Below, in pieces: positions 1 through 64,000 of a stretch of 64,000 bases of DNA. The stretch lies in NCBI RefSeq assembly GCF_000427425.1, contig NZ_KE386495.1, positions 450,554-514,553 of the forward strand, given 5' to 3'. The DNA is from Caldanaerobius polysaccharolyticus DSM 13641 (GTDB lineage Bacteria; Bacillota; Thermoanaerobacteria; Thermoanaerobacterales; Caldanaerobiaceae). The notes beneath the pieces were generated by a model. That model saw only the letters and a program-made list of their open reading frames with translations, made no database searches and had not been told where the DNA came from. Within the stretch, counting starts at the first letter, position 1. Each line of letters opens with the position of its first letter. A program made the position numbers and the translations under genes.

Positions 1-139
1 CAATATACCTTTGAGTAGGAATAGTAAAATACTCTTCCAGAGGTCTACCATTAACTATTATATTACCTGTGCCAGGGTACATCCTTACCCTCGCCACAGA
101 TGTTTTTCTCCTGCCTACACCGTAATAAGTAAGAGCCAA
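1..139 (-). CDS. rpsI: 30S ribosomal protein S9 (partial, N-terminus)
   Basis: Only the first 46 codons are inside the window; the gene runs off the left edge. The translation has the S9 start pattern [14 protein letters not shown] followed by [12 protein letters not shown]9 is a small-subunit head protein whose tail contacts P-site tRNA. The start is taken as TTG at 139 because GGAGG lies 7 nt upstream and no ATG or GTG is better placed. It follows rplM by 17 nt, the usual rplM-rpsI operon. Confidence 0.93.
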
Positions 140-156
140 TATTTTTCCTCCTTCCA

Positions 157-585
157 TTAGAGATCAAGCGGTTCAGGCCTCTGCGCCTGATGGGTATGTT
201 CTGGTCCTCTGTAAATCTTCAGCTTCTTTATCATCTTGTTTGCCAATCTGTTTTTAGGAAGCATCCTCTTAACCGCCAAGTACAACGCCTTTTCAGGATT
301 TTTCTTCATCAACACCTCATAGCTGGTAGTCTTAAAACCACCAGGGTATCCTGTATGGCGTGCGTACACCTTGTCTTTTAACTTATTGCCTGTTAAAACT
401 ATTTTATCAGCGTTAACCACTATTACGTAATCCCCTGTATCCACATTAGGAGTATATACAGGCTTATGTTTGCCCATGAGAATAATAGCAATCCTACTGG
501 CTAGTCTTCCCAATACTTTATCCTTGGCGTCTACTACATACCATTTCTTTTCTATCTCACCGGGTTTCGCCAGATATGTCTTCAA
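157..585 (-). CDS. rplM: 50S ribosomal protein L13
   Basis: The 142-residue product is full length for L13, an early-assembly protein of the large subunit. Family blocks visible are [16 protein letters not shown] near the start, [12 protein letters not shown] in the middle and the MLPKNRLA region toward the end. The ATG is preceded by GAGGAGG. The gene has its own strong promoter at 646-674 and a short leader with a hairpin, and is followed by rpsI, with which it forms a two-gene operon. Confidence 0.97.
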
Positions 586-609
586 CTCTTTTACCTCCTC
601 ACAGAAAAC

Positions 610-635
610 GTAAAATAAACCGGGGCTAATTTTAC
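610..635 (-). promoter_or_regulatory. rplM leader hairpin (candidate L13 autoregulatory element)
   Basis: In the short rplM leader the transcript can form GUAAAAU paired with AUUUUAC, with a further AGCC/GGUU helix inside. L13 leaders of this kind are known in Firmicutes and are thought to let L13 repress its own mRNA. I see the pairing, but the match to that RNA family is inference. Confidence 0.4.
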
Positions 636-645
636 ACTAAGTTTT

Positions 646-674
646 AGTATAATATATTATAGCATCCATGTCAA
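646..674 (-). promoter_or_regulatory. Promoter of rplM-rpsI
   Basis: TTGACA at 669-674 and TATACT at 646-651 are separated by exactly 17 bp, a near-consensus SigA promoter. The -35 box overlaps the truA stop codon. Transcription would begin near 639, about 55 nt before the rplM start. Confidence 0.8.
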
Positions 675-1405
675 TAAAAAACCTTATAAAGATACAGGCC
701 ATAGGGTGGAACTGTAGGGCCTGCTTTGCTTCTGTCCCTTGAATTTATCACATCTCTAACGTCGCTCCACATCAACTTGCCATTGCCCACCCATATCAAT
801 GTTCCCGTTATTATCCTCACCATATTGTACAAAAAGCCATCTGCTTGGATAACCAGCTCAATTAACTCATCAATCCGATTTAAATCCAAGCGCTTGATCG
901 TCCTCACAGACGACTCCACATTGCTGCCCGCCGCTTTAAAAGCTGAAAAATCATGGGTACCTATAAAAAGCTCTGCGCCCCTCTTCATCGCATCCAGGTC
1001 CAACCGGTATTTATAATGGTATACGCGGTTTTTCAACAGCGCTGAGGGCAGCTCACTGTTGAGTATATAGTACCTATACTCCTTGCCTATCGCGCTTTTT
1101 CTGGCGTGAAAACTGTCGTCTACTTTTTCCGCCGCTTTTACAACGATGTCATCAGGCAACACGCTGTTTAAAGCATAAGGCAGGCGACTAATAGGCACTG
1201 ACGAATTTGACTTAAAATTAGCTACCTGCCCTATGGCATGGACACCAGCATCTGTCCTGCCAGCACCGATTAAGTTCACATCTTCACCTGTTATCTTTTT
1301 TATAGCTTTAAGCATTTCCCCTTGCACGGTTTTAGCGTTTAGCTGGTACTGCCAGCCGTGATAGTGTGTCCCATCATACTCAACGATGAGCTTTATGTTA
1401 CTCAT
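671..1405 (-). CDS. truA: tRNA pseudouridine(38-40) synthase TruA
   Basis: TruA converts uridines 38-40 in the anticodon arm of tRNAs to pseudouridine. The 244-residue product begins with IKLIVEYDGTHYHGWQ and carries the catalytic motif GAGRTDAGVHA with the nucleophile Asp at residue 52. The reading frame stays open 43 codons further upstream, but the ATG at 1405 gives the normal family N-terminus. That ATG overlaps the ecfT stop as ATGA, so it is translationally coupled to the ECF transporter genes, a common Firmicute arrangement. Confidence 0.95.
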   Translation of the reverse strand: MSNIKLIVEYDGTHYHGWQYQLNAKTVQGEMLKAIKKITGEDVNLIGAGRTDAGVHAIGQVANFKSNSSVPISRLPYALNSVLPDDIVVKAAEKVDDSFHARKSAIGKEYRYYILNSELPSALLKNRVYHYKYRLDLDAMKRGAELFIGTHDFSAFKAAGSNVESSVRTIKRLDLNRIDELIELVIQADGFLYNMVRIITGTLIWVGNGKLMWSDVRDVINSRDRSKAGPTVPPYGLYLYKVFY

Positions 1406-2211
1406 ACTCCGACCCCATACCTGTCTAGCACCACTAAAATTATCATGATGCACGTAACGGCAACCGCTCCCCAATCTACTTTGCCTACGCGCAGTTGCCT
1501 CATCCTGGTCCTGTTCTCCCCGCCTCTGTAGCACCTGGCCTCCATCGCCATAGCTAGCTCATCGGCTCTCCTGAAGGCATTTATAAACAAAGGTACCAAT
1601 AAGGGTACCATGGCCTTTGCCCGTTTTACGATGTTCCCGCTCTCAAAGTCAGCGCCTCTGGCCATCTGAGCTTTCATAATCTTGTCGGTTTCATCCAACA
1701 GCGTAGGAATGAACCTCAAAGCAATGGTCATCATCATGGCCAGCTCATGAGCAGGCACACCTATCCGCTTAAAAGGCGACATCAGAAGCTCAATACCATC
1801 AGTCAACATAATAGGAGACGTGGTTAATGTCAGCAGCGATGTACCCACTATGAGGAACAGCAACCTTATGCTCATAAATACAGCCAGGTGCAATCCCTCT
1901 GCTGTCAGCTTTAAAGAACCGTAAGACCATATGACGCGACCTGGTGTCAAAAACATATTTATGGCCATGGTTATAAGCAATATAGCCATAATGGGTTTTA
2001 ATCCCTTGAATATATAACTCAATTTCACCTTAGATATATAAACAGCCAAGGCTATGTAAAGCACTACGTATATATAACCCGTGTAATTTTTAACCATAAA
2101 CAAAACCACAATAAAGACCAAGGACAACAATATCTTAACCCTGGGATCCATCCTGTGAACAGGGGTCTCTCCCGGAATAAACTGACCTATAGTTATATCC
2201 TTAATGGCCAT
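1402..2211 (-). CDS. ecfT: ECF transporter transmembrane component EcfT
   Basis: EcfT is the membrane scaffold that joins the two ATPases to interchangeable vitamin-binding S components. The 269-residue protein has several hydrophobic segments and the two coupling-helix motifs of the family, AQMARGADF and [10 protein letters not shown], which dock into the ATPases. It overlaps ecfA2 by 11 nt and truA by 4 nt. No S component is encoded nearby, as expected for a shared (group II) module whose S proteins are scattered elsewhere. Confidence 0.94.
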
Positions 2212-3067
2212 AGCCCCTACTCCTTATGATTTTTATAAGTTCTGCTTTCGCATCGCTTACCGTATACACGTGCTCATTTACATTAAAGCCCCTTGACTTC
2301 AGCTCTTTCATAAGCTGCGTAACCTGGGGAACGCCAAGGCCCATTCCCTTGAGCTCTTCTGACCTAGCAAAAACCTCAGAGGGTTTCCCTATCATAGCTA
2401 CTTTTCCCCTATTCATGACTATTATTCTGTCAGCGTATTCAGCAACGTCTTCCATGCTGTGAGAAACCAACACAATCGTCATCTTTTCTTTATGGTGCAA
2501 TCGCCTTATATTGCCTAATATCTCTTCTCTGCCTTTGGGATCCAACCCCGCCGTGGGTTCATCTAAAATCAATACCTTGGGCTTCATCGCCAGCACGCCC
2601 GCAATGGCTACTCTGCGCTTCTGACCTCCTGATAGCTCAAAGGGCGACTTATCCTTTAAGGCATCATAGTCTAGCTCTACTAGCGACATGGCATACTTTA
2701 CCCTTTTTTCCACTTCTTTTTCATCAAGGCCCATATTAACAGGACCAAAAGCTATATCCTTGTACACCGTCTCTTCAAATAGCTGGTGTTCAGGGTATTG
2801 AAAAACCAATCCTACCTGCTGCCTGATCTTTTTTACATCTACGTTTTTAGATGTTATATCCACCCCATCTACCAGTATCTGGCCAGAAGTGGGCTTTAAA
2901 AGTCCATTCATCTGTTGTATAAGGGTGGATTTGCCCGAACCGGTATGCCCTATAATAGCGATAAATTCACCGTCTTGGATAGTAATGCTTACGCCATCAA
3001 GGGCCACAGATTCAAAAGGCGTTCCCTTGTTATAAACATAGGTTAAATTTTTTATCTCAATCGGCAT
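2201..3067 (-). CDS. ecfA2: ECF transporter ATPase EcfA2
   Basis: This is one of two ATP-binding subunits that power uptake of vitamins through the ECF module. Over 288 residues it shows Walker [10 protein letters not shown] at 40-48, Q-loop Gln90, signature LSGGQ at 145-149 and Walker B LILDE at 166-170, followed by an H-loop VSHSMED. The ABC core is followed by a C-terminal segment ending [10 protein letters not shown]. It overlaps ecfA1 by 16 nt and ecfT by 11 nt, indicating a tightly coupled operon. Confidence 0.94.
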
Positions 3068-3909
3068 ATCAACTCCACCATTTCTTCCACAGATAATACA
3101 TCTACAGGTATTTCGTAGCCTTCTTTTTTTAGCAAATAAGCCAACTCGGTTACCTGAGGCACATCCAATCCCAGCTTCTTTAGCTCTTCTACGTTTTTAA
3201 AGACTTCCCTTGGGGTACCATGCATGACTATTTTTCCATGGTCCATTACAAACACCCTATCAGAAGCCACAGCCTCATCCATAAAATGAGTTATATTTAT
3301 GACGGTTATACCCTCTTCTTTGTTAAGCTTTTTCACGGTCTTCATGACCTCTTGTCTCCCCACCGGATCCAGCATGGCCGTGGGCTCGTCTAATATGATG
3401 CATTTAGGCCTCATGGCTATTATTCCAGCTATGGCAACCCTTTGCTTTTGTCCCCCTGAAAGGAGGTGTGGAGCCTTTTTTGCGTGTTCCCACATCCCCA
3501 CGGCTTTCAGCGCTTCATCTACCCGTTTCCTGATCTCCTCCGGCGGTACGCCCAGGTTTTCCGGCCCAAATGCCACGTCCTCCTCTACCACTGAAGCCAC
3601 CAGCTGGTTATCAGGGTTTTGAAATACCATTCCCGCTATCTGCCTGACATTCCAGAGCATACGGCCATCTCTGGTGTCTATGCCATCCACCAATACAGTA
3701 CCGGAAGAGGGTATCAAAAGCGCATTGAAATGCTTTGCCAACGTGGATTTACCCGAGCCATTATGCCCTATTATGGCAACGTGTTCTCCCTGTTTTATAT
3801 CTATATTTACGCCGCACAAAGCCGCATCGTTTTCAGGCTGCCCGTCATTGCCGCTATCTCCTCTTGTTTTATAGCTGTATACCACATTTCTGGCAGATAT
3901 TATATTCAA
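3052..3909 (-). CDS. ecfA1: ECF transporter ATPase EcfA1
   Basis: This is the second ATPase of the ECF module and pairs with EcfA2 on the EcfT scaffold. The 285-residue protein has Walker [10 protein letters not shown] at 48-56, LSGGQ at 150-154, Walker B IILDE at 171-175 and ITHFMDE around the switch histidine. The start is TTG at 3909, placed 6 nt after an AGGTG sequence; the ATG at 3913 is in another frame. It is the first gene of ecfA1-ecfA2-ecfT-truA, with a promoter candidate at 3967-3996. Confidence 0.93.
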
Positions 3910-3966
3910 CCATTACACCTCTTACGCTCAATATTATCAGCTTATATAAAACCAAATTTATAATTT

Positions 3967-3996
3967 ATTATAGTATATATCTGCTTAAAATGTAAA
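3967..3996 (-). promoter_or_regulatory. Candidate promoter of ecfA1 operon
   Basis: TTTACA at 3991-3996 and TATAAT at 3967-3972 are 18 bp apart. The -35 box lies just past the rplQ terminator hairpin, so the site could restart transcription for the ECF genes. The -35 box is imperfect. Confidence 0.5.
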
Positions 3997-4026
3997 TAGG
4001 GATTAAGCGATACTTAATCCCTATTT
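3994..4026 (-). terminator. Terminator after rplQ
   Basis: A perfect 14-bp stem, AAATAGGGATTAAG against its complement with a 5-nt loop, begins 2 nt after the rplQ stop. The U-rich tail is short (UUUACAUUUU). It closes the long S10-spc-alpha transcription unit. Confidence 0.72.
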
Positions 4027-4028
4027 GC

Positions 4029-4367
4029 TCATACCAACTCGATTATCGCCATAGGCGCTCCGTCACCGCGCCTGGGCCCTAACTTTATTATCCTAGTATA
4101 TCCCCCTTGCCTGTCAGCGTACTTCGGAGCTATCTCATCAAAGAGGTTTTTGACAACAGTCTCATCGTATATAAAAGCAAGGGCCTGCCTTCTGGCATGG
4201 AGATCTCCTCTTTTCCCTAATGTTATCATCTTTTCAGCAAACTTCCTGGTCTCTTTCGCCCTGGCCTCTGTAGTCACTATTCTTCCATTTTTTAAAAGGC
4301 TCGTGGTGAGATTTCTTAACATCGCCATACGCTGATCGGTAGGACGTCTCAGTTTTCTGTGATACAT
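4029..4367 (-). CDS. rplQ: 50S ribosomal protein L17
   Basis: The 112-residue protein begins [25 protein letters not shown], typical of bacterial L17, which sits near the exit tunnel of the large subunit. It is the last gene of the alpha operon, 4 nt after rpoA, and a terminator follows immediately. Confidence 0.97.
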
Positions 4368-4371
4368 CCTG

Positions 4372-5328
4372 TCATCCCTCCTCGCTAGGTTTTAATCTGA
4401 GGCCCAATGCTTCCAATTTTTTCTGCACTTCCTCTAATGACTTCTTTCCCAGGTTTCGAACTTTCATCATCTCTTCTTCGGTCTTTTGCGTCAGCTCGCC
4501 CACGGTGTTTATACCCGCTCGCTTGAGGCAGTTATAAGACCTTACGGACAGATCCAGCTCTTCGATGGGCATGTCAATAAGGTGATTGTCGTCGCGGTCT
4601 TCTTTTTCAACCATTATTTCCATGTTATTTATATGCTCGGACATGGTGACAAAGAGATTTAGGTGTTCTATGAGTATTTTGGAAGCGAGGCTTATAGCCT
4701 CATCTGGCTTAATGCTCCCATTGGTCCAAACTTCTAAAATCAATTTATCATAATCTGTTATCTGACCTACTCGCGCATTTTCAACGTTATAGTTGACTTT
4801 TTTCACAGGGGTAAATATGGAATCTACCGGGATGATCCCTATAGGTTGATCAGGTTGTTTGTTCCTTTCAGCTGTGACATAACCCCTTCCATTGGCTATT
4901 GTCAATTCCATATGAAGTTTAGCGTCTTTCTCCAACGTAGCTATGTGCATATCCGGATAAATTATCTCTAAATCAGCATCGGTTTTTATATCATCCGCGA
5001 CAACTTCTCCTTCTCCTTCCTTGTCTATATACGCGACTATTGGCTTGTCGTCTGACGAATGCAATCTTAAAGCCAGCTGCTTTATGTTGAGTATTATCTC
5101 TGTCACGTCTTCTACAACACCTGGAATCGTAGAAAACTCGTGTAAAACGCCATCGATTTTAATTGAGGTTACGGCCGTACCGGGAAGTGAGGAAAGTAGC
5201 ACTCTCCTGAGAGAATTGCCCAGTGTTATACCATATCCCCTCTCCAGCGGTTCAATGCTAAACATGCCATAGGTGCCTTCCGGGTTCCTGTTAACGCATT
5301 CGATTTTTGGTTTTTCTATTTCTATCAT
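4372..5328 (-). CDS. rpoA: DNA-directed RNA polymerase subunit alpha
   Basis: The alpha subunit nucleates assembly of RNA polymerase and contacts upstream promoter elements and activators. The 318-residue protein has the N-terminal dimerisation domain ([25 protein letters not shown] near residue 27) and a C-terminal domain from about 250 with [22 protein letters not shown] and [10 protein letters not shown]. It lies between rpsD and rplQ in the alpha operon, an order conserved across Firmicutes. Confidence 0.97.
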
Positions 5329-5391
5329 TTATGAAACCCTCCTAATCCATGTTCTCCCATGTCTAAAACCGAGGGTAACTGCTATTTCACA

Positions 5392-6012
5392 TCATTTAGA
5401 GTAAAGCTCTACAATATAATGCTCTTCAATAGGAATGTCAATGTGTTCTCTCTTGGGCAGTGCTACTACAGTGCCTTCAAAGTTATCTTTGTTCAATTGC
5501 AGCCAATCAGGCACATTTCTATTGGCCTCCAAGTTGTCCTTTATTACTTGCATCTGACGGCTCTTTTCTTTTACAGACACCACATCTCCCACTTTTACTT
5601 CATAAGATGGTATGTCCACTTTTTTACCGTTTACCAATATATGGCCATGCTTGACTATCTGCCTGGCCTGTGCCCTCGATGCCGCAAACCCCAGTCTATA
5701 TACCACGTTATCTAAGCGCCTCTCTAGCATTTGGAGCAGGTTTTCACCTGTTATGCCTTTGCGCCTTTCTGCTTCTTCAAAGTACCTTCTAAACTGTGCC
5801 TCTAAGACACCGTATATGCTCTTGACCTTTTGCTTTTCTCTCAACTGAAGGCCATAGTTTGAAAGCTTCTTTCTGTTCTGGCCATGCTGTCCCGGAGCAT
5901 ACGTGCGCCTTGATACTGGGCACTTATCGGTATAGCACTTATCGCCTTTTAAGAACAACTTCATTCCTTCTCTTCTGCACCTTCTGCATACAGGCTGAAT
6001 ATATCTCGCCAT
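5392..6012 (-). CDS. rpsD: 30S ribosomal protein S4 (zinc-binding form)
   Basis: S4 is a primary 16S rRNA binder that starts small-subunit assembly. The 206-residue protein carries Cys9, Cys12, Cys26 and Cys31 near the start, the zinc-binding C+ version, and an S4 RNA-binding domain around residues 95-160 ([20 protein letters not shown]). It is located between rpsK and rpoA in the alpha operon. Confidence 0.97.
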
Positions 6013-6024
6013 TTCAGCACCTCC

Positions 6025-6417
6025 TTACAATCTTCTTCTTTTAGGCGGCCTGCAACCATTATGGGGAATAGGTGTGACATCTTTTATGGCATTTACTTCA
6101 AGCCCTGCGGCCTGCAACGCTCTTATAGCAGCCTCTCTGCCAGCTCCAGGACCCTTTACGTAAACTTCCACGTTCCTCATCCCCAGATCCATGGCGGCTT
6201 TTGCTGCAGCCTCAGCAGCCATCTGAGCAGCAAAAGGCGTGGACTTCCTTGAACCCTTAAATCCCACCGTTCCAGCGCTAGCCCATGAAACAGCATTTCC
6301 CGCCATGTCCGTCAGGGTCACGATGGTGTTGTTAAACGTAGAGTGAATATGAGCGATACCCTTTTCTACATTTTTTCTGTCGCGCCTTCTCCTAGCCCTT
6401 TTCACATTTTTAGCCAT
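6025..6417 (-). CDS. rpsK: 30S ribosomal protein S11
   Basis: The 130-residue product has the S11 blocks [18 protein letters not shown] and [14 protein letters not shown] and ends with [15 protein letters not shown]11 helps form the platform of the 30S subunit. It follows rpsM by 19 nt in the alpha operon. Confidence 0.97.
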
Positions 6418-6436
6418 TTACTTCCCTCCTCTTATC

Positions 6437-6805
6437 TTACTTCTTTTTCTTAGCCACAGTTCTCTTGGGACCCTTTCTCGTCCTGGCATTAGTCCTGGTC
6501 CTCTGCCCTCGAACAGGCAGCCCTTTGCGGTGGCGGATACCTCTATAACATCCGATATCTATAAGCCGTTTTATATTTGTGGCCACTTCTCTTCTTAGGT
6601 CGCCTTCGACTTTGTACTCATTTTCGATTATTTCCCTTAATTTCCTTTCCTCATCGTCTGTCAAGTCCCGAACGCGGGTATCAGGATTAATCCCGGCTTT
6701 TTCCAGGATTTTTTTAGACGTGGGTCTGCCTATACCGTATATATAAGTCAACCCTATCTCGATCCTCTTGTCCCTGGGCAAATCTATACCTGCAATCCTC
6801 GCCAT
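6437..6805 (-). CDS. rpsM: 30S ribosomal protein S13
   Basis: S13 is in the head of the 30S subunit and contacts tRNA and the 50S subunit. The 122-residue form starts [14 protein letters not shown] and contains the helix-two-turn-helix segment [16 protein letters not shown] and the basic tail [17 protein letters not shown]. The start is the ATG at 6805 because the AAGGAGG ribosome binding site lies inside the slightly longer open frame. Confidence 0.96.
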
Positions 6806-6819
6806 ATACGTACCTCCTT

Positions 6820-7168
<349 letters not shown>

Positions 7169-7188
7169 GGAAACTACCTCCCCATTAC

Positions 7189-7473
7189 TCACGCCTTTTT
7201 GAATTTTTCCAAAGCCTTTCTTAAATCAGCATTGGATATCTTTTTACCGCCCAATATCTTATCTCTAATAGCGTCATCGTACTCGTTTGTGCGCAAAAGG
7301 TGTTTTATATTTTTTTTCTTGGGTTTGTCTATTTTCCGCAATTCTCCATCGGCGATATACGCATAACCGCCCTCTACGGCGATCACCACAAAATATCTGC
7401 CGCTATCCCTGCCCATTTTAGATATAACTATCTGGCCAGGACTTAAATCACCGCTGCTATCCATCCAATTCAC
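7189..7473 (-). CDS. KOW domain RNA-binding protein (L14e-like)
   Basis: The 94-residue protein has a KOW-like N-terminal half ([39 protein letters not shown]) and a lysine-rich C-terminal half. A gene of this kind between map and infA is characteristic of clostridia and is usually annotated as L14e/L6e/L27e-like, with a presumed ribosome or RNA-related role. It overlaps map by 17 nt and abuts infA. The exact function is not known to me. Confidence 0.85.
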
Positions 7474-8221
7474 CTGCCAAAACAGTCAATATAACAGGTC
7501 CATCAGCCGTTATAGCTATCGTATTCTCATAATGAGCAGATAACCTTCCATCTACTGTCACCACAGTCCATTGGTTATCAAGAGTGCGCACTTCATAAGT
7601 CCCTTCGTTGACCATGGGCTCAATAGCCAGCGTCATCCCCTCTCTGAGCTTTACTCCTCTGCCTGGCATCCCAAAGTTAGGCACCTGAGGGTCTTCATGC
7701 ATATTCCGCCCTATACCGTGTCCCACATACTCCCTAACCACCGAATAACCGTGAGATTCTACGTATTCTTGTATAGCGTGAGATATATCGTACAACCTGT
7801 AATTGGTATTGGCGTACTCAATGCCTTTAAAAAAGCTGTCTTTTGTCACCTCAATCAACCTCATCGCGGATTCAGAAACATCACCTACAGGAAATGTACG
7901 AGCTGCGTCCCCATGGTAGCCGTTATAAAATACCCCGATGTCCACACTTACAATATCGCCTTCCTGCAACTTTCTCTCACCAGGAATTCCGTGCACTACC
8001 TCATCATTAATAGACACGCATATGTTAGCAGGAAAGCCATTGTAGCCTTTAAAAGAAGGAAGTGCTCCTCTTCGCTTGATATAGTTTTCGGCTATTTCAT
8101 CTAGTTCTGCCGTCTTCATCCCGGGCCTGATTTTTTCTTCAATCAACTGAAGGCACTCAGCTACAATCCTCCCAGCGGCTCTCATCGCTTGAATCTCCCG
8201 GTTTGATTTAATTATAATCAT
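7457..8221 (-). CDS. map: Type I methionine aminopeptidase
   Basis: This enzyme removes the initiator methionine from nascent proteins after deformylation. The 254-residue protein has the full set of catalytic residues: His77, metal ligands Asp94 and Asp105, His168, Glu201 and Glu232, within the blocks [35 protein letters not shown] and AIEPMV. The ATG overlaps the adk stop as ATGA, the conserved secY-adk-map order. Confidence 0.96.
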
Positions 8222-8874
8222 TTACCGTCAATGCTCCCCAGTATGCGGCAGATATCTGCAAAAGCTTCGTCTATAGGTTTACTACCGTCTACCTCGTGCA
8301 ACAGCCCTTTTTTGCTGTAATAATCTATTAATGGTCGGGTCTGCTCCTGATATACATCTAACCTCTTTTCAATAGTTTCCCTGGTATCATCTTTTCTCTG
8401 TACCAGATTGGCTCCGCATACGTCGCATTTGCCCTCTTCTTTTGGCGGGATATTTATCAAATGATAAACAGCACCGCACTCAGGGCAAACCCTCCTATAA
8501 ATAACCCTATTTATTAATGTTTCCCTATCTGCGACCATGTTAATCACAGCGTCGATTTTTTTGCCAGCGTTTTTAAGAAAGTCCTCTAACGCATCCGCTT
8601 GCTTGACGGTTCTAGGAAAACCATCCAGCAAAAAACCTTTCTCACAGTCAGGCTTTCCCAGACGATCCTTTACGATCTCCACCACTATTTCATCGGGTAC
8701 CAACTGCCCTTTGTCCATGTACTCTTTTGCCTTATTACCCAGCTCTGTTCCGTTTTTGAGGTTTTCGCGAAATATATCGCCTGTTGAAATATGAGGTATA
8801 TGGTATTTTTCAACTATTTTCGCCGCATGAGTACCTTTGCCAGCACCCGGTGGGCCCATCAATATGACATTCAT
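8218..8874 (-). CDS. adk: Adenylate kinase (zinc-containing long form)
   Basis: Adenylate kinase interconverts AMP, ATP and ADP. The 218-residue protein has the P-loop GPPGAGKGT at 7-15, the AMP-binding block [17 protein letters not shown], and an LID domain with Cys130, Cys133, Cys150 and Cys153, the zinc-binding version common in Gram-positive bacteria and thermophiles. It lies between secY and map. Confidence 0.97.
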
Positions 8875-8883
8875 ATTTTCACC

Positions 8884-10140
8884 TCACTTCAAAAATCCCT
8901 GGTAATGGCGCATTAATAGCTGACCCTCCAGCTGCTTGATAGTATCGATGGCCACGCCTACAGCTATGAGAATCGCTGTGCCACCAAAGGCGATGTTTAA
9001 ACCTGTAGCGCTCATTATCAATATGGGGATAACTGTAATCAAGGCCAGGAAAACCCCGCCCACAAATGTTATTCTATTCAATATCTTGGTTAAATAATCT
9101 GATGTCGGCTTACCAGGTCTTATGCCGGGTATAAAACCACCGTACTGCTTCATGTTGTCGGCGATTTCCACAGGGTTAAAAATTATCGCTGTATAGAAAT
9201 ACGTGAACAATATAATCAATATAAAATCGATCAAGTTATACGCTACCGTATTCCAGTTGAAGTACTTGTTTACAAAGGCAGCAAATGCCGTGTTGGGTAA
9301 AAACGCAGCGATCTGTAAAGGAAATCCTACTATAGACATTCCAAATATTATAGGTATAACGCCTGCTTGAAGCAATCTCATAGGTATATGCGTGGACTGA
9401 CCTCCGTAGACTCTTCGACCTACAGTTCTCTTAGCGTACTGTACAGGTATACGCCTCTGCGCCTCTTGCATACCCACCACAGATATGATTAACAGCAGTA
9501 TAGCGATCCAGAAACCAATTCCACCCATTAAACTGGTGGTGCCTCCGCCCACATATTTAAAAGTGGTCGCAAGCATGCTGGGTATTCTCGCGATTATCCC
9601 AGCAAAAATTATAAGAGAAATACCGTTGCCAATCCCCTTATCAGTAATCTGCTCTCCTAGCCACATGAGAAATGCTGTGCCGGATGTAAGCGTCAAAACT
9701 ATAATCGCCATATTGATAAAACTGGGATTTATGACAGCACCTCTCAAACTAAACGTCAAACCTATTGCCTGTATCAGCGCCAGCAACACTGTCCCGTATC
9801 TGGTGTACTGTGCAATCTTTCTACGCCCCTCTTCTCCTTCCTTGGCTAACTGCTCAAGCCTTGGAATCGCTATCGTCAAGAGCTGAAGTATGATCGAAGA
9901 GTTGACGTAAGGGATAATGCTCATGGCAAATATTGTAAAATCCCTGAATGCACCACCTGATATTATATCAAAAAAGCCTAACAATTGTCCACTTCTCAGG
10001 TAATTTTTTATGATACTCGTATCGATATTAGGGATGGGGATATGAGACCCTGCCCTAAATATCAATAGCATCAACAGCGTGTACAACATGCGCTTTCTCA
10101 AGTCAGGTAATTTCCAGGAGTTAATTAAGGTGGACAGCAA
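8884..10140 (-). CDS. secY: Preprotein translocase subunit SecY
   Basis: SecY forms the protein-conducting channel of the plasma membrane. The 418-residue protein begins LRKRMLYTLLMLLIFRAGSHIPIPNID and has about ten hydrophobic helices, including the plug region GGAFRDFTIFAMSIIPYVNSSI and the loop PVQYAKRTVGRRVYGGQSTHIPMRL. The start is TTG at 10140, directly after the rplO TAG stop, with GAGGTG 6 nt upstream. Confidence 0.96.
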   Translation of the reverse strand: MLSTLINSWKLPDLRKRMLYTLLMLLIFRAGSHIPIPNIDTSIIKNYLRSGQLLGFFDIISGGAFRDFTIFAMSIIPYVNSSIILQLLTIAIPRLEQLAKEGEEGRRKIAQYTRYGTVLLALIQAIGLTFSLRGAVINPSFINMAIIVLTLTSGTAFLMWLGEQITDKGIGNGISLIIFAGIIARIPSMLATTFKYVGGGTTSLMGGIGFWIAILLLIISVVGMQEAQRRIPVQYAKRTVGRRVYGGQSTHIPMRLLQAGVIPIIFGMSIVGFPLQIAAFLPNTAFAAFVNKYFNWNTVAYNLIDFILIILFTYFYTAIIFNPVEIADNMKQYGGFIPGIRPGKPTSDYLTKILNRITFVGGVFLALITVIPILIMSATGLNIAFGGTAILIAVGVAIDTIKQLEGQLLMRHYQGFLK

Positions 10141-10584
10141 CTAAATCACCTCTACCTTTCCCCCAGCTTCCTGGATTTTTCTGATGGCATTTTGTGAAAA
10201 CTTATGAGCCTTTACTGTCAAGTTTTTTGTCAATTCACCGTCGCCCAGTATTTTAACCCCGTCTTTAATGTCTTTTATTATCCTTTTTTCCAACAAAACG
10301 TCAGGCGTAACCAGATCTCCGTCGTTGAATTTATCGTTTAGGGTGTTGACGTTTACAACAGCGTACTCTTTTGCAAAGATATTGACAAATCCTCTCTTGG
10401 GCAACCTCCTATGAAGAGGCATCTGACCTCCTTCAAAGCCGGGTCTTACGCCGCCACCGCTCCTGGCATTCTGCCCTTTATGTCCCCTGGTCGATGTCTT
10501 GCCATGTCCTGAGCCGATACCTCTGCCCACCCTTTTAGGTCTCTTCTTAGAACCCTCCGCTGGCCTCAACTCGTGTAATTGCAC
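10141..10584 (-). CDS. rplO: 50S ribosomal protein L15
   Basis: The 147-residue protein starts [22 protein letters not shown] and has the glycine- and arginine-rich [20 protein letters not shown] stretch and [15 protein letters not shown], diagnostic for L15. It is in the spc operon between rpmD and secY, and its stop abuts the secY start. Confidence 0.97.
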
Positions 10585-10597
10585 TCTTCAACACCTC

Positions 10598-10780
10598 CTA
10601 CGCTATTTCTTCCACCTCAACCAGGTGTTTAACCTTATTTACCATGCCTCTGATTACAGGGGTATCTTCTTTGATAACCGTGCTGTGCAATTTGCGCAAT
10701 CCCAACGCCTTTACGGTGTCTATCTGATCATCAGGTCTACCTATCGTGCTTCTAACCAAAGTTATCTTTAACTTGGCCAT
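10598..10780 (-). CDS. rpmD: 50S ribosomal protein L30
   Basis: The 60-residue product, [28 protein letters not shown] onward, is a standard short bacterial L30. The ATG at 10780 is chosen over ATG codons three codons upstream because GAGGTG lies 6 nt before it. The gene sits between rpsE and rplO. Confidence 0.95.
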
Positions 10781-10790
10781 AATCATCACC

Positions 10791-11291
10791 TCAACCCAGT
10801 ATTTCTTCTACTGACTTACCCCTTAACCTCGCTACTTGCTCAGCCGTCTTAAGGGACTTAAGCCCTTCAAAAGCAGCATTTAACATATTTCTTACGTTGT
10901 TGGAACCCACAGACTTCGTCCTTATGTTCTTTATACCCGCGACCTCAAATAACGGCCTCAAGGGTCCCCCTGCTATAACGCCAGTACCCTCTCTGGCAGG
11001 CTTCATTATAACCTCTCCTGCTCCAAAATGGCCTATTGTTTCATGAGGTATTGTATCATTGACAATGGGAACCTGTATTAAATTTTTTTTGGCAGATTCT
11101 ATGGCTTTGCGTATAGCGTCTGGTATCTCAGCTGCCTTGCCTTTTCCGATACCTACGTGGCCTTTTTTATCGCCTACTACCACCACAACGCTGAACCTAA
11201 AGTTTTTACCGCCCTGTACCACCTTTGATACCCTATTTATGGATACAACTCTTTCTTCAAGGTTATCTATCTTGCTGGCATCTACTCGCAC
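10791..11291 (-). CDS. rpsE: 30S ribosomal protein S5
   Basis: S5 helps decoding accuracy near the mRNA entry channel. The 166-residue protein has the N-terminal double-stranded RNA-binding-type block [22 protein letters not shown] and [21 protein letters not shown]. The start is GTG at 11291, with GGAGG 7 nt upstream. Spc operon, after rplR. Confidence 0.97.
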
Positions 11292-11308
11292 AAAATCCCC
11301 TCCTTACT

Positions 11309-11674
11309 TTAAAATTCAAGACCTGCGCTTCTAGCCGCATCAGCCAGTTCCTTTACTTTACCGTGGTACACATAACCACTTCTATCAAATACGACCTTTT
11401 TTATGCCTTTTTCCAATGCCTTTTTGGCTAAAAGCTCGCCCACGGCTTTAGCCGAATTTATATTACACCCCTTGACCTTGCCTCTCAATTCAGGAGCCAA
11501 CGTGGACACGTACACCAGCGTTTTCCCCTGGGTATCATCGATGAGCTGGGCATAAATGTGTTTCAAACTTTTATAAACGCACAGGCGGGGTCTGTCAGGA
11601 GTTCCGCTGATTTTTTTCCTAATCCGCAAATGGCGCTTCTTTCTGGCCTCATTTCTATCCACTTTTATTATCAT
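11309..11674 (-). CDS. rplR: 50S ribosomal protein L18
   Basis: The 121-residue protein begins [31 protein letters not shown] and has the L18 blocks [21 protein letters not shown] and [21 protein letters not shown]18 binds 5S rRNA in the central protuberance. Located between rplF and rpsE. Confidence 0.97.
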
Positions 11675-11690
11675 AATCTCACTCCTTTCA

Positions 11691-12227
11691 TCACTTCTTA
11701 CCTGCTTTACCTTCCTTAAGCTTTAGAACTTCATCAGCGTACTTAATTCCCTTCCCCAAATAAGGATCAGGTTTTTTGAGTGACCTTATCTTGGCCGCAA
11801 CCTGTCCTACCAGCTCTTTATCCGCACCTTTAACGGTTATCTTATTCCCATCCACGACATATTCTATACCGGGCACTTCCTCTACTTCAACAGGATGGGA
11901 AAAACCCAAGAACAGCACCAACTTTTTGCCCTGTTTTTGCACCCTATAGCCTACGCCTTGGATCTCCAAGGTCTTTTCAAAGCCTTTATTGACGCCTTCC
12001 ACCATATTTTTGATCAAAGCTCTGGTAAGTCCATGCAGAGCCTTATGCTCCTTCTCATCGCTGGGCCTTTTTACAAAAATTTTTCCGTCTTCTACCACTA
12101 TCTTCATATCTTTATGGAATTCCCTTTTTAATTCTCCTTTTGGCCCTTTTACTATTACCACGTTTCCATCTACTTTCACATCAGTGCCTTGAGGTATTTC
12201 CACAGGCAATCTTCCGATTCTAGACAT
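11691..12227 (-). CDS. rplF: 50S ribosomal protein L6
   Basis: The 178-residue protein has the two repeated L6 folds, beginning [19 protein letters not shown] and ending with the signature [23 protein letters not shown]6 lies near the factor-binding site of the 50S subunit. The ATG at 12227 has GGAGG 7 nt upstream; two extra codons upstream in frame are not used. Confidence 0.96.
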
Positions 12228-12240
12228 AAGCACACCTCCC

Positions 12241-12639
12241 TCACCAGATATAACAGATTACCTCTCCTCCAACTCCTTCTTTTCTCGCCTGCTTGTCAGT
12301 CAATATGCCTTTGGATGTAGATATAATCGCTGTACCCAGGCCACCCAGGACCCTTGGAAGCTGATCGTGTCTGGCGTACACCCGCAGACCAGGCTTGCTA
12401 ATCCTCTTAAGACCGGAAATCACTCTCTCTTTATTTGGCCCGTACTTTAACCATATCCTTATATTTTTATGACCGTCTTCTTCTATTATTTCTAAATTTT
12501 TGATGTATCCCTCTTCTAACATTATGCTAGCCAATTTCATCTTTAAATTTGAATATGGGATGTCGACCGTTTCATGCCTTGCGATATTGGCATTTCTTAT
12601 ACGTGTAAGCATATCTGCAATCGGATCAGTAACTACCAT
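12241..12639 (-). CDS. rpsH: 30S ribosomal protein S8
   Basis: The 132-residue product begins [17 protein letters not shown] and ends with the S8 signature [23 protein letters not shown]8 binds the central domain of 16S rRNA and in enterobacteria regulates the spc operon. It lies between rpsN and rplF. Confidence 0.97.
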
Positions 12640-12659
12640 AATATGCCTCCTTTCTACCT

Positions 12660-12845
12660 TTACCAGCTGGCTTTTTTAACGCCTGGTATTTCGCCTCTAT
12701 AAGCCATTTCTCTAAAGCAAATCCTGCAAACGCCAAACTTTCTAAGGTAAGCATGGGGTCTTCCACATATCTTGCACCTATTATACGCCCTTGTAGAAAA
12801 CTTTGGCTTTCTCTTTTGCTTTACAATCAATGCTTTACGCGCCAA
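12660..12845 (-). CDS. rpsN: 30S ribosomal protein S14 type Z
   Basis: The 61-residue protein is the short zinc-binding S14: Cys24, Cys27, Cys40 and Cys43 in the pattern RCKICGRP and GVCRICFRE. The start is TTG at 12845, with GGAGG 8 nt upstream. The zinc-free paralogue used during zinc limitation in some Firmicutes is not in this window. Confidence 0.95.
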
Positions 12846-12859
12846 ACTCTTTACCTCCT

Positions 12860-13399
12860 TTACTTCGCAAATGGCATTCCCAATAATTCCAATAAGGCCC
12901 TGGCTTCTTCATCGGTCTTAGCGGTAGTCACAAACACGATATCCATACCTCTTATTTTGTCGATTTTATCGTAATCCACTTCAGGAAAGATGAGCTGCTC
13001 TCTTATACCCAAGGTATAATTCCCTCTTCCGTCAAAAGAATTGGGTGAAACGCCTCTAAAATCGCGAACCCTTGGGAGGTTTATGTTGAACAACTTATCT
13101 GCAAATTCGTACATCCTCTCGCCTCTTAGCGTGACCTTTGCGCCTATGGGCATGCCTGCCCTTATCTTAAATGAAGCGATAGATTTTCTCGCCCTGGTGA
13201 TCAACGGCTTTTGACCTGTAATTGCGGTCAAATCGTTAACAGCTGCCTCTAATGACTTGGGATTTTCCTTGGCATCGCTTACGCCTGTATTGACTACAAT
13301 TTTCTCTAATTTAGGTACCTGCATCACGTTTTTGTAATTAAACTTTTTCATCATTGCCGGTACAACCACGTTTTTATAGTGCTCGTACAACCTCGACAA
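12860..13399 (-). CDS. rplE: 50S ribosomal protein L5
   Basis: The 179-residue protein carries the L5 blocks [40 protein letters not shown] and [29 protein letters not shown]5 binds 5S rRNA and contacts P-site tRNA. The start is TTG at 13399, 9 nt after GGAGG. Spc operon, between rplX and rpsN. Confidence 0.97.
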
Positions 13400-13421
13400 T
13401 TTTCAATGCCTCCTTTCGCTT

Positions 13422-13736
13422 TCATTTGTCCAACGCTTCATTGCATATTTTACATACCCTGACTTTTTCACCGTTTGATAATATCTCTCTTTTATATCTT
13501 ACGCCTCTATTGCAGTTAGGGCAATAAAGCATTACGTTGGAACTGTCTATTGGCGCTTCTTCGTGGATAATTCCAGCTTGTTGAACGCCCGGCCTGGGTT
13601 TCTGGTGTTTTGTTACAATATTTACCCCTTCTACCAGCACTTTACCTGTTTTGGGGAAAGCCTTGAGTATCTTGCCTTTTTTGCCTTTGTCATCGCCGGA
13701 TATAACTACCACCATATCTCCCTTTTTGACGTGCAC
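13422..13736 (-). CDS. rplX: 50S ribosomal protein L24
   Basis: L24 is an assembly initiator of the large subunit. From GTG at 13736 the 104-residue protein begins [23 protein letters not shown], a KOW domain, and ends with a two-CxxC ribbon (YCPNCN and CKICN) that may bind zinc. The open frame extends five codons upstream with an ATG only 2 nt from the ribosome binding site, too close to be used, whereas GTG is 8 nt away. Confidence 0.94.
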
Positions 13737-13750
13737 AATCATCACCTCCA

Positions 13751-14119
13751 TTAAAGAACTTCCGGTGCTAACGATATAATTCTTCCAAAATCCTTCTCTC
13801 TGAGCTCCCTAGCCACAGGTCCAAAAATTCGAGTACCCCTTGGCTGTTTATCGTCTCTTATTATTACAGCGGCATTGTCGTCAAACCTTATATAAGAGCC
13901 GTCCTTTCTCCTTATACCTCTTTTGGTCCTGACCACTACAGCTTTAACCACATCGCCCTTTTTTACAACGCCTCCTGGTGTTGCATCTTTAACAGAACAA
14001 ACTATTATATCCCCAATATTGGCGTATTTTTTATGGAAGCCACCCATCACGTGGATACACATCAATTCTTTCGCTCCGGTATTATCCGCCACGTTTAGCC
14101 TTGTCTGTGGTTGAATCAT
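13751..14119 (-). CDS. rplN: 50S ribosomal protein L14
   Basis: The 122-residue protein is a typical L14: [24 protein letters not shown] at the start, [23 protein letters not shown] in the middle and [18 protein letters not shown] at the end. It binds 23S rRNA at the subunit interface. It starts the spc portion, after rpsQ. Confidence 0.97.
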
Positions 14120-14137
14120 CGTAATCCTCCTTTCAAA

Positions 14138-14392
14138 TTATTTTGCCCGTTCTATAATTTCCACAAGCCTCCATCTCTTTTCTTTGCTCAACGGCCTCGT
14201 TTCCATGATCTTCACTTTGTCCCCTATGGCGCACTGATTATGCTCATCATGAGCTTTGAACTTTTTCGTGCGCTTTATTCTCTTGCCGTAAAGGGGGTGT
14301 TTCACCAGATCTTCTACTGCAACCACTATAGTCTTATCCATCTTATTGCTGACTACCGTTCCAATCCTGACTTTTCTAGCATTGCGCTCCAT
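14138..14392 (-). CDS. rpsQ: 30S ribosomal protein S17
   Basis: The 84-residue product has the S17 OB-fold pattern [19 protein letters not shown] and [19 protein letters not shown], followed by [22 protein letters not shown]. It is a primary 16S rRNA-binding protein. Located between rpmC and rplN. Confidence 0.97.
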
Positions 14393-14408
14393 ACCACTTT
14401 CCTCCTTT

Positions 14409-14612
14409 CTACATAGCCTTTAACTTTAATTCCCTTTCTCGCAATATGGTCTTAATCCGAGCAATGTCTTTTCTTATCAACTTTATCCTCATAGGGTTAT
14501 CCAGTTGTCCTGTCACCATCTGAAATCTCAGGTTAAACAGCTCTTCCTTGAGTTCAGCCATCTTTCTCTCCAATTCTTCATCGGTTAATTCCCTTAATTC
14601 CCTAGCTTTCAT
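14409..14612 (-). CDS. rpmC: 50S ribosomal protein L29
   Basis: The 67-residue product [21 protein letters not shown] onward is a standard L29, a helical protein at the tunnel exit. The frame continues upstream to GTG at 14624, but the ATG at 14612 gives the family start. It overlaps the end of rplP by 11 nt. Confidence 0.94.
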
Positions 14613-15036
14613 TGGCCTCACCACCCACTTCTTCTCGCTTTATGAACTTCGTCTTTATAGGAAGCTTATACATAGCAAGACGCAACGCCTCTTTGGCTGT
14701 CTCTTCAGGTACGCCGCCTATTTCGAAAAGCACCCTACCTGGCTTTACTACTGCTACCCAGAATTCCGGATTGCCCTTACCTGAACCCATTCGCGTCTCA
14801 GCAGGCTTTTTAGTTATGGGCTTGTCGGGAAAGATCTTTATCCAAACCTTGCCTCCCCTTTTTACAAACCTGGTTATGGCCACCCTGCACGCTTCAATCT
14901 GGTTCGCTGTTATCCACCCTGGTTCCAGCGCTTGAATGCCATAATCCCCATAGGTGATGGTATTGCCCCTTGTTGCATTGCCCTTAATCCTGCCTTTTTG
15001 CATCTTTCTGAACTTTGTCCTTTTCGGCATCAACAT
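14602..15036 (-). CDS. rplP: 50S ribosomal protein L16
   Basis: The 144-residue protein starts [19 protein letters not shown] and has the L16 blocks [19 protein letters not shown] (seen here as GDYGIQAL) and [23 protein letters not shown]16 shapes the A-site of the 50S subunit. Its start and ribosome binding site are inside rpsC: the two reading frames overlap by 53 nt. Confidence 0.97.
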
Positions 15037-15700
15037 TGGAGTTCACTCCTTCCTCTCTTTTATCGCCTTTATTGGGAAGAATCTCGCCTCTGTTTATCCA
15101 CACTTTCACACCTATCTTACCGTAGGTGGTATGAGCCTCAGCAAACCCGTAATCTATATCAGCCCTTAACGTCTGAAGAGGTACCACGCCTTCATGGTAA
15201 TGCTCTGTTCTGGCGATTTCAGCTCCACCCAGCCTGCCGGAACATGCCGTCCTTATTCCTTTAGCTCCTGCCCTCATAGTCCTCATCATGGCCTGTTTCA
15301 TTGCCCTTCTAAAGCTTATACGCCTTTCCAATTGTGACGCTATGTTTTCTGCCACCAATTGAGCGCTGAGCTCAGGTTTTTTTACTTCTATAATGTTGAT
15401 GACTATATTTTTCCCTGTCATCTTCTCCAGCTCATTTTTGAGCTCTTCTATACCCGCTCCGCCTTTACCTATAACCATTCCAGGCTTTGCCGTGTGTATA
15501 TTTATCCTCGTCCTATTGGCAGCTCTCTCTATTTCAATACGCGCTATGCCTGAATCGTACAACTTTGTCTTTATATGCTTTCGCAATCTTGCGTCCTCTA
15601 GCAGATTATCAGCAAAGTCTTTGTCGTTGGAAAACCACCTTGATTCCCAATCCCTTATTATTCCCAGCCTCAAGCCATTTGGATTTACCTTTTGTCCCAT
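14984..15700 (-). CDS. rpsC: 30S ribosomal protein S3
   Basis: S3 forms part of the mRNA entry site and helicase activity of the 30S subunit. The 238-residue protein begins [20 protein letters not shown] and has the KH-domain [18 protein letters not shown] and the block [19 protein letters not shown]. Its charged tail extends about 20 residues past the usual fold and overlaps rplP by 53 nt. Confidence 0.97.
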
Positions 15701-15713
15701 TTTATCCCTCCTT

Positions 15714-16046
15714 TTACCTCTCTTTAACTACAACGGTAATGTGACTAGTCCTTCTTCTCATAACATCAGCCCTTCCCCTTGCCCTCGGCTTATACCTTTT
15801 TATTATAGGACCTGGGTTGGCGTAAACTTCGGATATATATAGATTATCCGCGTTCATATTAAAGTTGTTTTCAGCATTTGCTACTGCGGATTTCAAGACC
15901 TTTCGCAGATAATACGCGGCCTTATTAGGCGTGTAATTCAATATAGCCATAGCTTCTCTAACGCCTTTGCCTCGTATCATGTCGACCACAAGGCGAGCTT
16001 TTAACGGCGACAACCTCAGATATTTGGCTGTTGCTCTGGCTTCCAC
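15714..16046 (-). CDS. rplV: 50S ribosomal protein L22
   Basis: The 110-residue product has the L22 pattern [34 protein letters not shown] and [29 protein letters not shown]. The extended hairpin lines the nascent-peptide tunnel. The start is GTG at 16046, 8 nt after GGAGG. S10 operon, between rpsS and rpsC. Confidence 0.97.
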
Positions 16047-16080
16047 TGCATATACCTCCCCTGTATAAATTTCTTTGAAC

Positions 16081-16362
16081 TCATTTTACCGACGTAGTCT
16101 TCTCGGTTCCAGCATGGCCTCCAAATTTTCTGGTAGGCGCAAACTCTCCTAACTTATGCCCCACCATTTCCTCTGTTATATAAACAGGAACATGCTTTCT
16201 GCCGTCATGTACCGCAATAGTATGGCCTACCATTTCGGGGACGATCGTCGAGCTCCTGGACCATGTTTTTATTATAGACTTTTCGCGCTTTTCGTTCATA
16301 GCTATAATCTTTTTAAGCAACTTCTGGTCTACGTAAGGCCCTTTTTTCAGCGACCTGCTCAT
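16081..16362 (-). CDS. rpsS: 30S ribosomal protein S19
   Basis: The 93-residue protein [19 protein letters not shown] with [31 protein letters not shown] and [14 protein letters not shown] is a clear S19, located in the head of the 30S subunit. It follows rplB by 17 nt. Confidence 0.97.
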
Positions 16363-16379
16363 TTAATTCCCTCCTTTTG

Positions 16380-17210
16380 CTATTTCTTTCTTCTGCGCAC
16401 GATGTACTTATCTGATTGCTTGTTTTTCTTCCTGGTCTTGTAACCCAATGTAGGCTTGCCCCAAGGAGTAACAGGTGACGGCCTTCCAATAGGCGCCTTG
16501 CCTTCTCCACCGCCATGGGGATGATCCACTGGATTCATGGCCGATCCTCTAACAGTAGGCCTTATACCTAACCACCTGCTGCGCCCTGCTTTTCCCAACG
16601 AGATATTCTCATGGTCCAGATTGGATACCTGACCTATAGTCGCCTTGCAGTCCAGCCTCACCATGCGAACCTCAGAAGAAGGCAACCTCAGCTGAGCATA
16701 ATCTCCCTCTTTTGCGATTACTTGAGCCGCCGCTCCTGCAGCCCTTACCATCTGACCGCCCTTACCTGGAACTAATTCTACGTTGTGGACTATGGTACCT
16801 ACGGGTATATTCCTGAGCGGAAGGGCATTGCCTATCTTTATTTCTGCATTTTCTCCTGACATAACCGTATCGCCTACCTGAAGTCCGTAAGGGGCTATTA
16901 TATACCTCTTTTCTCCGTCCGCATAATTTAAAAGCGCTATATACGCCGTTCTATTGGGATCGTATTCTATAGAGGCGACTTTTGCAGGAATTCCGTCTTT
17001 ATCCCTTTTAAAGTCTATTATCCTGTATAGCCTCTTGTGACCACCGCCCCTATGCCTTACTGTAATCCTGCCATATACGTTTCTCCCGGCCTTTTTCTTA
17101 AGGCTGACGGTGAGAGACTTCTCTGGCTCTGTTTTGGTAACCTCTTCAAACGTAGAAACAGTCATGAAACGCCTGCCAGGGGACGTAGGTTTATACTTTT
17201 TTATTCCCAT
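16380..17210 (-). CDS. rplB: 50S ribosomal protein L2
   Basis: L2 is close to the peptidyl transferase centre. The 276-residue protein has [43 protein letters not shown] and the highly conserved [18 protein letters not shown] motif with the functionally important histidine. S10 operon, between rplW and rpsS. Confidence 0.98.
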
Positions 17211-17247
17211 CTAATATCCCTCCTTAAATTATCGTCTGCCCCGTCCA

Positions 17248-17538
17248 TTACACATTTTCAAAGAACTCTATGGTCTTGCTATCGGGTTTTAGCTTTACGA
17301 TCGCTTTTTTCCAGTCTGGCGTTTTGCCTTCAAATCTTCCTACCCTTTTTTTCTTCCCTTTTATGTTCATCGTATATACTTTATCCACTTTTACGCCAAA
17401 CAGCTGCTCCACAGCCTTCTTAATCTCTATTTTATTGGCATCTTTCGCTACCTCAAAGGTATACTTCTTTTCTTCCATGAGCTTCATGGACTTTTCTGTA
17501 ATAATCGGCCTTATTATGATATCATAAGGGGTTGCCAT
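17248..17538 (-). CDS. rplW: 50S ribosomal protein L23
   Basis: The 96-residue protein starts [30 protein letters not shown] and has the loop [19 protein letters not shown]23 is the docking site for trigger factor and SRP at the exit tunnel. ATG at 17538 overlaps the rplD stop by one base; a GTG one codon upstream is closer to the optimal distance from GGAGG and cannot be excluded. Confidence 0.95.
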
Positions 17539-18161
17539 CACGCAAACACCTCCTCGATCTTGCGCACCGCATCTTTTGTCACGATGAATTTATTGTGTCT
17601 TAATACCTGATAAGTGTTGAGGTTGTTGGCTACCATCGTCTCTACACCAGGTATATTCCTTGCTGACCTCTCTACGATCTCGTCTTTATCAGGCAAAACT
17701 ATCAAAGCCTTTTTGTCCACGTTAAAGTTTTTCAAAAGTTTGACGATCTCTTTGGTCTTTGGCTGCTGCAGCTTTAATTCGTCCAGCACTATAATTTCAT
17801 TGTCCTTTACCTTTGACGACAGCGCTGATTTTAATGCCAACCTTTTTACTTTTTTCGGCAACCTATAGCTGTAATCCCTGGGTTTAGGGCCAAAAACAAC
17901 ACCACCCTTGATCCATTGAGGAGCTCTTATGCTACCCTGTCGGGCCCGTCCTGTGCCTTTCTGCCTCCAGGGCTTCTTCCCGCCACCTCTTACTTCGCCT
18001 CTGGTCTTGGTAGAATGGGTGCCCTGCCTTTGATTCGCTAGATAATTGACCACAGCCTGATGCATAACAGGGACATTTATCTCTACACCAAATATGTCGT
18101 CGCTTAAATCTATTTCACCTACCTGCTCAGCATTTACGTTATAAACCGGAACCCTCGGCAT
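17538..18161 (-). CDS. rplD: 50S ribosomal protein L4
   Basis: The 207-residue protein has the L4 features [25 protein letters not shown] and the tunnel-lining basic loop [33 protein letters not shown]. In E. coli L4 also regulates the S10 operon; whether it does here cannot be seen. It lies between rplC and rplW. Confidence 0.97.
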
Positions 18162-18178
18162 TTATAAGCCTCCTTTCG

Positions 18179-18811
18179 CTATTTGTTAACTTTTACAGTG
18201 TCTTTTATTATCAAAAGAGATCCTTTATTGCCAGGTACCGAACCTTTTATCAACATGAGATTTTTCTCCGGGTCAACTTTAACCACTTCCAGGTTTTGAA
18301 CTGTTACCCTCTCGTTGCCCATACGGCCTGGCAGATGATGGCCTTTCAATACCCTCGCAGGAAATGTAGATGCGCCCAGCGATCCTACTTTCCTATGGTG
18401 CTTGGAACCATGGGACATAGGACCCCTTCTGGCATTCCACCTTTTTATTGTACCTGCAAATCCTTTACCTTTAGAAATGCCAGTGACGTCTACCCTCTCA
18501 CCTTCCGAAAATGTATCTACTTTTATCTCATCGCCTACGTTGTACGGTGCATTTTCTATTCTAAACTCCCTCAAATACCTTTTATAAGGTACATTTGCCT
18601 TTTTGAAATGGCCTATCAAAGGCTTATTTAACTTGCTCTCTTTTACATCCATAAATCCTACCTGAATTGCCTCATAGCCATCTTTATCCACTGTCTTTTT
18701 TTGCACAACAACGCAAGGACCCGCCTCCACTACTGTAACGGGGACTACAGTGCCATCCTCTCTAAATACTTGGGTCATACCTATTTTTCGACCGAGAATC
18801 GCCTTTTTCAA
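18179..18811 (-). CDS. rplC: 50S ribosomal protein L3
   Basis: L3 is an assembly initiator that reaches the peptidyl transferase centre. From TTG at 18811 the 210-residue protein begins [31 protein letters not shown] and has the [21 protein letters not shown] loop. The TTG is 8 nt after GGAGG; an in-frame GTG three codons upstream overlaps the ribosome binding site. Confidence 0.96.
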
Positions 18812-18826
18812 TCCTAACACCTCCTA

Positions 18827-19135
18827 TTACAGCTTTATTTCTATATCAACACCTGCCGGGAGATCCAATCTCATAAGGGAATCCACCGTCTTGGGAGTGG
18901 GATTTAATATATCTATAAGCCTCTTATGAGTTCTTATCTCAAACTGCTCCCTTGAATCTTTGTACTTATGCGGTGCTCTCAATATGGTGATTACCTCTCT
19001 CTCAGTTGGCAGAGGTATGGGACCCGATACATCTGCTCCAGTCCGCTTGGCTGTTTCTATAATCCTCTTAGCCGACTGATCCAAAATGGCGTGATCAAAA
19101 GCCTTTAACTTTATCCTTATATTTTGCTTGGCCAT
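18827..19135 (-). CDS. rpsJ: 30S ribosomal protein S10
   Basis: The 102-residue protein, beginning [22 protein letters not shown] with [10 protein letters not shown] and the loop [19 protein letters not shown], is S10, which also serves as the transcription antitermination partner NusE. It is the first gene of the S10 operon, 86 nt after tuf1, with a large hairpin but no clear promoter in the gap. Confidence 0.97.
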
Positions 19136-19172
19136 AATTTCCCTCCTCCTATATACACATTACCGGGTGTTT

Positions 19173-19210
19173 CAAATTTAAACCTACCCAATGGGGTAGG
19201 TCTAAATTTG
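19173..19210 (-). terminator. 17-bp hairpin between tuf1 and rpsJ (terminator-like)
   Basis: The transcript can form a 17-bp stem, CAAATTTAGACCTACCC against its complement with one G-U pair and a 4-nt loop, 11 nt after the tuf1 stop. No uridine run follows it, so it is either a weak or partial terminator, a processing or stability element, or part of an S10-operon leader. I see no promoter between it and rpsJ. Confidence 0.45.
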
Positions 19211-19221
19211 TACACATTGAG

Positions 19222-20424
19222 TTACTCAATTATTGAAGACACCGTACCTGCTCCTACTGTTCTTCCGCCTTCCCTTATAGCAAACCTCAAACCTTCCTCT
19301 ATCGCTATCGGCGTTATCAGCTCTACCGTCATCGTCACGTTGTCTCCTGGCATTACCATCTCTACTCCCTCGGGTAACTGTATCGTCCCCGTTACGTCCG
19401 TCGTCCTAAAGTAAAACTGCGGCCTGTACCCGTTGAAAAATGGCGTGTGCCTTCCTCCCTCTTCTTTCGTTAGCACGTATACCTGCGCCGTAAACTTCGT
19501 GTGCGGATGTATCGTCCCTGGCTTCGCCAATACCTGTCCTCTCTCTACCTCTTCCCTCTGTACGCCTCTTAACAATACTCCTATGTTGTCTCCTGCTTGC
19601 GCTTCGTCTAATATCTTCCTGAACATCTCTACTCCTGTTACTACCGTCTTCTTCCTCTCAGGCGATAACCCTACTATCTCTACCTCTTCTCCTACTTTTA
19701 ACGTACCTCTCTCTACCCTTCCTGTTACTACCGTACCTCTTCCTGTTATCGTAAATACGTCCTCTATCGGCATCAGGAACGGTTTGTCTGTCTCCCTCTG
19801 CGGCGTCGGAATGTACGAGTCAACTGCATCCATTAACTCCCCATATCTCCCGCACCACTGGCACTCTCTCTTCCCACAACCGCACTCTAACGCCTTTAAC
19901 GCTGATCCTGTCACTATCGGCGTGTCGTCTCCTGGAAACTCGTACTCGTTCAACAGGTCTCTTACTTCCATCTCCACTATCTCTAATAACTCCGCGTCGT
20001 CTACCATGTCTGACTTGTTCATGAATACTACTATATACGGCACTCCTACCTGTCTCGCCAGCAGTATGTGCTCCCTCGTCTGCGGCATAACACCGTCTGC
20101 CGCTGATACTACCAGTATCGCTCCGTCCATCTGTGCCGCACCTGTTATCATGTTCTTTACGTAGTCAGCGTGACCAGGGCAGTCCACGTGCGCGTAATGC
20201 CTCTTCTCTGTCTCGTACTCTACGTGCGCCGTGTTTATCGTTATACCCCTTGCCTTCTCCTCTGGCGCTTTATCTATCTCGTCGTACGCTGTCTTTACCG
20301 CTTTGCCCTGTGTCGCTAACACCGCTGTTATCGCCGCTGTCAACGTCGTCTTCCCATGGTCTACGTGCCCTATCGTACCCACGTTTATATGGGGTTTCGT
20401 CCTCTCATAATGCGCTTTTGCCAT
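19222..20424 (-). CDS. tuf1: Elongation factor Tu (copy 1, variant at residues 193-195)
   Basis: EF-Tu delivers aminoacyl-tRNA to the ribosome as a GTP complex. The 400-residue protein has GHVDHGKT at 19-26, DCPGH at 81-85 and NKSD at 136-139, and is complete. It lies at the end of the str operon (rpsL-rpsG-fusA-tuf1). The DNA matches tuf2 except that one A is missing and one G is added about 8 nt apart, so residues 193-195 read RYG where tuf2 has the family-typical KIW. A Cys cluster at 181, 183, 188 and 191 just precedes this. Confidence 0.96.
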
Positions 20425-20437
20425 ATCCTTTCCTCCT
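19222..20437. repeat. Direct repeat copy A (tuf gene with ribosome binding site)
   Basis: These 1216 bp match 34750-35965 apparently base for base, apart from the paired one-base changes near 19840-19848. Identity begins at the stop codon and ends just upstream of the ribosome binding site, where both flanks diverge completely. This is the pattern left by gene conversion between duplicated tuf genes. Confidence 0.9.
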
Positions 20438-22506
20438 TATCTGTCTTTTAATATTTGATCCGCAATATTCTTGGGAACTTCTTCATAGTGATCAAATTGC
20501 ATGGTATACGTACCGCGCCCTTGGGTCTTGGACCTCAAATCCGTAGCGTACCCAAACATCTCGGCTAACGGCACATAAGCTCTTATAACCTGGGCACCAC
20601 CCCTAGGTTCCATGCCCTCAATTCTTCCTCTCCTGGAATTAATATCTCCCATTATATCGCCCATATACTCTTCAGGCACTACAACTTCCACTTTCATGAC
20701 AGGCTCCAGAAGCACTGGATCGGCTTTTTTCATTCCGTCTTTAAATGCCATAGAAGCGGCTATCTTGAAAGCCATATCCGATGAGTCTACTTCGTGGTAT
20801 GAACCATCGTATAGCGTCACGCCCACGTCCACTACTTCGTATCCGCCCAGTATACCGCTCTGCATAGCCTCCTGGACACCTGCGTCTACTGCGGGGATGT
20901 ACTCTTTTGGAATAACGCCGCCAACGATCTTGTTGACAAATTCGTATCCCTGTCCTCGCTCTCTAGGCGTCAATTCCAGCCAGACGTGTCCGTACTGACC
21001 ATGCCCACCGGACTGCCTTATGAACTTGCCTTCTACCTTGACAGGTTTTCTTATGGTCTCCTTATAAGCCACCTGCGGCTTTCCTACATTGCACTCCACT
21101 TTGAATTCCCTCTGCAACCTGTCTACAATTATCTCCAAATGCAATTCGCCCATGCCCGCAATGATGGTTTGGCCTGTCTCCTGATCGGTATACGTCTTAA
21201 ATGTAGGATCTTCTTCTGATAATTTCTGTAAAGCAATCGCCATCTTCTCCTGCGCATCTTTCGTCTTTGGTTCAATGGCAACATGTATGACGGGCTCAGG
21301 GAATTCCATGGATTCAAGTACAATGGGATGCGCTTCATCGCACAGCGTATCACCTGTGGTAGTGTCTTTGAGTCCCACTGCAGCTCCTATATCTCCTGTG
21401 TACATCTCAGGCATCTCTGTTCTATGATTGGCGTGCATCTGCAGTATTCTGCCGATACGCTCTCTCTTCCCTTTTGTCGAATTGTACACGTATGTCCCCG
21501 ATCTCAACACGCCAGAGTAAATCCTTATAAATACCAACTTACCTACAAAAGGATCGGCCATTACCTTAAAGGCCAAAGCAGAAAATGCCTCATCATCGCT
21601 AGCCTTGCGCTCAATCTCTTCATCGCTATCAGGCGACATCCCTTTAACAGGTGGAATATCCACAGGCGAAGGCAGGAAATCCACTACCGCGTCCAGCAGG
21701 GGCTGAACGCCCTTATTCCTGTAAGCAGAACCGCACAAAACAGGGACGATCTCCACATTTATAGTGCCTTTTCTTATAGCTGCTATGATCTCTTCCCTGG
21801 TAAGCTCTTCCCCTTCCAGGTACTTCATCATCAGCTCTTCATCCTGTTCAGCAGCGGCTTCCACCAGCTTTACCCTGTATTCTTCGGCCAGCTCTTTCAT
21901 GTCATCGGGAATAGGCTGCTCCTCTATAACAGTTCCCAGGTCATCTTCGTAGATCAGCGCTTCCATCTTTACCAGATCCACTATTCCCTTAAAGGTGTCT
22001 TCCTTGCCTATGGGCAATTGCATGACCACAGGCGTAGCATTTAATTTCTTCTTGATCTGATCCACCACGCTGTAGAAATTAGCACCCATTATATCCATTT
22101 TATTGACAAAAGCTATCCTGGGTACATGATATTTATCCGCCTGTCTCCATACGGTCTCAGACTGGGGTTCTACACCGCCTTTAGCGCAAAAAACGGCAAC
22201 AGCGCCATCCAATACCCTCAAGGACCTTTCTACTTCCACAGTAAAGTCCACGTGGCCGGGCGTATCTATGATGTTGATCTTGTGCCCTCTCCACTGGCAT
22301 GTAGTAGCAGCCGACGTAATGGTTATACCTCTCTCCTGCTCCTGCTCCATCCAGTCCATGGTGGCATTGCCTTCATGGACTTCACCTATTTTGTGCACCT
22401 TTCCTGTGTAAAACAGTATCCTCTCAGTAGTAGTGGTCTTGCCGGCATCAATATGAGCCATTATACCGATGTTGCGGACTTTCTCCAATGGAAATTCTCT
22501 AGGCAC
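20437..22506 (-). CDS. fusA: Elongation factor G
   Basis: EF-G catalyses translocation and, with RRF, ribosome recycling. The 689-residue protein has AHIDAGKT at 17-24, the canonical DTPGHVDF with the catalytic histidine, NKMD, and the domain IV block [17 protein letters not shown]. The start is GTG at 22506 because GGAGG lies 6 nt upstream; the open frame reaches 22539 but would overlap rpsG. It sits between rpsG and tuf1 in the str operon. An EF-G paralogue is at 54132-56144. Confidence 0.97.
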
Positions 22507-22532
22507 AGTAATCCTCCTTTCCGCACAATATG

Positions 22533-23003
<471 letters not shown>

Positions 23004-23016
23004 TCATCTCCCTCCT

Positions 23017-23391
23017 TTACTTTTTAGGTTTTTTCGCACCGTACTTTGATCTTCCCTGGAACCTGTTAGCAACACCTGCAGCATCCAGTGCCCCTCTTAT
23101 AATCTTATACCTTATACCAGGCAGATCTTTAACCCTACCACCTCTGACCAATACAACCGAGTGCTCCTGTAGGTTATGGCCGATACCTGGAATATAAGCC
23201 GTAACCTCTACTCCATGGGTAAGCCTTACCCTTGCCACCTTCCTGAGCGCAGAGTTAGGCTTTTTGGGCGTTACAGTCTTTACCACTGTACACACGCCTC
23301 TCTTCTGAGGATTGCCCTGAAGTGCCGGTGATGCAGATTTTTCAGCGACTTTTTTTCTCGCCTTTCTCACAAGCTGATTGAGTGTTGGCAT
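23017..23391 (-). CDS. rpsL: 30S ribosomal protein S12
   Basis: S12 monitors codon-anticodon pairing at the A site. The 124-residue protein has the [17 protein letters not shown] motif and [22 protein letters not shown], which contain the positions usually altered in streptomycin resistance; both read as wild type. ATG at 23391 follows GGAGG inside a slightly longer open frame. A terminator-like hairpin ends only about 24 nt upstream. Confidence 0.97.
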
Positions 23392-23414
23392 CCTTACACC
23401 TCCTTCCAAATGTC

Positions 23415-23449
23415 AACAAAAATTACCCCAATGTGGGGTAATTTTTGTT
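23415..23449 (-). terminator. Terminator/attenuator between the L7Ae gene and rpsL
   Basis: A perfect 15-bp inverted repeat (AACAAAAATTACCCC and its complement, 5-nt loop) overlaps the L7Ae-family stop codon and ends in UUUUUGUU, the form of an intrinsic terminator. Because rpsL starts about 24 nt later, there is no space for another promoter, so the str operon must depend on read-through. Confidence 0.75.
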
Positions 23450-23708
23450 ACTCCAATACAGCAATAGATGCTGCCCCTACATCTATACCGCATAGTTCAC
23501 CTAATTCATCCATGGTATCTATATACACGATATTTATCGCCTTTTCCCTGCACAGCTCAATTATCCTTTCCACCACATGGTGTTCAGCGTCTTTAGCAAT
23601 ATACACCTCTTTAGCAAGGCCTGCTTCAATTGCCTTTCTCGTCTGCTTTGCACCTATTGCCTTTTTTTCACTCTTTAACAACCGAAGTGGCCGATCAGGC
23701 ATTTTCAT
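23448..23708 (-). CDS. rplGB: L7Ae/L30e/S12e-family RNA-binding protein (YbxF-like)
   Basis: The 86-residue product has the family pattern AIGAKQTRKAIEAGLAKEVYIAKDAEHHVVERI and ends DELGELCGIDVGAASIAVL. Homologues such as Bacillus YbxF bind kink-turn RNA and are encoded just before rpsL, as here. An ATG two codons downstream is also possible. It has its own promoter inside the end of rpoC and a terminator at its stop codon. Confidence 0.88.
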   Translation of the reverse strand: MKMPDRPLRLLKSEKKAIGAKQTRKAIEAGLAKEVYIAKDAEHHVVERIIELCREKAINIVYIDTMDELGELCGIDVGAASIAVLE

Positions 23709-23739
23709 ATATCCTCCCTCATAATTTACACACTTTTAT

Positions 23740-23768
23740 ATTCTATCATCTACATTATCACATGTCAA
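23740..23768 (-). promoter_or_regulatory. Promoter of the L7Ae/str unit, inside the rpoC 3' end
   Basis: TTGACA at 23763-23768 and TAGAAT at 23740-23745 are 17 bp apart, and TGA directly before the -10 box makes it an extended -10. The -35 box overlaps the last codons of rpoC. It would transcribe the L7Ae gene, rpsL, rpsG, fusA and tuf1. Confidence 0.7.
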
Positions 23769-26700
23769 CATCATTGTTGGTCTTGATATTGATGTTTCTG
23801 TACCTGGATAAGCCGGTACCTGCCGGTATCAGCTTTCCTATAATCACATTTTCTTTAAGACCGATGAGAGGATCTAATTTAGCCTTTATAGCCGCATCGG
23901 TGAGCACCCTGGTCGTCTCCTGGAACGAAGCAGACGACAGGAAAGAATCTGTAGCCAACGCCGCTTTAGTGATACCCAGTATTGTAGGCTTTGCCACTGC
24001 CTTTCGACCGCCTTTTTCCTCAACTCTCTTGTTTTCGTCATTAAACTCGTTTATGTCCACAAGGCTGCCAGGCAGGAAATCTGTGTCGCCTTCATCTTCT
24101 ATTTTTACCTTTTTGAGCATCTGCCTTATTATTATCTCTATGTGCTTATCGTTTATCTCCACGCCCTGTAACCTGTAAACCCTCTGAACTTCTTGCAGCA
24201 AATAGGTTTGAACCGCTTCTACTCCTTTTATGCGCAGGATGTCGTGGGGATTTACAGAACCCTCGGTTAATTCGTCACCGGCTTCTACTATCTGTCCATC
24301 GGTCACCTTCAGCTTAGCTCCATAGGGGATCAAATAGGTTCTGGAATCAGGTATCTCATTGTTGGTTACCACTACTTCCCGCTTTTTCTTGGTCTCATTG
24401 ACCTTCACTACTCCAGGGATCTCAGATATAATCGCCAATCCCTTTGGCTTTCGGGCTTCAAAAAGCTCTTCAACCCTGGGAAGACCCTGGGTGATATCGG
24501 CACCGGCAACGCCACCTGTATGGAACGTCCTCATGGTGAGCTGTGTACCAGGCTCTCCTATAGCCTGGGCTGCTATTATGCCTACAGCTTCCCCTATGTT
24601 GACGGGATTGCCTGTAGCCAGATCCCTTCCATAGCATTTAGCGCATATTCCTAATCGGGATTTGCATGTGAGAACCGATCTTATCTTCACCCGTTGGATG
24701 CCAGCATCGATTATCTTCTTTGCCGCATCTTCCTTTATCTCCTGGTTTTTAGCCACGATGATCTCGCCTGTAGCAGGATGTACTACATCTTCTGCTGCCG
24801 TTCTTCCTATTATTCTATCCTCGAGCTTCTCAATTACCTCGTTGCCGTCTTTAAACGCTGAAACGTAAATGCCTTCATCGGTACCGCAGTCCTCTTCCCT
24901 CACTATCACATCCTGGCTTACATCTACCAACCTCCTGGTGAGGTAACCGGAGTCAGCTGTTCTCAACGCCGTATCCGCTAATCCTTTTCTAGCTCCATGG
25001 GTTGAGATAAAGAACTCCAGTGATGTAAGCCCTTCTCTGAAATTAGACCTGATGGGCAACTCTATAATCCTACCCGAGGGATTACCCATGAGGCCCCTCA
25101 TGCCAGCTAACTGCCTTATCTGGTTCTTGCTTCCTCTCGCACCTGAATGAGCCATCATAAATATAGGATTAAACCTATCCAGGTGGTTCATCAGCGCTTC
25201 CGTTACCTCTTCTGTCGCTCTATTCCACGTATCGATGACCCTTTCGTATCGCTCTTCATCAGATATCAAACCTCTCCTGAAGAGCTTTTCTATCCTCTCT
25301 ATCTCCTTTTCCGCTTGTTCCAAAATCTTGGGTTTTTCCTCAGGTATCTCTATATCTGAAACGCTGACGGTTATCGCCCCTTTTGTAGAGTATTTATAAC
25401 CCAATGCCTTTATCTTGTCAAGTACTTCAGCGGTCTTGGTAGGACCATATTTTCTATAGCACCGATCAAGGATAACCCCCAGCATTTTCTTATCTACCAA
25501 AAAGTCTATCTCAAGCTTAAACTCGTTTCCAGGTTTGCTCCTATCCACAAACCCTAAGTCCTGGGGGATGGCTTCGTTAAAAATCAGCTTTCCCGGCGTT
25601 GCATCGATTATACCGTACCTGATCTGGCCATCTATCTCTTTTTTTACTCTTACTTTGATCTTAGCATGTATACCTATTTCGCCCAACTGATACGCCATTA
25701 AAACCTCATCAACCGATGAGAACACCTTTCCTTCGCCTTTTTCGCCGTCCCTATCTCCTGTGAGGTAATAACACCCTAACACCATATCCTGGGTAGGAAC
25801 CATCACGGGCTTGCCGTCTTGAGGCTTGAGTATATTGGTTGCTGCCAGCATCAAAAATCTGGACTCAGCCTGGGCTTCTACTGAAAGGGGCACGTGTACT
25901 GCCATCTGGTCTCCGTCAAAGTCAGCGTTATAAGCAGTACAAACCAAAGGATGTAGCTTTATAGCCCTTCCTTCTACCAGGACTGGCTGAAATGCCTGTA
26001 TTCCCAATCTGTGAAGGGTAGGAGCTCTGTTGAGCAAGACAGGGTGATCCTTTATGACCTCCTCCAGTATATCCCACACCTCTGGCCTTACTTTCTCAAC
26101 CATCCTCTTGGCGCTTTTTATATTGTGGGCAAGGCCTTTATCCACTATTTTCTTCATCACAAAGGGCTTAAAGAGCTCCAAAGCCATCTCTTTAGGCAAT
26201 CCACACTGATACAGCTTAAGCTCAGGCCCTACCACAATAACCGAACGCCCTGAATAATCCACGCGTTTGCCCAACAGATTCTGCCTGAACCGTCCCTGTT
26301 TACCCTTGAGCATATCTGATAGGGACTTTAACGGCCTGTTTCCAGGCCCTGTTACTGGCCTGCCCCGTCTTCCATTATCTATAAGGGCGTCCACGGCCTC
26401 CTGCAGCATCCGCTTCTCATTTCTCACGATGATCTCAGGTGCACCCAGGTCCAAAAGCCTCTTTAACCTGTTGTTTCTGTTTATCACCCTGCGGTACAGG
26501 TCGTTTAAATCCGACGTGGCAAATCGGCCGCCGTCCAATTGAACCATAGGCCTTAAATCCGGCGGTATAACAGGGATTACGTCCAGTATCATCCATTCAG
26601 GTCTGTTGCCTGACTTTCTAAAAGCCTCTACGACCTCCAACCTGCGCAAAATCCTTATGCGCTTTTGCCCTGTGCTGTTTTTAAGCTCATTTCTCAGCTC

Positions 26701-27267
26701 CTTTGAAAGGGCGTCAAGGTCTATCTCCTGAAGCAGTTCTTTTATAGCTTCAGCGCCCATACCCGCTCTAAACCTATGACCGTATTTATCCAGGTTCTCC
26801 CTGTACTCTTTTTCGGTGAGAACCTGTTTCTTCATAAGAGGAGTATCTCCTGGGTCGATTACTACGTATGCCGCAAAATACAGTACTTTTTCCAGAGCCC
26901 TAGGCGACATATCCAGTATCAGTCCCATTCTACTGGGTATTCCTTTAAAATACCAGATGTGCGACACAGGGGCAGCCAGTTCAATGTGCCCCATGCGCTC
27001 TCTTCGCACCTTGGACCTGGTAACTTCTACTCCACACCGATCGCATACTACTCCCTTGTACCTTATTCTCTTATACTTGCCACAATGGCATTCCCAGTCC
27101 TTGGTGGGCCCAAATATTCTCTCGCAAAACAATCCGTCTTTTTCGGGCTTTAGCGTCCTGTAATTTATGGTCTCAGGCTTTTTGACTTCACCTCTTGACC
27201 ATTCCCTTATCTTTTCAGGTGAAGCAAGCCCTATCCTTATTGCATCAAAATTTTGTAAAATATCCAT
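23758..27267 (-). CDS. rpoC: DNA-directed RNA polymerase subunit beta'
   Basis: The beta' subunit holds the catalytic magnesium. The 1169-residue protein has zinc-binding Cys60, Cys62, Cys75 and Cys78, the catalytic motif NADFDGD at 447-453, and a second set of cysteines in the [16 protein letters not shown] block. ATG at 27267 is chosen; a TTG one codon upstream is possible. It follows rpoB by 38 nt. Confidence 0.98.
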
Positions 27268-27305
27268 CAAGGAGTTTCTCTCCCTTCTTAAACCTCTTTA
27301 TTGCA

Positions 27306-30300
27306 CTAAATAGTTCCATGAAAATCGTCGTCTAAATAGCTATCGCCCAGGTCGCCATCGGGGATTTCCAATTCGTCGATATCCATGGCGTCAAAGTCAA
27401 AATCATCACCTTCGCTGCTTTCGCTTTCTTCCTCTTCCTCCCCGCCTTCTTCGTATTCCTGCTTGGACATATCGCCTAGCTCTTCTATATTGATGTTGAT
27501 ATCCTCGACGTCTTCATCATCCTCTTCAAACTCTTTAAGGGATATCTCCTGGTTGTTCTCTGTTAACACCTTCACATCCAAAGCCAGGCTCTGGAACTCT
27601 TTTATCAGCACCTTGAAAGATTCCGGTATGCCAGGTTCTGGTATATTCTCGCCTTTTACAATGGCCTCATAGGTTTTTACCCTACCTATGGTGTCATCCG
27701 ACTTTACCGTTAAAATCTCCTGCAGCGTATGAGCAGCGCCATAGGCCTCCAGAGCCCATACCTCCATCTCGCCAAACCGCTGCCCTCCAAACTGAGCCTT
27801 ACCTCCCAACGGCTGTTGAGTGACCAGGGAATAAGGACCTGTAGACCTTGCGTGCATTTTATCGTCGACGAGATGATGCAATTTTAACATGTACATATAG
27901 CCCACAGTCACTTTGTTGTCAAAGTACTCTCCGGTTCTGCCATCGCGCAGCTGTATCTTGCCGTCAGGGGTATATCCCGTCTCGCTCAACAGCTCCTGTA
28001 TCTCTTCCTCTGAAGCACCGTCAAAAACAGGTGTCGCCACATACCAGCCCTTGGCCTTTGCTGCGAGGCCCAGATGCACTTCCAGCACCTGACCGATATT
28101 CATACGGGAAGGTACTCCCAGAGGATTCAAGACGATCTCAAGAGGCGTACCATCGGGCAAAAAGGGCATGTCTTCTTCAGGCAATATCCTGGATATAACA
28201 CCTTTATTACCATGCCTACCGGCCATCTTATCTCCTACGGATATCTTCCTCTTCTGAGCTACGTACACCCTTACCAGCTCGTTTACACCAGGTGGTAACT
28301 CATCGTTGTTAGCACGGGTGAATATCTTAACGTCAACCACTATACCTGATTCACCGTGGGGTACGTGCAGGGAATTGTCCCTAACCTCTCTGGCCTTCTC
28401 GCCAAAAATCGCCCTCAAAAGCCTTTCTTCCGCTGTGAGCTCCGTCTCCCCTTTGGGCGTAACCTTGCCTACTAATATATCGCCGGCGTTAACCTCAGCT
28501 CCTATCCTCACAATGCCCCTTTCGTCGAGGTTTTTCAGTGCATCCTCACTCACATTAGGTATATCTCTGGTGATCTCTTCAGGGCCTAACTTGGTGTCCC
28601 TTGCCTCAATCTCGTATTCCTCTATATGGATGGAAGTAAGTATGTCCTCTTTTACCAACTTCTCGCTTATCAGTATGGCGTCCTCGTAATTATAGCCTTC
28701 CCACGGCATAAATCCCACCAGTATATTTCTGCCCAGGGATATCTCGCCGTGATCGGTAGAGGGACCATCGGCTATAACGTCGCCCTTTACCACTCTTTGA
28801 TGTTTTCTCACTATCGGCCTCTGATTTATGCACGTGCCCTGATTAGACCGTTTAAACTTTTGCAGCTTATACCTATCTGTACCACCGTCATCGCGCTTAA
28901 TAACTATCTCATCAGCAGTAACCCTAGTTACAACACCGCTGTTTTTAGCGATAACCACAGCGCCTGAGTCCACTGCAGCCTTATACTCCATGCCTGTTCC
29001 CACTATAGGTGCTTCCGTCACCAACAGAGGTACGGCCTGCCTCTGCATATTTGCTCCCATCAGAGCCCTGTTAGCATCGTCGTTTTCCAAAAATGGAATC
29101 ATAGCAGTAGCTACAGACACGATTTGTTTAGGAGATACGTCCATGTAGTCTACTTTAGAGCTGGGCACAACTATAACGTCCTCTTTGGACCTCGCCGTTA
29201 CCCTCTCGTTGATAAAATGCCCTTCTTCGTCCAGGGGCTCATTGGCCTGCGCTATTATACACTCATCCTCCACATCCGCTGTCATATACACTATTTCGTT
29301 GGTGACAATGCCTTTTTCCTTGTCCACCTTCCTATAAGGAGCCTCTATGAAACCGTACTCATTTATTCTGGCGTATGTAGCCAATGCGCCGATTAATCCT
29401 ATGTTAGGTCCTTCGGGCGTCTCTATAGGGCACATCCTGCTGTAGTGGGAATGATGAACATCTCTTACTTCAAAGCCAGCTCTATCGCGGCTCAACCCGC
29501 CAGGCCCTAAAGCGCTCAACCTCCTCTTATGAGTCAACTCTGAAAGGGGGTTGGTCTGATCCATAAACTGTGAAAGCTGGCTGCTTCCAAAGAATTCTTT
29601 TATGGCAGCCACTACCGGCCTTGTGTTGATCAGGGTACTGGGTGTGACCACATCCATATCCTGTATGGTCATCCTCTCCCTTATAACCCTTTCCATCCTG
29701 GCCATACCTATCCTGAATTGGTTTTGCAACAACTCACCTACAGCCCTAAGCCTTCTATTGCCTAAATGGTCGATATCGTCCACATTGCCTATGCCCTCAA
29801 ACAGCCCCAAGTGGTAGCTTATGGACGCGATTATATCATCAACGGTTATATACTTGGGTATAAGCTCTGATATCCTGTTGTTTATCTCGGCTATAATCTC
29901 TTCCTCAGTGTCGTTAGTCGCCAGGATATCCAGCAGCACAGGCAGATATACCCTTTCCTTTAAATTCAATTTGCTCTTGTCTATAGGTATCCTGTACGTG
30001 TTGATGTCCACGGTGTTGTTGCCTATAACCTTAACTACCTTATCTTCTACCTTTATCTCCACTTCGTTAATGCCTATGTCCTGGATAAAGTTAGCTTTCT
30101 CTCTAGAAATGACCTCATTTTCGTCCACAATTACCTGTCCGTCTAGAGGATCAACGATTTTCCTCGCTGACCTATAACCTGCAATGCGGCTCGCCAGGGA
30201 TAGTTTTTTATTAAACTTATACCTTCCCACTTTGGCCAGATCATATCTTCTAGGGTCAAAATAAAGGGAGTTTAAAAGGGACCTGGCACTGTCTACCGTG

Positions 30301-31040
30301 GGCGGCTCTCCAGGTCTCAGCCTCTTGTATATCTCCAAAAGCGCTTCTTCCTGATTCTTTGTGCCATCCTTGTCCATGGTAGACTTTAATCTCTCGTCTT
30401 CGCCAAACAAATCCAGTATCTGCTGGTCTGTCCCAAAGCCTAAAGCCCTTATTAACACAGTAATGGGCATTTTTCTCGTCCTATCTATCCTGACAGAAAT
30501 CACGTCGTTAGAGTCTGTCTCATACTCCAGCCATGCGCCTCTATTAGGAATCAATGTAGCAGAATACAATTTTTTCCCTGTCTTATCAATGGTCACATCG
30601 TAGTACGCTCCAGGGGATCTCACCAGCTGCGTCACTATAACCCTTTCTGCGCCGTTTATAATGAATGTACCGTTTTCGGTCATGAGAGGAAAATCGCCCA
30701 TGAAAATCTCCTGTTCATTTATTTCACCTGTCTCCTTGTTAGTAAGGCGCACTTTCACCCTCATGGCCGTGGAATAAGTAGTATCCCTTTCCTTTGCCTC
30801 TTCCACCGTGTACTTAGGGGTTTCGTCAAGAGAATAATCGACAAATTCCAAAATCAGATTGCCCGAAAAGCTCTCAATAGGGGATATATCCCTTAAAACC
30901 TCTCTAAGCCCCTCTTCTAAAAACCACTTATAAGAATTTTTCTGCACTTCGATGAGGTTAGGCATGTCTATAACTTCGTCGATTTTTGAAAAACTCATAC
31001 GCTCCTTGCTGCCCATCTTTACAGGATGCACCTTTACCAT
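27306..31040 (-). CDS. rpoB: DNA-directed RNA polymerase subunit beta
   Basis: The 1244-residue protein is a complete beta subunit. It includes the rifampicin region [25 protein letters not shown] (read as wild type), [14 protein letters not shown] and the C-terminal block [30 protein letters not shown]. The C-terminus beyond it is a long acidic tail rich in Glu, Asp and Ser. It has its own promoter 146 bp upstream as well as possible read-through from rplL. Confidence 0.98.
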
Positions 31041-31185
31041 GAAAATATCACCTCTTATAACTTAAAAGGAAATTTATGTTACGCAGATAGGACGTAAATC
31101 TATATTATGTATTTTTTCCGAAACAGCTAACAAATATTCACAAAAATTATACTTTTTAAATTATCTTATACGAATGCATTTAAAT

Positions 31186-31214
31186 ATTTTATCATAACTA
31201 TGTACATATGTCAA
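31186..31214 (-). promoter_or_regulatory. Promoter of rpoB-rpoC
   Basis: TTGACA at 31209-31214 and TAAAAT at 31186-31191 are 17 bp apart, with TGA just before the -10 box (extended -10). It leaves a leader of about 140 nt before rpoB and lies downstream of the rplL terminator. Confidence 0.8.
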
Positions 31215-31245
31215 CAGCGTCAACTTTAATGTGTTCAAAATAATT

Positions 31246-31277
31246 AAAGAGGCATACCCTTAAGGATATACCTCTTT
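31246..31277 (-). terminator. Terminator/attenuator between rplL and rpoB
   Basis: A 14-bp stem with two G-U pairs, AAAGAGGTATATCC around a TTAA loop, lies 22 nt after the rplL stop and is followed by a U-rich stretch. A partial terminator in the rplL-rpoB gap is a known way to give more ribosomal stalk protein than polymerase. Confidence 0.75.
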
Positions 31278-31299
31278 ATACCTATGTTCAGCTCAAATC

Positions 31300-31677
31300 T
31301 TACTTCAACTCTACTGTTGCGCCAACTTCGGCGAGTTTCGCTTTTATCTGCTCGGCTTCCTCTTTGCTGGCGCCTTCTTTTATCGGCTTGGGAGCTGAGT
31401 CTACCAAGTCCTTGGCTTCTTTTAATCCTAAGCCTGTGATTTCCCTTACGACTTTTATAACTTTTATTTTCTCGCTTCCTACATCCTTCAATATTACATC
31501 AAATTCTGTCTTCTCCTCAGCCGCGGGAGCTGCACCAGCTCCAGCTGCAGGAGCTGCAGCAACAGCCACAGGAGCCGCAGCGCTAACGCCAAACTCCTCT
31601 TCCAATGCTTTAACCAGTTCTGACAACTCCAGAACTGTCATACCTTTTATTGCCTCTAAGATTTCTTCTTTGCTCAT
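31300..31677 (-). CDS. rplL: 50S ribosomal protein L7/L12
   Basis: The 125-residue stalk protein has the N-terminal dimerisation region ([31 protein letters not shown]), an Ala/Pro-rich hinge, and the C-terminal factor-binding domain [38 protein letters not shown]. It follows rplJ by 22 nt and ends before an attenuator-type hairpin. Confidence 0.97.
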
Positions 31678-31699
31678 AAACTCTACCTCCTATTGATTT

Positions 31700-32221
31700 T
31701 TACGCGGATTTCTTTTCTTTAATGGCATTTAGCACATAAACAAAATTTCGCAAAGTGGCGCTAAGAACCCCAACAAAATTGGTTATTGGTGCATTCATAG
31801 AGCCTAAAGCTTTTGCTATCAATTCTTGTTTGGACGGCAATTTTGCCAGGTTTACTATATCATCCACGCCAATAATGGTGCCCTGCAATATCCCTACTTT
31901 AAATTTAAAATTCTCATGATCCTTGGCGTAATTGTACAAAACCCTAGCAGGCGCTACAGGATCTTCAATTCCCCAAGCAACAGCCGTAGGACCTTCCAGA
32001 TACTGTAATAGTGCGTCATATCCCGCCTCTTTTGCAGCTCTGCTCAGCAAGGTATTTTTAACAACTTTATACTCTACCCCCGCCTGCCTTAATTCCCTTC
32101 TCAGCTTAGTATCATCTTCTACGTTTATCCCTTTATAATCCACCAATATAGCTGCCTGGGCACTGGACAATCTCTCTTTAAGCTCCTCTACCATACGAGC
32201 TTTTTCCTCTCTGCTTAGCAA
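31700..32221 (-). CDS. rplJ: 50S ribosomal protein L10
   Basis: L10 anchors the L7/L12 stalk. The 173-residue protein begins LSREEKARMVEELKERLSSAQAAILVDYKGINV and includes VVKNTLLSRAAKEAG. The start is TTG at 32221, 7 nt after GGAGG. Upstream is a classic L10 leader with its own promoter and terminator, so the L10-L12 complex probably controls its own synthesis. Confidence 0.97.
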   Translation of the reverse strand: MLSREEKARMVEELKERLSSAQAAILVDYKGINVEDDTKLRRELRQAGVEYKVVKNTLLSRAAKEAGYDALLQYLEGPTAVAWGIEDPVAPARVLYNYAKDHENFKFKVGILQGTIIGVDDIVNLAKLPSKQELIAKALGSMNAPITNFVGVLSATLRNFVYVLNAIKEKKSA

Positions 32222-32388
32222 TAAAACACCTCCTCCCGTACGGCTCTCAATAATTAAAGGCCTCCCGTAGACATGGTGAGGCCTTTATCAATCATCCTCT
32301 CAAACCTCAGCAGGCGAGATTTTAAAAATCTCATTATGAACTCAGTCACCTGCAGTCTACGGTCGCCTTTATTGAGTTGTCCCAAACA
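32222..32388 (-). ncRNA. Ribosomal protein L10 leader RNA
   Basis: The leader contains ACCGTAGACTGCAGGTG near its 5' part and CGCCTGCTGAGG further on, the conserved arms of the Firmicute L10 leader bound by L10(L12). The segment CCGTAGAC is exactly complementary to GTCTACGG in the terminator loop, giving an alternative structure that can prevent termination. It lies between rplA and rplJ. Confidence 0.88.
32256..32286 (-). terminator. Terminator of the L10 leader
   Basis: AAAGGCCTC pairs with GAGGCCTTT across a 13-nt loop, followed by AAUUAUU. It lies about 35 nt before the rplJ start and is the regulated terminator of the L10 leader. Confidence 0.85.
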
Positions 32389-32393
32389 AAGGT

Positions 32394-32422
32394 ATTTTAA
32401 CACAATACATATACCCTGTCAA
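32394..32422 (-). promoter_or_regulatory. Promoter of rplJ-rplL
   Basis: TTGACA at 32417-32422 and TAAAAT at 32394-32399 with a 17-bp spacer and TGT before the -10 box. It lies 2 nt past the rplA stop codon and drives the L10 leader. Confidence 0.85.
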
Positions 32423-32424
32423 CA

Positions 32425-33126
32425 TCATATCGCCTTAGCCCTTGCGGGATTGACCTTTACCCCAGGGCCCATTGTAGACGAAAGGACAATGCTCTTTATA
32501 TACTGCCCTTTTACCGCAGCAGGCCTTGCTTTCTCTATAGCATCTATAATAGCGACAAAGTTATCTGCCAGCTTCTCTACGCCAAAAGACTTTTTTCCAA
32601 TGGGGACATGGATAATGGAGGTCTTATCAACCCTGTATTCAATCTTACCTGCTTTTATCTCTTTTACTGCTTTACCCACTTCAAAAGTAACTGTACCAGC
32701 TTTAGGGTTGGGCATCAAACCCTTAGGCCCCAGTATTCTACCTAACCTACCTACTGCTCCCATCATATCAGGTGTAGCAACTACCACGTCAAAATCTAAC
32801 CAATTCTCATTTTGTATCTTTTCGATCAAATCTTCTGCTCCTACGTAGTCAGCTCCCGCTTCTTCAGCCTCTTTTGCCTTATCGCCTTTAGCAAACACCA
32901 GAACTCTTTTCGTCTTTCCAGTGCCATGGGGCAATACCACAGTACCCCTTACCTGCTGATCAGCATGCCTCGGGTCAACACCCAGGCGCACTGCCAGGTC
33001 TATAGTCTCGTCAAATTTGGCTTTTGCTGTCTTTAGCACCAGGTCCAGCGCTTCCTTAGGATCGTATAACTTGCTCCTGTCGATGAGCTTTGCGCTCTCC
33101 AAATAAGCCTTACCTCTCTTAGGCAT
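32425..33126 (-). CDS. rplA: 50S ribosomal protein L1
   Basis: The 233-residue protein starts [27 protein letters not shown] and has the L1 signature [22 protein letters not shown]1 forms the mobile stalk that moves deacylated tRNA out of the E site and often represses the rplK-rplA mRNA. It is 52 nt after rplK. Confidence 0.97.
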
Positions 33127-33178
33127 TATACCATTCCCTCCTTGTGGTTATAGCGGATATTTCCTCCCACTAAAGTCC

Positions 33179-33604
33179 TCAATCTACTATTTCCACACCC
33201 ATACTTCTCGCAGTTCCCGCGATCATCTTCATAGCAGCTTCAATGCTGCTGGCATTTAAATCCTGCATTTTAAGCTCAGCAATCTCTCTTAGCTTATCCT
33301 TAGATAACTTTGCCACCTTCTGTTTATTAGGTTGTGGTGATCCTGATTCTATACCACACGCTTTTTTAATCAAAACCGATGCAGGCGGTGTCTTGGTTAT
33401 GAAACTAAAAGACCTATCAGCATATACGGTGATGACCACAGGTATTATAAGACCCGCTTGAGATGCGGTTCTTTCATTAAACTCTTTGCAGAAGCCCACT
33501 ATATTCACACCATGCTGACCCAAAGCCGGTCCGACCGGGGGAGCTGGTGTAGCTTTTCCAGCTGGAATCTGTAGTTTAACTATTGCAGCTACCTTTTTGG
33601 CCAT
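33179..33604 (-). CDS. rplK: 50S ribosomal protein L11
   Basis: The 141-residue protein begins [42 protein letters not shown] and ends with [17 protein letters not shown]11 is at the GTPase-associated centre and is needed for the stringent response sensor. It follows nusG. Confidence 0.98.
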
Positions 33605-33641
33605 GTTAACACCTCCTAATTAGCTTATTCTCTCTATGCTC

Positions 33642-34166
33642 TCACACTTTTTCCACTTGATCAAAATTCACCTCTACCGGAGTCTCTCTTCCAAACATAG
33701 ACACCAGAACTTTTATTTTACGCTTTTCTGGATCTATTTCCTGCACAATACCTATGAAGTTCTCCAGCGGCCCCGAGACGACTTTTATGCTATCGTTCAC
33801 CTTTAAATCTATAACAGGGGGTCTATCTTTAATTCCCAGGGCTTTTACCTCAGCGTCAGAAAGCGGCACAGGCTTTGATCCTGGGCCTACAAAACCCGTT
33901 ACACCCCTGGTATTCCTCACCACGTACCAGGTATCGTCGTTCATCACCATTTTTATTAAAACATATCCCGGAAAAGTCTTCTTTTGAGTAACTTTTTTCT
34001 TGCCGTCTTTGACCTCAACACTCTCTTCTACAGGAACGACGATATCAAATATTTTATCGTGTAATTTCCTGTTTTCAACAGTCTTTTCAAGGTTAGTCTT
34101 CACTTTATTTTCGTAACCGGAATACGTATGAATAACATACCACCTGGCTTTATTTTCCTCATTCAT
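33642..34166 (-). CDS. nusG: Transcription termination/antitermination protein NusG
   Basis: NusG binds RNA polymerase and modulates elongation, pausing and coupling to translation. The 174-residue protein has the NGN domain (KARWYVIHTYSGYENKVKTNLE, FPGYVLIKMVMNDDTWYVVRNTRGVTGFVG) and a C-terminal KOW domain (NDSIKVVSGPLENFIGIVQEIDPEKRKI). It lies between secE and rplK, the standard order. Confidence 0.97.
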   Translation of the reverse strand: MNEENKARWYVIHTYSGYENKVKTNLEKTVENRKLHDKIFDIVVPVEESVEVKDGKKKVTQKKTFPGYVLIKMVMNDDTWYVVRNTRGVTGFVGPGSKPVPLSDAEVKALGIKDRPPVIDLKVNDSIKVVSGPLENFIGIVQEIDPEKRKIKVLVSMFGRETPVEVNFDQVEKV

Positions 34167-34200
34167 AACTTAAAGGGCCTTTTAAAAAGGTCCTACCTCC

Positions 34201-34398
34201 TTATACACCTAATATTTTACTCAGTAAAAAGACAAAAACCGAATCTGCTAACCAGAATACCAATGTCAATGCAGCAATCAACGCCAGTATAAGCACCGTA
34301 TATTGAAATATCTGATCCCTGGTGGGCCATGTAACCTTTTTCATCTCAGCCCTTACTTCTCTGTAAAATTTCGATATCCCCTTTGTCATACCTGCCAT
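34201..34398 (-). CDS. secE: Preprotein translocase subunit SecE
   Basis: The 65-residue single-span form has a cytoplasmic amphipathic segment (KFYREVRAEMKKVTWPTRDQI, the SecE signature) and one membrane helix. It clamps SecY in the translocon. Located 34 nt before nusG. Confidence 0.95.
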   Translation of the reverse strand: MAGMTKGISKFYREVRAEMKKVTWPTRDQIFQYTVLILALIAALTLVFWLADSVFVFLLSKILGV

Positions 34399-34457
34399 AC
34401 GAACACATCCTTAATATTTTTACCAATAATCATATTATTATACTAAATCATCCCAAA

Positions 34458-34607
34458 TTACCTGGTCTCCCTGTGGACCGTATGATGTCTGCAAAACCTG
34501 CAATATTTTTTTAACTCCAATCGATCAGGATCATTCTTTTTATTTTTAGTCGTATTGTAATTCCTCTGGTGGCATTCTGTACACTCCAATACAACTCTTA
34601 CTCTCAC
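34458..34607 (-). CDS. rpmG: 50S ribosomal protein L33 (zinc-binding form)
   Basis: This 49-residue gene reads [21 protein letters not shown] through HTVHRETR. Cys9, Cys12, Cys36 and Cys39 mark the C+ zinc form. The start is GTG at 34607, 9 nt after GGAGG. It leads the rpmG-secE-nusG unit behind a strong promoter. Confidence 0.95.
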
Positions 34608-34684
34608 CCTTAAACACCTCCTACTGCATCGCCTGCTATATACTCAATGCAGAGTCATATCCGCTATTATACATTTACTTATTT

Positions 34685-34713
34685 AATCTAACACAAAACC
34701 GAATTATTGTCAA
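34685..34713 (-). promoter_or_regulatory. Promoter of rpmG-secE-nusG
   Basis: TTGACA at 34708-34713 and TAGATT at 34685-34690 are 17 bp apart, with TGT before the -10 box. It lies just after the tuf2 terminator. Confidence 0.75.
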
Positions 34714-34722
34714 TATAAAATC

Positions 34723-34745
34723 ACAGGGCCACTTACTGGCCCTGT
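34723..34745 (-). terminator. Terminator after tuf2
   Basis: ACAGGGCCA pairs with TGGCCCTGT over a 5-nt loop, 4 nt after the tuf2 stop, followed by GAUUUUAU. A standard intrinsic terminator. Confidence 0.82.
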
Positions 34746-34749
34746 TGCT

Positions 34750-35952
34750 TTACTCAATTATTGAAGACACCGTACCTGCTCCTACTGTTCTTCCGCCTTC
34801 CCTTATAGCAAACCTCAAACCTTCCTCTATCGCTATCGGCGTTATCAGCTCTACCGTCATCGTCACGTTGTCTCCTGGCATTACCATCTCTACTCCCTCG
34901 GGTAACTGTATCGTCCCCGTTACGTCCGTCGTCCTAAAGTAAAACTGCGGCCTGTACCCGTTGAAAAATGGCGTGTGCCTTCCTCCCTCTTCTTTCGTTA
35001 GCACGTATACCTGCGCCGTAAACTTCGTGTGCGGATGTATCGTCCCTGGCTTCGCCAATACCTGTCCTCTCTCTACCTCTTCCCTCTGTACGCCTCTTAA
35101 CAATACTCCTATGTTGTCTCCTGCTTGCGCTTCGTCTAATATCTTCCTGAACATCTCTACTCCTGTTACTACCGTCTTCTTCCTCTCAGGCGATAACCCT
35201 ACTATCTCTACCTCTTCTCCTACTTTTAACGTACCTCTCTCTACCCTTCCTGTTACTACCGTACCTCTTCCTGTTATCGTAAATACGTCCTCTATCGGCA
35301 TCAGGAACGGTTTGTCTGTCTCCCTCTGCGGCGTCGGAATGTACGAGTCAACTGCATCCATTAACTCCCATATCTTCCCGCACCACTGGCACTCTCTCTT
35401 CCCACAACCGCACTCTAACGCCTTTAACGCTGATCCTGTCACTATCGGCGTGTCGTCTCCTGGAAACTCGTACTCGTTCAACAGGTCTCTTACTTCCATC
35501 TCCACTATCTCTAATAACTCCGCGTCGTCTACCATGTCTGACTTGTTCATGAATACTACTATATACGGCACTCCTACCTGTCTCGCCAGCAGTATGTGCT
35601 CCCTCGTCTGCGGCATAACACCGTCTGCCGCTGATACTACCAGTATCGCTCCGTCCATCTGTGCCGCACCTGTTATCATGTTCTTTACGTAGTCAGCGTG
35701 ACCAGGGCAGTCCACGTGCGCGTAATGCCTCTTCTCTGTCTCGTACTCTACGTGCGCCGTGTTTATCGTTATACCCCTTGCCTTCTCCTCTGGCGCTTTA
35801 TCTATCTCGTCGTACGCTGTCTTTACCGCTTTGCCCTGTGTCGCTAACACCGCTGTTATCGCCGCTGTCAACGTCGTCTTCCCATGGTCTACGTGCCCTA
35901 TCGTACCCACGTTTATATGGGGTTTCGTCCTCTCATAATGCGCTTTTGCCAT
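34750..35952 (-). CDS. tuf2: Elongation factor Tu (copy 2)
   Basis: This second EF-Tu gene encodes 400 residues with [13 protein letters not shown] and NKSD all intact and KIW at 193-195, the usual family sequence. Like copy 1 it has the cysteine cluster [13 protein letters not shown] at 180-192 in the G domain, a possible metal site. It is co-transcribed with tRNA-Thr from the promoter at 36116-36144 and ends at its own terminator. The ATG at 35952 is used; the open frame runs six codons upstream through the ribosome binding site. Confidence 0.97.
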
Positions 35953-35965
35953 ATCCTTTCCTCCT
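34750..35965. repeat. Direct repeat copy B (tuf gene with ribosome binding site)
   Basis: Same 1216-bp unit as 19222-20437 in the same orientation, 15.5 kb away. A pair of direct repeats this long could also recombine and delete the rpoBC region, but the essential genes between them would select against that. Confidence 0.9.
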
Positions 35966-35971
35966 ATCACC

Positions 35972-36005
35972 TAACAAAATAAACCCTTCCGGGCGTTTCT
36001 TGTTA
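35972..36005 (-). other. Imperfect hairpin between tRNA-Thr and tuf2
   Basis: TAACAA and TTGTTA flank an inner AAACGCCC/GGGTTT helix with a bulge. It may be a weak terminator or an RNA-processing site that separates the tRNA from the tuf2 mRNA. The pairing is imperfect. Confidence 0.35.
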
Positions 36006-36027
36006 TGTAAAAACAAAAATACACATA

Positions 36028-36103
36028 TGGAGCCCACGGCCGGACTTGAACCGGTGACCTCCGCCTTACCAAGGCGACGCTCTACCGACTGAGCTACATG
36101 GGC
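36028..36103 (-). tRNA. tRNA-Thr (anticodon GGT)
   Basis: The 76-nt sequence folds as a full cloverleaf: acceptor GCCCATG/CGTGGGC, D arm GCTC/GAGC, anticodon arm TCGCC/GGCGG with loop TTGGTAA, T arm with TTCAAGT, and an encoded CCA end. Anticodon GGT reads threonine codons ACC and ACU. Position 49-65 is an A-C mismatch at the base of the T stem. Confidence 0.96.
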
Positions 36104-36115
36104 ATCACAGGTATT

Positions 36116-36144
36116 AGTATATAACTTTTTTACATCTATGTCAA
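36116..36144 (-). promoter_or_regulatory. Promoter of tRNA-Thr and tuf2
   Basis: TTGACA at 36139-36144 and TATACT at 36116-36121 with a 17-bp spacer. The start would be about 6 nt before the mature tRNA 5' end. It lies 14 nt or less downstream of the sigH coding end on the same strand. Confidence 0.82.
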
Positions 36145-36158
36145 TACTTAAAATTACT

Positions 36159-36803
36159 CTACTTAGCCCTTTCTTCTAGATATTTTTCTAGTTTTCTCTT
36201 TACCCTCTGTAGGGCATTGTCAATGGATTTAACGTGTCGATCCATTCCCACAGCGATTTCCTGATACGATTTGCCTTGTAAATAATACGCTAAGACTTCG
36301 CTTTCCAGATCGCTCAACATTTCATTGAGCTTGCTCTCTATCCCGTTATACTCCTCTCTGCTTATCAGCAATTCTTCAGGGTCGCAAACCCTTTCCCCAG
36401 CTATCAAATCAAGAAGTGTTCTCTCAGATTCTTCTTCGTATACCGGCTTATTAAGAGAAACGTAAGAGTTTAAAGGCAAATGTTTTTGCCTGGTCGCCGT
36501 TTTTATAGCCGTTATTATCTGCCTCGTTATACACATCTCAGCAAAAGCTCTAAACGAGGTGAGCTTGTCCAACTTGTAATCGCGTATCGCTTTAAAAAGA
36601 CCTATCATGCCCTCTTGTATTATATCTTCTTTTTCAGCGCCAATAAGGAAATACGCTCTTGCCTTGGCCTTTACTATACCGCTGTATTTGTTAAATAGCT
36701 TATCAAATGCCTTCTTATCGCCCTTTTGCGCCCTGAGTACTATATCTTCATCAGGCTCATTATCATAGAAGTTAGTGTCGTTATTTTGAGCTTCAGACTT
36801 CAA
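36159..36803 (-). CDS. sigH: RNA polymerase sporulation sigma factor SigH
   Basis: SigH directs early stationary-phase and sporulation genes in Bacillus and clostridia. The 214-residue protein has region 2 (AYFLIGAEKEDIIQEGMIGLFKAIRDYKLDKLTSFRAFAE, then CITRQIITAIKTATRQKH) and region 4 (LQGKSYQEIAVGMDRHVKSIDNALQRVKRKLEKYL). The start is taken as TTG at 36803, 8 nt after GGGGG; another TTG at 36833 lacks a ribosome binding site. It has a promoter at 36857-36884. Neighbours yacP and rlmB match the usual locus. Confidence 0.94.
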   Translation of the reverse strand: MKSEAQNNDTNFYDNEPDEDIVLRAQKGDKKAFDKLFNKYSGIVKAKARAYFLIGAEKEDIIQEGMIGLFKAIRDYKLDKLTSFRAFAEMCITRQIITAIKTATRQKHLPLNSYVSLNKPVYEEESERTLLDLIAGERVCDPEELLISREEYNGIESKLNEMLSDLESEVLAYYLQGKSYQEIAVGMDRHVKSIDNALQRVKRKLEKYLEERAK

Positions 36804-36856
36804 TAATATCGCCCCCACTAGAATTGTAGACAAGGCAATACACGTTCACATTTTAT

Positions 36857-36884
36857 ATTATATTTGTTATAAAAAAATAGTCAA
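36857..36884 (-). promoter_or_regulatory. Promoter of sigH
   Basis: TTGACT at 36879-36884 and TATAAT at 36857-36862 with a 16-bp spacer, between yacP and sigH. It is bracketed by GTTCAC (36844-36849) and GTGAAC (36885-36890), an inverted repeat that could be an operator or chance. Confidence 0.65.
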
Positions 36885-36891
36885 GTGAACA

Positions 36892-37404
36892 TCAGTTTCT
36901 ATTTCGCATCTTTTTTAACTTTTCCAGTACCTCGGGGGAAATATTATCCCATAGGGTATTGCTGTCATCCTGACGGCTGCGAATTTTTTCAGATACGCTC
37001 TCTTTAAACCTCTTTAGTTCTTCTACAAGCTCAGAAGCAGACACCCTTATTGCCCCTTGAGCCATGATAACCTGCTGTTCCACCCAATCCGATGTGGCAA
37101 CCTTCACCGCGCGTCCGCTTTTTACGTACTTTGCCACGCTCTTCTCTATGTAATGGTCAGCTGTCTCGCCATACTTTGAAAACACCACTTTAACCCCTTT
37201 GACTTCCTCAATGCGACTGGCGCAGTCTTTTACGTGAAAAGCATCAAACACGACAAAAACTTCTATACCCTTATACGCGCTGTACTCTACCATACTGTTG
37301 ATAAGTTCCTGCCGCGCCAGTTCCAGACTTATCTTACTTAATTTTTTTAGCTCAGGCCAGGCATTTATTATGTTGTATCCATCTACAAAAAGAACTTCCT
37401 CCAT
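36892..37404 (-). CDS. yacP: NYN-domain ribosome-associated endoribonuclease (YacP/Rae1)
   Basis: The 170-residue protein begins EEVLFVDGYNIINAWPELKKL, the PIN-like NYN active-site motif, and has VFDAFHVKD, FSKYGETADHYIEK and VATSDWVEQQ with further conserved acidic residues. The Bacillus homologue Rae1 enters the ribosomal A site and cleaves certain mRNAs. It lies between rlmB and sigH, as in other Firmicutes. Confidence 0.92.
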   Translation of the reverse strand: MEEVLFVDGYNIINAWPELKKLSKISLELARQELINSMVEYSAYKGIEVFVVFDAFHVKDCASRIEEVKGVKVVFSKYGETADHYIEKSVAKYVKSGRAVKVATSDWVEQQVIMAQGAIRVSASELVEELKRFKESVSEKIRSRQDDSNTLWDNISPEVLEKLKKMRNRN

Positions 37405-37415
37405 TGTAACACCCT

Positions 37416-38153
37416 TTAATGTTTTCTTTGCCTGAAGACCTCGTACATCAATATCGCAGCCGCCACAGAAGCGTTAAGTGAGTTTATGCTGCCTACCATA
37501 GGTATTTTAACCAGCACATCGCAACTCTCCTTCACAAGCCGCCTCATGCCCATGCCTTCACTGCCTACCACAAGACCTATGGGCCCTTTAAGATCAGCAT
37601 CGCAATAGTCTACTGGGCCATTCATATCCGCACCTATTATCCACAGGCCGGCCTGCTTTAACTCATTCAGCGTCCTGGCGATATTTGTCACTTTAGCCAC
37701 CGGCACGTATTCTATGGCCCCTGCCGATGCTTTGACCACAGCAGGGGTAATACCCACTGCCCTGTTTTTGGGTATAATGACGCCGTGGACGCCACAGGCG
37801 TCAGCAGTCCTGAGTACAGATCCTAAATTCTGAGGGTCCTGTATGCTGTCTAGCACAATTACAAAGGGTTCTTCCCCCTTATCCCTTGCCTCTTTCAGTA
37901 TATCCTCTACGCTTTTGTACTTATAGGGAGGAGCCTTTGCTACAATCCCCTGATGTTTACCAGGGCAAATATCATCTAGCTTTTTCTTATTTACCCTTTG
38001 CACAGGTATCCCCTTATCCCTGGCCAGTGCCAAAATTTCCTCTATGAAATGGCCTCCAATCCCATTGGCCACGTACAATTTATCAATATTCTCATCGGCC
38101 TTTAAAGCTTCCATAACCGCGTTTTTTCCCGCAATATAAAACTCTTCACTCAT
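37416..38153 (-). CDS. rlmB: 23S rRNA (guanosine-2'-O)-methyltransferase RlmB
   Basis: This SPOUT-class enzyme methylates a guanosine in domain V of 23S rRNA; some homologues modify tRNA. The 245-residue protein has an N-terminal substrate-binding domain (AGKNAVMEALKADENIDKLYVANG) and the SPOUT motifs VLDSIQDPQNLGSVLRTADACG, LVVGSEGMGMRRLVKESCD and IPMVGSINSLNASVAAAILMYE. It is 3 nt after thyX. Confidence 0.94.
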   Translation of the reverse strand: MSEEFYIAGKNAVMEALKADENIDKLYVANGIGGHFIEEILALARDKGIPVQRVNKKKLDDICPGKHQGIVAKAPPYKYKSVEDILKEARDKGEEPFVIVLDSIQDPQNLGSVLRTADACGVHGVIIPKNRAVGITPAVVKASAGAIEYVPVAKVTNIARTLNELKQAGLWIIGADMNGPVDYCDADLKGPIGLVVGSEGMGMRRLVKESCDVLVKIPMVGSINSLNASVAAAILMYEVFRQRKH

Positions 38154-38156
38154 GGA

Positions 38157-38801
38157 TTACCCCTCATCGCTAAAAAATTCCTTTAACCACGGCTCTTTTT
38201 CCACCACCAGCGCTGCCATCTTTTTGAGCATGGCTTTAATCTCCCACTGAGCTCCTGGCACTACTACCCGCTTTTGATACACGTCCAGCAAAGACCTTAA
38301 GTTCAATGTAGTGACAAAATTTGTAGTAGAGGCATTGGGCAATATAAACCTAGCGTCCTCATTTTTTATGCCTATGGCTTTAAGGTAATCATAGCACTGC
38401 TGTATGCGCTTTATCTCCTCTTCAAAGGCCTTTCTGGCATCTTCCCTGTCTCTTATGCTATCAGGTATCACGTGCTCAAATATCCCTTGATTTTTTGAAG
38501 AAGCCTCGGATACCGCCCTTTGAGATTGCACGGATATGCTAACGCCTATCCTGTGCCTGGTATACTGGGCCAGCAGAGCTCTAGAAACCCCTGATACCCC
38601 AAAGGTCATGGCACAGTGCTCTAACACACTGAGATGGCCTGAGTTTATAATGTTTCGCGCCAGCCTTAGCATATCGCCCTCATCAGGCTGTTCGCACCAA
38701 AGCTCATAAGGGGTTTTATGGCTTTTACACGTACGCGCCGCAACCCATATCATCTTTAAAAAATTCGGCGTTATTGCCAATAGCTTTACGTCCACCTTCA
38801 T
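38157..38801 (-). CDS. thyX: Flavin-dependent thymidylate synthase ThyX
   Basis: ThyX makes dTMP from dUMP with methylenetetrahydrofolate and FADH2. The 214-residue protein has the family blocks NSGHLSVLEHCAMTFGVSGVSRALLAQYTRHRIGVS (written here only as a region near residues 52-87) and NLRSLLDVYQKR near the end. The signature reads RHR, eight residues, then SQR; the usual spacing is seven, so one extra residue is present. The gene sits between mrnC and rlmB, a common clostridial position. Confidence 0.92.
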   Translation of the reverse strand: MKVDVKLLAITPNFLKMIWVAARTCKSHKTPYELWCEQPDEGDMLRLARNIINSGHLSVLEHCAMTFGVSGVSRALLAQYTRHRIGVSISVQSQRAVSEASSKNQGIFEHVIPDSIRDREDARKAFEEEIKRIQQCYDYLKAIGIKNEDARFILPNASTTNFVTTLNLRSLLDVYQKRVVVPGAQWEIKAMLKKMAALVVEKEPWLKEFFSDEG

Positions 38802-38816
38802 CCATCTCCCATCCCA

Positions 38817-39191
38817 TCAATCTACATCGCCGATCAAGCGATCCAGCAAAAACATCAACCTGTTCACATTTCCGCTCAAATACAAATACCCTATAAGGGC
38901 TTCCAGCCCTGTGGCATACCTGTAATCCAGCACATTGGCGTTTTTGGGAACTGTAGCAGATTTGGCATTGCGTCCCCTCTTTATAATATCACGCTCTTCT
39001 TCTGTCAGAAGGTCCATTATCTTTTTAAGCCTTTCAGCCTGGCCTTTGGCGTTCACGTAACTTATAGCCTTGTCGTGAAGCTGACGTACGCTTGTTATCC
39101 CGCTAGACAAGAGCTTTTCCCTTACGTAAAGCTCGTACACGCAGTCCCCTATGTAGGCCAGGGCTAAAGGCGGCATCATACGCGCTTCCAT
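38817..39191 (-). CDS. mrnC: Mini-ribonuclease 3 (Mini-III)
   Basis: Mini-III matures the ends of 23S rRNA and consists of an RNase III catalytic domain without the RNA-binding domain. The 124-residue protein begins [22 protein letters not shown] with catalytic Asp16 and has [35 protein letters not shown] with the second acidic site. It overlaps cysS by 16 nt, the standard cysS-mrnC order. Confidence 0.94.
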
Positions 39192-40573
39192 CTTACACCT
39201 GAAGGCGTGTCTTCCAAAATTATCCCCATATCCCTGAGCTGATCCCTTATTTTATCAGCCAAGGCCCAATTCCTCTCAGCTCGCGCCTTCTGCCTCTCCT
39301 CTATAAGCCTCCTGATGTCTTCGTCCACCACTTGTTCTTTATCCTCGAGGATGTTTAAAACACCGCAAAGCTCCATCAACACATCATAAGCCTTCTTTGC
39401 TACTTGCTTATGGATGCCTTCTTTTAAAAAGCTATTGCATTCCCTTATTAGCTCAAATATCACCGCTATAGCGTCCGCTGTATTAAAATCGTCATCCATT
39501 ACCTGGACAAACCTGTCCCTATATCCGTCGACCCTGTCTGTAAAGCCCCTTTCCTCAGCAGTATATTCTCGTCCTTCAGCCCCTCTGTTCATAAAAAACT
39601 TGATGTTCTCAAGCCCGTTATACAGCCTGTCAAGGCCATTTTTTGCCTGATCCAATAATTCCAGGCTGAAATTTAAAGGACTCCTGTAATGGGATGTGAG
39701 TATAAAAAACCTGATGATCTCAGGATCGTACTTCTCCCTTAATTCCCTTACCGTAAAGAAGTTGTTTTTTGATTTGGACATCTTTTCATTGTTTACATTT
39801 AAAAACCCCACATGCATCCAGTACCTGGCAAAAGGTCGGCCGTTGGCCGCTTCGCTCTGGGCTATTTCGTTCTCGTGATGGGGAAAAACCAGATCAGGCC
39901 CTCCTGCGTGTATATCTATAGTCTGTCCCAAGAAAGTATTGGCCATAACCGAGCACTCGATATGCCATCCTGGCCTGCCCACTCCCCATGGGCTTTCCCA
40001 ACCAGGTTCTCCTTCCTTTTGAGCTTTCCACAGCGCAAAATCCAGCGGATCGTCCTTCAACTCGTTTACATCAATCCTCGCCCCTGATATCAGCTCGTCG
40101 ATGTTTTTATGGGACAATTTACCGTAATCACCGAATTTGCTCACGTCAAAATACACATCGCCTCCAGCGACGTAAGCATACCCCCTGTCAATGAGCTTCT
40201 TTATAAATTCTATAATATTGTCTATATTCTCCGTCGCCCTGGGATGGTATGTGGCCCTTTTTATGCCCAGCGCCTCCGCATCGTCAAAGTATTCCTTAAT
40301 AAACCTATCCCCCAGCTCCTTTACTGTAGTCCCCTCTTCATTGGCCCTTTTGATCATCTTATCGTCTATATCTGTAAAATTCTGAACGTAAGTAACCTTG
40401 TAGCCGCGGTACTCCAAATACCTTCTGACCACATCAAAAACCACAAATACCCTGGCATTGCCCACGTGAAAATAGTTATACACAGTAGGGCCGCAGACGT
40501 ACATAGTCACCTCCCCAGGCCTTAATGGCACAAACTCTTCTTTTTGTCCCGTCATGGTATTATATAGCTTCAT
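39176..40573 (-). CDS. cysS: Cysteinyl-tRNA synthetase
   Basis: CysS charges tRNA-Cys. The 465-residue protein has [13 protein letters not shown] with zinc ligand Cys27 and the HIGH-type HVGN at 36-39, [24 protein letters not shown] and the KMSKS loop [12 protein letters not shown] at 40573 is used; an upstream GTG in frame lies before the ribosome binding site. It overlaps cysE by 14 nt and mrnC by 16 nt. Confidence 0.97.
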
Positions 40574-41234
40574 CGCTGCGCTTTCCTCCTTCCAGTTCAC
40601 TTATTCGCTTTTCCAGCAATTCAATCCTGTGCCTCAAGTATTCGATTTCATGCTCCACAGGATCAGGCAATTTATTGTGCTCCAGATCCACCTCATTTTT
40701 TTTGACCTGCACACCGCATTTCCTCACGGCCTTTCCAGGCACGCCTACTACCGTTGAGTTAGGGGGAACCTCTTTTAAGACCACCGCACCCGCCCCTATT
40801 TTGGAGTTATCTCCCACTTTAAAAGGTCCCAGTACCTTAGCACCAGCGCCTATTACCACGTTATTCCCTATGGTGGGATGCCGCTTGCCTTTGTCTTTAC
40901 CTGTCCCTCCTAATGTCACCCCTTGATATATGGTGCAATTGTCGCCTATCTCCGTGGTTTCCCCTATAACCACGCCCATACCGTGATCTATAAACAAACC
41001 CCTTCCTATTTTAGCTCCAGGGTGTATTTCAATACCTGTTATAAACCGGCTAAATTCAGAAATAAGCCTTGGCAATATAACCAGCCCTTTATTGTACAAA
41101 AAGTGAGCCAGCCTGTGAAGTATTATAGCGTGAAGCCCTGGATAGCACAATATCACTTCCAGTATGCTCTTAGCCGCAGGGTCTCTTTCAAAAACGGCCT
41201 TTATGTCCTCTTTAAGCTCATCTATAAACTTCAT
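40560..41234 (-). CDS. cysE: Serine O-acetyltransferase
   Basis: CysE makes O-acetylserine, the precursor for cysteine. The 224-residue protein has an N-terminal helical part ([28 protein letters not shown]) and a left-handed beta-helix of hexapeptide repeats ([67 protein letters not shown]). Pairing with cysS links cysteine synthesis to its use. A promoter and hairpin precede it. Confidence 0.96.
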
Positions 41235-41276
41235 GCCTTAATTCCCCCCTTTTATAGCCCTTTTATAGCTAAAATT

Positions 41277-41304
41277 AAAGCCCGTCTCACCCCGAGACGG
41301 GTTT
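41277..41304 (-). terminator. Hairpin/terminator in the cysE leader
   Basis: CCCGTCTC pairs with GAGACGGG over a 5-nt loop, extended by AAA/UUU, and is followed by AAUUUU. It lies between the promoter at 41317-41346 and cysE, so it could end proS transcripts, attenuate cysE transcripts or protect their 5' end. Confidence 0.65.
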
Positions 41305-41316
41305 ACCGCCGATTAA

Positions 41317-41346
41317 ATTATACCACATCCTCTTAAAGCATATCAA
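41317..41346 (-). promoter_or_regulatory. Promoter upstream of cysE
   Basis: TTGATA at 41341-41346 and TATAAT at 41317-41322 with an 18-bp spacer. The predicted start near 41310 is only a few bases before the hairpin at 41304. Confidence 0.65.
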
Positions 41347-41360
41347 TAGAAGCCTTTTAT

Positions 41361-43067
41361 CTACATTTCCCTTTGAACCTGGCCCTTTATGTATCCTAAA
41401 ACCTCACCTATAGCCACATCTACCGATTCACCGGTCTTTCTCATCTTTACCTCCACCAGCCCATCCTTGGCCTTTTTACCTACAGTAACCCTTATGGGAA
41501 TCCCTATGAGATCTGCGTCTTTAAATTTAACCCCTGCTCTCTCGTCCCTGTCATCCAGCAATACCTCCACGCCGTTCTGGCAAAGGGTATTATATATATC
41601 TTCAGCAGCAGAAGCCTGGACAGGATCAGCGGAATTTACAGGAACCACTATCACGTGATAGGGTGCTACAGCCATAGGCCATATGATGCCGTTTTCATCA
41701 CTATTTTGCTCTATAATCGCCGCCATTATTCTGTTAATCCCTATCCCATAACTTCCCATAACCATAACGTGTTCCTGGCCGTTTTCATCGAGGTATTTTG
41801 CGCCTAGAGCTTCGCTGTACTTGGTACCCAGCTTAAAAATATGCCCTACTTCAATACCGCTGGAAACAGAAAGCCTGCCACCGCATTTAACGCATACGTC
41901 GCCCTGGCTCACCTTTCTCACATCTGCAACCAAATCCCCTTTGAAATCCCTTCCGTAATTGGCGTTTACGTAATGATAACCAGTTCTATTGGCACCTATT
42001 ATGAAATTGGACATATACGTTACTTCCTCATCGACGATGATCCTATCCGCTTTAAGTCCTATGGGGCCCGCAAATCCTACTTCAGCCCCCGTCACATTCC
42101 TCACCAAATCCTCCTGAGCCATATTAAGGTCATTTTCCGTACACTGGAGGATGTTAATCAGTTTTACTTCGTTAACCTCTCTGTCCCCCCTCACCATTAC
42201 GGCAATGACCTCGCCTTTTACGGTGTAAATAAGGGTTTTAGCAAAATTGTCCGGCGTCGTGCCAAAAAATCTTATCAATTCTTCTATCGTCCTGACACCA
42301 GGAGTGGCAACCATCTGCAGTGGTTTTTCGGGTTGTCTCTCTTTTACATCAGGTTTGGATTGAGCCCTCTCTACGTTGGCTGCGTAATCGCATTTTTCAC
42401 ACAGCGCTATCTCATCTTCCCCGATCTCCGACATCACCATAAACTCGCTAGACTCTTTGCCACCCATAGCGCCCGAGTCAGCCTGTACAGCCCTGTATTT
42501 AAGGCCGCACCTATCAAATATCCTGCAGTACGCGTCATGCATTTTATTAAAAGACGCATCAAGCCCTTCCCAATCCACATCAAAGCTATAAGCGTCTTTC
42601 ATGATAAACTCGCGGCTACGAATAACGCCAAAGCGAGGTCTTTTCTCATCCCTGTACTTCGTCTGGATCTGGTAGAGTATTTTGGGCAAGTCGCGGTAAG
42701 ATGTGAGCTCCTTCATCAAATACGTAAAGACTTCTTCATGGGTGGGTCCCAGGCAGAAATCCCTCTCATGCCTATCTTTAAACCTGAACATATCAGGTCC
42801 AAACACGTCCCATCTGCCCGATTGCCTTAAAAGCTCTGAAGGTATTATAGCAGGCATCAACACCTCCTGCGCGCCAGCCCTGTCCATCTCCTCTCGCACG
42901 ATATTCTCTATTTTTTTCAGGACTCGATAACCCAGCGGAAGGTATATGTACACACCTGCAGCCAGTTTTCTCATTAAACCTGCCCGCAACATAAGCCTGT
43001 GGCTGGTAATCTCGGCTTCCGCAGGTATCTCTCTCAATGTGGGCATAAACAGCTGTGTCAGTCTCAT
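41361..43067 (-). CDS. proS: Prolyl-tRNA synthetase (bacterial type)
   Basis: ProS charges tRNA-Pro. The 568-residue protein has class II motifs ([64 protein letters not shown]), an inserted editing domain at about 225-400 that removes misattached alanine, and a C-terminal anticodon-binding domain. It overlaps ispF as ATGA. Confidence 0.97.
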
Positions 43068-43555
43068 CCTTTAACCTCCTCATCCATCTCTCTTATACTC
43101 ACTGTTGCCAGACAGGCTATACCTTCCTGGCGACCTGTAAAGCCAAGGCCTTCTGTAGTAGTAGCCTTTACGCTCACATGCAGCAAAGGTATGCCTAATA
43201 CCTCAGCTATATTTGCCCTCATCCTGTCGATATAAGGCGCCAGCCTTGGCTTTTGAGCTATAATCGTAATATCGCAATTGTTGACGCAAAAGTTCTTTTC
43301 CCTCAATCTGTCGCTGGCCATTTTGAGAAGCAACATGCTGGATATGCCCCTGTACGCCTCATCTCTATCGGGGAAATGGGTACCTATATCCCCCATAGCC
43401 GCGGCGCCGAACATAGCGTCTATGAGGGCATGCAAGGGGCAATCCGCATCGGAATGGCCCAAAAGTCCCATGTCATAGGGAATATCTACACCGCACAGTA
43501 TCAGCTTCCTGCCTTTTTCAAACCTGTGGGCATCAAAACCTATACCAACCCGCAT
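43064..43555 (-). CDS. ispF: 2-C-methyl-D-erythritol 2,4-cyclodiphosphate synthase
   Basis: IspF catalyses the fifth step of the MEP isoprenoid pathway. The 163-residue protein starts [25 protein letters not shown], with the Asp-x-His metal motif, and has [28 protein letters not shown] and [16 protein letters not shown] at 43555 is used because GGAGG lies just before it. A hydrolase gene separates it from ispD. Confidence 0.96.
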
Positions 43556-43594
43556 AATAACCTCCATTTCTGTTCCTTTATTGTACCATTTTTC

Positions 43595-44824
43595 TCATAG
43601 CATTTCAATTATAGGCTTTAGCCCTTTTTGCCTCTTTATCAAGACCTTGTGTAAACTGCATTTGGAATCTCTAAGCTTTAAATCAGTCTGAGTCCCTCCT
43701 ATGCTATTATAAGCGTAAAGGCACATGTCTTGTCCTGACACAGGTATATCCACCGTAAACTCTTCGCGGCCATCCACGACGCCCCATTCAAACCTACCTA
43801 GCACATCGTGGCAATCTTTAAGTAGCTTTCTCCTGGATGACATCTTATCGACTATATACGCTACTGGATCCTTTAGCATAACTTTATCCCATGGTATTTC
43901 AGGCAATTTACTTACATCCAGTTGTTTTAAAACGTAAGGTATGCCGTCTTTGAGGATTCCCATATGGGACGTGCTGAGAGTCATGCTGTCAAATTCGTAT
44001 TTAGAGCTTGATACGAGAACTGTACCATCTCCCATGCTGGACCTGATTTCAGCCATAGGCTTACCATCAGCCCACAATCCATCTTTGCCATTAAACCCGG
44101 TATCCACCTGGATGAACTTGTTTGTGTAATACCCTTTCCCATTAAAGCAGAATACATCAATCCCTCGTTTTCTTATGATTCCAACGCTGTCATTTAAAAA
44201 ATTTAAGTGCTCATTTCTTTCCTTCATCCCGGATTGAGGTATAAACAAAGGGATATTCCCCCATCGGCCGCATTCAAAAAGATAACTGCCATAAGCGGAT
44301 GCAGGAAGCAACTCTTTTATCGACGGAACATACTCTCTTATCAGCTCATACGTCACAGGTTTACCCGCTATCCTGCTTATAATCCATACAAAACCGGTAT
44401 AGAGCATATTGCCAAAGTCCTCGTAAGGCGAAGGCGGTACCTGACCTCCCTCCCATGGGTAATAAGCGTTGGCCGATCCTTCATTAGGGGTAGAGAGCAT
44501 TATTATCCTCTTTACATCGTTTCTATAAAAGTCCGATTGGACGTAACTCCTGGCAACTATGCCCCCCATGCTGTGGCATAGCAGGACCACCTTATCGCTT
44601 TCGCCGAACTTAAGAGCCCTATTAATAGCAGGTACCAGGTACTTTTGAGCAGAGTATAAATTGTTCTTCCACCAGCTGTAAAAAGCTACTTCCACGTGTA
44701 CGCCCGCTTTTTTCATAGCCTGTATAACGGGCTTATAGTACAATGCAGATGGTCCAAAGCTCCAACGACCGCCTAAAAGGGGAACTGATCCAAAAATACC
44801 CGGCAAAAAAACAACAGGCAGCAT
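43595..44824 (-). CDS. Alpha/beta hydrolase, LCAT-like lipase/acyltransferase family
   Basis: The 409-residue protein starts LPVVFLPGIFGS, an oxyanion-hole type segment. The nucleophile is Ser85 in LCHSMGGIVAR, an elbow where the first Gly of GxSxG is Cys. Asp266 in MGDGTVLVSS and His287 in STSHMGIL complete a plausible Ser-Asp-His triad in the order seen in lecithin-cholesterol acyltransferase-like lipases. No signal peptide is evident, so it is probably cytoplasmic. It lies between ispD and ispF on the same strand. The substrate is unknown. ATG at 44824 is preferred over GTG at 44836. Confidence 0.75.
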   Translation of the reverse strand: MLPVVFLPGIFGSVPLLGGRWSFGPSALYYKPVIQAMKKAGVHVEVAFYSWWKNNLYSAQKYLVPAINRALKFGESDKVVLLCHSMGGIVARSYVQSDFYRNDVKRIIMLSTPNEGSANAYYPWEGGQVPPSPYEDFGNMLYTGFVWIISRIAGKPVTYELIREYVPSIKELLPASAYGSYLFECGRWGNIPLFIPQSGMKERNEHLNFLNDSVGIIRKRGIDVFCFNGKGYYTNKFIQVDTGFNGKDGLWADGKPMAEIRSSMGDGTVLVSSSKYEFDSMTLSTSHMGILKDGIPYVLKQLDVSKLPEIPWDKVMLKDPVAYIVDKMSSRRKLLKDCHDVLGRFEWGVVDGREEFTVDIPVSGQDMCLYAYNSIGGTQTDLKLRDSKCSLHKVLIKRQKGLKPIIEML

Positions 44825-44877
44825 ATATACTACCACCTCAGATACATTATATGCGCCTGTCTATTTACATGCGCCCG

Positions 44878-45564
44878 TTATCTCTTGTCGTATAGGCTTT
44901 TTAAAGCCAGGGCCTCAGCAATATGTATATCCTCAGGAGTGGTAATCTTTATGTTGCTGTAGGACCCCTCTATCATCCTGACCTTTGCGCCAACCCTTTC
45001 AACCAGAACGGCATCGTCGGTAGATATAAAACCCTCCTGTTGAGCTTTCTGATGGGCCTTTAAAATCAGCTCGTATTTAAAAACCTGAGGAGTCTGCACC
45101 GCCCAAAGGCATTCTCTCGGCGGAGTACACTCTATATAGCCATTCTTGACTACCTTTATGGTATCCTTTACTTTTACCCCTACAGCGGCCGCACCACAAT
45201 CCACTGCCGCCTCTATGGACTTCTTTACAAGAGATTCGGTTATAAAAGGCCTAGCGCCGTCGTGTATTAGCACTATATCGCAGCCTGTTCCCTTCAATGC
45301 CATAAGCCCGTTGTAAACCGAATACTGCCTCTCCGAACCGCCTATGGCATACCTTACATCATATCCTTTGAGGATATTATCCCTGCAAAATTCCAGATCC
45401 TCCTCAGATACAACCACAAGCACGTCGTCAATGCCCGCATTTTTTATAACTTCCAGCGAATACACGATAACAGGTTTACCCTGGACGGACATAAATACCT
45501 TGTTTAGTCCCGAATTCATCCTACGGCTTTTGCCCGCAGCCATTATAAGCGCACATACCTTCAA
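44878..45564 (-). CDS. ispD: 2-C-methyl-D-erythritol 4-phosphate cytidylyltransferase
   Basis: IspD makes CDP-methylerythritol in the MEP pathway. The 228-residue protein has the nucleotide-binding loop IMAAGKSRRMNSGLNKVF, IHDGARPFI, VKVKDTIKVV and WAVQTPQVF with SYSNIKITTPEDI near the end. The start is TTG at 45564, 7 nt after GGAGG. It follows yacL. Confidence 0.96.
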   Translation of the reverse strand: MKVCALIMAAGKSRRMNSGLNKVFMSVQGKPVIVYSLEVIKNAGIDDVLVVVSEEDLEFCRDNILKGYDVRYAIGGSERQYSVYNGLMALKGTGCDIVLIHDGARPFITESLVKKSIEAAVDCGAAAVGVKVKDTIKVVKNGYIECTPPRECLWAVQTPQVFKYELILKAHQKAQQEGFISTDDAVLVERVGAKVRMIEGSYSNIKITTPEDIHIAEALALKSLYDKR

Positions 45565-45593
45565 CTTCTTCTCTCCTCCAATGGTCTCTTAAA

Positions 45594-46688
45594 TTAAATC
45601 ACTTTTTCCTGAGCGTCTGATTTCAAACGGGCAAAAATCATTCTGCCCGCCGCTGTCTGCAGTACACTGGTCACAGTTATAGCGACATTCTCGCCTATAT
45701 GGTTTCTACCTCCTTCTACGACGATCATGGTCCCGTCGTCAAGGTACGCAACCCCCTGCCCGCTCTCCTTGCCCTCTCTTATGATCAATGCCCTCATGTC
45801 TTCGCCCGGCAACACCAATGGTTTTACCGCATTGGAAAGCTCATTTATATTCAAAACAGGTACCCCTTGAAACTGAGCTACTTTATTCAGATTGTAATCG
45901 TTGGTAATAACCTTCCCTTTTAACATCTGAGCCAGTTTTAAAAGCTTATTGTCCACTTCCACCACATCGTCAAAGTCCTTTTCAAATATGTCCACCCTTA
46001 CGTTCAACTCTTTTTGCATGCGATTCAATATGTCAAGGCCCCTTCTGCCCCTGTTCCTCTTTAAAGTGTCCGATGAATCCGCTATATGTCTGAGCTCTTC
46101 TAGGACAAAGCTGGGTATTACAATAGGCCCTTCTATAAATCCCGTCTTGCATATATCAAAAATCCTCCCGTCAATTATAACACTGGTGTCAAGCAACTTT
46201 GGCGCCAGACCATCTTCCTTTACGGATTTTTCTCTGTTCTTTCTAAACGTGCTGACAAAATTTAATATCTCCTCTTTCTTTTTCACCGCCACTTCTACGC
46301 CGATATACGCAAACAAGAGGTTCATTACCACGGGCACTATATAACCTACATAAGGTATTCTAACAAAAGGACTGCTGATGAGATTTGCTATAGTAAGGCC
46401 CAATATCAGTCCTGCAACTCCTAAAATTATATCGTTTATGGCCGCCCTCTGAAGAACTTTCTCAAAACCTGTTGACAACCGTTTACACCCTTGAATAATG
46501 CCAGGCGTTATTAAATAAAAAACAAACCCACCGATAAGTGCGCCTATAGACAAAAAGCCGAGATACCAGAGCGAATTGGCCTTTACAATGCTGTCTCTAA
46601 GCGCTGTAACTACCAGAATCCACGCAGTAAGCTCATAACCTCCCAAAATGCCCAAAAGGGCAACCGCTATTCTAACAACCTTTTTCAA
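45594..46688 (-). CDS. yacL: Membrane PIN/TRAM domain protein YacL
   Basis: The 364-residue protein has four hydrophobic segments in about the first 120 residues, then a PIN nuclease-type domain (KLLDTSVIIDGRIFDICKTGFIEG, then RGRRGLDILNRMQ, ITNDYNLNKVAQ) and a C-terminal TRAM domain (REGKESGQGVAYLDDGTMIVVEGGRN). Homologues lie next to radA and ispD in Firmicutes; a nucleic-acid role is inferred. TTG at 46688, 8 nt after GGAGG, is preferred over ATG and GTG codons inside the binding site. Confidence 0.88.
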   Translation of the reverse strand: MKKVVRIAVALLGILGGYELTAWILVVTALRDSIVKANSLWYLGFLSIGALIGGFVFYLITPGIIQGCKRLSTGFEKVLQRAAINDIILGVAGLILGLTIANLISSPFVRIPYVGYIVPVVMNLLFAYIGVEVAVKKKEEILNFVSTFRKNREKSVKEDGLAPKLLDTSVIIDGRIFDICKTGFIEGPIVIPSFVLEELRHIADSSDTLKRNRGRRGLDILNRMQKELNVRVDIFEKDFDDVVEVDNKLLKLAQMLKGKVITNDYNLNKVAQFQGVPVLNINELSNAVKPLVLPGEDMRALIIREGKESGQGVAYLDDGTMIVVEGGRNHIGENVAITVTSVLQTAAGRMIFARLKSDAQEKVI

Positions 46689-46743
46689 TATCATCACCTC
46701 CCTCTTATTATTAACAGTTTTCCAACATTTTATAATTTACCTT

Positions 46744-47364
46744 TCAGCGCAAGTTCTGAAATATCCATTTTACCATTTTAATTGATGTAGCCTTTTTCTT
46801 TGAAAATGCCGTGATGGATATATACTTGTCTTTGGTATCAAATCCCATATCCTTTAGCTTTCCCAGGCTGTCAATAGGGAGGCCAAAAATATGGGTTTTT
46901 TTGTCTATTTCCGACATAACGGCACCCTTAGAGGCGTCAACGCCAGGTATGTTTAACTGTCCACTTTTCACATAATCGTCAAGAGGTAAAAACGCTCCCC
47001 TGCTAGCAAACTGTTCAAATATATCCTTATCAAATACATAAATGTCCCCTGTTTGCGCCCCTATATACGTCATTACTTTCTGCCATGATGCTACATCCTG
47101 AGGTCCTTGCATAGGAATATCTGACAGCACTATCTCCTTCAGCTCAGGGAAATCTTTAAGCATACGGCTCTTTATACTGTCTACGCTCTGATCGCTTAAA
47201 TAAGGCCCTACCAAGTATATTTCTAACTTCTTACCAGCTATGCTTCTCTGATATAGGTAATTAGAAGTTATACTCCATATAAAAAAAATAGCAAAGATAG
47301 CAATCAAATATTTCCACCATTCATAATAAAAATGATCAAGGATCTTCTCTCTGTCAATTTTCAT
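46744..47364 (-). CDS. Membrane-anchored protein resembling a solute-binding protein
   Basis: I do not recognise a named family. The 206-residue product has a charged N-terminus, one hydrophobic helix at about 18-36, and an extracytoplasmic part. The segments GDIYVFDKDIFEQFASRGAFLPLDDYV and GLPIDSLGKL resemble the hinge region of extracellular solute-binding proteins, but there is no lipobox and the protein is short. It is upstream of yacL with its own promoter candidate. Start uncertain: GTG at 47370 is closer to the AGGAG site. Confidence 0.6.
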   Translation of the reverse strand: MKIDREKILDHFYYEWWKYLIAIFAIFFIWSITSNYLYQRSIAGKKLEIYLVGPYLSDQSVDSIKSRMLKDFPELKEIVLSDIPMQGPQDVASWQKVMTYIGAQTGDIYVFDKDIFEQFASRGAFLPLDDYVKSGQLNIPGVDASKGAVMSEIDKKTHIFGLPIDSLGKLKDMGFDTKDKYISITAFSKKKATSIKMVKWIFQNLR

Positions 47365-47401
47365 CGCCACCAACACTCCTTGAATTTTTTTATTTATTTT
47401 A

Positions 47402-47429
47402 ATTTTATCACAACCTCTTGTATTGGCAA
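47402..47429 (-). promoter_or_regulatory. Candidate promoter of the 46744-47364 gene and yacL unit
   Basis: TTGCCA at 47424-47429 and TAAAAT at 47402-47407 with a 16-bp spacer and TGA before the -10 box. It could also transcribe yacL, ispD and the genes after them. Confidence 0.55.
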
Positions 47430-47494
47430 GCCCACAAAATTATCCCATGAATAAAGCAAACCGCTTATCAAATAATAAACTTGAGGTGATTACC

Positions 47495-47890
47495 ATGAAG
47501 GATATAATCTGCGATGACTTTCAAAATACCGTAAGAGATGTGCTTATAAGGCATAAGAGCATTCTCGACGTAATGTCAAAGCTGCAAGAGACCGACGCAC
47601 GCATAAACAGAGCCTTAGCTAAGTCTGTTACAATTTGTGGCTGCTTGAAAATAGAAGCACATAAGCAAGAAATACCCGAGGACATAGATTTTGAGGATTT
47701 GCCTTATTGCGTAAGCTCTCATCTTAAAGGAGAATTGTGCGACGACTGCAGAGAAGTAATAGAGAAAGAGATTACCAACCATATATTTTATATAGCTGCT
47801 TTATGCAATCTCTTAAAAATAAACATGTTCGACCTTATCCTCAATGAATACAGAAAACTGAACTTTCTAGGTGCTTTTACATTGACCTGA
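47495..47890 (+). CDS. Conserved small cysteine-containing protein, unknown function
   Basis: One of only two genes called on the plus strand. ATG at 47495 has GAGGTG 6 nt upstream. The 131-residue product has a conserved-looking SVTICGCLKIEAHKQEIPEDI block, a second pair of cysteines in ELCDDCREVIEKEI, and a helical end NHIFYIAALCNLLKINMFDLILNEYRK that resembles the C-terminal helices of MazG-type pyrophosphohydrolases; that resemblance is weak inference. It converges on radA and overlaps it by 14 nt. I see no clear promoter. Confidence 0.75.
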   Translation: MKDIICDDFQNTVRDVLIRHKSILDVMSKLQETDARINRALAKSVTICGCLKIEAHKQEIPEDIDFEDLPYCVSSHLKGELCDDCREVIEKEITNHIFYIAALCNLLKINMFDLILNEYRKLNFLGAFTLT

Positions 47891-49235
47891 TCGCAATGCT
47901 TAAGGCCTGCTGTAAGTCCTTTACGGGGTATATCTTTATTCCCTCCGGCTGTTCAAGCCCTCTTAAGTTTTCATGGGGCATAATGACGGCATCAAAACCC
48001 ATCCTGCTAGCCTCTATAACCCTTTTAGCAGGTTGGGTCACAGGCCTTATCTCCCCTGCAAGCCCTATTTCTCCTACCGCCACCAGCCCTTCGCTTAAAC
48101 ACACATCTCTATACCCAGAGGCAATAGCCAGCGCCACCGCCAGGTCACAGGCAGGTTCAGTAAGCTTAATGCCACCTGCCACGTTAAAGTAAATATCCTG
48201 ATTTCCCAGCATCATGCCAAATCTTTTCTCCAGCACCGCTATTATCATCAGCATCCTGTTAAAATCAATACCTGTGCACATACGCCTGGGTATGCCAAAG
48301 GTGGTCTGAGCCACAAGGGCTTGCAGTTCTGCCAAAATAGGCCTCGTCCCCTCTACCGAACACGTTATGCAGGAGCCTGAAACCCCTAAAGGCCTTCCGC
48401 GCAAAAGCATTTCTGAGGGATTTTTAACCTCTACAATACCGCTTCCCGTCATCTCAAATATACCCACTTCATTGGTAGAACCAAAGCGGTTTTTCACCGC
48501 TCTTATCATGCGATACATAAGCCTGTTTTCCCCTTCAAAATAAAGGACGGTATCCACCATGTGCTCCAGGACCCTGGGACCGGCTATAGAGCCATCCTTC
48601 GTCACATGGCCTACGATAATGGTAGTGACGTTCATCCCTTTAGCCAAGCGCATGAGATGAGAAGTTATCTGCCTCACCTGGCTTACGCTTCCCGGCGACG
48701 ACGATAAATCCGGGTCGTATACCGTCTGTATGGAATCGATTATAAGGACGTCTGGCCTTAGCGCCTTCACAATTTCCAATATCGCGTATATATCGGTTTC
48801 TGCCGCCAGGTATATTTTCTCATCGCTTATGCCCAACCTCTCTCCCCTCATCCTGACCTGTTGCACCGACTCTTCACCAGATATGTACAAAACCTTTTTA
48901 TCCCCCGATATATTCTTACACACCTGCAACATAAGGGTGGATTTGCCTATGCCAGGGTCTCCTCCTATAAGTATGAGAGATCCCTGCACAATCCCTCCAC
49001 CTGTCACTCTGTCCAGCTCGCCAAAACCCGTGCTGAACCTCTCTCCCTCTTTCGCTTTGCCTACAACGCCTATGAGTTGAGGCTCTTTAATGCTTTTTTT
49101 TACCCTTTCAGGGGCTTTCTTTTCTATGACTTCCTCTTGCAGGGTATTCCACTGCCCGCAAGAAGGGCACCTGCCCATCCACTTTAACGCCTCATAGCCA
49201 CAACTCTGGCATACATAATGGGTTCTATCCGCCAC
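47877..49235 (-). CDS. radA: DNA repair protein RadA (Sms)
   Basis: RadA is a RecA-like branch-migration helicase in recombinational repair. The 452-residue protein has a zinc finger (Cys9, Cys12, Cys23, Cys26), Walker A GDPGIGKST at 92-100, Walker B VLIIDSIQTVY, the RadA-specific KNRFGSTNE motif and a C-terminal Lon-like domain (AVALAIASGYRD, AVGEIGLAGEIRPV). The start is GTG at 49235. It follows clpC, as in Bacillus. Confidence 0.96.
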   Translation of the reverse strand: MADRTHYVCQSCGYEALKWMGRCPSCGQWNTLQEEVIEKKAPERVKKSIKEPQLIGVVGKAKEGERFSTGFGELDRVTGGGIVQGSLILIGGDPGIGKSTLMLQVCKNISGDKKVLYISGEESVQQVRMRGERLGISDEKIYLAAETDIYAILEIVKALRPDVLIIDSIQTVYDPDLSSSPGSVSQVRQITSHLMRLAKGMNVTTIIVGHVTKDGSIAGPRVLEHMVDTVLYFEGENRLMYRMIRAVKNRFGSTNEVGIFEMTGSGIVEVKNPSEMLLRGRPLGVSGSCITCSVEGTRPILAELQALVAQTTFGIPRRMCTGIDFNRMLMIIAVLEKRFGMMLGNQDIYFNVAGGIKLTEPACDLAVALAIASGYRDVCLSEGLVAVGEIGLAGEIRPVTQPAKRVIEASRMGFDAVIMPHENLRGLEQPEGIKIYPVKDLQQALSIAIRSM

Positions 49236-49260
49236 GTCAAAGGCCCCCTTCCCGAAATAA

Positions 49261-49289
49261 ATTATAACAAAAGAGAGGGCCTAAACCAA
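49261..49289 (-). promoter_or_regulatory. Candidate promoter of radA (extended -10)
   Basis: TATAAT at 49261-49266 is preceded by TGT, an extended -10; the matching -35 (TGGTTT) is poor. It lies just after the clpC hairpin and would give radA a short leader. Confidence 0.42.
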
Positions 49290-49306
49290 AGCGCCCTCTT
49301 CTTTTG
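49268..49306 (-). terminator. Terminator overlapping the clpC 3' end
   Basis: CAAAAGAAGAGGGC, inside the last clpC codons, pairs with GCCCTCTCTTTTG after the stop; the stop codon is in the loop. A short U-rich stretch follows. It may reduce read-through into radA. Confidence 0.55.
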
Positions 49307-51719
49307 TCATCTCCAATTTGCCGTCTTTGACGTCCACGTACACCCTATCCCCTTGCTTTATCTCTCCTTTTAACATCTTTTCGGAGAGGGTGTTTTCAAT
49401 CGTCCTCTCTATAGCCCTCCTCAAAGGTCTGGCGCCAAAGGCAGGATCATAACCCTCCTTAGCCAGATACTCCTTGGCTTTTTCGCTCAACACCAGCTGA
49501 ATGTCGTTGGCCTTGAGCCTCTCGTTTATATCCTTCAACATTATATCCACTATGCTCTTTATGTCGTCCATAGTCAGCTGATGGAACACTATTATCTCAT
49601 CAATCCTGTTGAGAAACTCAGGCCTGAAAGTGCGCTTGAGTTGATCCATGACGTTGTCTTTCATCTTCTCGTAAGCATCTTTAGCCTCATCGCTGGATGC
49701 GGTAAACCCTAATGTGGCCTGTTTCTTGATAAGATCAGCTCCCACGTTGGACGTCATGATGATTATGGTATTCTTGAAATCCACCGTCCTGCCTTTAGCA
49801 TCGGTAAGCCTGCCGTCGTCCAGTATCTGTAGCAACACGTTAAACACATCGGGATGGGCTTTTTCAATCTCGTCAAACAATACCACTGAATACGGCTTTC
49901 TTCTCACCTTCTCCGTGAGCTGACCGCCTTCCTCATACCCTACGTACCCCGGAGGCGAACCCATTAGCCTTGACACCGTATGCCTTTCCATATACTCAGA
50001 CATATCCAGCCTTATCATGGCATTTTCATCGCCAAACATGGCCTCAGCGAGGGCTTTAGCCAGCTCTGTCTTGCCTACACCCGTAGGACCCAGGAATATA
50101 AAAGATCCTATAGGCCTTTTGGGATCTTTAAGCCCCACTCTCGCTCTTCTCACAGCTCTTGATATAGCCTCAATAGCTTCATTCTGGCCAATTACTCTTC
50201 TGTGCAGGATTTCCTCCAGGTGAAGCAGTTTCTCAGATTCCTCTTCGGCCAGTTTCTTTACCGGAATACCTGTCCACAGCGAGACGATATTAGCTATATC
50301 CTCTTCTGTAACGCTCTTGTCCTTGGAGAGATTTTTATGCTCCCATTGCTCTTTTATCTTATCCAGTTCTTCCCTGCACTTTTGCTCTTCATCCCTCAGC
50401 TTAGCTGCCTTTTCAAATTCCTGGGTGCTTATAGCTTCTTCCTTTTCTTTCTGCAATTTCTGTATCTTCTCCTCCAACTCCTTTATCTCAGGAGGGGCAG
50501 TAAATGTCTGCAATCTGGCCCTTGACGCGGCTTCGTCTATGAGGTCTATAGCTTTATCGGGCAAAAATCTGTCTGTGATATACCTATCGGAAAGCCTTGC
50601 GGCAGCCTCCAAAGCCTCATCGGTTATCTTAACCCGATGGTGCGCCTCGTACTTATCCCTTAACCCTTTAAGTATCTGTATGGTGTCTTCCACCGTAGGC
50701 TCAGCTACCTGCACAGGCTGGAATCTTCTCTCTAAAGCCGAATCCCTCTCGATGTACTTTCGGTACTCGTCCAGGGTAGTAGCGCCGATGACCTGTATTT
50801 CACCTCTGGCCAGAGCAGGCTTTAGTATATTGGATGCGTCTATAGCTCCTTCCGCAGCCCCTGCCCCGATCAGCGTGTGCAGCTCGTCTATAAAAAGTAT
50901 TACATTTCCCGCCTTGGTTATTTCCGCCAGTACATTCTTAATCCTATCCTCAAACTCTCCCCTGTACTTAGAGCCTGCCACCATCGACGCCAGATCCAGG
51001 GTGACAACCCGCTTGTCCTTTATTATCTCAGGAACCCTGCCCTCGACGATCTCTTGCGCCAGTCCCTCTACGATAGCCGTTTTACCTACCCCGGGGTCCC
51101 CTATAAGGCACGGATTGTTTTTGGTGCGCCTGCTCAATATCTGTATAACCCGCTCAATCTCCTTTTCCCTGCCTATTACAGGATCCAATTTGCCTTCCCT
51201 TGCCATGTCTGTAAGGTCCCTTCCATACTGGTTAAGGGTCGGGGTATTGGTGTTTCTGGCCGCGTGTTTAATGCCTGTCGGCTCCTGATTTAAGAGCTTC
51301 ATAACCTCATCCCGTGTCTTGTTGAGATCAACTCCCGACTCGGCCAGTACCCTGGCCGCAACTCCGTCGCCTTCTCTTATAAGGCCCAAAAGTATATGCT
51401 CTGTGCCGATATAATTTACACCTAATCTCCTAGCTTCCGCAAAGCTCAGCTCCAAGACCCTCTTAGCCCTGGGAGTGTAGCCTACAACCTCCGTAGGCAT
51501 AGCTCCTCTTCCTATAAGGCTCTCTATTTTCTGCCTTATATCCTCAAGCCTTATGCCCTGGTTTCTTAATGCCTGGGCAGCGATCCCCTCTCCTTCTTTT
51601 ATAAGCCCCAGCAGCAGGTGCTCGGTTCCCACGTAGTTGTGATTTAACGCCCTGGCTTCCTCCTGTGCCAGATACAGCACCTTCTGAGCCCTCTCAGTAA
51701 ATCTGCCGAACATCGCCAT
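49281..51719 (-). CDS. clpC: ATP-dependent Clp protease ATP-binding subunit ClpC
   Basis: ClpC unfolds proteins for ClpP and, with McsB, degrades phosphoarginine-tagged substrates. The 812-residue protein has two Clp N repeats (about 1-145), Walker A GDPGVGKT at 207-214, a UVR domain near 420-455 and a second ATPase with GPTGVGKT near 545. The start is ATG at 51719, 9 nt after GGAGG. Fourth gene of the CtsR-controlled operon. Confidence 0.97.
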
Positions 51720-51738
51720 AATCAAACACCTCCATCAT

Positions 51739-52758
51739 TTAATTCATTCTCTCTCTAACATAAGCGGCCCTGGCCACATCCCTTTCAAAAGGCGAGAGTT
51801 CTTTTCCCTCGATCTTCTGTATGTTACCTGGCTGGATGTACACCAGAAACTCGTTAATAGGTATTTCCGCTTTTATTATTCCTAGATTTTTGCCTAATCT
51901 CACGTTGGAAAGATGTTTCATACACTCTTCAGAGCTTAAAATCCTGGCATTTTTTAATACGCCGTATGACCTGTACACCATATCCTCTATGCGCATTTTA
52001 TTGTTTCTGTACAGCTCCGCAGCTGCGTATCTCTCGCTGGATATGATATTCTTGGTTACCCCGCTTATATTCTCCACGATCTCTGACTCATCCTGTCCCA
52101 GGGTAATCTGATTGGATATCTGGAATATATTGCCCAAAGCTTCAGTGCCCTCGCCGTAAATACCCCGCACTGCCAGACCTATCTTGTTGAGATTTGCTAG
52201 GACGTTTTTTATCTGGTCTGTCATAACCAGTGCCGGAAGGTGAAGCATAACCGATGCTCTAAGCCCTGTTCCCAAATTGGTGGGACACGATGTCAGATAA
52301 CCCAGCTCCTCATCGTAGGAATACTTTAAGCTCTCTTCCATGACGTCGTCAATTTTATCTGCCAGATCCAGCGCTTCCTTTAGCTGAAGCCCCGGAAATA
52401 TAGCCTGAATGCGTATGTGATCCTCCTCGTTGACCATAATACTGACCTTTTCATCCCGGCTTAAAAGAACCGCTCCCCGCTTATAATTCTTAGCCAGATC
52501 AGGGCTTATAAGATGCCGTTCTACCAGAGCCAATCTATCCAAAGGAGTGGTTTTTTCCAGATCTGTATACTCAAAGTCCCTGCACAACACGGTGTTGCTC
52601 TTTAAAATGCTATCCCTCACTTGGGCCTTTATTTTGCTCGCTACTTCGTCATCCATAGCGATAGGAAAAGGATAATCGCTTAAATTTCTGGCCAACCTTA
52701 CCCTGCTGCTCAGCACCACATCGCCATCAGGGCCTTCTACATTTATCCAGTTATCCAC
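51739..52758 (-). CDS. mcsB: Protein arginine kinase McsB
   Basis: McsB phosphorylates arginines and so marks proteins for ClpCP. The 339-residue protein is related to phosphagen kinases: SSRVRLARNLSDYPFP near the start, LLSRDEKVSIMVNEEDHIRIQ and LTSCPTNLGTGLRASVMLHLPAL in the catalytic part. The start is GTG at 52758, 7 nt after GGAGG. It sits between mcsA and clpC. Confidence 0.96.
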   Translation of the reverse strand: MDNWINVEGPDGDVVLSSRVRLARNLSDYPFPIAMDDEVASKIKAQVRDSILKSNTVLCRDFEYTDLEKTTPLDRLALVERHLISPDLAKNYKRGAVLLSRDEKVSIMVNEEDHIRIQAIFPGLQLKEALDLADKIDDVMEESLKYSYDEELGYLTSCPTNLGTGLRASVMLHLPALVMTDQIKNVLANLNKIGLAVRGIYGEGTEALGNIFQISNQITLGQDESEIVENISGVTKNIISSERYAAAELYRNNKMRIEDMVYRSYGVLKNARILSSEECMKHLSNVRLGKNLGIIKAEIPINEFLVYIQPGNIQKIEGKELSPFERDVARAAYVRERMN

Positions 52759-52762
52759 AGTT

Positions 52763-53278
52763 TCACCTCCCCATCTTCTTTTCTAATTCCTTTATCTGGT
52801 CTCTTAACCTGGCCGCCTCTTCATAAGCTTCCCTTTTTACCGCCTCATTTAATTGCTCTCTTAACCTCTCGATCTGCCTTTCTATCCTCAAATTTACTCC
52901 AGCCTTTTTAGGTACTTTCCCCTTGTGGAGATTGTAACCGTGAATTTTTCTCACCAGAGGCAAAAGCCTGTCTCTGAAGGTATTATAGCAACCGGCACAT
53001 CCCAATCGCCCGGTCTTTTTAAAATCCTCATAGGTATTGCCGCAAATAGTGCACTTTATATTCTGTTCCACATAAGTACCTGGCGTATAATCCATAAGTC
53101 CCGAAAGCAAGTTATCAAAGGAAAACAATGAACCAAAGGGAAAAGTGAAAGGCTCAAAATTCAACTGGCCTGTTTCCCTGGCGCACTCCTCGCATAAATT
53201 CATCTCGGTTTTATACCCATTTATAACCTGGGTGAAATGAACCGTCGCAGGTCTTTTCTGGCACCTTTCGCACAACAT
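52763..53278 (-). CDS. mcsA: McsA, zinc-finger activator of McsB
   Basis: McsA stimulates McsB and modulates CtsR. The 171-residue protein has four CxxC pairs (Cys3/6, 29/32, 76/79, 94/97) and a C-terminal UVR coiled-coil motif (LREQLNEAVKREAYEEAARLRDQIKELEKK) that can bind ClpC. It is 4 nt before mcsB. Confidence 0.95.
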   Translation of the reverse strand: MLCERCQKRPATVHFTQVINGYKTEMNLCEECARETGQLNFEPFTFPFGSLFSFDNLLSGLMDYTPGTYVEQNIKCTICGNTYEDFKKTGRLGCAGCYNTFRDRLLPLVRKIHGYNLHKGKVPKKAGVNLRIERQIERLREQLNEAVKREAYEEAARLRDQIKELEKKMGR

Positions 53279-53298
53279 GGCTAAGACCTCCTTAAATT

Positions 53299-53760
53299 TT
53301 AACTATTTAGTACCGCCAGCAGCATGGCCTTAAACAAACTGGCGCGTACCACATTTCGCAATTCCCGATCCAACCCTATAACCCTATCCGACAGGGCGGA
53401 CTTCATCATCAACAGTTCCCTGTCCGTTATAATACCATCCCGATACAAGGCATTGATGTAAGCGTACGCATCCCCTTGAGAGATGCTGCTGCCTATACCT
53501 TCAGTTATTATGTCTTTTATATATTCTTTCTCGTCTATGTTCATTTTAATAATTCTTATACAACCGCCGCCACCTCTGCGGCTTTCGATGTAATAACCCA
53601 GCTCCGGCGTAAACCGCGTCTCCAGTACATAGTTTATCTGAGATGGAGTACACTGAAATTTACTTGCCAGCTCATTTCTTCTTATCTCTACAATACCGTT
53701 TTGCGCCTCATCTATCAACTTCTTTATAAACATCTCTATGACGTCGCTTATCCTGGCCAT
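53299..53760 (-). CDS. ctsR: Transcriptional repressor CtsR
   Basis: CtsR represses class III heat-shock genes until heat or McsB-McsA inactivates it. The 153-residue protein has the winged helix (ISDVIEMFIKKLIDEAQNGIVEIRRNELASKFQCTPSQINYVLETRF) and the glycine-rich wing ESRRGGGGCIRI that enters the DNA minor groove. It leads its own operon behind a CtsR box, implying autoregulation. Confidence 0.97.
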   Translation of the reverse strand: MARISDVIEMFIKKLIDEAQNGIVEIRRNELASKFQCTPSQINYVLETRFTPELGYYIESRRGGGGCIRIIKMNIDEKEYIKDIITEGIGSSISQGDAYAYINALYRDGIITDRELLMMKSALSDRVIGLDRELRNVVRASLFKAMLLAVLNS

Positions 53761-53777
53761 GTACTCACCTCTTTATC

Positions 53778-53794
53778 TTTGACTTTCTTTGACC
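53778..53794 (-). promoter_or_regulatory. CtsR operator
   Basis: GGTCAAAGAAAGTCAAA is the heptad direct repeat of the CtsR consensus. It lies just downstream of the -10 box at the transcription start, where bound CtsR would block ctsR-mcsA-mcsB-clpC. Confidence 0.92.
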
Positions 53795-53803
53795 TTCGAC
53801 TAT

Positions 53804-53832
53804 AGTATATATTACCATATTTATTTTGTCAA
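53804..53832 (-). promoter_or_regulatory. Promoter of the ctsR operon
   Basis: TTGACA at 53827-53832 and TATACT at 53804-53809 with a 17-bp spacer; the CtsR operator begins 10 bp downstream of the -10 box. Confidence 0.88.
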
Positions 53833-53859
53833 GGGGTCTTTTTAAATTTTTGTCCTAAT

Positions 53860-53884
53860 TTGTTATATAATCGTTATATAACAA
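53860..53884. promoter_or_regulatory. Perfect 11-bp dyad, operator-like
   Basis: TTGTTATATAA and TTATATAACAA flank the spacer TCG. The dyad contains a TATAAT on the plus strand and lies 25 bp before the start of the small membrane ORF and 28 bp behind the ctsR -35 box. Its symmetry and position suggest a repressor site; the protein that binds it is unknown. Confidence 0.55.
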
Positions 53885-53908
53885 TAGCCAAAGGGGGGAT
53901 GATACAGG

Positions 53909-54103
53909 TTGGCAAAATATATTTACATTATTTTAATATACCTTTATTTATTAATCAGCAACGTGGTAATAAAAAAGATAAATTCTATAGTAGCTGTTTT
54001 TCTGATTTATTATATTTTTGGAGTTTTACGGCATACTATCAGGACAGGTGCAATATCTTGTGGCATTGTTAGCAGGATATGCCCTGTCATCATCGTTCTA
54101 TAA
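53909..54103 (+). CDS. Possible small membrane protein, unknown
   Basis: The 64-residue frame starts with TTG 10 nt after AAGGGGGG and encodes two or three hydrophobic stretches (KYIYIILIYLYLLISNVVI; SIVAVFLIYYIFGVL; SCGIVSRICPVIIVL) with few charges. It is the only candidate in the 327 bases between ctsR's promoter and the EF-G paralogue, has a dyad in front and a terminator behind. No family recognised. A second overlapping frame (53860-54072) is less coherent. Confidence 0.45.
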   Translation: MAKYIYIILIYLYLLISNVVIKKINSIVAVFLIYYIFGVLRHTIRTGAISCGIVSRICPVIIVL

Positions 54104-54107
54104 AGAT

Positions 54108-54127
54108 TAGGGGGAATACTCCCCCTA
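54108..54127. terminator. Bidirectional terminator
   Basis: TAGGGGG and CCCCCTA flank a 6-nt loop. On the plus strand it is followed by UAUUUUA, on the minus strand by AUCUUUAU. It sits between two convergent reading frames, 53909-54103 and 54132-56144. Confidence 0.7.
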
Positions 54128-54131
54128 TATT

Positions 54132-56144
54132 TTACGCTTCCTTAGCCAATTTTGTTTGTTCTATTATCTTCTGAGCCAGTTGCGGCGGCATCTCCTCGTA
54201 TCTTTCAAATCTCATGGTAAAGCTACCCCTTGCGTGGGTTAATGACCTCAAATCAGTAGCGTACCTGAACATCTCCGCTTCGGGCACTTCCGCCATTACC
54301 ACCTGTAAATGCCCATCGGGTTGCATACCAAGTATCCTTCCCCTCCGCTTATTTAAGTCGCCTATCACTTCTCCCATATACTCTTCGGGAACTGAGATCT
54401 CCACGTGAAGTATAGGCTCAAGCAGGACGGGACTGGCCTGCTGCATCCCTTTCTTAAAAGCCAACGACGCGGCGACTTTAAATGCCATTTCCGATGAATC
54501 CACAGGATGATACGACCCATCCAGCAAAGTGGCTTTTATATTTACCACGGGGTAACCCGCCAGTATCCCTTCTTTCATGCACTCCCTTAAGCCTTTTTCT
54601 ACCGCCGGTATATACTGCCTGGGAACAGCGCCTCCAAAAATCTTTTCCTGGAATTCAAACTCTTTATCCCGCAAGGGCTCAAATTCTATCCAGACGTGAC
54701 CGTACTGCCCATGACCCCCTGTCTGCTTTTTGTATTTTCCTTCTACTTTAGCTTTCCCTTTTATGGTCTCTCTATACGCCACCTTGGGCACAGTCAATTG
54801 GCAACCTATGCCGAATTTGCTCAATAACCTCTTTACAATGACCTCCAGGTGCACATCCCCATACCCATACAGGAGAAACTGCCCTGTCTCATTGTTCTTG
54901 ATGACTTTAAACGTAGGGTCTTCTTCATTTAACTTCAGCAACCCATTGCTTATCTTCTCTTCATCCCCCTCAGACTGAGGCTCTATGGCCATGGCCATAT
55001 TGGGTTCAGGATACTGCAACCTATCATACACCACGACCTTCTTTTCATCGCAAAGGGTATCTCCCGTAGACGTAACAGCCAGCTTAGCTACACCTCCGAT
55101 ATCGCCACAGCAAAGCTTATCTACAGGAATCTGCTTTTTGCCCCTTAAAACAAAAATCTGCCCTAACTTTTCACCTGATTCTTTAGTGGAATTAAATACA
55201 CCGGAATCAGATGCCGCAAAACCGCTCATAACTTTAAAAAGCGACATCTTGCCTACGTAGGGATCAGCTATGGTTTTAAAGACAAAAGCCGAAAAAGCCC
55301 CATCGCTGTTGTCCACAGGTGCCGGCATGTACTCCACAATGGCATCCATAACAGCGCAAACGCCCATGTTCTTTAAGGCACAGCCACAAAACACAGGAAA
55401 TATGTCTCTTGATGCCATCCCTTTTTTCAACGTTTTCTTTAATTCTCCTAAAGAGAGTTCTTCATTGTTGAAAAATTTCTCCAGCAGATTTTCGTCTAAC
55501 TCCGCTATATCCTCTATCAGCTCTTCTCTAAACCTAGCCACATCACCAGCCATAGGCTCAGGTATATTTGACCTTTTGATTTGGCCCTTATCGTAGATAT
55601 ACGCTGCTCCTTCCAGTAAATCCACATATCCCCTGAAATCGTCTTCCTGACCCACAGGAAGTTGCACTGGTACGACTTTTTTGCCAAAGACCTCTCTTAA
55701 CCCTTCCACAGCCTTAAAAAAACTAGCATTTTCTTTATCCATCTTGTTGACAAAAAACATAGCCGGCAACCCTGCATCATTTAAGTGCTTCCAGGCAATC
55801 TCAGTACCTACTTCAGGCCCAGAAGGTGAAACCACCACCACGGCCCCTTCTACCACCCGCAGCGGCGCCAGCATCTCCCCTACAAAATCAAAGTACCCAG
55901 GTGTGTCAACTAAATTTATCTTTGTAGAGTTCCACTCCACCGGAACGATAGAAGCAGATATGGAAATACCTCTTACAATCTCTTCAGGATCCCAATCAGA
56001 AACCGTATTGCCATCCTCCACATTGCCCATCCTGTCTATGGCCTTGGAACTGTATAAAGCCGCTTCCACCAATGTAGTTTTACCTGCACCGCTGTGGGCT
56101 ACCAGCGCCACATTCCTTATGGCGCTGCATTGATACGCCTTCAT
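54132..56144 (-). CDS. Elongation factor G-like GTPase
   Basis: The 670-residue protein is a full-length EF-G paralogue: AHSGAGKT at 16-23, NKMD, domain [19 protein letters not shown] and a C-terminal EF-G end RYATDLRSLTHARGSFTMRFERYEEMP. It differs from EF-G at key places: switch I reads VRGISISASIVPVEW and the G3 motif is DTPGYFDF, with Tyr for the catalytic His. Such EF-G-like proteins are widespread in clostridia and Thermotogae, and their role is uncertain. It is monocistronic, ending at a shared terminator. Confidence 0.85.
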   Translation of the reverse strand: MKAYQCSAIRNVALVAHSGAGKTTLVEAALYSSKAIDRMGNVEDGNTVSDWDPEEIVRGISISASIVPVEWNSTKINLVDTPGYFDFVGEMLAPLRVVEGAVVVVSPSGPEVGTEIAWKHLNDAGLPAMFFVNKMDKENASFFKAVEGLREVFGKKVVPVQLPVGQEDDFRGYVDLLEGAAYIYDKGQIKRSNIPEPMAGDVARFREELIEDIAELDENLLEKFFNNEELSLGELKKTLKKGMASRDIFPVFCGCALKNMGVCAVMDAIVEYMPAPVDNSDGAFSAFVFKTIADPYVGKMSLFKVMSGFAASDSGVFNSTKESGEKLGQIFVLRGKKQIPVDKLCCGDIGGVAKLAVTSTGDTLCDEKKVVVYDRLQYPEPNMAMAIEPQSEGDEEKISNGLLKLNEEDPTFKVIKNNETGQFLLYGYGDVHLEVIVKRLLSKFGIGCQLTVPKVAYRETIKGKAKVEGKYKKQTGGHGQYGHVWIEFEPLRDKEFEFQEKIFGGAVPRQYIPAVEKGLRECMKEGILAGYPVVNIKATLLDGSYHPVDSSEMAFKVAASLAFKKGMQQASPVLLEPILHVEISVPEEYMGEVIGDLNKRRGRILGMQPDGHLQVVMAEVPEAEMFRYATDLRSLTHARGSFTMRFERYEEMPPQLAQKIIEQTKLAKEA

Positions 56145-56227
56145 AAAAATCCCCCTTTAATGTTTTGCTATTATAAATATTCTATATTTTTTTATGATTT
56201 CCTCCTTTCTGTATATCTTATCGCCCA

Positions 56228-57874
56228 TCAAATCTCTTCGTATATAATCACCTTATTTCTTCCCCTCGCCTTAGCCATATAAAGAGCCCTGTCGGCATTG
56301 GCAATCAACCTTTCAAGGGAATCAGCTTTTGCAGGGTACTCGCATATGCCAGCGCTAACCGTCACGTGCAGTTCACCAGCACTGGTGGTAAAAGGTCTGG
56401 CTGCTATTTCCTTCCTGATCCTCTCAGCAATGGTATAAGCCTGTTGCTCATCCAAAGAAGGCAATACCACCACAAACTCCTCACCGCCATACCTGGCCAC
56501 TATGTCATCTCCCCTGGTACACATTTTTATGCGGCTGGCCAGTTCTTTTATTACTTCATCTCCTATCAAATGCCCGTAAGTGTCATTTACGCGCTTAAAG
56601 TAGTCTATGTCAATCATGATCAAGCTCACATTCAAATCTTCTCTCTGGCATATCTCCACGATATCTTTTATGATATCTGTAAAATACCTTCTATTGTACA
56701 GCTTAGTTATGGGATCGGTTATAGACTTCTGAGTCATCTCCCTGTAAAGCTTGGCGTTGTAAAGGGCTATGGCACCTTGCCTGGAAATCATCGTTACTAT
56801 GTCTAAATTTTCCTTTGAAAAGGCATTCTGGTAATCGTGAAACAAAAGTATAGCACCTATTGTCTTTATATTCTGAACAAGAGGAACTATCATACAAGAC
56901 TTAAAATTAAAATAAGAGCATAGCAAAGAATCTTTATCGTTACAACAGTCAATGATAGCAGGTTCATCGATGCGAAGCAATGTCTGTACAAACTCCTTAT
57001 CTGTGGCTACTTTTGTGTCGCAATGCTCGACCTCTCCCATATCCCACGCTACTATCTCCAGTTCAGATTCACCTTTACCTAGAAAAATAGCAACACCGCT
57101 GAAATTGACCACGTTGCTTATGGCATCGATAATGGCCTCACCTACCTGATTCACATCAAGCCTGGAATTTATTATGGACAGCATGTCGTACAGCGCCTTT
57201 AACTTTTTATTGGCGTACATAAGGCTGGACAGTATGTGAAAATTATAGGCGAGAAGCAGAACAGCCAGCAATGCCAGCGCTTTATAAAAGAAATTCATTT
57301 CTCTGTAGATATACGCTAGCATTACAGCGCAAACCGCCGACACAACCGCAAATAAGGCTTTAAGCAATGCATTCTCAAAAACGTGAGATAACTGGACGTA
57401 TTGACCCGATACTCTGTAGGCTGCAAAGCGTAAAACATCGCTTACAAGATAACTTACAACAACAAAGACCGCAATGCCTCTCACCTGATCACTGTAAAAC
57501 GGACCTATTTGGGCACCTGTCAGATAAAAAGCCCAGGCAGCCAATCCATAGGCTATGACCGCTCTAGAACCATAGCTCAAACCGGAAAATACATTTTTGC
57601 TGCTTACAGAATGATATATGAACATACCCAAGGAAGCCATGAGCAGCGCAGGGGCAACTCCGTACACTAGAAAGACAACCATAACGAAAGCGGAACCTAA
57701 ACTAACCTGGTTCCTCTCGCCTCTGATGCCAAGATACTCTACAATAAGAAAAGATGCTATAAAAATCGCAAAGACCCAGTAGTCTATCCCGTTGATACCA
57801 TTTACAAATAAAAGGTAAATCAAAAATATATAGCCAACATAGGTCATCCCATTGCCCATTAATTTGTTAACCAT
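56228..57874 (-). CDS. Membrane GAF-GGDEF diguanylate cyclase
   Basis: The 548-residue protein has about six or seven membrane helices (residues 10-215), a GAF-type domain (about 235-375) and a GGDEF domain. The active motif is GGEEF at 463-467, compatible with making cyclic-di-GMP from GTP, and RGDD at 454-457 five residues earlier is an intact RxxD product-inhibition site. A sensor role is inferred. It has a promoter with an internal palindrome at 57923-57951. Confidence 0.9.
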   Translation of the reverse strand: MVNKLMGNGMTYVGYIFLIYLLFVNGINGIDYWVFAIFIASFLIVEYLGIRGERNQVSLGSAFVMVVFLVYGVAPALLMASLGMFIYHSVSSKNVFSGLSYGSRAVIAYGLAAWAFYLTGAQIGPFYSDQVRGIAVFVVVSYLVSDVLRFAAYRVSGQYVQLSHVFENALLKALFAVVSAVCAVMLAYIYREMNFFYKALALLAVLLLAYNFHILSSLMYANKKLKALYDMLSIINSRLDVNQVGEAIIDAISNVVNFSGVAIFLGKGESELEIVAWDMGEVEHCDTKVATDKEFVQTLLRIDEPAIIDCCNDKDSLLCSYFNFKSCMIVPLVQNIKTIGAILLFHDYQNAFSKENLDIVTMISRQGAIALYNAKLYREMTQKSITDPITKLYNRRYFTDIIKDIVEICQREDLNVSLIMIDIDYFKRVNDTYGHLIGDEVIKELASRIKMCTRGDDIVARYGGEEFVVVLPSLDEQQAYTIAERIRKEIAARPFTTSAGELHVTVSAGICEYPAKADSLERLIANADRALYMAKARGRNKVIIYEEI

Positions 57875-57922
57875 TTAAATCAATCCTTTAAAAGTTCAAG
57901 AATCGCGATATACTTCTATTAT

Positions 57923-57951
57923 ATTATACATAATAGACATAATATGTCCAA
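57923..57951 (-). promoter_or_regulatory. Promoter of the GGDEF gene with internal palindrome
   Basis: TTGGAC at 57946-57951 and TATAAT at 57923-57928 with a 17-bp spacer. A perfect 13-bp palindrome, GACATA-T-TATGTC at 57936-57948, lies between and partly over the -35 box, a natural position for a repressor. Confidence 0.65.
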
Positions 57952-57954
57952 TAT

Positions 57955-57976
57955 AAAAAAACGCCTTTTGGCGTTT
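57955..57976 (-). terminator. Terminator after nikO
   Basis: AAACGCC and GGCGTTT with a 4-nt loop, followed by a run of U. It ends the nickel ECF operon 12 nt after the last stop. Confidence 0.9.
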
Positions 57977-57988
57977 ACTGTAAAAAAA

Positions 57989-58723
57989 TTATATAAGATT
58001 TGCCTCCAGCAGGAGTTTTTCATCCGCGAATACCTCTTCTGAAGCACCTGTGCGTTCTATGCGATGCCCTTCTCCCATTACCACCATCCTATCTGCCAGC
58101 TGCTTTGCTATCTCCAGGTCGTGGGTCGCCGTAACTACAGTAGTCCCTTTACGGTTTAACTCCAGCAATTTCCTTACCAGCCACTTTCTTGACCTGGGAT
58201 CAAGGCCGTTGGTGGGCTCATCCAACAGCAATACTTCTGGATTTAGCGCCATCACCGACGCCAGCGCCACTTTCTTCTTTTCGCCACCGCTCAACCTGTG
58301 AGGAGGCCTGTCTCTAAGATCCCCTATTCCAAAATCGTCTAAAATGCTCTCCACCAGATCTCTAACCTTTTCAGGCTCTTCACTTAACTGCAATGGCCCA
58401 AAGGCCACCTCGTCAAATACGCTGGGCGAAAATAGCTGCACATCAGAATCCTGAAACACCAAACCCACTCTCTTCCGAAATTCATAAGGATTTGATCTCA
58501 TCTCCCTCTCATCTACGACTTTACCAAAAGCCGTAAACTCACCCCTCTGAGGAAAGATCAAGGCGTCCATTATCTTCAAAAGCGTGGATTTTCCGCTGCC
58601 ATTAGCTCCCACAATGACTAACTTTTCGCCCCTTTCTACCTCAAGGTTAATGTCAACCAGCGCCGGAACCGAATCTGCATAAGAATAATAAATACCTATT
58701 AGCTTAAAAATTACATCCTTCAA
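57989..58723 (-). CDS. nikO: ECF transporter ATPase for nickel/cobalt (NikO/CbiO)
   Basis: This ATPase powers metal uptake with NikM, NikN and NikQ. From TTG at 58723 the 244-residue protein has Walker [23 protein letters not shown] and Walker B LLLDEPTNGLDP. The TTG overlaps the nikQ stop as TTGA; the open frame reaches 58780 but the extra residues do not match the family. Operon nikR-nikM-nikN-nikQ-nikO. Confidence 0.92.
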   Translation of the reverse strand: MKDVIFKLIGIYYSYADSVPALVDINLEVERGEKLVIVGANGSGKSTLLKIMDALIFPQRGEFTAFGKVVDEREMRSNPYEFRKRVGLVFQDSDVQLFSPSVFDEVAFGPLQLSEEPEKVRDLVESILDDFGIGDLRDRPPHRLSGGEKKKVALASVMALNPEVLLLDEPTNGLDPRSRKWLVRKLLELNRKGTTVVTATHDLEIAKQLADRMVVMGEGHRIERTGASEEVFADEKLLLEANLI

Positions 58724-59541
58724 AATATACCACCCTTTACAGCGACTATAAACGCAAAAGCAATGTTTAATCCTATCCACATATAATCCAACGGCTTGAC
58801 TTTAAACACCTTTAAGGCCTTTATCTCACCACGATAACCTCTTGACACCATGGCATCGTATACATCGCCGCTGAGTTCCCATGACCTCAACAGGAGGTAT
58901 CCCGTGGAGCTGGCTATAAACTTTCTACCTTCGGCACCGCTTATTTTTCTTACCGTCCTACTTTTCCTCGCCAAAAACATGTTTGAAGCCAGCTCCAGAA
59001 GTAAGAAAATGTACCTGTAAGTCATCTCCAATGGCGCAACAAATGCAGACGGCACTCCGATAAAGCGCAGCGACTTCATAAGATCATACCACTTGGTAGT
59101 GACCGCCACCAGGTATATTAACGAAAGAGATACAAAGGACCTCACCATAAGAAAGAGAGCGCTGATCAAGCCTTCACGTGTTATATATAATTCTTTACTT
59201 AAATATAAAAAGGGCCTGCCGCCTGATACCACATTGAAGACAGAGGGTATCAACACAACACCGCTAAACAAAAAAGAAACAACGCACACCCTCAAAAGAT
59301 ATGTTTTATAGTCAATCCTGGACAAAGCCGCCAGTAGTAAAACGTATAAAAAGAGCAAACCAATGCCGTAGAAGTTTTTACACAGATTGGCAATAACCAT
59401 CAGCGCCAATATTGAAATGAGCTTTACTCTGGGATCTATCACCTGCATAATGCCATTTTTTGCGGCATTGAGATCCGCATAATAAATATCCTCAAAAGCA
59501 CTTTTGATATCAACGATGGTCTTCTCCAGAAAATTTCCCAT
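58720..59541 (-). CDS. nikQ: ECF transporter transmembrane component (NikQ/CbiQ)
   Basis: This EcfT-type scaffold is dedicated to metal transport. The 273-residue protein has about five hydrophobic helices and the coupling motifs FLARKSRTVRK and MVSRGYRGE. It overlaps nikN by 32 nt and nikO by 4 nt. It is unrelated in sequence detail to the ecfT at 1402-2211, so the window has two separate ECF systems. Confidence 0.9.
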   Translation of the reverse strand: MGNFLEKTIVDIKSAFEDIYYADLNAAKNGIMQVIDPRVKLISILALMVIANLCKNFYGIGLLFLYVLLLAALSRIDYKTYLLRVCVVSFLFSGVVLIPSVFNVVSGGRPFLYLSKELYITREGLISALFLMVRSFVSLSLIYLVAVTTKWYDLMKSLRFIGVPSAFVAPLEMTYRYIFLLLELASNMFLARKSRTVRKISGAEGRKFIASSTGYLLLRSWELSGDVYDAMVSRGYRGEIKALKVFKVKPLDYMWIGLNIAFAFIVAVKGGIF

Positions 59542-59839
59542 TTCTTACAATAACCCTTTCCAGAACTTTATAAACTGCAAATATCAGGCCAATACCCACA
59601 ACTGCTGAAAAGATATACCCCACAGATAGCTGAAAGAAATTCCTGTCAAACCCCGGTATGCTGTAACCAGGCAAAATCGCCTTTACAACCTCTGAAAACC
59701 GCTTCATGCCTGCTGGTACAAAGCCAATCCTGCTTTTTACTTCATCAACTCCCCATTCCCCCCATGCGGTGCCTGAAGCCAGCAATCCCAGAGGAGTTAA
59801 AAGTAAAACCACAATTGATGGAATAATAAGCTTTTTCAT
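59510..59839 (-). CDS. nikN: Nickel/cobalt ECF accessory subunit (NikN/PDGLE type)
   Basis: The 109-residue protein has an N-terminal hydrophobic segment (LIIPSIVVLLLTPLGLLASGTAWGEW) and a second membrane helix near 73-90. The TPLGLLASGTAWGEWGVDE segment is typical of the small subunit that assists NikM/CbiM-type substrate components. It follows nikM by 2 nt. Assignment to NikN rather than CbiN rests on the neighbouring nikR. Confidence 0.78.
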   Translation of the reverse strand: MKKLIIPSIVVLLLTPLGLLASGTAWGEWGVDEVKSRIGFVPAGMKRFSEVVKAILPGYSIPGFDRNFFQLSVGYIFSAVVGIGLIFAVYKVLERVIVRNGKFSGEDHR

Positions 59840-59841
59840 TT

Positions 59842-60528
59842 TTAAGCACCTCTCAACCTCTTAGATACGCCGTACAAAATGCTCTCTTCTCCCACCTTCT
59901 GCAGGTAAAATACTACCAGCGCCGTCATAACAGCTTCCGCAAAACCTGCTATGGTGAGATGAGGTAACATAATAGCAGGCACAGCCAGCTTCAAACCGTA
60001 GGGGAAATACAAAGGAGCGCCATTGGCATTGTGAAATAAAAGCGGCTGAATGCCCAGCTCCACAGCCGTAGCCAGCGCAGAAACATTTATGCCTGCATAA
60101 GATCCTATAGCCGACGCCACCACGTTATTGCACCTCAATTTAAGCGCCAACCTATATACGCCGTACCCTACAAAAGGCGCTAAAAAAGCTACATTAAAGC
60201 TGTTGGCCCCAATGGCCAATATACCTCCATCTCCGAAAACCAAAGACTGAATCAAAAGGGCGATAGTGAGGGATATGCTGGCTGCCCATGGCCCCATGGC
60301 CACAGCTAACAACGTAGCACCTATGGCATGGGCCGTGGTACCGCCAGGAACAGGTATATTGAACATCATGATGGTAAAGGCAAAGGCAGAGCCAATGGCC
60401 ATAACAGGTATATCCCTCTGTTCAAACGCTTCACGCACCTTTTTGCCGGCCTTTGCCCACACGGGTATCATAGCCGCCCCTAAAGCCGCGCAGGTCTGCG
60501 GGCTTAAATATCCATCAGGTATGTGCAT
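59842..60528 (-). CDS. nikM: ECF substrate-capture protein for nickel/cobalt (NikM/CbiM)
   Basis: The 228-residue membrane protein begins MHIPDGYLSP; in this family the N-terminal Met-His coordinates the metal, so the ATG at 60528 must be the true start. It has about six membrane helices and the conserved IPVPGGTTAHAIGATLLAV and FGDGGILAIGANSFNVAF blocks. Nickel is favoured over cobalt because nikR is the first gene of the operon. Confidence 0.92.
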   Translation of the reverse strand: MHIPDGYLSPQTCAALGAAMIPVWAKAGKKVREAFEQRDIPVMAIGSAFAFTIMMFNIPVPGGTTAHAIGATLLAVAMGPWAASISLTIALLIQSLVFGDGGILAIGANSFNVAFLAPFVGYGVYRLALKLRCNNVVASAIGSYAGINVSALATAVELGIQPLLFHNANGAPLYFPYGLKLAVPAIMLPHLTIAGFAEAVMTALVVFYLQKVGEESILYGVSKRLRGA

Positions 60529-60539
60529 AAAAGCCCCCC

Positions 60540-60962
60540 TTATAAATTTTGTCCTGTGGTAGTCATGGTCAGCTTGCCGTGTTTTACGCCTTTAGTGCTT
60601 ATGAGCCTGTCAGCTACCGCCCTTATTTTCGCCGCAGTGCCCTTTACAACCATGACCTCCAGGCAATTGTGGGCATCCAGGTGAACATGCATGGTGGATA
60701 TGATGTTTCTGTGAAAGCTGTGCTGGATGTCCACCAGCTTATCGCTTAGCTCCCTGACCTCATGGTTATACACCAGCGTTATGGTGCCTACTGTTTCCAC
60801 GTCTTCATCCTGCCACTGGTTTTCCACTATGTAATCCCTTATAAGGTCCCTTATAGCTTCTGATCTATTGCTATAGTTTTTGCTCTTTATCAGTTCATCA
60901 AATTGCGCCAGCAACCTTGTATCCATGGAAACGCCAAAGCGGGTGATCTCTTCTATAGCCAT
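60540..60962 (-). CDS. nikR: Nickel-responsive regulator NikR
   Basis: NikR is a ribbon-helix-helix repressor that binds DNA when loaded with nickel. From ATG at 60962 the 140-residue protein has the DNA-binding strand [34 protein letters not shown], and the nickel ligands His81, His92, His94 and Cys100 with spacing identical to E. coli NikR. The open frame extends 41 codons upstream but overlaps the promoter. First gene of the nickel operon. Confidence 0.95.
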
Positions 60963-60977
60963 CATTCCCTTCCGTGT

Positions 60978-60994
60978 TACTTTTATCAAAAGTA
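60978..60994 (-). promoter_or_regulatory. Dyad over the nikR promoter, candidate NikR operator
   Basis: TACTTTT and AAAAGTA flank ATC in perfect symmetry, with weaker flanking half-sites GTGTTAC (60974-60980) and ATAGCAC (60994-61000). It overlaps the -10 box and start site of the nikR promoter, as expected for autoregulation by nickel-bound NikR. Confidence 0.5.
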
Positions 60995-61019
60995 TAGCAC
61001 TCACAAAATCAGATGTCAA
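60991..61019 (-). promoter_or_regulatory. Promoter of the nikR-nikMNQO operon
   Basis: TTGACA at 61014-61019 and TATACT at 60991-60996 with a 17-bp spacer, just past the nrdJ terminator. Confidence 0.85.
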
Positions 61020-61033
61020 CAAAATCCCAATGC

Positions 61034-61059
61034 AAAAGAGCCGGTATACCCACCGGCTC
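61034..61059 (-). terminator. Terminator after nrdJ
   Basis: GAGCCGG and CCGGCTC with an 8-nt loop, followed by UUUUGC, about 17 nt after the nrdJ stop. Confidence 0.85.
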
Positions 61060-61075
61060 CAGCAAAGGAAACAAA

Positions 61076-63337
61076 TTAGTGACACTTAGAAAAACCACAG
61101 TTTCTGCATATAACACAGCCTTCCTCGTGTTCAATCGCTGCCCCGCATTCAGGGCACCTCATTATATCATCCCTATTATCATCCCTAACTTCCACGTCAA
61201 GGGCTATCTCATCTGCCAAATCTGCCTCTTCCAAAGGCTTATGATCTCTTAGCATCATCACTTTTTCAATGACCTTGGCGATGGCGTCAGGACATGAAAG
61301 CACCTTTATGTTCTTATCCCTCTCCTTCTGCCTTATAGTGGAGTGGCACCTTATTCCCTTCAACTGGCCCACTATCTCTTTGACATCCATACCCGACCGC
61401 AGCGCAATGGACACCAGCCTGCTGGTGGCTTCGGATTGAGATGGACAACCCCCCGCTCGTCCCAGATTGGTAAACACCTCGCAAATTCCCTTATCGTCGT
61501 AATTTACCGTGACATAAAGATTACCGCAGCCTATCCTGACCTTCTCCGTATAGCCCATGGTTATCTCAGGTCGTGGTCTGGGCACAATTTTCGCTTTTTT
61601 ATCGCTATTTTCTTTTTTTGTCGACTTGTTAGCACCTACGTTTATAACCTGGCTTTCCCTGCTGCCATCCCTGTATATGGTAACGCCTTTACACCCCAGC
61701 TCATACGCCAGCATGTAAACTTCCCTTACATCGTCTTTTGTAGCATCATGTCTGAAATTTACGGTTTTTGACACGGCATTATCAGTATGTTCCTGAAACG
61801 TCGCCTGCATTTTTACATGCCAGAAAGGGTCGATGTCATGAGCTGTCACAAATACCCTCTTTATATCGTCAGGTATCTCTTGGATGCCCTTTAATGTGCC
61901 TCTTTTAACTACCTCCTCCATGAGCTCCTCAGAATAAAATCCCCTTTTTAAAAGCACCTCTTTAAATGTAGGATTGACTTCCACCAGGCGCTGGTTATCC
62001 AGCACATTTCTCACAAAAGCCAGTGCAAACAAAGGCTCTATGCCACTGGACACACCTGCTATTATGCTTATAGTGCCTGTAGGAGCTATGGTAGTTGTAG
62101 TGGCATTTCTCAGCTTTATACCTCTATCCCTGTATACGCTCTTATCGTAATAAGGGAATACCCCTCTTTGTTCAGCCAGCTCCGCTGATGCCTCTTTGGA
62201 TTTCTCGTCGATGAATTTCATCACATTGTCAGCTAGCTCTACTCCCTCTTGGGAATTATAGGGTATGCCCAATTTCAAGAGCATATCAGCAAATCCCATG
62301 ACTCCCAGGCCGATTTTACGAGTTCCCTTGGTGGTGCTTTCAATGATGGGCAAGGGGTATTTATTTACATCTATCACATTGTCCAGAAATCTTACAGCCA
62401 GCTTAACCGTTCTCTCCAGCTTATCATAATCCACTGTATAGCCGCCTTCCCAAGGCTTTAGCATATTGGCGAGGTTTATAGACCCCAGGTTACAGCTCTC
62501 ATAGGGCAAAAGCGGCTGTTCACCACATGGGTTGGTGGATTCTATCTCTCCCAGCTCCGGGACCACATTGTCCCTGTTGATTCTATCAAGGAAGATGATG
62601 CCAGGCTCGCCGTTATTCCAGGCCATGTCCACGATGAGATCAAATACCTCTCTTGCCCTCAATTTATTTGTGACTTTCTTGGTATGGGGATCTACCAGCT
62701 CATACTCCTGATCTCTTATCACCGCCTGCATAAACTTCTCCGTTATCCCCACGCTTATATTAAAGTTGGTTATCTCGCTGTTGTCCTTTTTACATTGTAT
62801 AAACTCCAGTATATCCGGATGGTCTACCCTCAAGATGCCCATATTGGCCCCTCTCCTGGTGCCTCCTTGTTTTACTGCCTCAGTAGCAGCGTTAAATACC
62901 CTCATAAAGCTTACCGGTCCTGACGCTATGCCGCCCGTCGTCTTTACCGCAGAACCTTTAGGCCGTATGCGGGAAAAGCTAAAGCCCGTCCCTCCGCCGC
63001 TTTTGTGGATGACGGCGGCGTTTTTTACGGCATCAAATATCTCCTCCATGGAATCTCCCACCGGGAGCACAAAACAAGCTGACAACTGCCCTAAAGGTCT
63101 CCCCGCATTCATGAGCGTAGGGGAATTAGGGAGAAAATCCAAATCCGTCATCAACCTGTAAAACTCTTCTTCCATCGCTTTCACATCAGCATTCTCATCG
63201 TACAGCCTTTCAGCTCCCGCGACAGCAGAAGCTACCCTTCTGAATAGCTCCTCAGGGGTTTCGATTATGTTTCCGTTCTCGTCTTTGGCCAGATAACGAG
63301 TTTTAAGTACCTTAATCGCATTTTCCGTAAGCTTCAT
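61076..63337 (-). CDS. nrdJ: Adenosylcobalamin-dependent ribonucleoside reductase (class II)
   Basis: This enzyme reduces ribonucleotides to deoxyribonucleotides using vitamin B12 and works with or without oxygen. The 753-residue protein has [20 protein letters not shown], the active-site motif NPCGEQ at 269-274 followed by CNLGSINLA, and a C-terminal zinc-ribbon-like [22 protein letters not shown] with redox cysteines. No B12 riboswitch is visible in the 12 nt before it. It follows an aminotransferase gene. Confidence 0.95.
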
Positions 63338-63349
63338 ACCATTTACCTC

Positions 63350-64000
63350 CTATTTCCTGAACAACGAGCCTATTACGGTCTTTGTGCTCTTCAACGTAAT
63401 ACCTAAAAATGACCCATTTTTTTCCAGTATACCGTCAATAGCATCCACTACCGCATCGATGTGCTTTTCCTCCACGATTAGCGGAGGCTCAAGCCTTATT
63501 ACATTGGGGTTATTAAGCGTATAAGCTGTTATTATGTGGTAATCATTTTGAAGCTGCGCCGCCACTAAAGACCCCAGGTACTCATAAGAAAGCTTGCCTA
63601 AAAGCCCTCCTGACAGCTTATTTATAAATCCCTCAGGTTGATTAAACTCTATACCTACCATCAATCCCCTGCCCCTTACATCCTTGATCAGAGAATGCTT
63701 TTCTTTAATAGCATTCAGACGCTCCAACAGGTAATTTCCCATCTTCTGTGCCCGGGTAGGTAAATCCCTGTCTACTATAGACTTTATCGCTGCGATGCCA
63801 GCAGCCATAGCCCATGTATTCCCTCCAAATGTAGATGTGTGCAGCAATGCTCTATCCATGGTCCCATATGCCTTTTTCCATATCTCATCGGTGGTTATAT
63901 AAGCTCCTACGGGCATTACACCACCACCAAGGGATTTGGCCACGCACATTATATCGGGAACCACTTCCTCTCTTTCGCAGGCAAACATGGTACCCGTCCT
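63350..64000 (-). CDS. Class III aminotransferase (putrescine/ornithine type), partial
   Basis: The gene runs off the right edge; the in-frame codons before 63988 encode RTGT, as in the GRTG-x-FACE family motif, so the true start is outside. The visible 217 residues include the PLP lysine in VAKSLGGGVMPVGAY and TSTFGGNTWAMAAGIAAI, resembling putrescine or ornithine aminotransferases. The exact substrate is not determinable. It may be co-transcribed with nrdJ, 12 nt downstream. Confidence 0.85.
   Translation of the reverse strand, partial: RTGTMFACEREEVVPDIMCVAKSLGGGVMPVGAYITTDEIWKKAYGTMDRALLHTSTFGGNTWAMAAGIAAIKSIVDRDLPTRAQKMGNYLLERLNAIKEKHSLIKDVRGRGLMVGIEFNQPEGFINKLSGGLLGKLSYEYLGSLVAAQLQNDYHIITAYTLNNPNVIRLEPPLIVEEKHIDAVVDAIDGILEKNGSFLGITLKSTKTVIGSLFRK

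Follow-up and report, generated by a model that had tools for sequence, protein, structure and literature searches.

Does the intergenic gap of ~370 bp between ctsR and an EF-G-like gene in this Caldanaerobius genome (2.5 Mb) hold a gene of its own? Within the 64-kb stretch of DNA analysed here (64,000 nucleotides; the window), the gap holds a dyad, a ribosome-binding site, a 64-codon frame and a terminator-like hairpin (Table 1), and a preliminary description had read them together as a complete regulated mini-gene. We conclude that the frame is probably a real gene, coding for a small, lineage-specific membrane protein that is possibly toxin-like. The fuller reading that we favor, and to which we give a little less than an even chance, is of a lineage-specific single-gene unit for a small cationic membrane peptide, whose mRNA would control its own translation.

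Table 1. Features in and around the gap between ctsR and the EF-G-like gene (window positions unless another genome is named).
Feature	Position	Strand	Basis or remark
ctsR promoter, TTGACA-17-TATACT	53804-53832	minus	promoter scans; neighbor, outside the mini-gene
Segment missing from the sister species, about 244 bp	53852-54095	none	blastn; edges approximate
Perfect dyad, 25 bp	53860-53884	none	arms 53860-53870 and 53874-53884, 11/11 complementary, 3-nt spacer
Second frame, 70 aa, non-hydrophobic	53860-54072	plus	overlaps the 64-codon frame
Presumed -10, TATAAT	53866-53871	plus	perfect -10; inside the dyad
Predicted local RNA hairpin, GCCAA/UUGGC	53887-53913	plus	masks the TTG start in 3'-shortened RNAs; fold of 53886-53990
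Ribosome-binding site, AAAGGGGGGATGAT	53890-53903	plus	duplex of -14.5 kcal/mol with a presumed 16S tail
Frame, 64 codons, TTG start, TAA stop	53909-54103	plus	cationic peptide, two hydrophobic stretches
Predicted RNA hairpin, strong, within the frame	53985-54042	plus	RNA fold
Predicted RNA hairpin, strong, within the frame	54043-54088	plus	RNA fold; 54036-54098, z -3.58
Predicted pairing partner of 53893-53903 (ribosome-site region)	54089-54099	plus	full-length RNA fold; last bases of the frame
Terminator-like hairpin	54108-54127	both, in scan	where the convergent EF-G-like gene ends; common to both genes
EF-G-like gene	54132-56144	minus	points towards the mini-gene (convergent); precedes ctsR directly in both members of the genus
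Dyad beside tilS-like gene	1501-1525 in L045, L046, L047 and L048; also in L081		five genomes viewed

The ctsR gene was identified by its Pfam domains CtsR and CtsR_C and reads away from the mini-gene, as do the mcsA-, mcsB- and clpC-like genes that accompany it, two of which we take from their translations to be mcsB and clpC. All 24 of the long genes kept for codon analysis of the window lie on the minus strand. Between the ctsR -10 box and start, the minus-strand sequence GGTCAAAGAAAGTCAAA (53778-53794) presumably matches the CtsR heptad consensus, and the bases at this site are nearly identical in the sister species; the site would fit ordinary autoregulation. We note also that positions 20531-21279 of the window share 64% DNA similarity with the sister copy of the EF-G-like gene and may represent a second EF-G gene. 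The sister species (G001) is the only other member of the genus and family in our comparison set and, according to PMC10408702, the family comprises the genus Caldanaerobius only.

The preliminary description of a frame rich in membrane-type residues is well founded. The peptide has a GRAVY of 1.55, ranking first in hydrophobicity among the 101 window ORFs of 55-80 aa, and contains six K/R and no D/E residues. Its two hydrophobic stretches are divided by KK, the basic residues lie at 22 and 23, at 41-47 and within the final third, and the C-terminal end, PVIIVL, is hydrophobic; if made, the peptide would be expected to insert into a membrane. A single-sequence structure model, which is weak evidence, gives one helix over residues 2-63 (pLDDT 88.5). 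When 53852-54131 was shuffled 5000 times, frames of at least 64 aa turned up in 81 shuffled sequences counting either strand, in 58 counting the plus strand, and none of the 5000 contained a frame as long and as hydrophobic. On the minus strand the longest ORF (of at least 20 aa) over the same region is 27 aa.

Signals for expression flank the frame. The G-rich ribosome-binding site described earlier lies at a normal distance from the TTG; a site of equal strength precedes only 5 of 2199 plus-strand start-like codons, its own included. Set beside 25 long minus-strand ORFs, each represented by its best nearby start, it would rank seventh. A terminator is also present, beginning five bases past the stop codon, although it falls just beyond the mini-gene as first delimited and the convergent EF-G-like gene shares it. 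The dyad, too, is perfect around a plus-strand TATAAT, as originally noted. When up to three mismatches are allowed, its pattern is matched once in the window and never in 100 shuffles, and 3000 shuffled versions of the 370-bp gap contain no perfect dyad with arms of at least 11 and a spacer of up to 3; with arms of at least 10 and spacers of up to 8 there are three in the whole 64 kb, the other two of which appear to resemble terminators. The best -35 for this TATAAT, TTTAAA at a spacing of 19 nt, is poor by a rough weight matrix, and the consensus scan listed no plus-strand promoter at the dyad. The description of a complete mini-gene holds for the ribosome site, the hydrophobic frame and the terminator, a combination that exceeds chance; for the word regulated, which we do not find supported, the dyad is the one ground.

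The RNA folding predicted for the full-length transcript (53872-54130) has a z-score of -3.82, or -3.27 with the terminator left out; a good fold is likewise obtained for the minus strand (z -3.42). The 5' half (53886-54035) is unstructured with a z-score of +0.74, and the 3' half gives -4.41 (53980-54098) and -3.58 (54036-54098), with 0 of 200 shuffles reaching either value. The ribosome-site region 53893-53903 is predicted to be 12% unpaired in the complete transcript at 37°C, versus 70-85% in RNAs with 3' ends from 53990 to 54092. Heat weakens this predicted closure, and the corresponding values are 31% versus 72-85% at 60°C, and 43% versus 69-85% at 65°C. The pairing has a canonical core, GAUGAU/AUCAUC, while the G-run forms mostly G-U pairs, and at 37°C 53892-53898 taken alone is still predicted to be unpaired at 31% when the RNA is complete. 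At the same temperature the start codon is predicted to be unpaired at 2-22% in RNAs with 3' ends from 53920 to 54085, and at 46% in the full-length RNA; because it is freer in the full-length than in the shortened RNAs, the two closures would act in succession.

These predictions suggest the following course of events. The RNA would start just past the TATAAT, inside the dyad, and in the nascent RNA a short hairpin would mask the TTG start codon. After synthesis had reached the end of the frame, positions 54089-54099 would fold back onto the ribosome-site region, with the two hairpins of the frame drawing the RNA ends together, and removal of the last frame bases would then reopen the ribosome site. 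That the mRNA is under such type-I-toxin-like control is possible, albeit on the doubtful side. A bolder version, to which we attach very little weight, is that a new or fast-evolving peptide of toxin-like character would be silenced by its own mRNA alone, with no antisense antitoxin, and that the mRNA may be an RNA thermosensor. The start-codon hairpin during transcription and the later 3'-end closure would then be softened by heat, next to the CtsR heat-shock operon of a presumed thermophile.

In outline, the mRNA would work like that of a type I toxin, and membership of that class is putative. Type I toxins are characterized, in PMC6563280 and PMC8309996, as small hydrophobic peptides, usually of fewer than 60 aa, with a transmembrane helix, a charged and mostly cationic C-terminus, an antisense RNA antitoxin, and a toxic effect when expressed that the antitoxin neutralizes; the peptide here is hydrophobic and has no acidic residue, but its 64 aa lie above the usual size limit. 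For AapA/IsoA of Helicobacter, PMC6733600 describes an inert full-length mRNA, a 3'-shortened mRNA that is translated, and transient hairpins that form during transcription (AapA3); it describes Hok with a like mRNA logic. Occlusion of the ribosome site by mRNA folding occurs in several type I toxin families. The AapA/IsoA locus and ours would both have a monocistronic mRNA of small size (225 nt in Helicobacter and, by prediction, about 250 nt at our locus), a small membrane peptide, an end-to-end pairing that occludes the ribosome site and is opened by 3' shortening, and transient local hairpins close to the ribosome site, the pairing and the hairpins being predictions in our case. Compared with what that paper describes, the occluding bases here lie within the frame rather than behind it, with mostly G-U pairs at the G-run, the transient hairpin would mask the start codon rather than the ribosome site, and the locus has no known antisense RNA; at the level of sequence the comparison was through family libraries only. 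Promoter scans gave no minus-strand (antisense) promoter over the frame beyond chance.

The type I toxins of Clostridioides difficile and Bacillus subtilis, as covered by PMC6563280, are peptides of 28-60 aa with charged C-termini, mostly prophage-borne, and have antisense RNAs, which in C. difficile are convergent with the toxin gene. The peptide at this locus is likewise small, hydrophobic and an orphan in sequence, but is 64 aa long, ends in PVIIVL and has no antisense promoter standing out. As described there, clostridial type I toxins are unrelated in sequence to other known toxins, and the absence of relatives is therefore no argument against a toxin. A literature search returned no title on such a gene or toxin in thermophiles, which is not proof of absence.

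Of the alternatives, the one that survives best, although we consider it unlikely, is that this is an ordinary small membrane protein with a role perhaps in the envelope, stress or sporulation, and that the folding of its mRNA is incidental. The same frame and ribosome-site evidence would serve it equally well, and it agrees with the suggestive standing of the RNA measures; the locus resembles those of orphan small membrane proteins in its short hydrophobic frame, its own signals, its restriction to one lineage and its atypical codon usage. The predicted fold-back of the mRNA onto the ribosome site comes in addition to these features, and the fold beats most synonymous permutations in which the protein and codon counts are kept: 10 of 400 reach so low an MFE, and 2 of 400 show an open-to-closed change of that size. 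In the same set, 9 of 400 match the extent of 3'-end pairing and 32 of 400 close the ribosome site just as tightly. Dinucleotide shuffling of the frame gave equally tight closure in 13 of 200 cases and an equally low MFE in none of 200. All these measures were picked after the fold had been seen, and are suggestive only.

We judge it rather improbable that the frame arose by chance in an AT-rich non-coding spacer (GC 0.30 over 53852-54107, compared to 0.45 for the window), with dyad and frame having no common function. Codon usage is atypical and lends the frame no support: its CAI is 0.674, compared to 0.723-0.822 for the 24 genes and 0.746 for the other plus-strand frame that overlaps it. 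Shuffling equalled the codon score in 117 of 2000 cases, two frames on the reverse strand surpass it, and GC by codon position is flat (0.31, 0.28, 0.30). Coding DNA of foreign or recent origin would give such values, and so would DNA that does not code. A chance frame would also agree with the presence of that second plus-strand frame, with the lack of relatives and with the absence of the segment from the sister species (see below), but it has to contend with the 5000 shuffles that yielded no comparable frame, with a ribosome site that is strong and normally spaced, and with a terminator directly past the stop codon.

No family had been recognized for the peptide, and our searches concur, with nothing near cut-off in Pfam, NCBIfam, PHROGs or PADLOC; the best match in these libraries, NF053671 (E 0.034), is far below its own cut-off. 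Among 41 near genomes, 19 have a match at E ≤1, own genome included. The best of those outside (E 0.0055) has three internal stops, and the two best open-frame matches (L003 and L007, both Thermoanaerobacterium-like) are antisense to a 217-aa gene; all three were judged to be chance. Three of 398 phylum genomes, own included, match at E ≤0.001, and the two among the 397 others were rejected, one having four stops and one lying inside a 770-aa frame. The peptide pattern is fitted by 346 stretches in the species collection and by 90 in viral contigs, none of them confirmed, and tblastn left the peptide unmatched in phages and plasmids at E ≤1. At the DNA level, 44 phage records and 19 plasmid records gave matches; the matching pieces are short and AT-rich, span no more than 20% of the query sequence and reach a best E of 0.006, and they were set aside. 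The PDB returned two ferredoxin chains with E about 7. Within its own genome the segment matches itself only at E ≤0.001, and at the 9 of 30 ctsR loci that were viewed, no frame listed before ctsR has a GRAVY above 0.87. The searches of related genomes for peptide and dyad that had been suggested at the outset have thus yielded no convincing relative of the peptide, and a dyad that is single in its own genome.

Absence of the frame from close relatives, which the preliminary description would have held against a gene, is seen in part, in that the sister species lacks the whole segment; judged from the alignment, the difference is the absence of a segment and not decay of the frame. There, ctsR (93% identical at the protein level) stands directly behind the EF-G-like gene and its promoter region is kept. 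The blastn blocks stop at 53851 and restart at 54096, and the flanking sister bases, 21546 and 21547, are adjacent, so that the segment was either gained in this genome or lost in the sister species. Another alignment with different edges is possible, under which the sister species could have lost the segment by way of short G-runs. No target duplication is visible in the alignment of the segment edges, and a mobile element was rejected. Contig C24 of the sister species itself carries ~0.5 kb and ~1.1 kb extra, at window positions 41309-41386 and near 62527; with such stretches private to that species, a difference of 244 bp is not exceptional.

A structured non-coding RNA, with the open frame as a by-product, is a less probable alternative again. 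It could account for the z-scores of the full-length RNA and of 53980-54098, but explains neither why the frame is so extremely hydrophobic nor why there is a ribosome site, and the 5' half is unstructured. The three Rfam matches are all far below their gathering scores, and a two-hairpin model, built from one sequence, found no second copy in 40 other near genomes at E ≤0.1. The 6S RNA of this genome sits elsewhere: RF00013 has its sole match on another contig (C2:841325-841501) and none at the mini-gene. We note that all 17 genomes of family f3 have two 6S RNA matches, that G000 (this genome), G001, G002 and G004 have one each, and that the match of this genome is the weakest, at 51.8 bits.

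The notion that the dyad serves the ctsR operon, with the frame unrelated, is most improbable. The dyad does precede the -35 box of ctsR by ~28 bp, but the sister species retains the ctsR promoter region without a dyad at up to three mismatches. Nor does the dyad behave as an operator of a shared regulator, as it was not found to recur in its own genome or at related genes of relatives: at up to three mismatches there is no second copy in this genome and no copy in the sister genome, and no regulon in this genome that would include the dyad is apparent from these matches. Across near genomes it occurs at that threshold in 16 of 41, versus 5 of 41 for a reversed control, with the exact form in this genome only. 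The exact dyad is present in one stretch of the species collection, on a Dehalococcoidales contig, and in no viral contig searched; the inner 23 bases with one mismatch occur in 4 of 398 phylum genomes (own included), versus one for the control. With relaxed outer arms (TTGTTATA-N9-TATAACAA) this genome has six matches versus four for the reversed control. The same relaxed form was found at 11 places in the sister genome, versus three for its control. The dyad may be the site of a dedicated regulator, or a symmetric promoter element.

In L045-L048 and L081, a gene that we take to be tilS is preceded at ~30 bp by a similarly built dyad, 25 bp long and nearly perfect, of the type ATGTTATATAAT.ATTATATAACAT around TATAAT, with upstream flanks that differ among these five genomes; G016 and G023 have candidate sites that are similar. 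Having examined these dyads of Thermoanaerobacter-like genomes, we regard them as a separate matter from the one described here.

If the gene is real, it would be a previously unrecognized small membrane-protein gene confined to one lineage. Such genes escape family searches, and this locus would provide an example. It would also add another small membrane peptide with an off-switch in its own mRNA, in a presumed thermophilic anaerobe.
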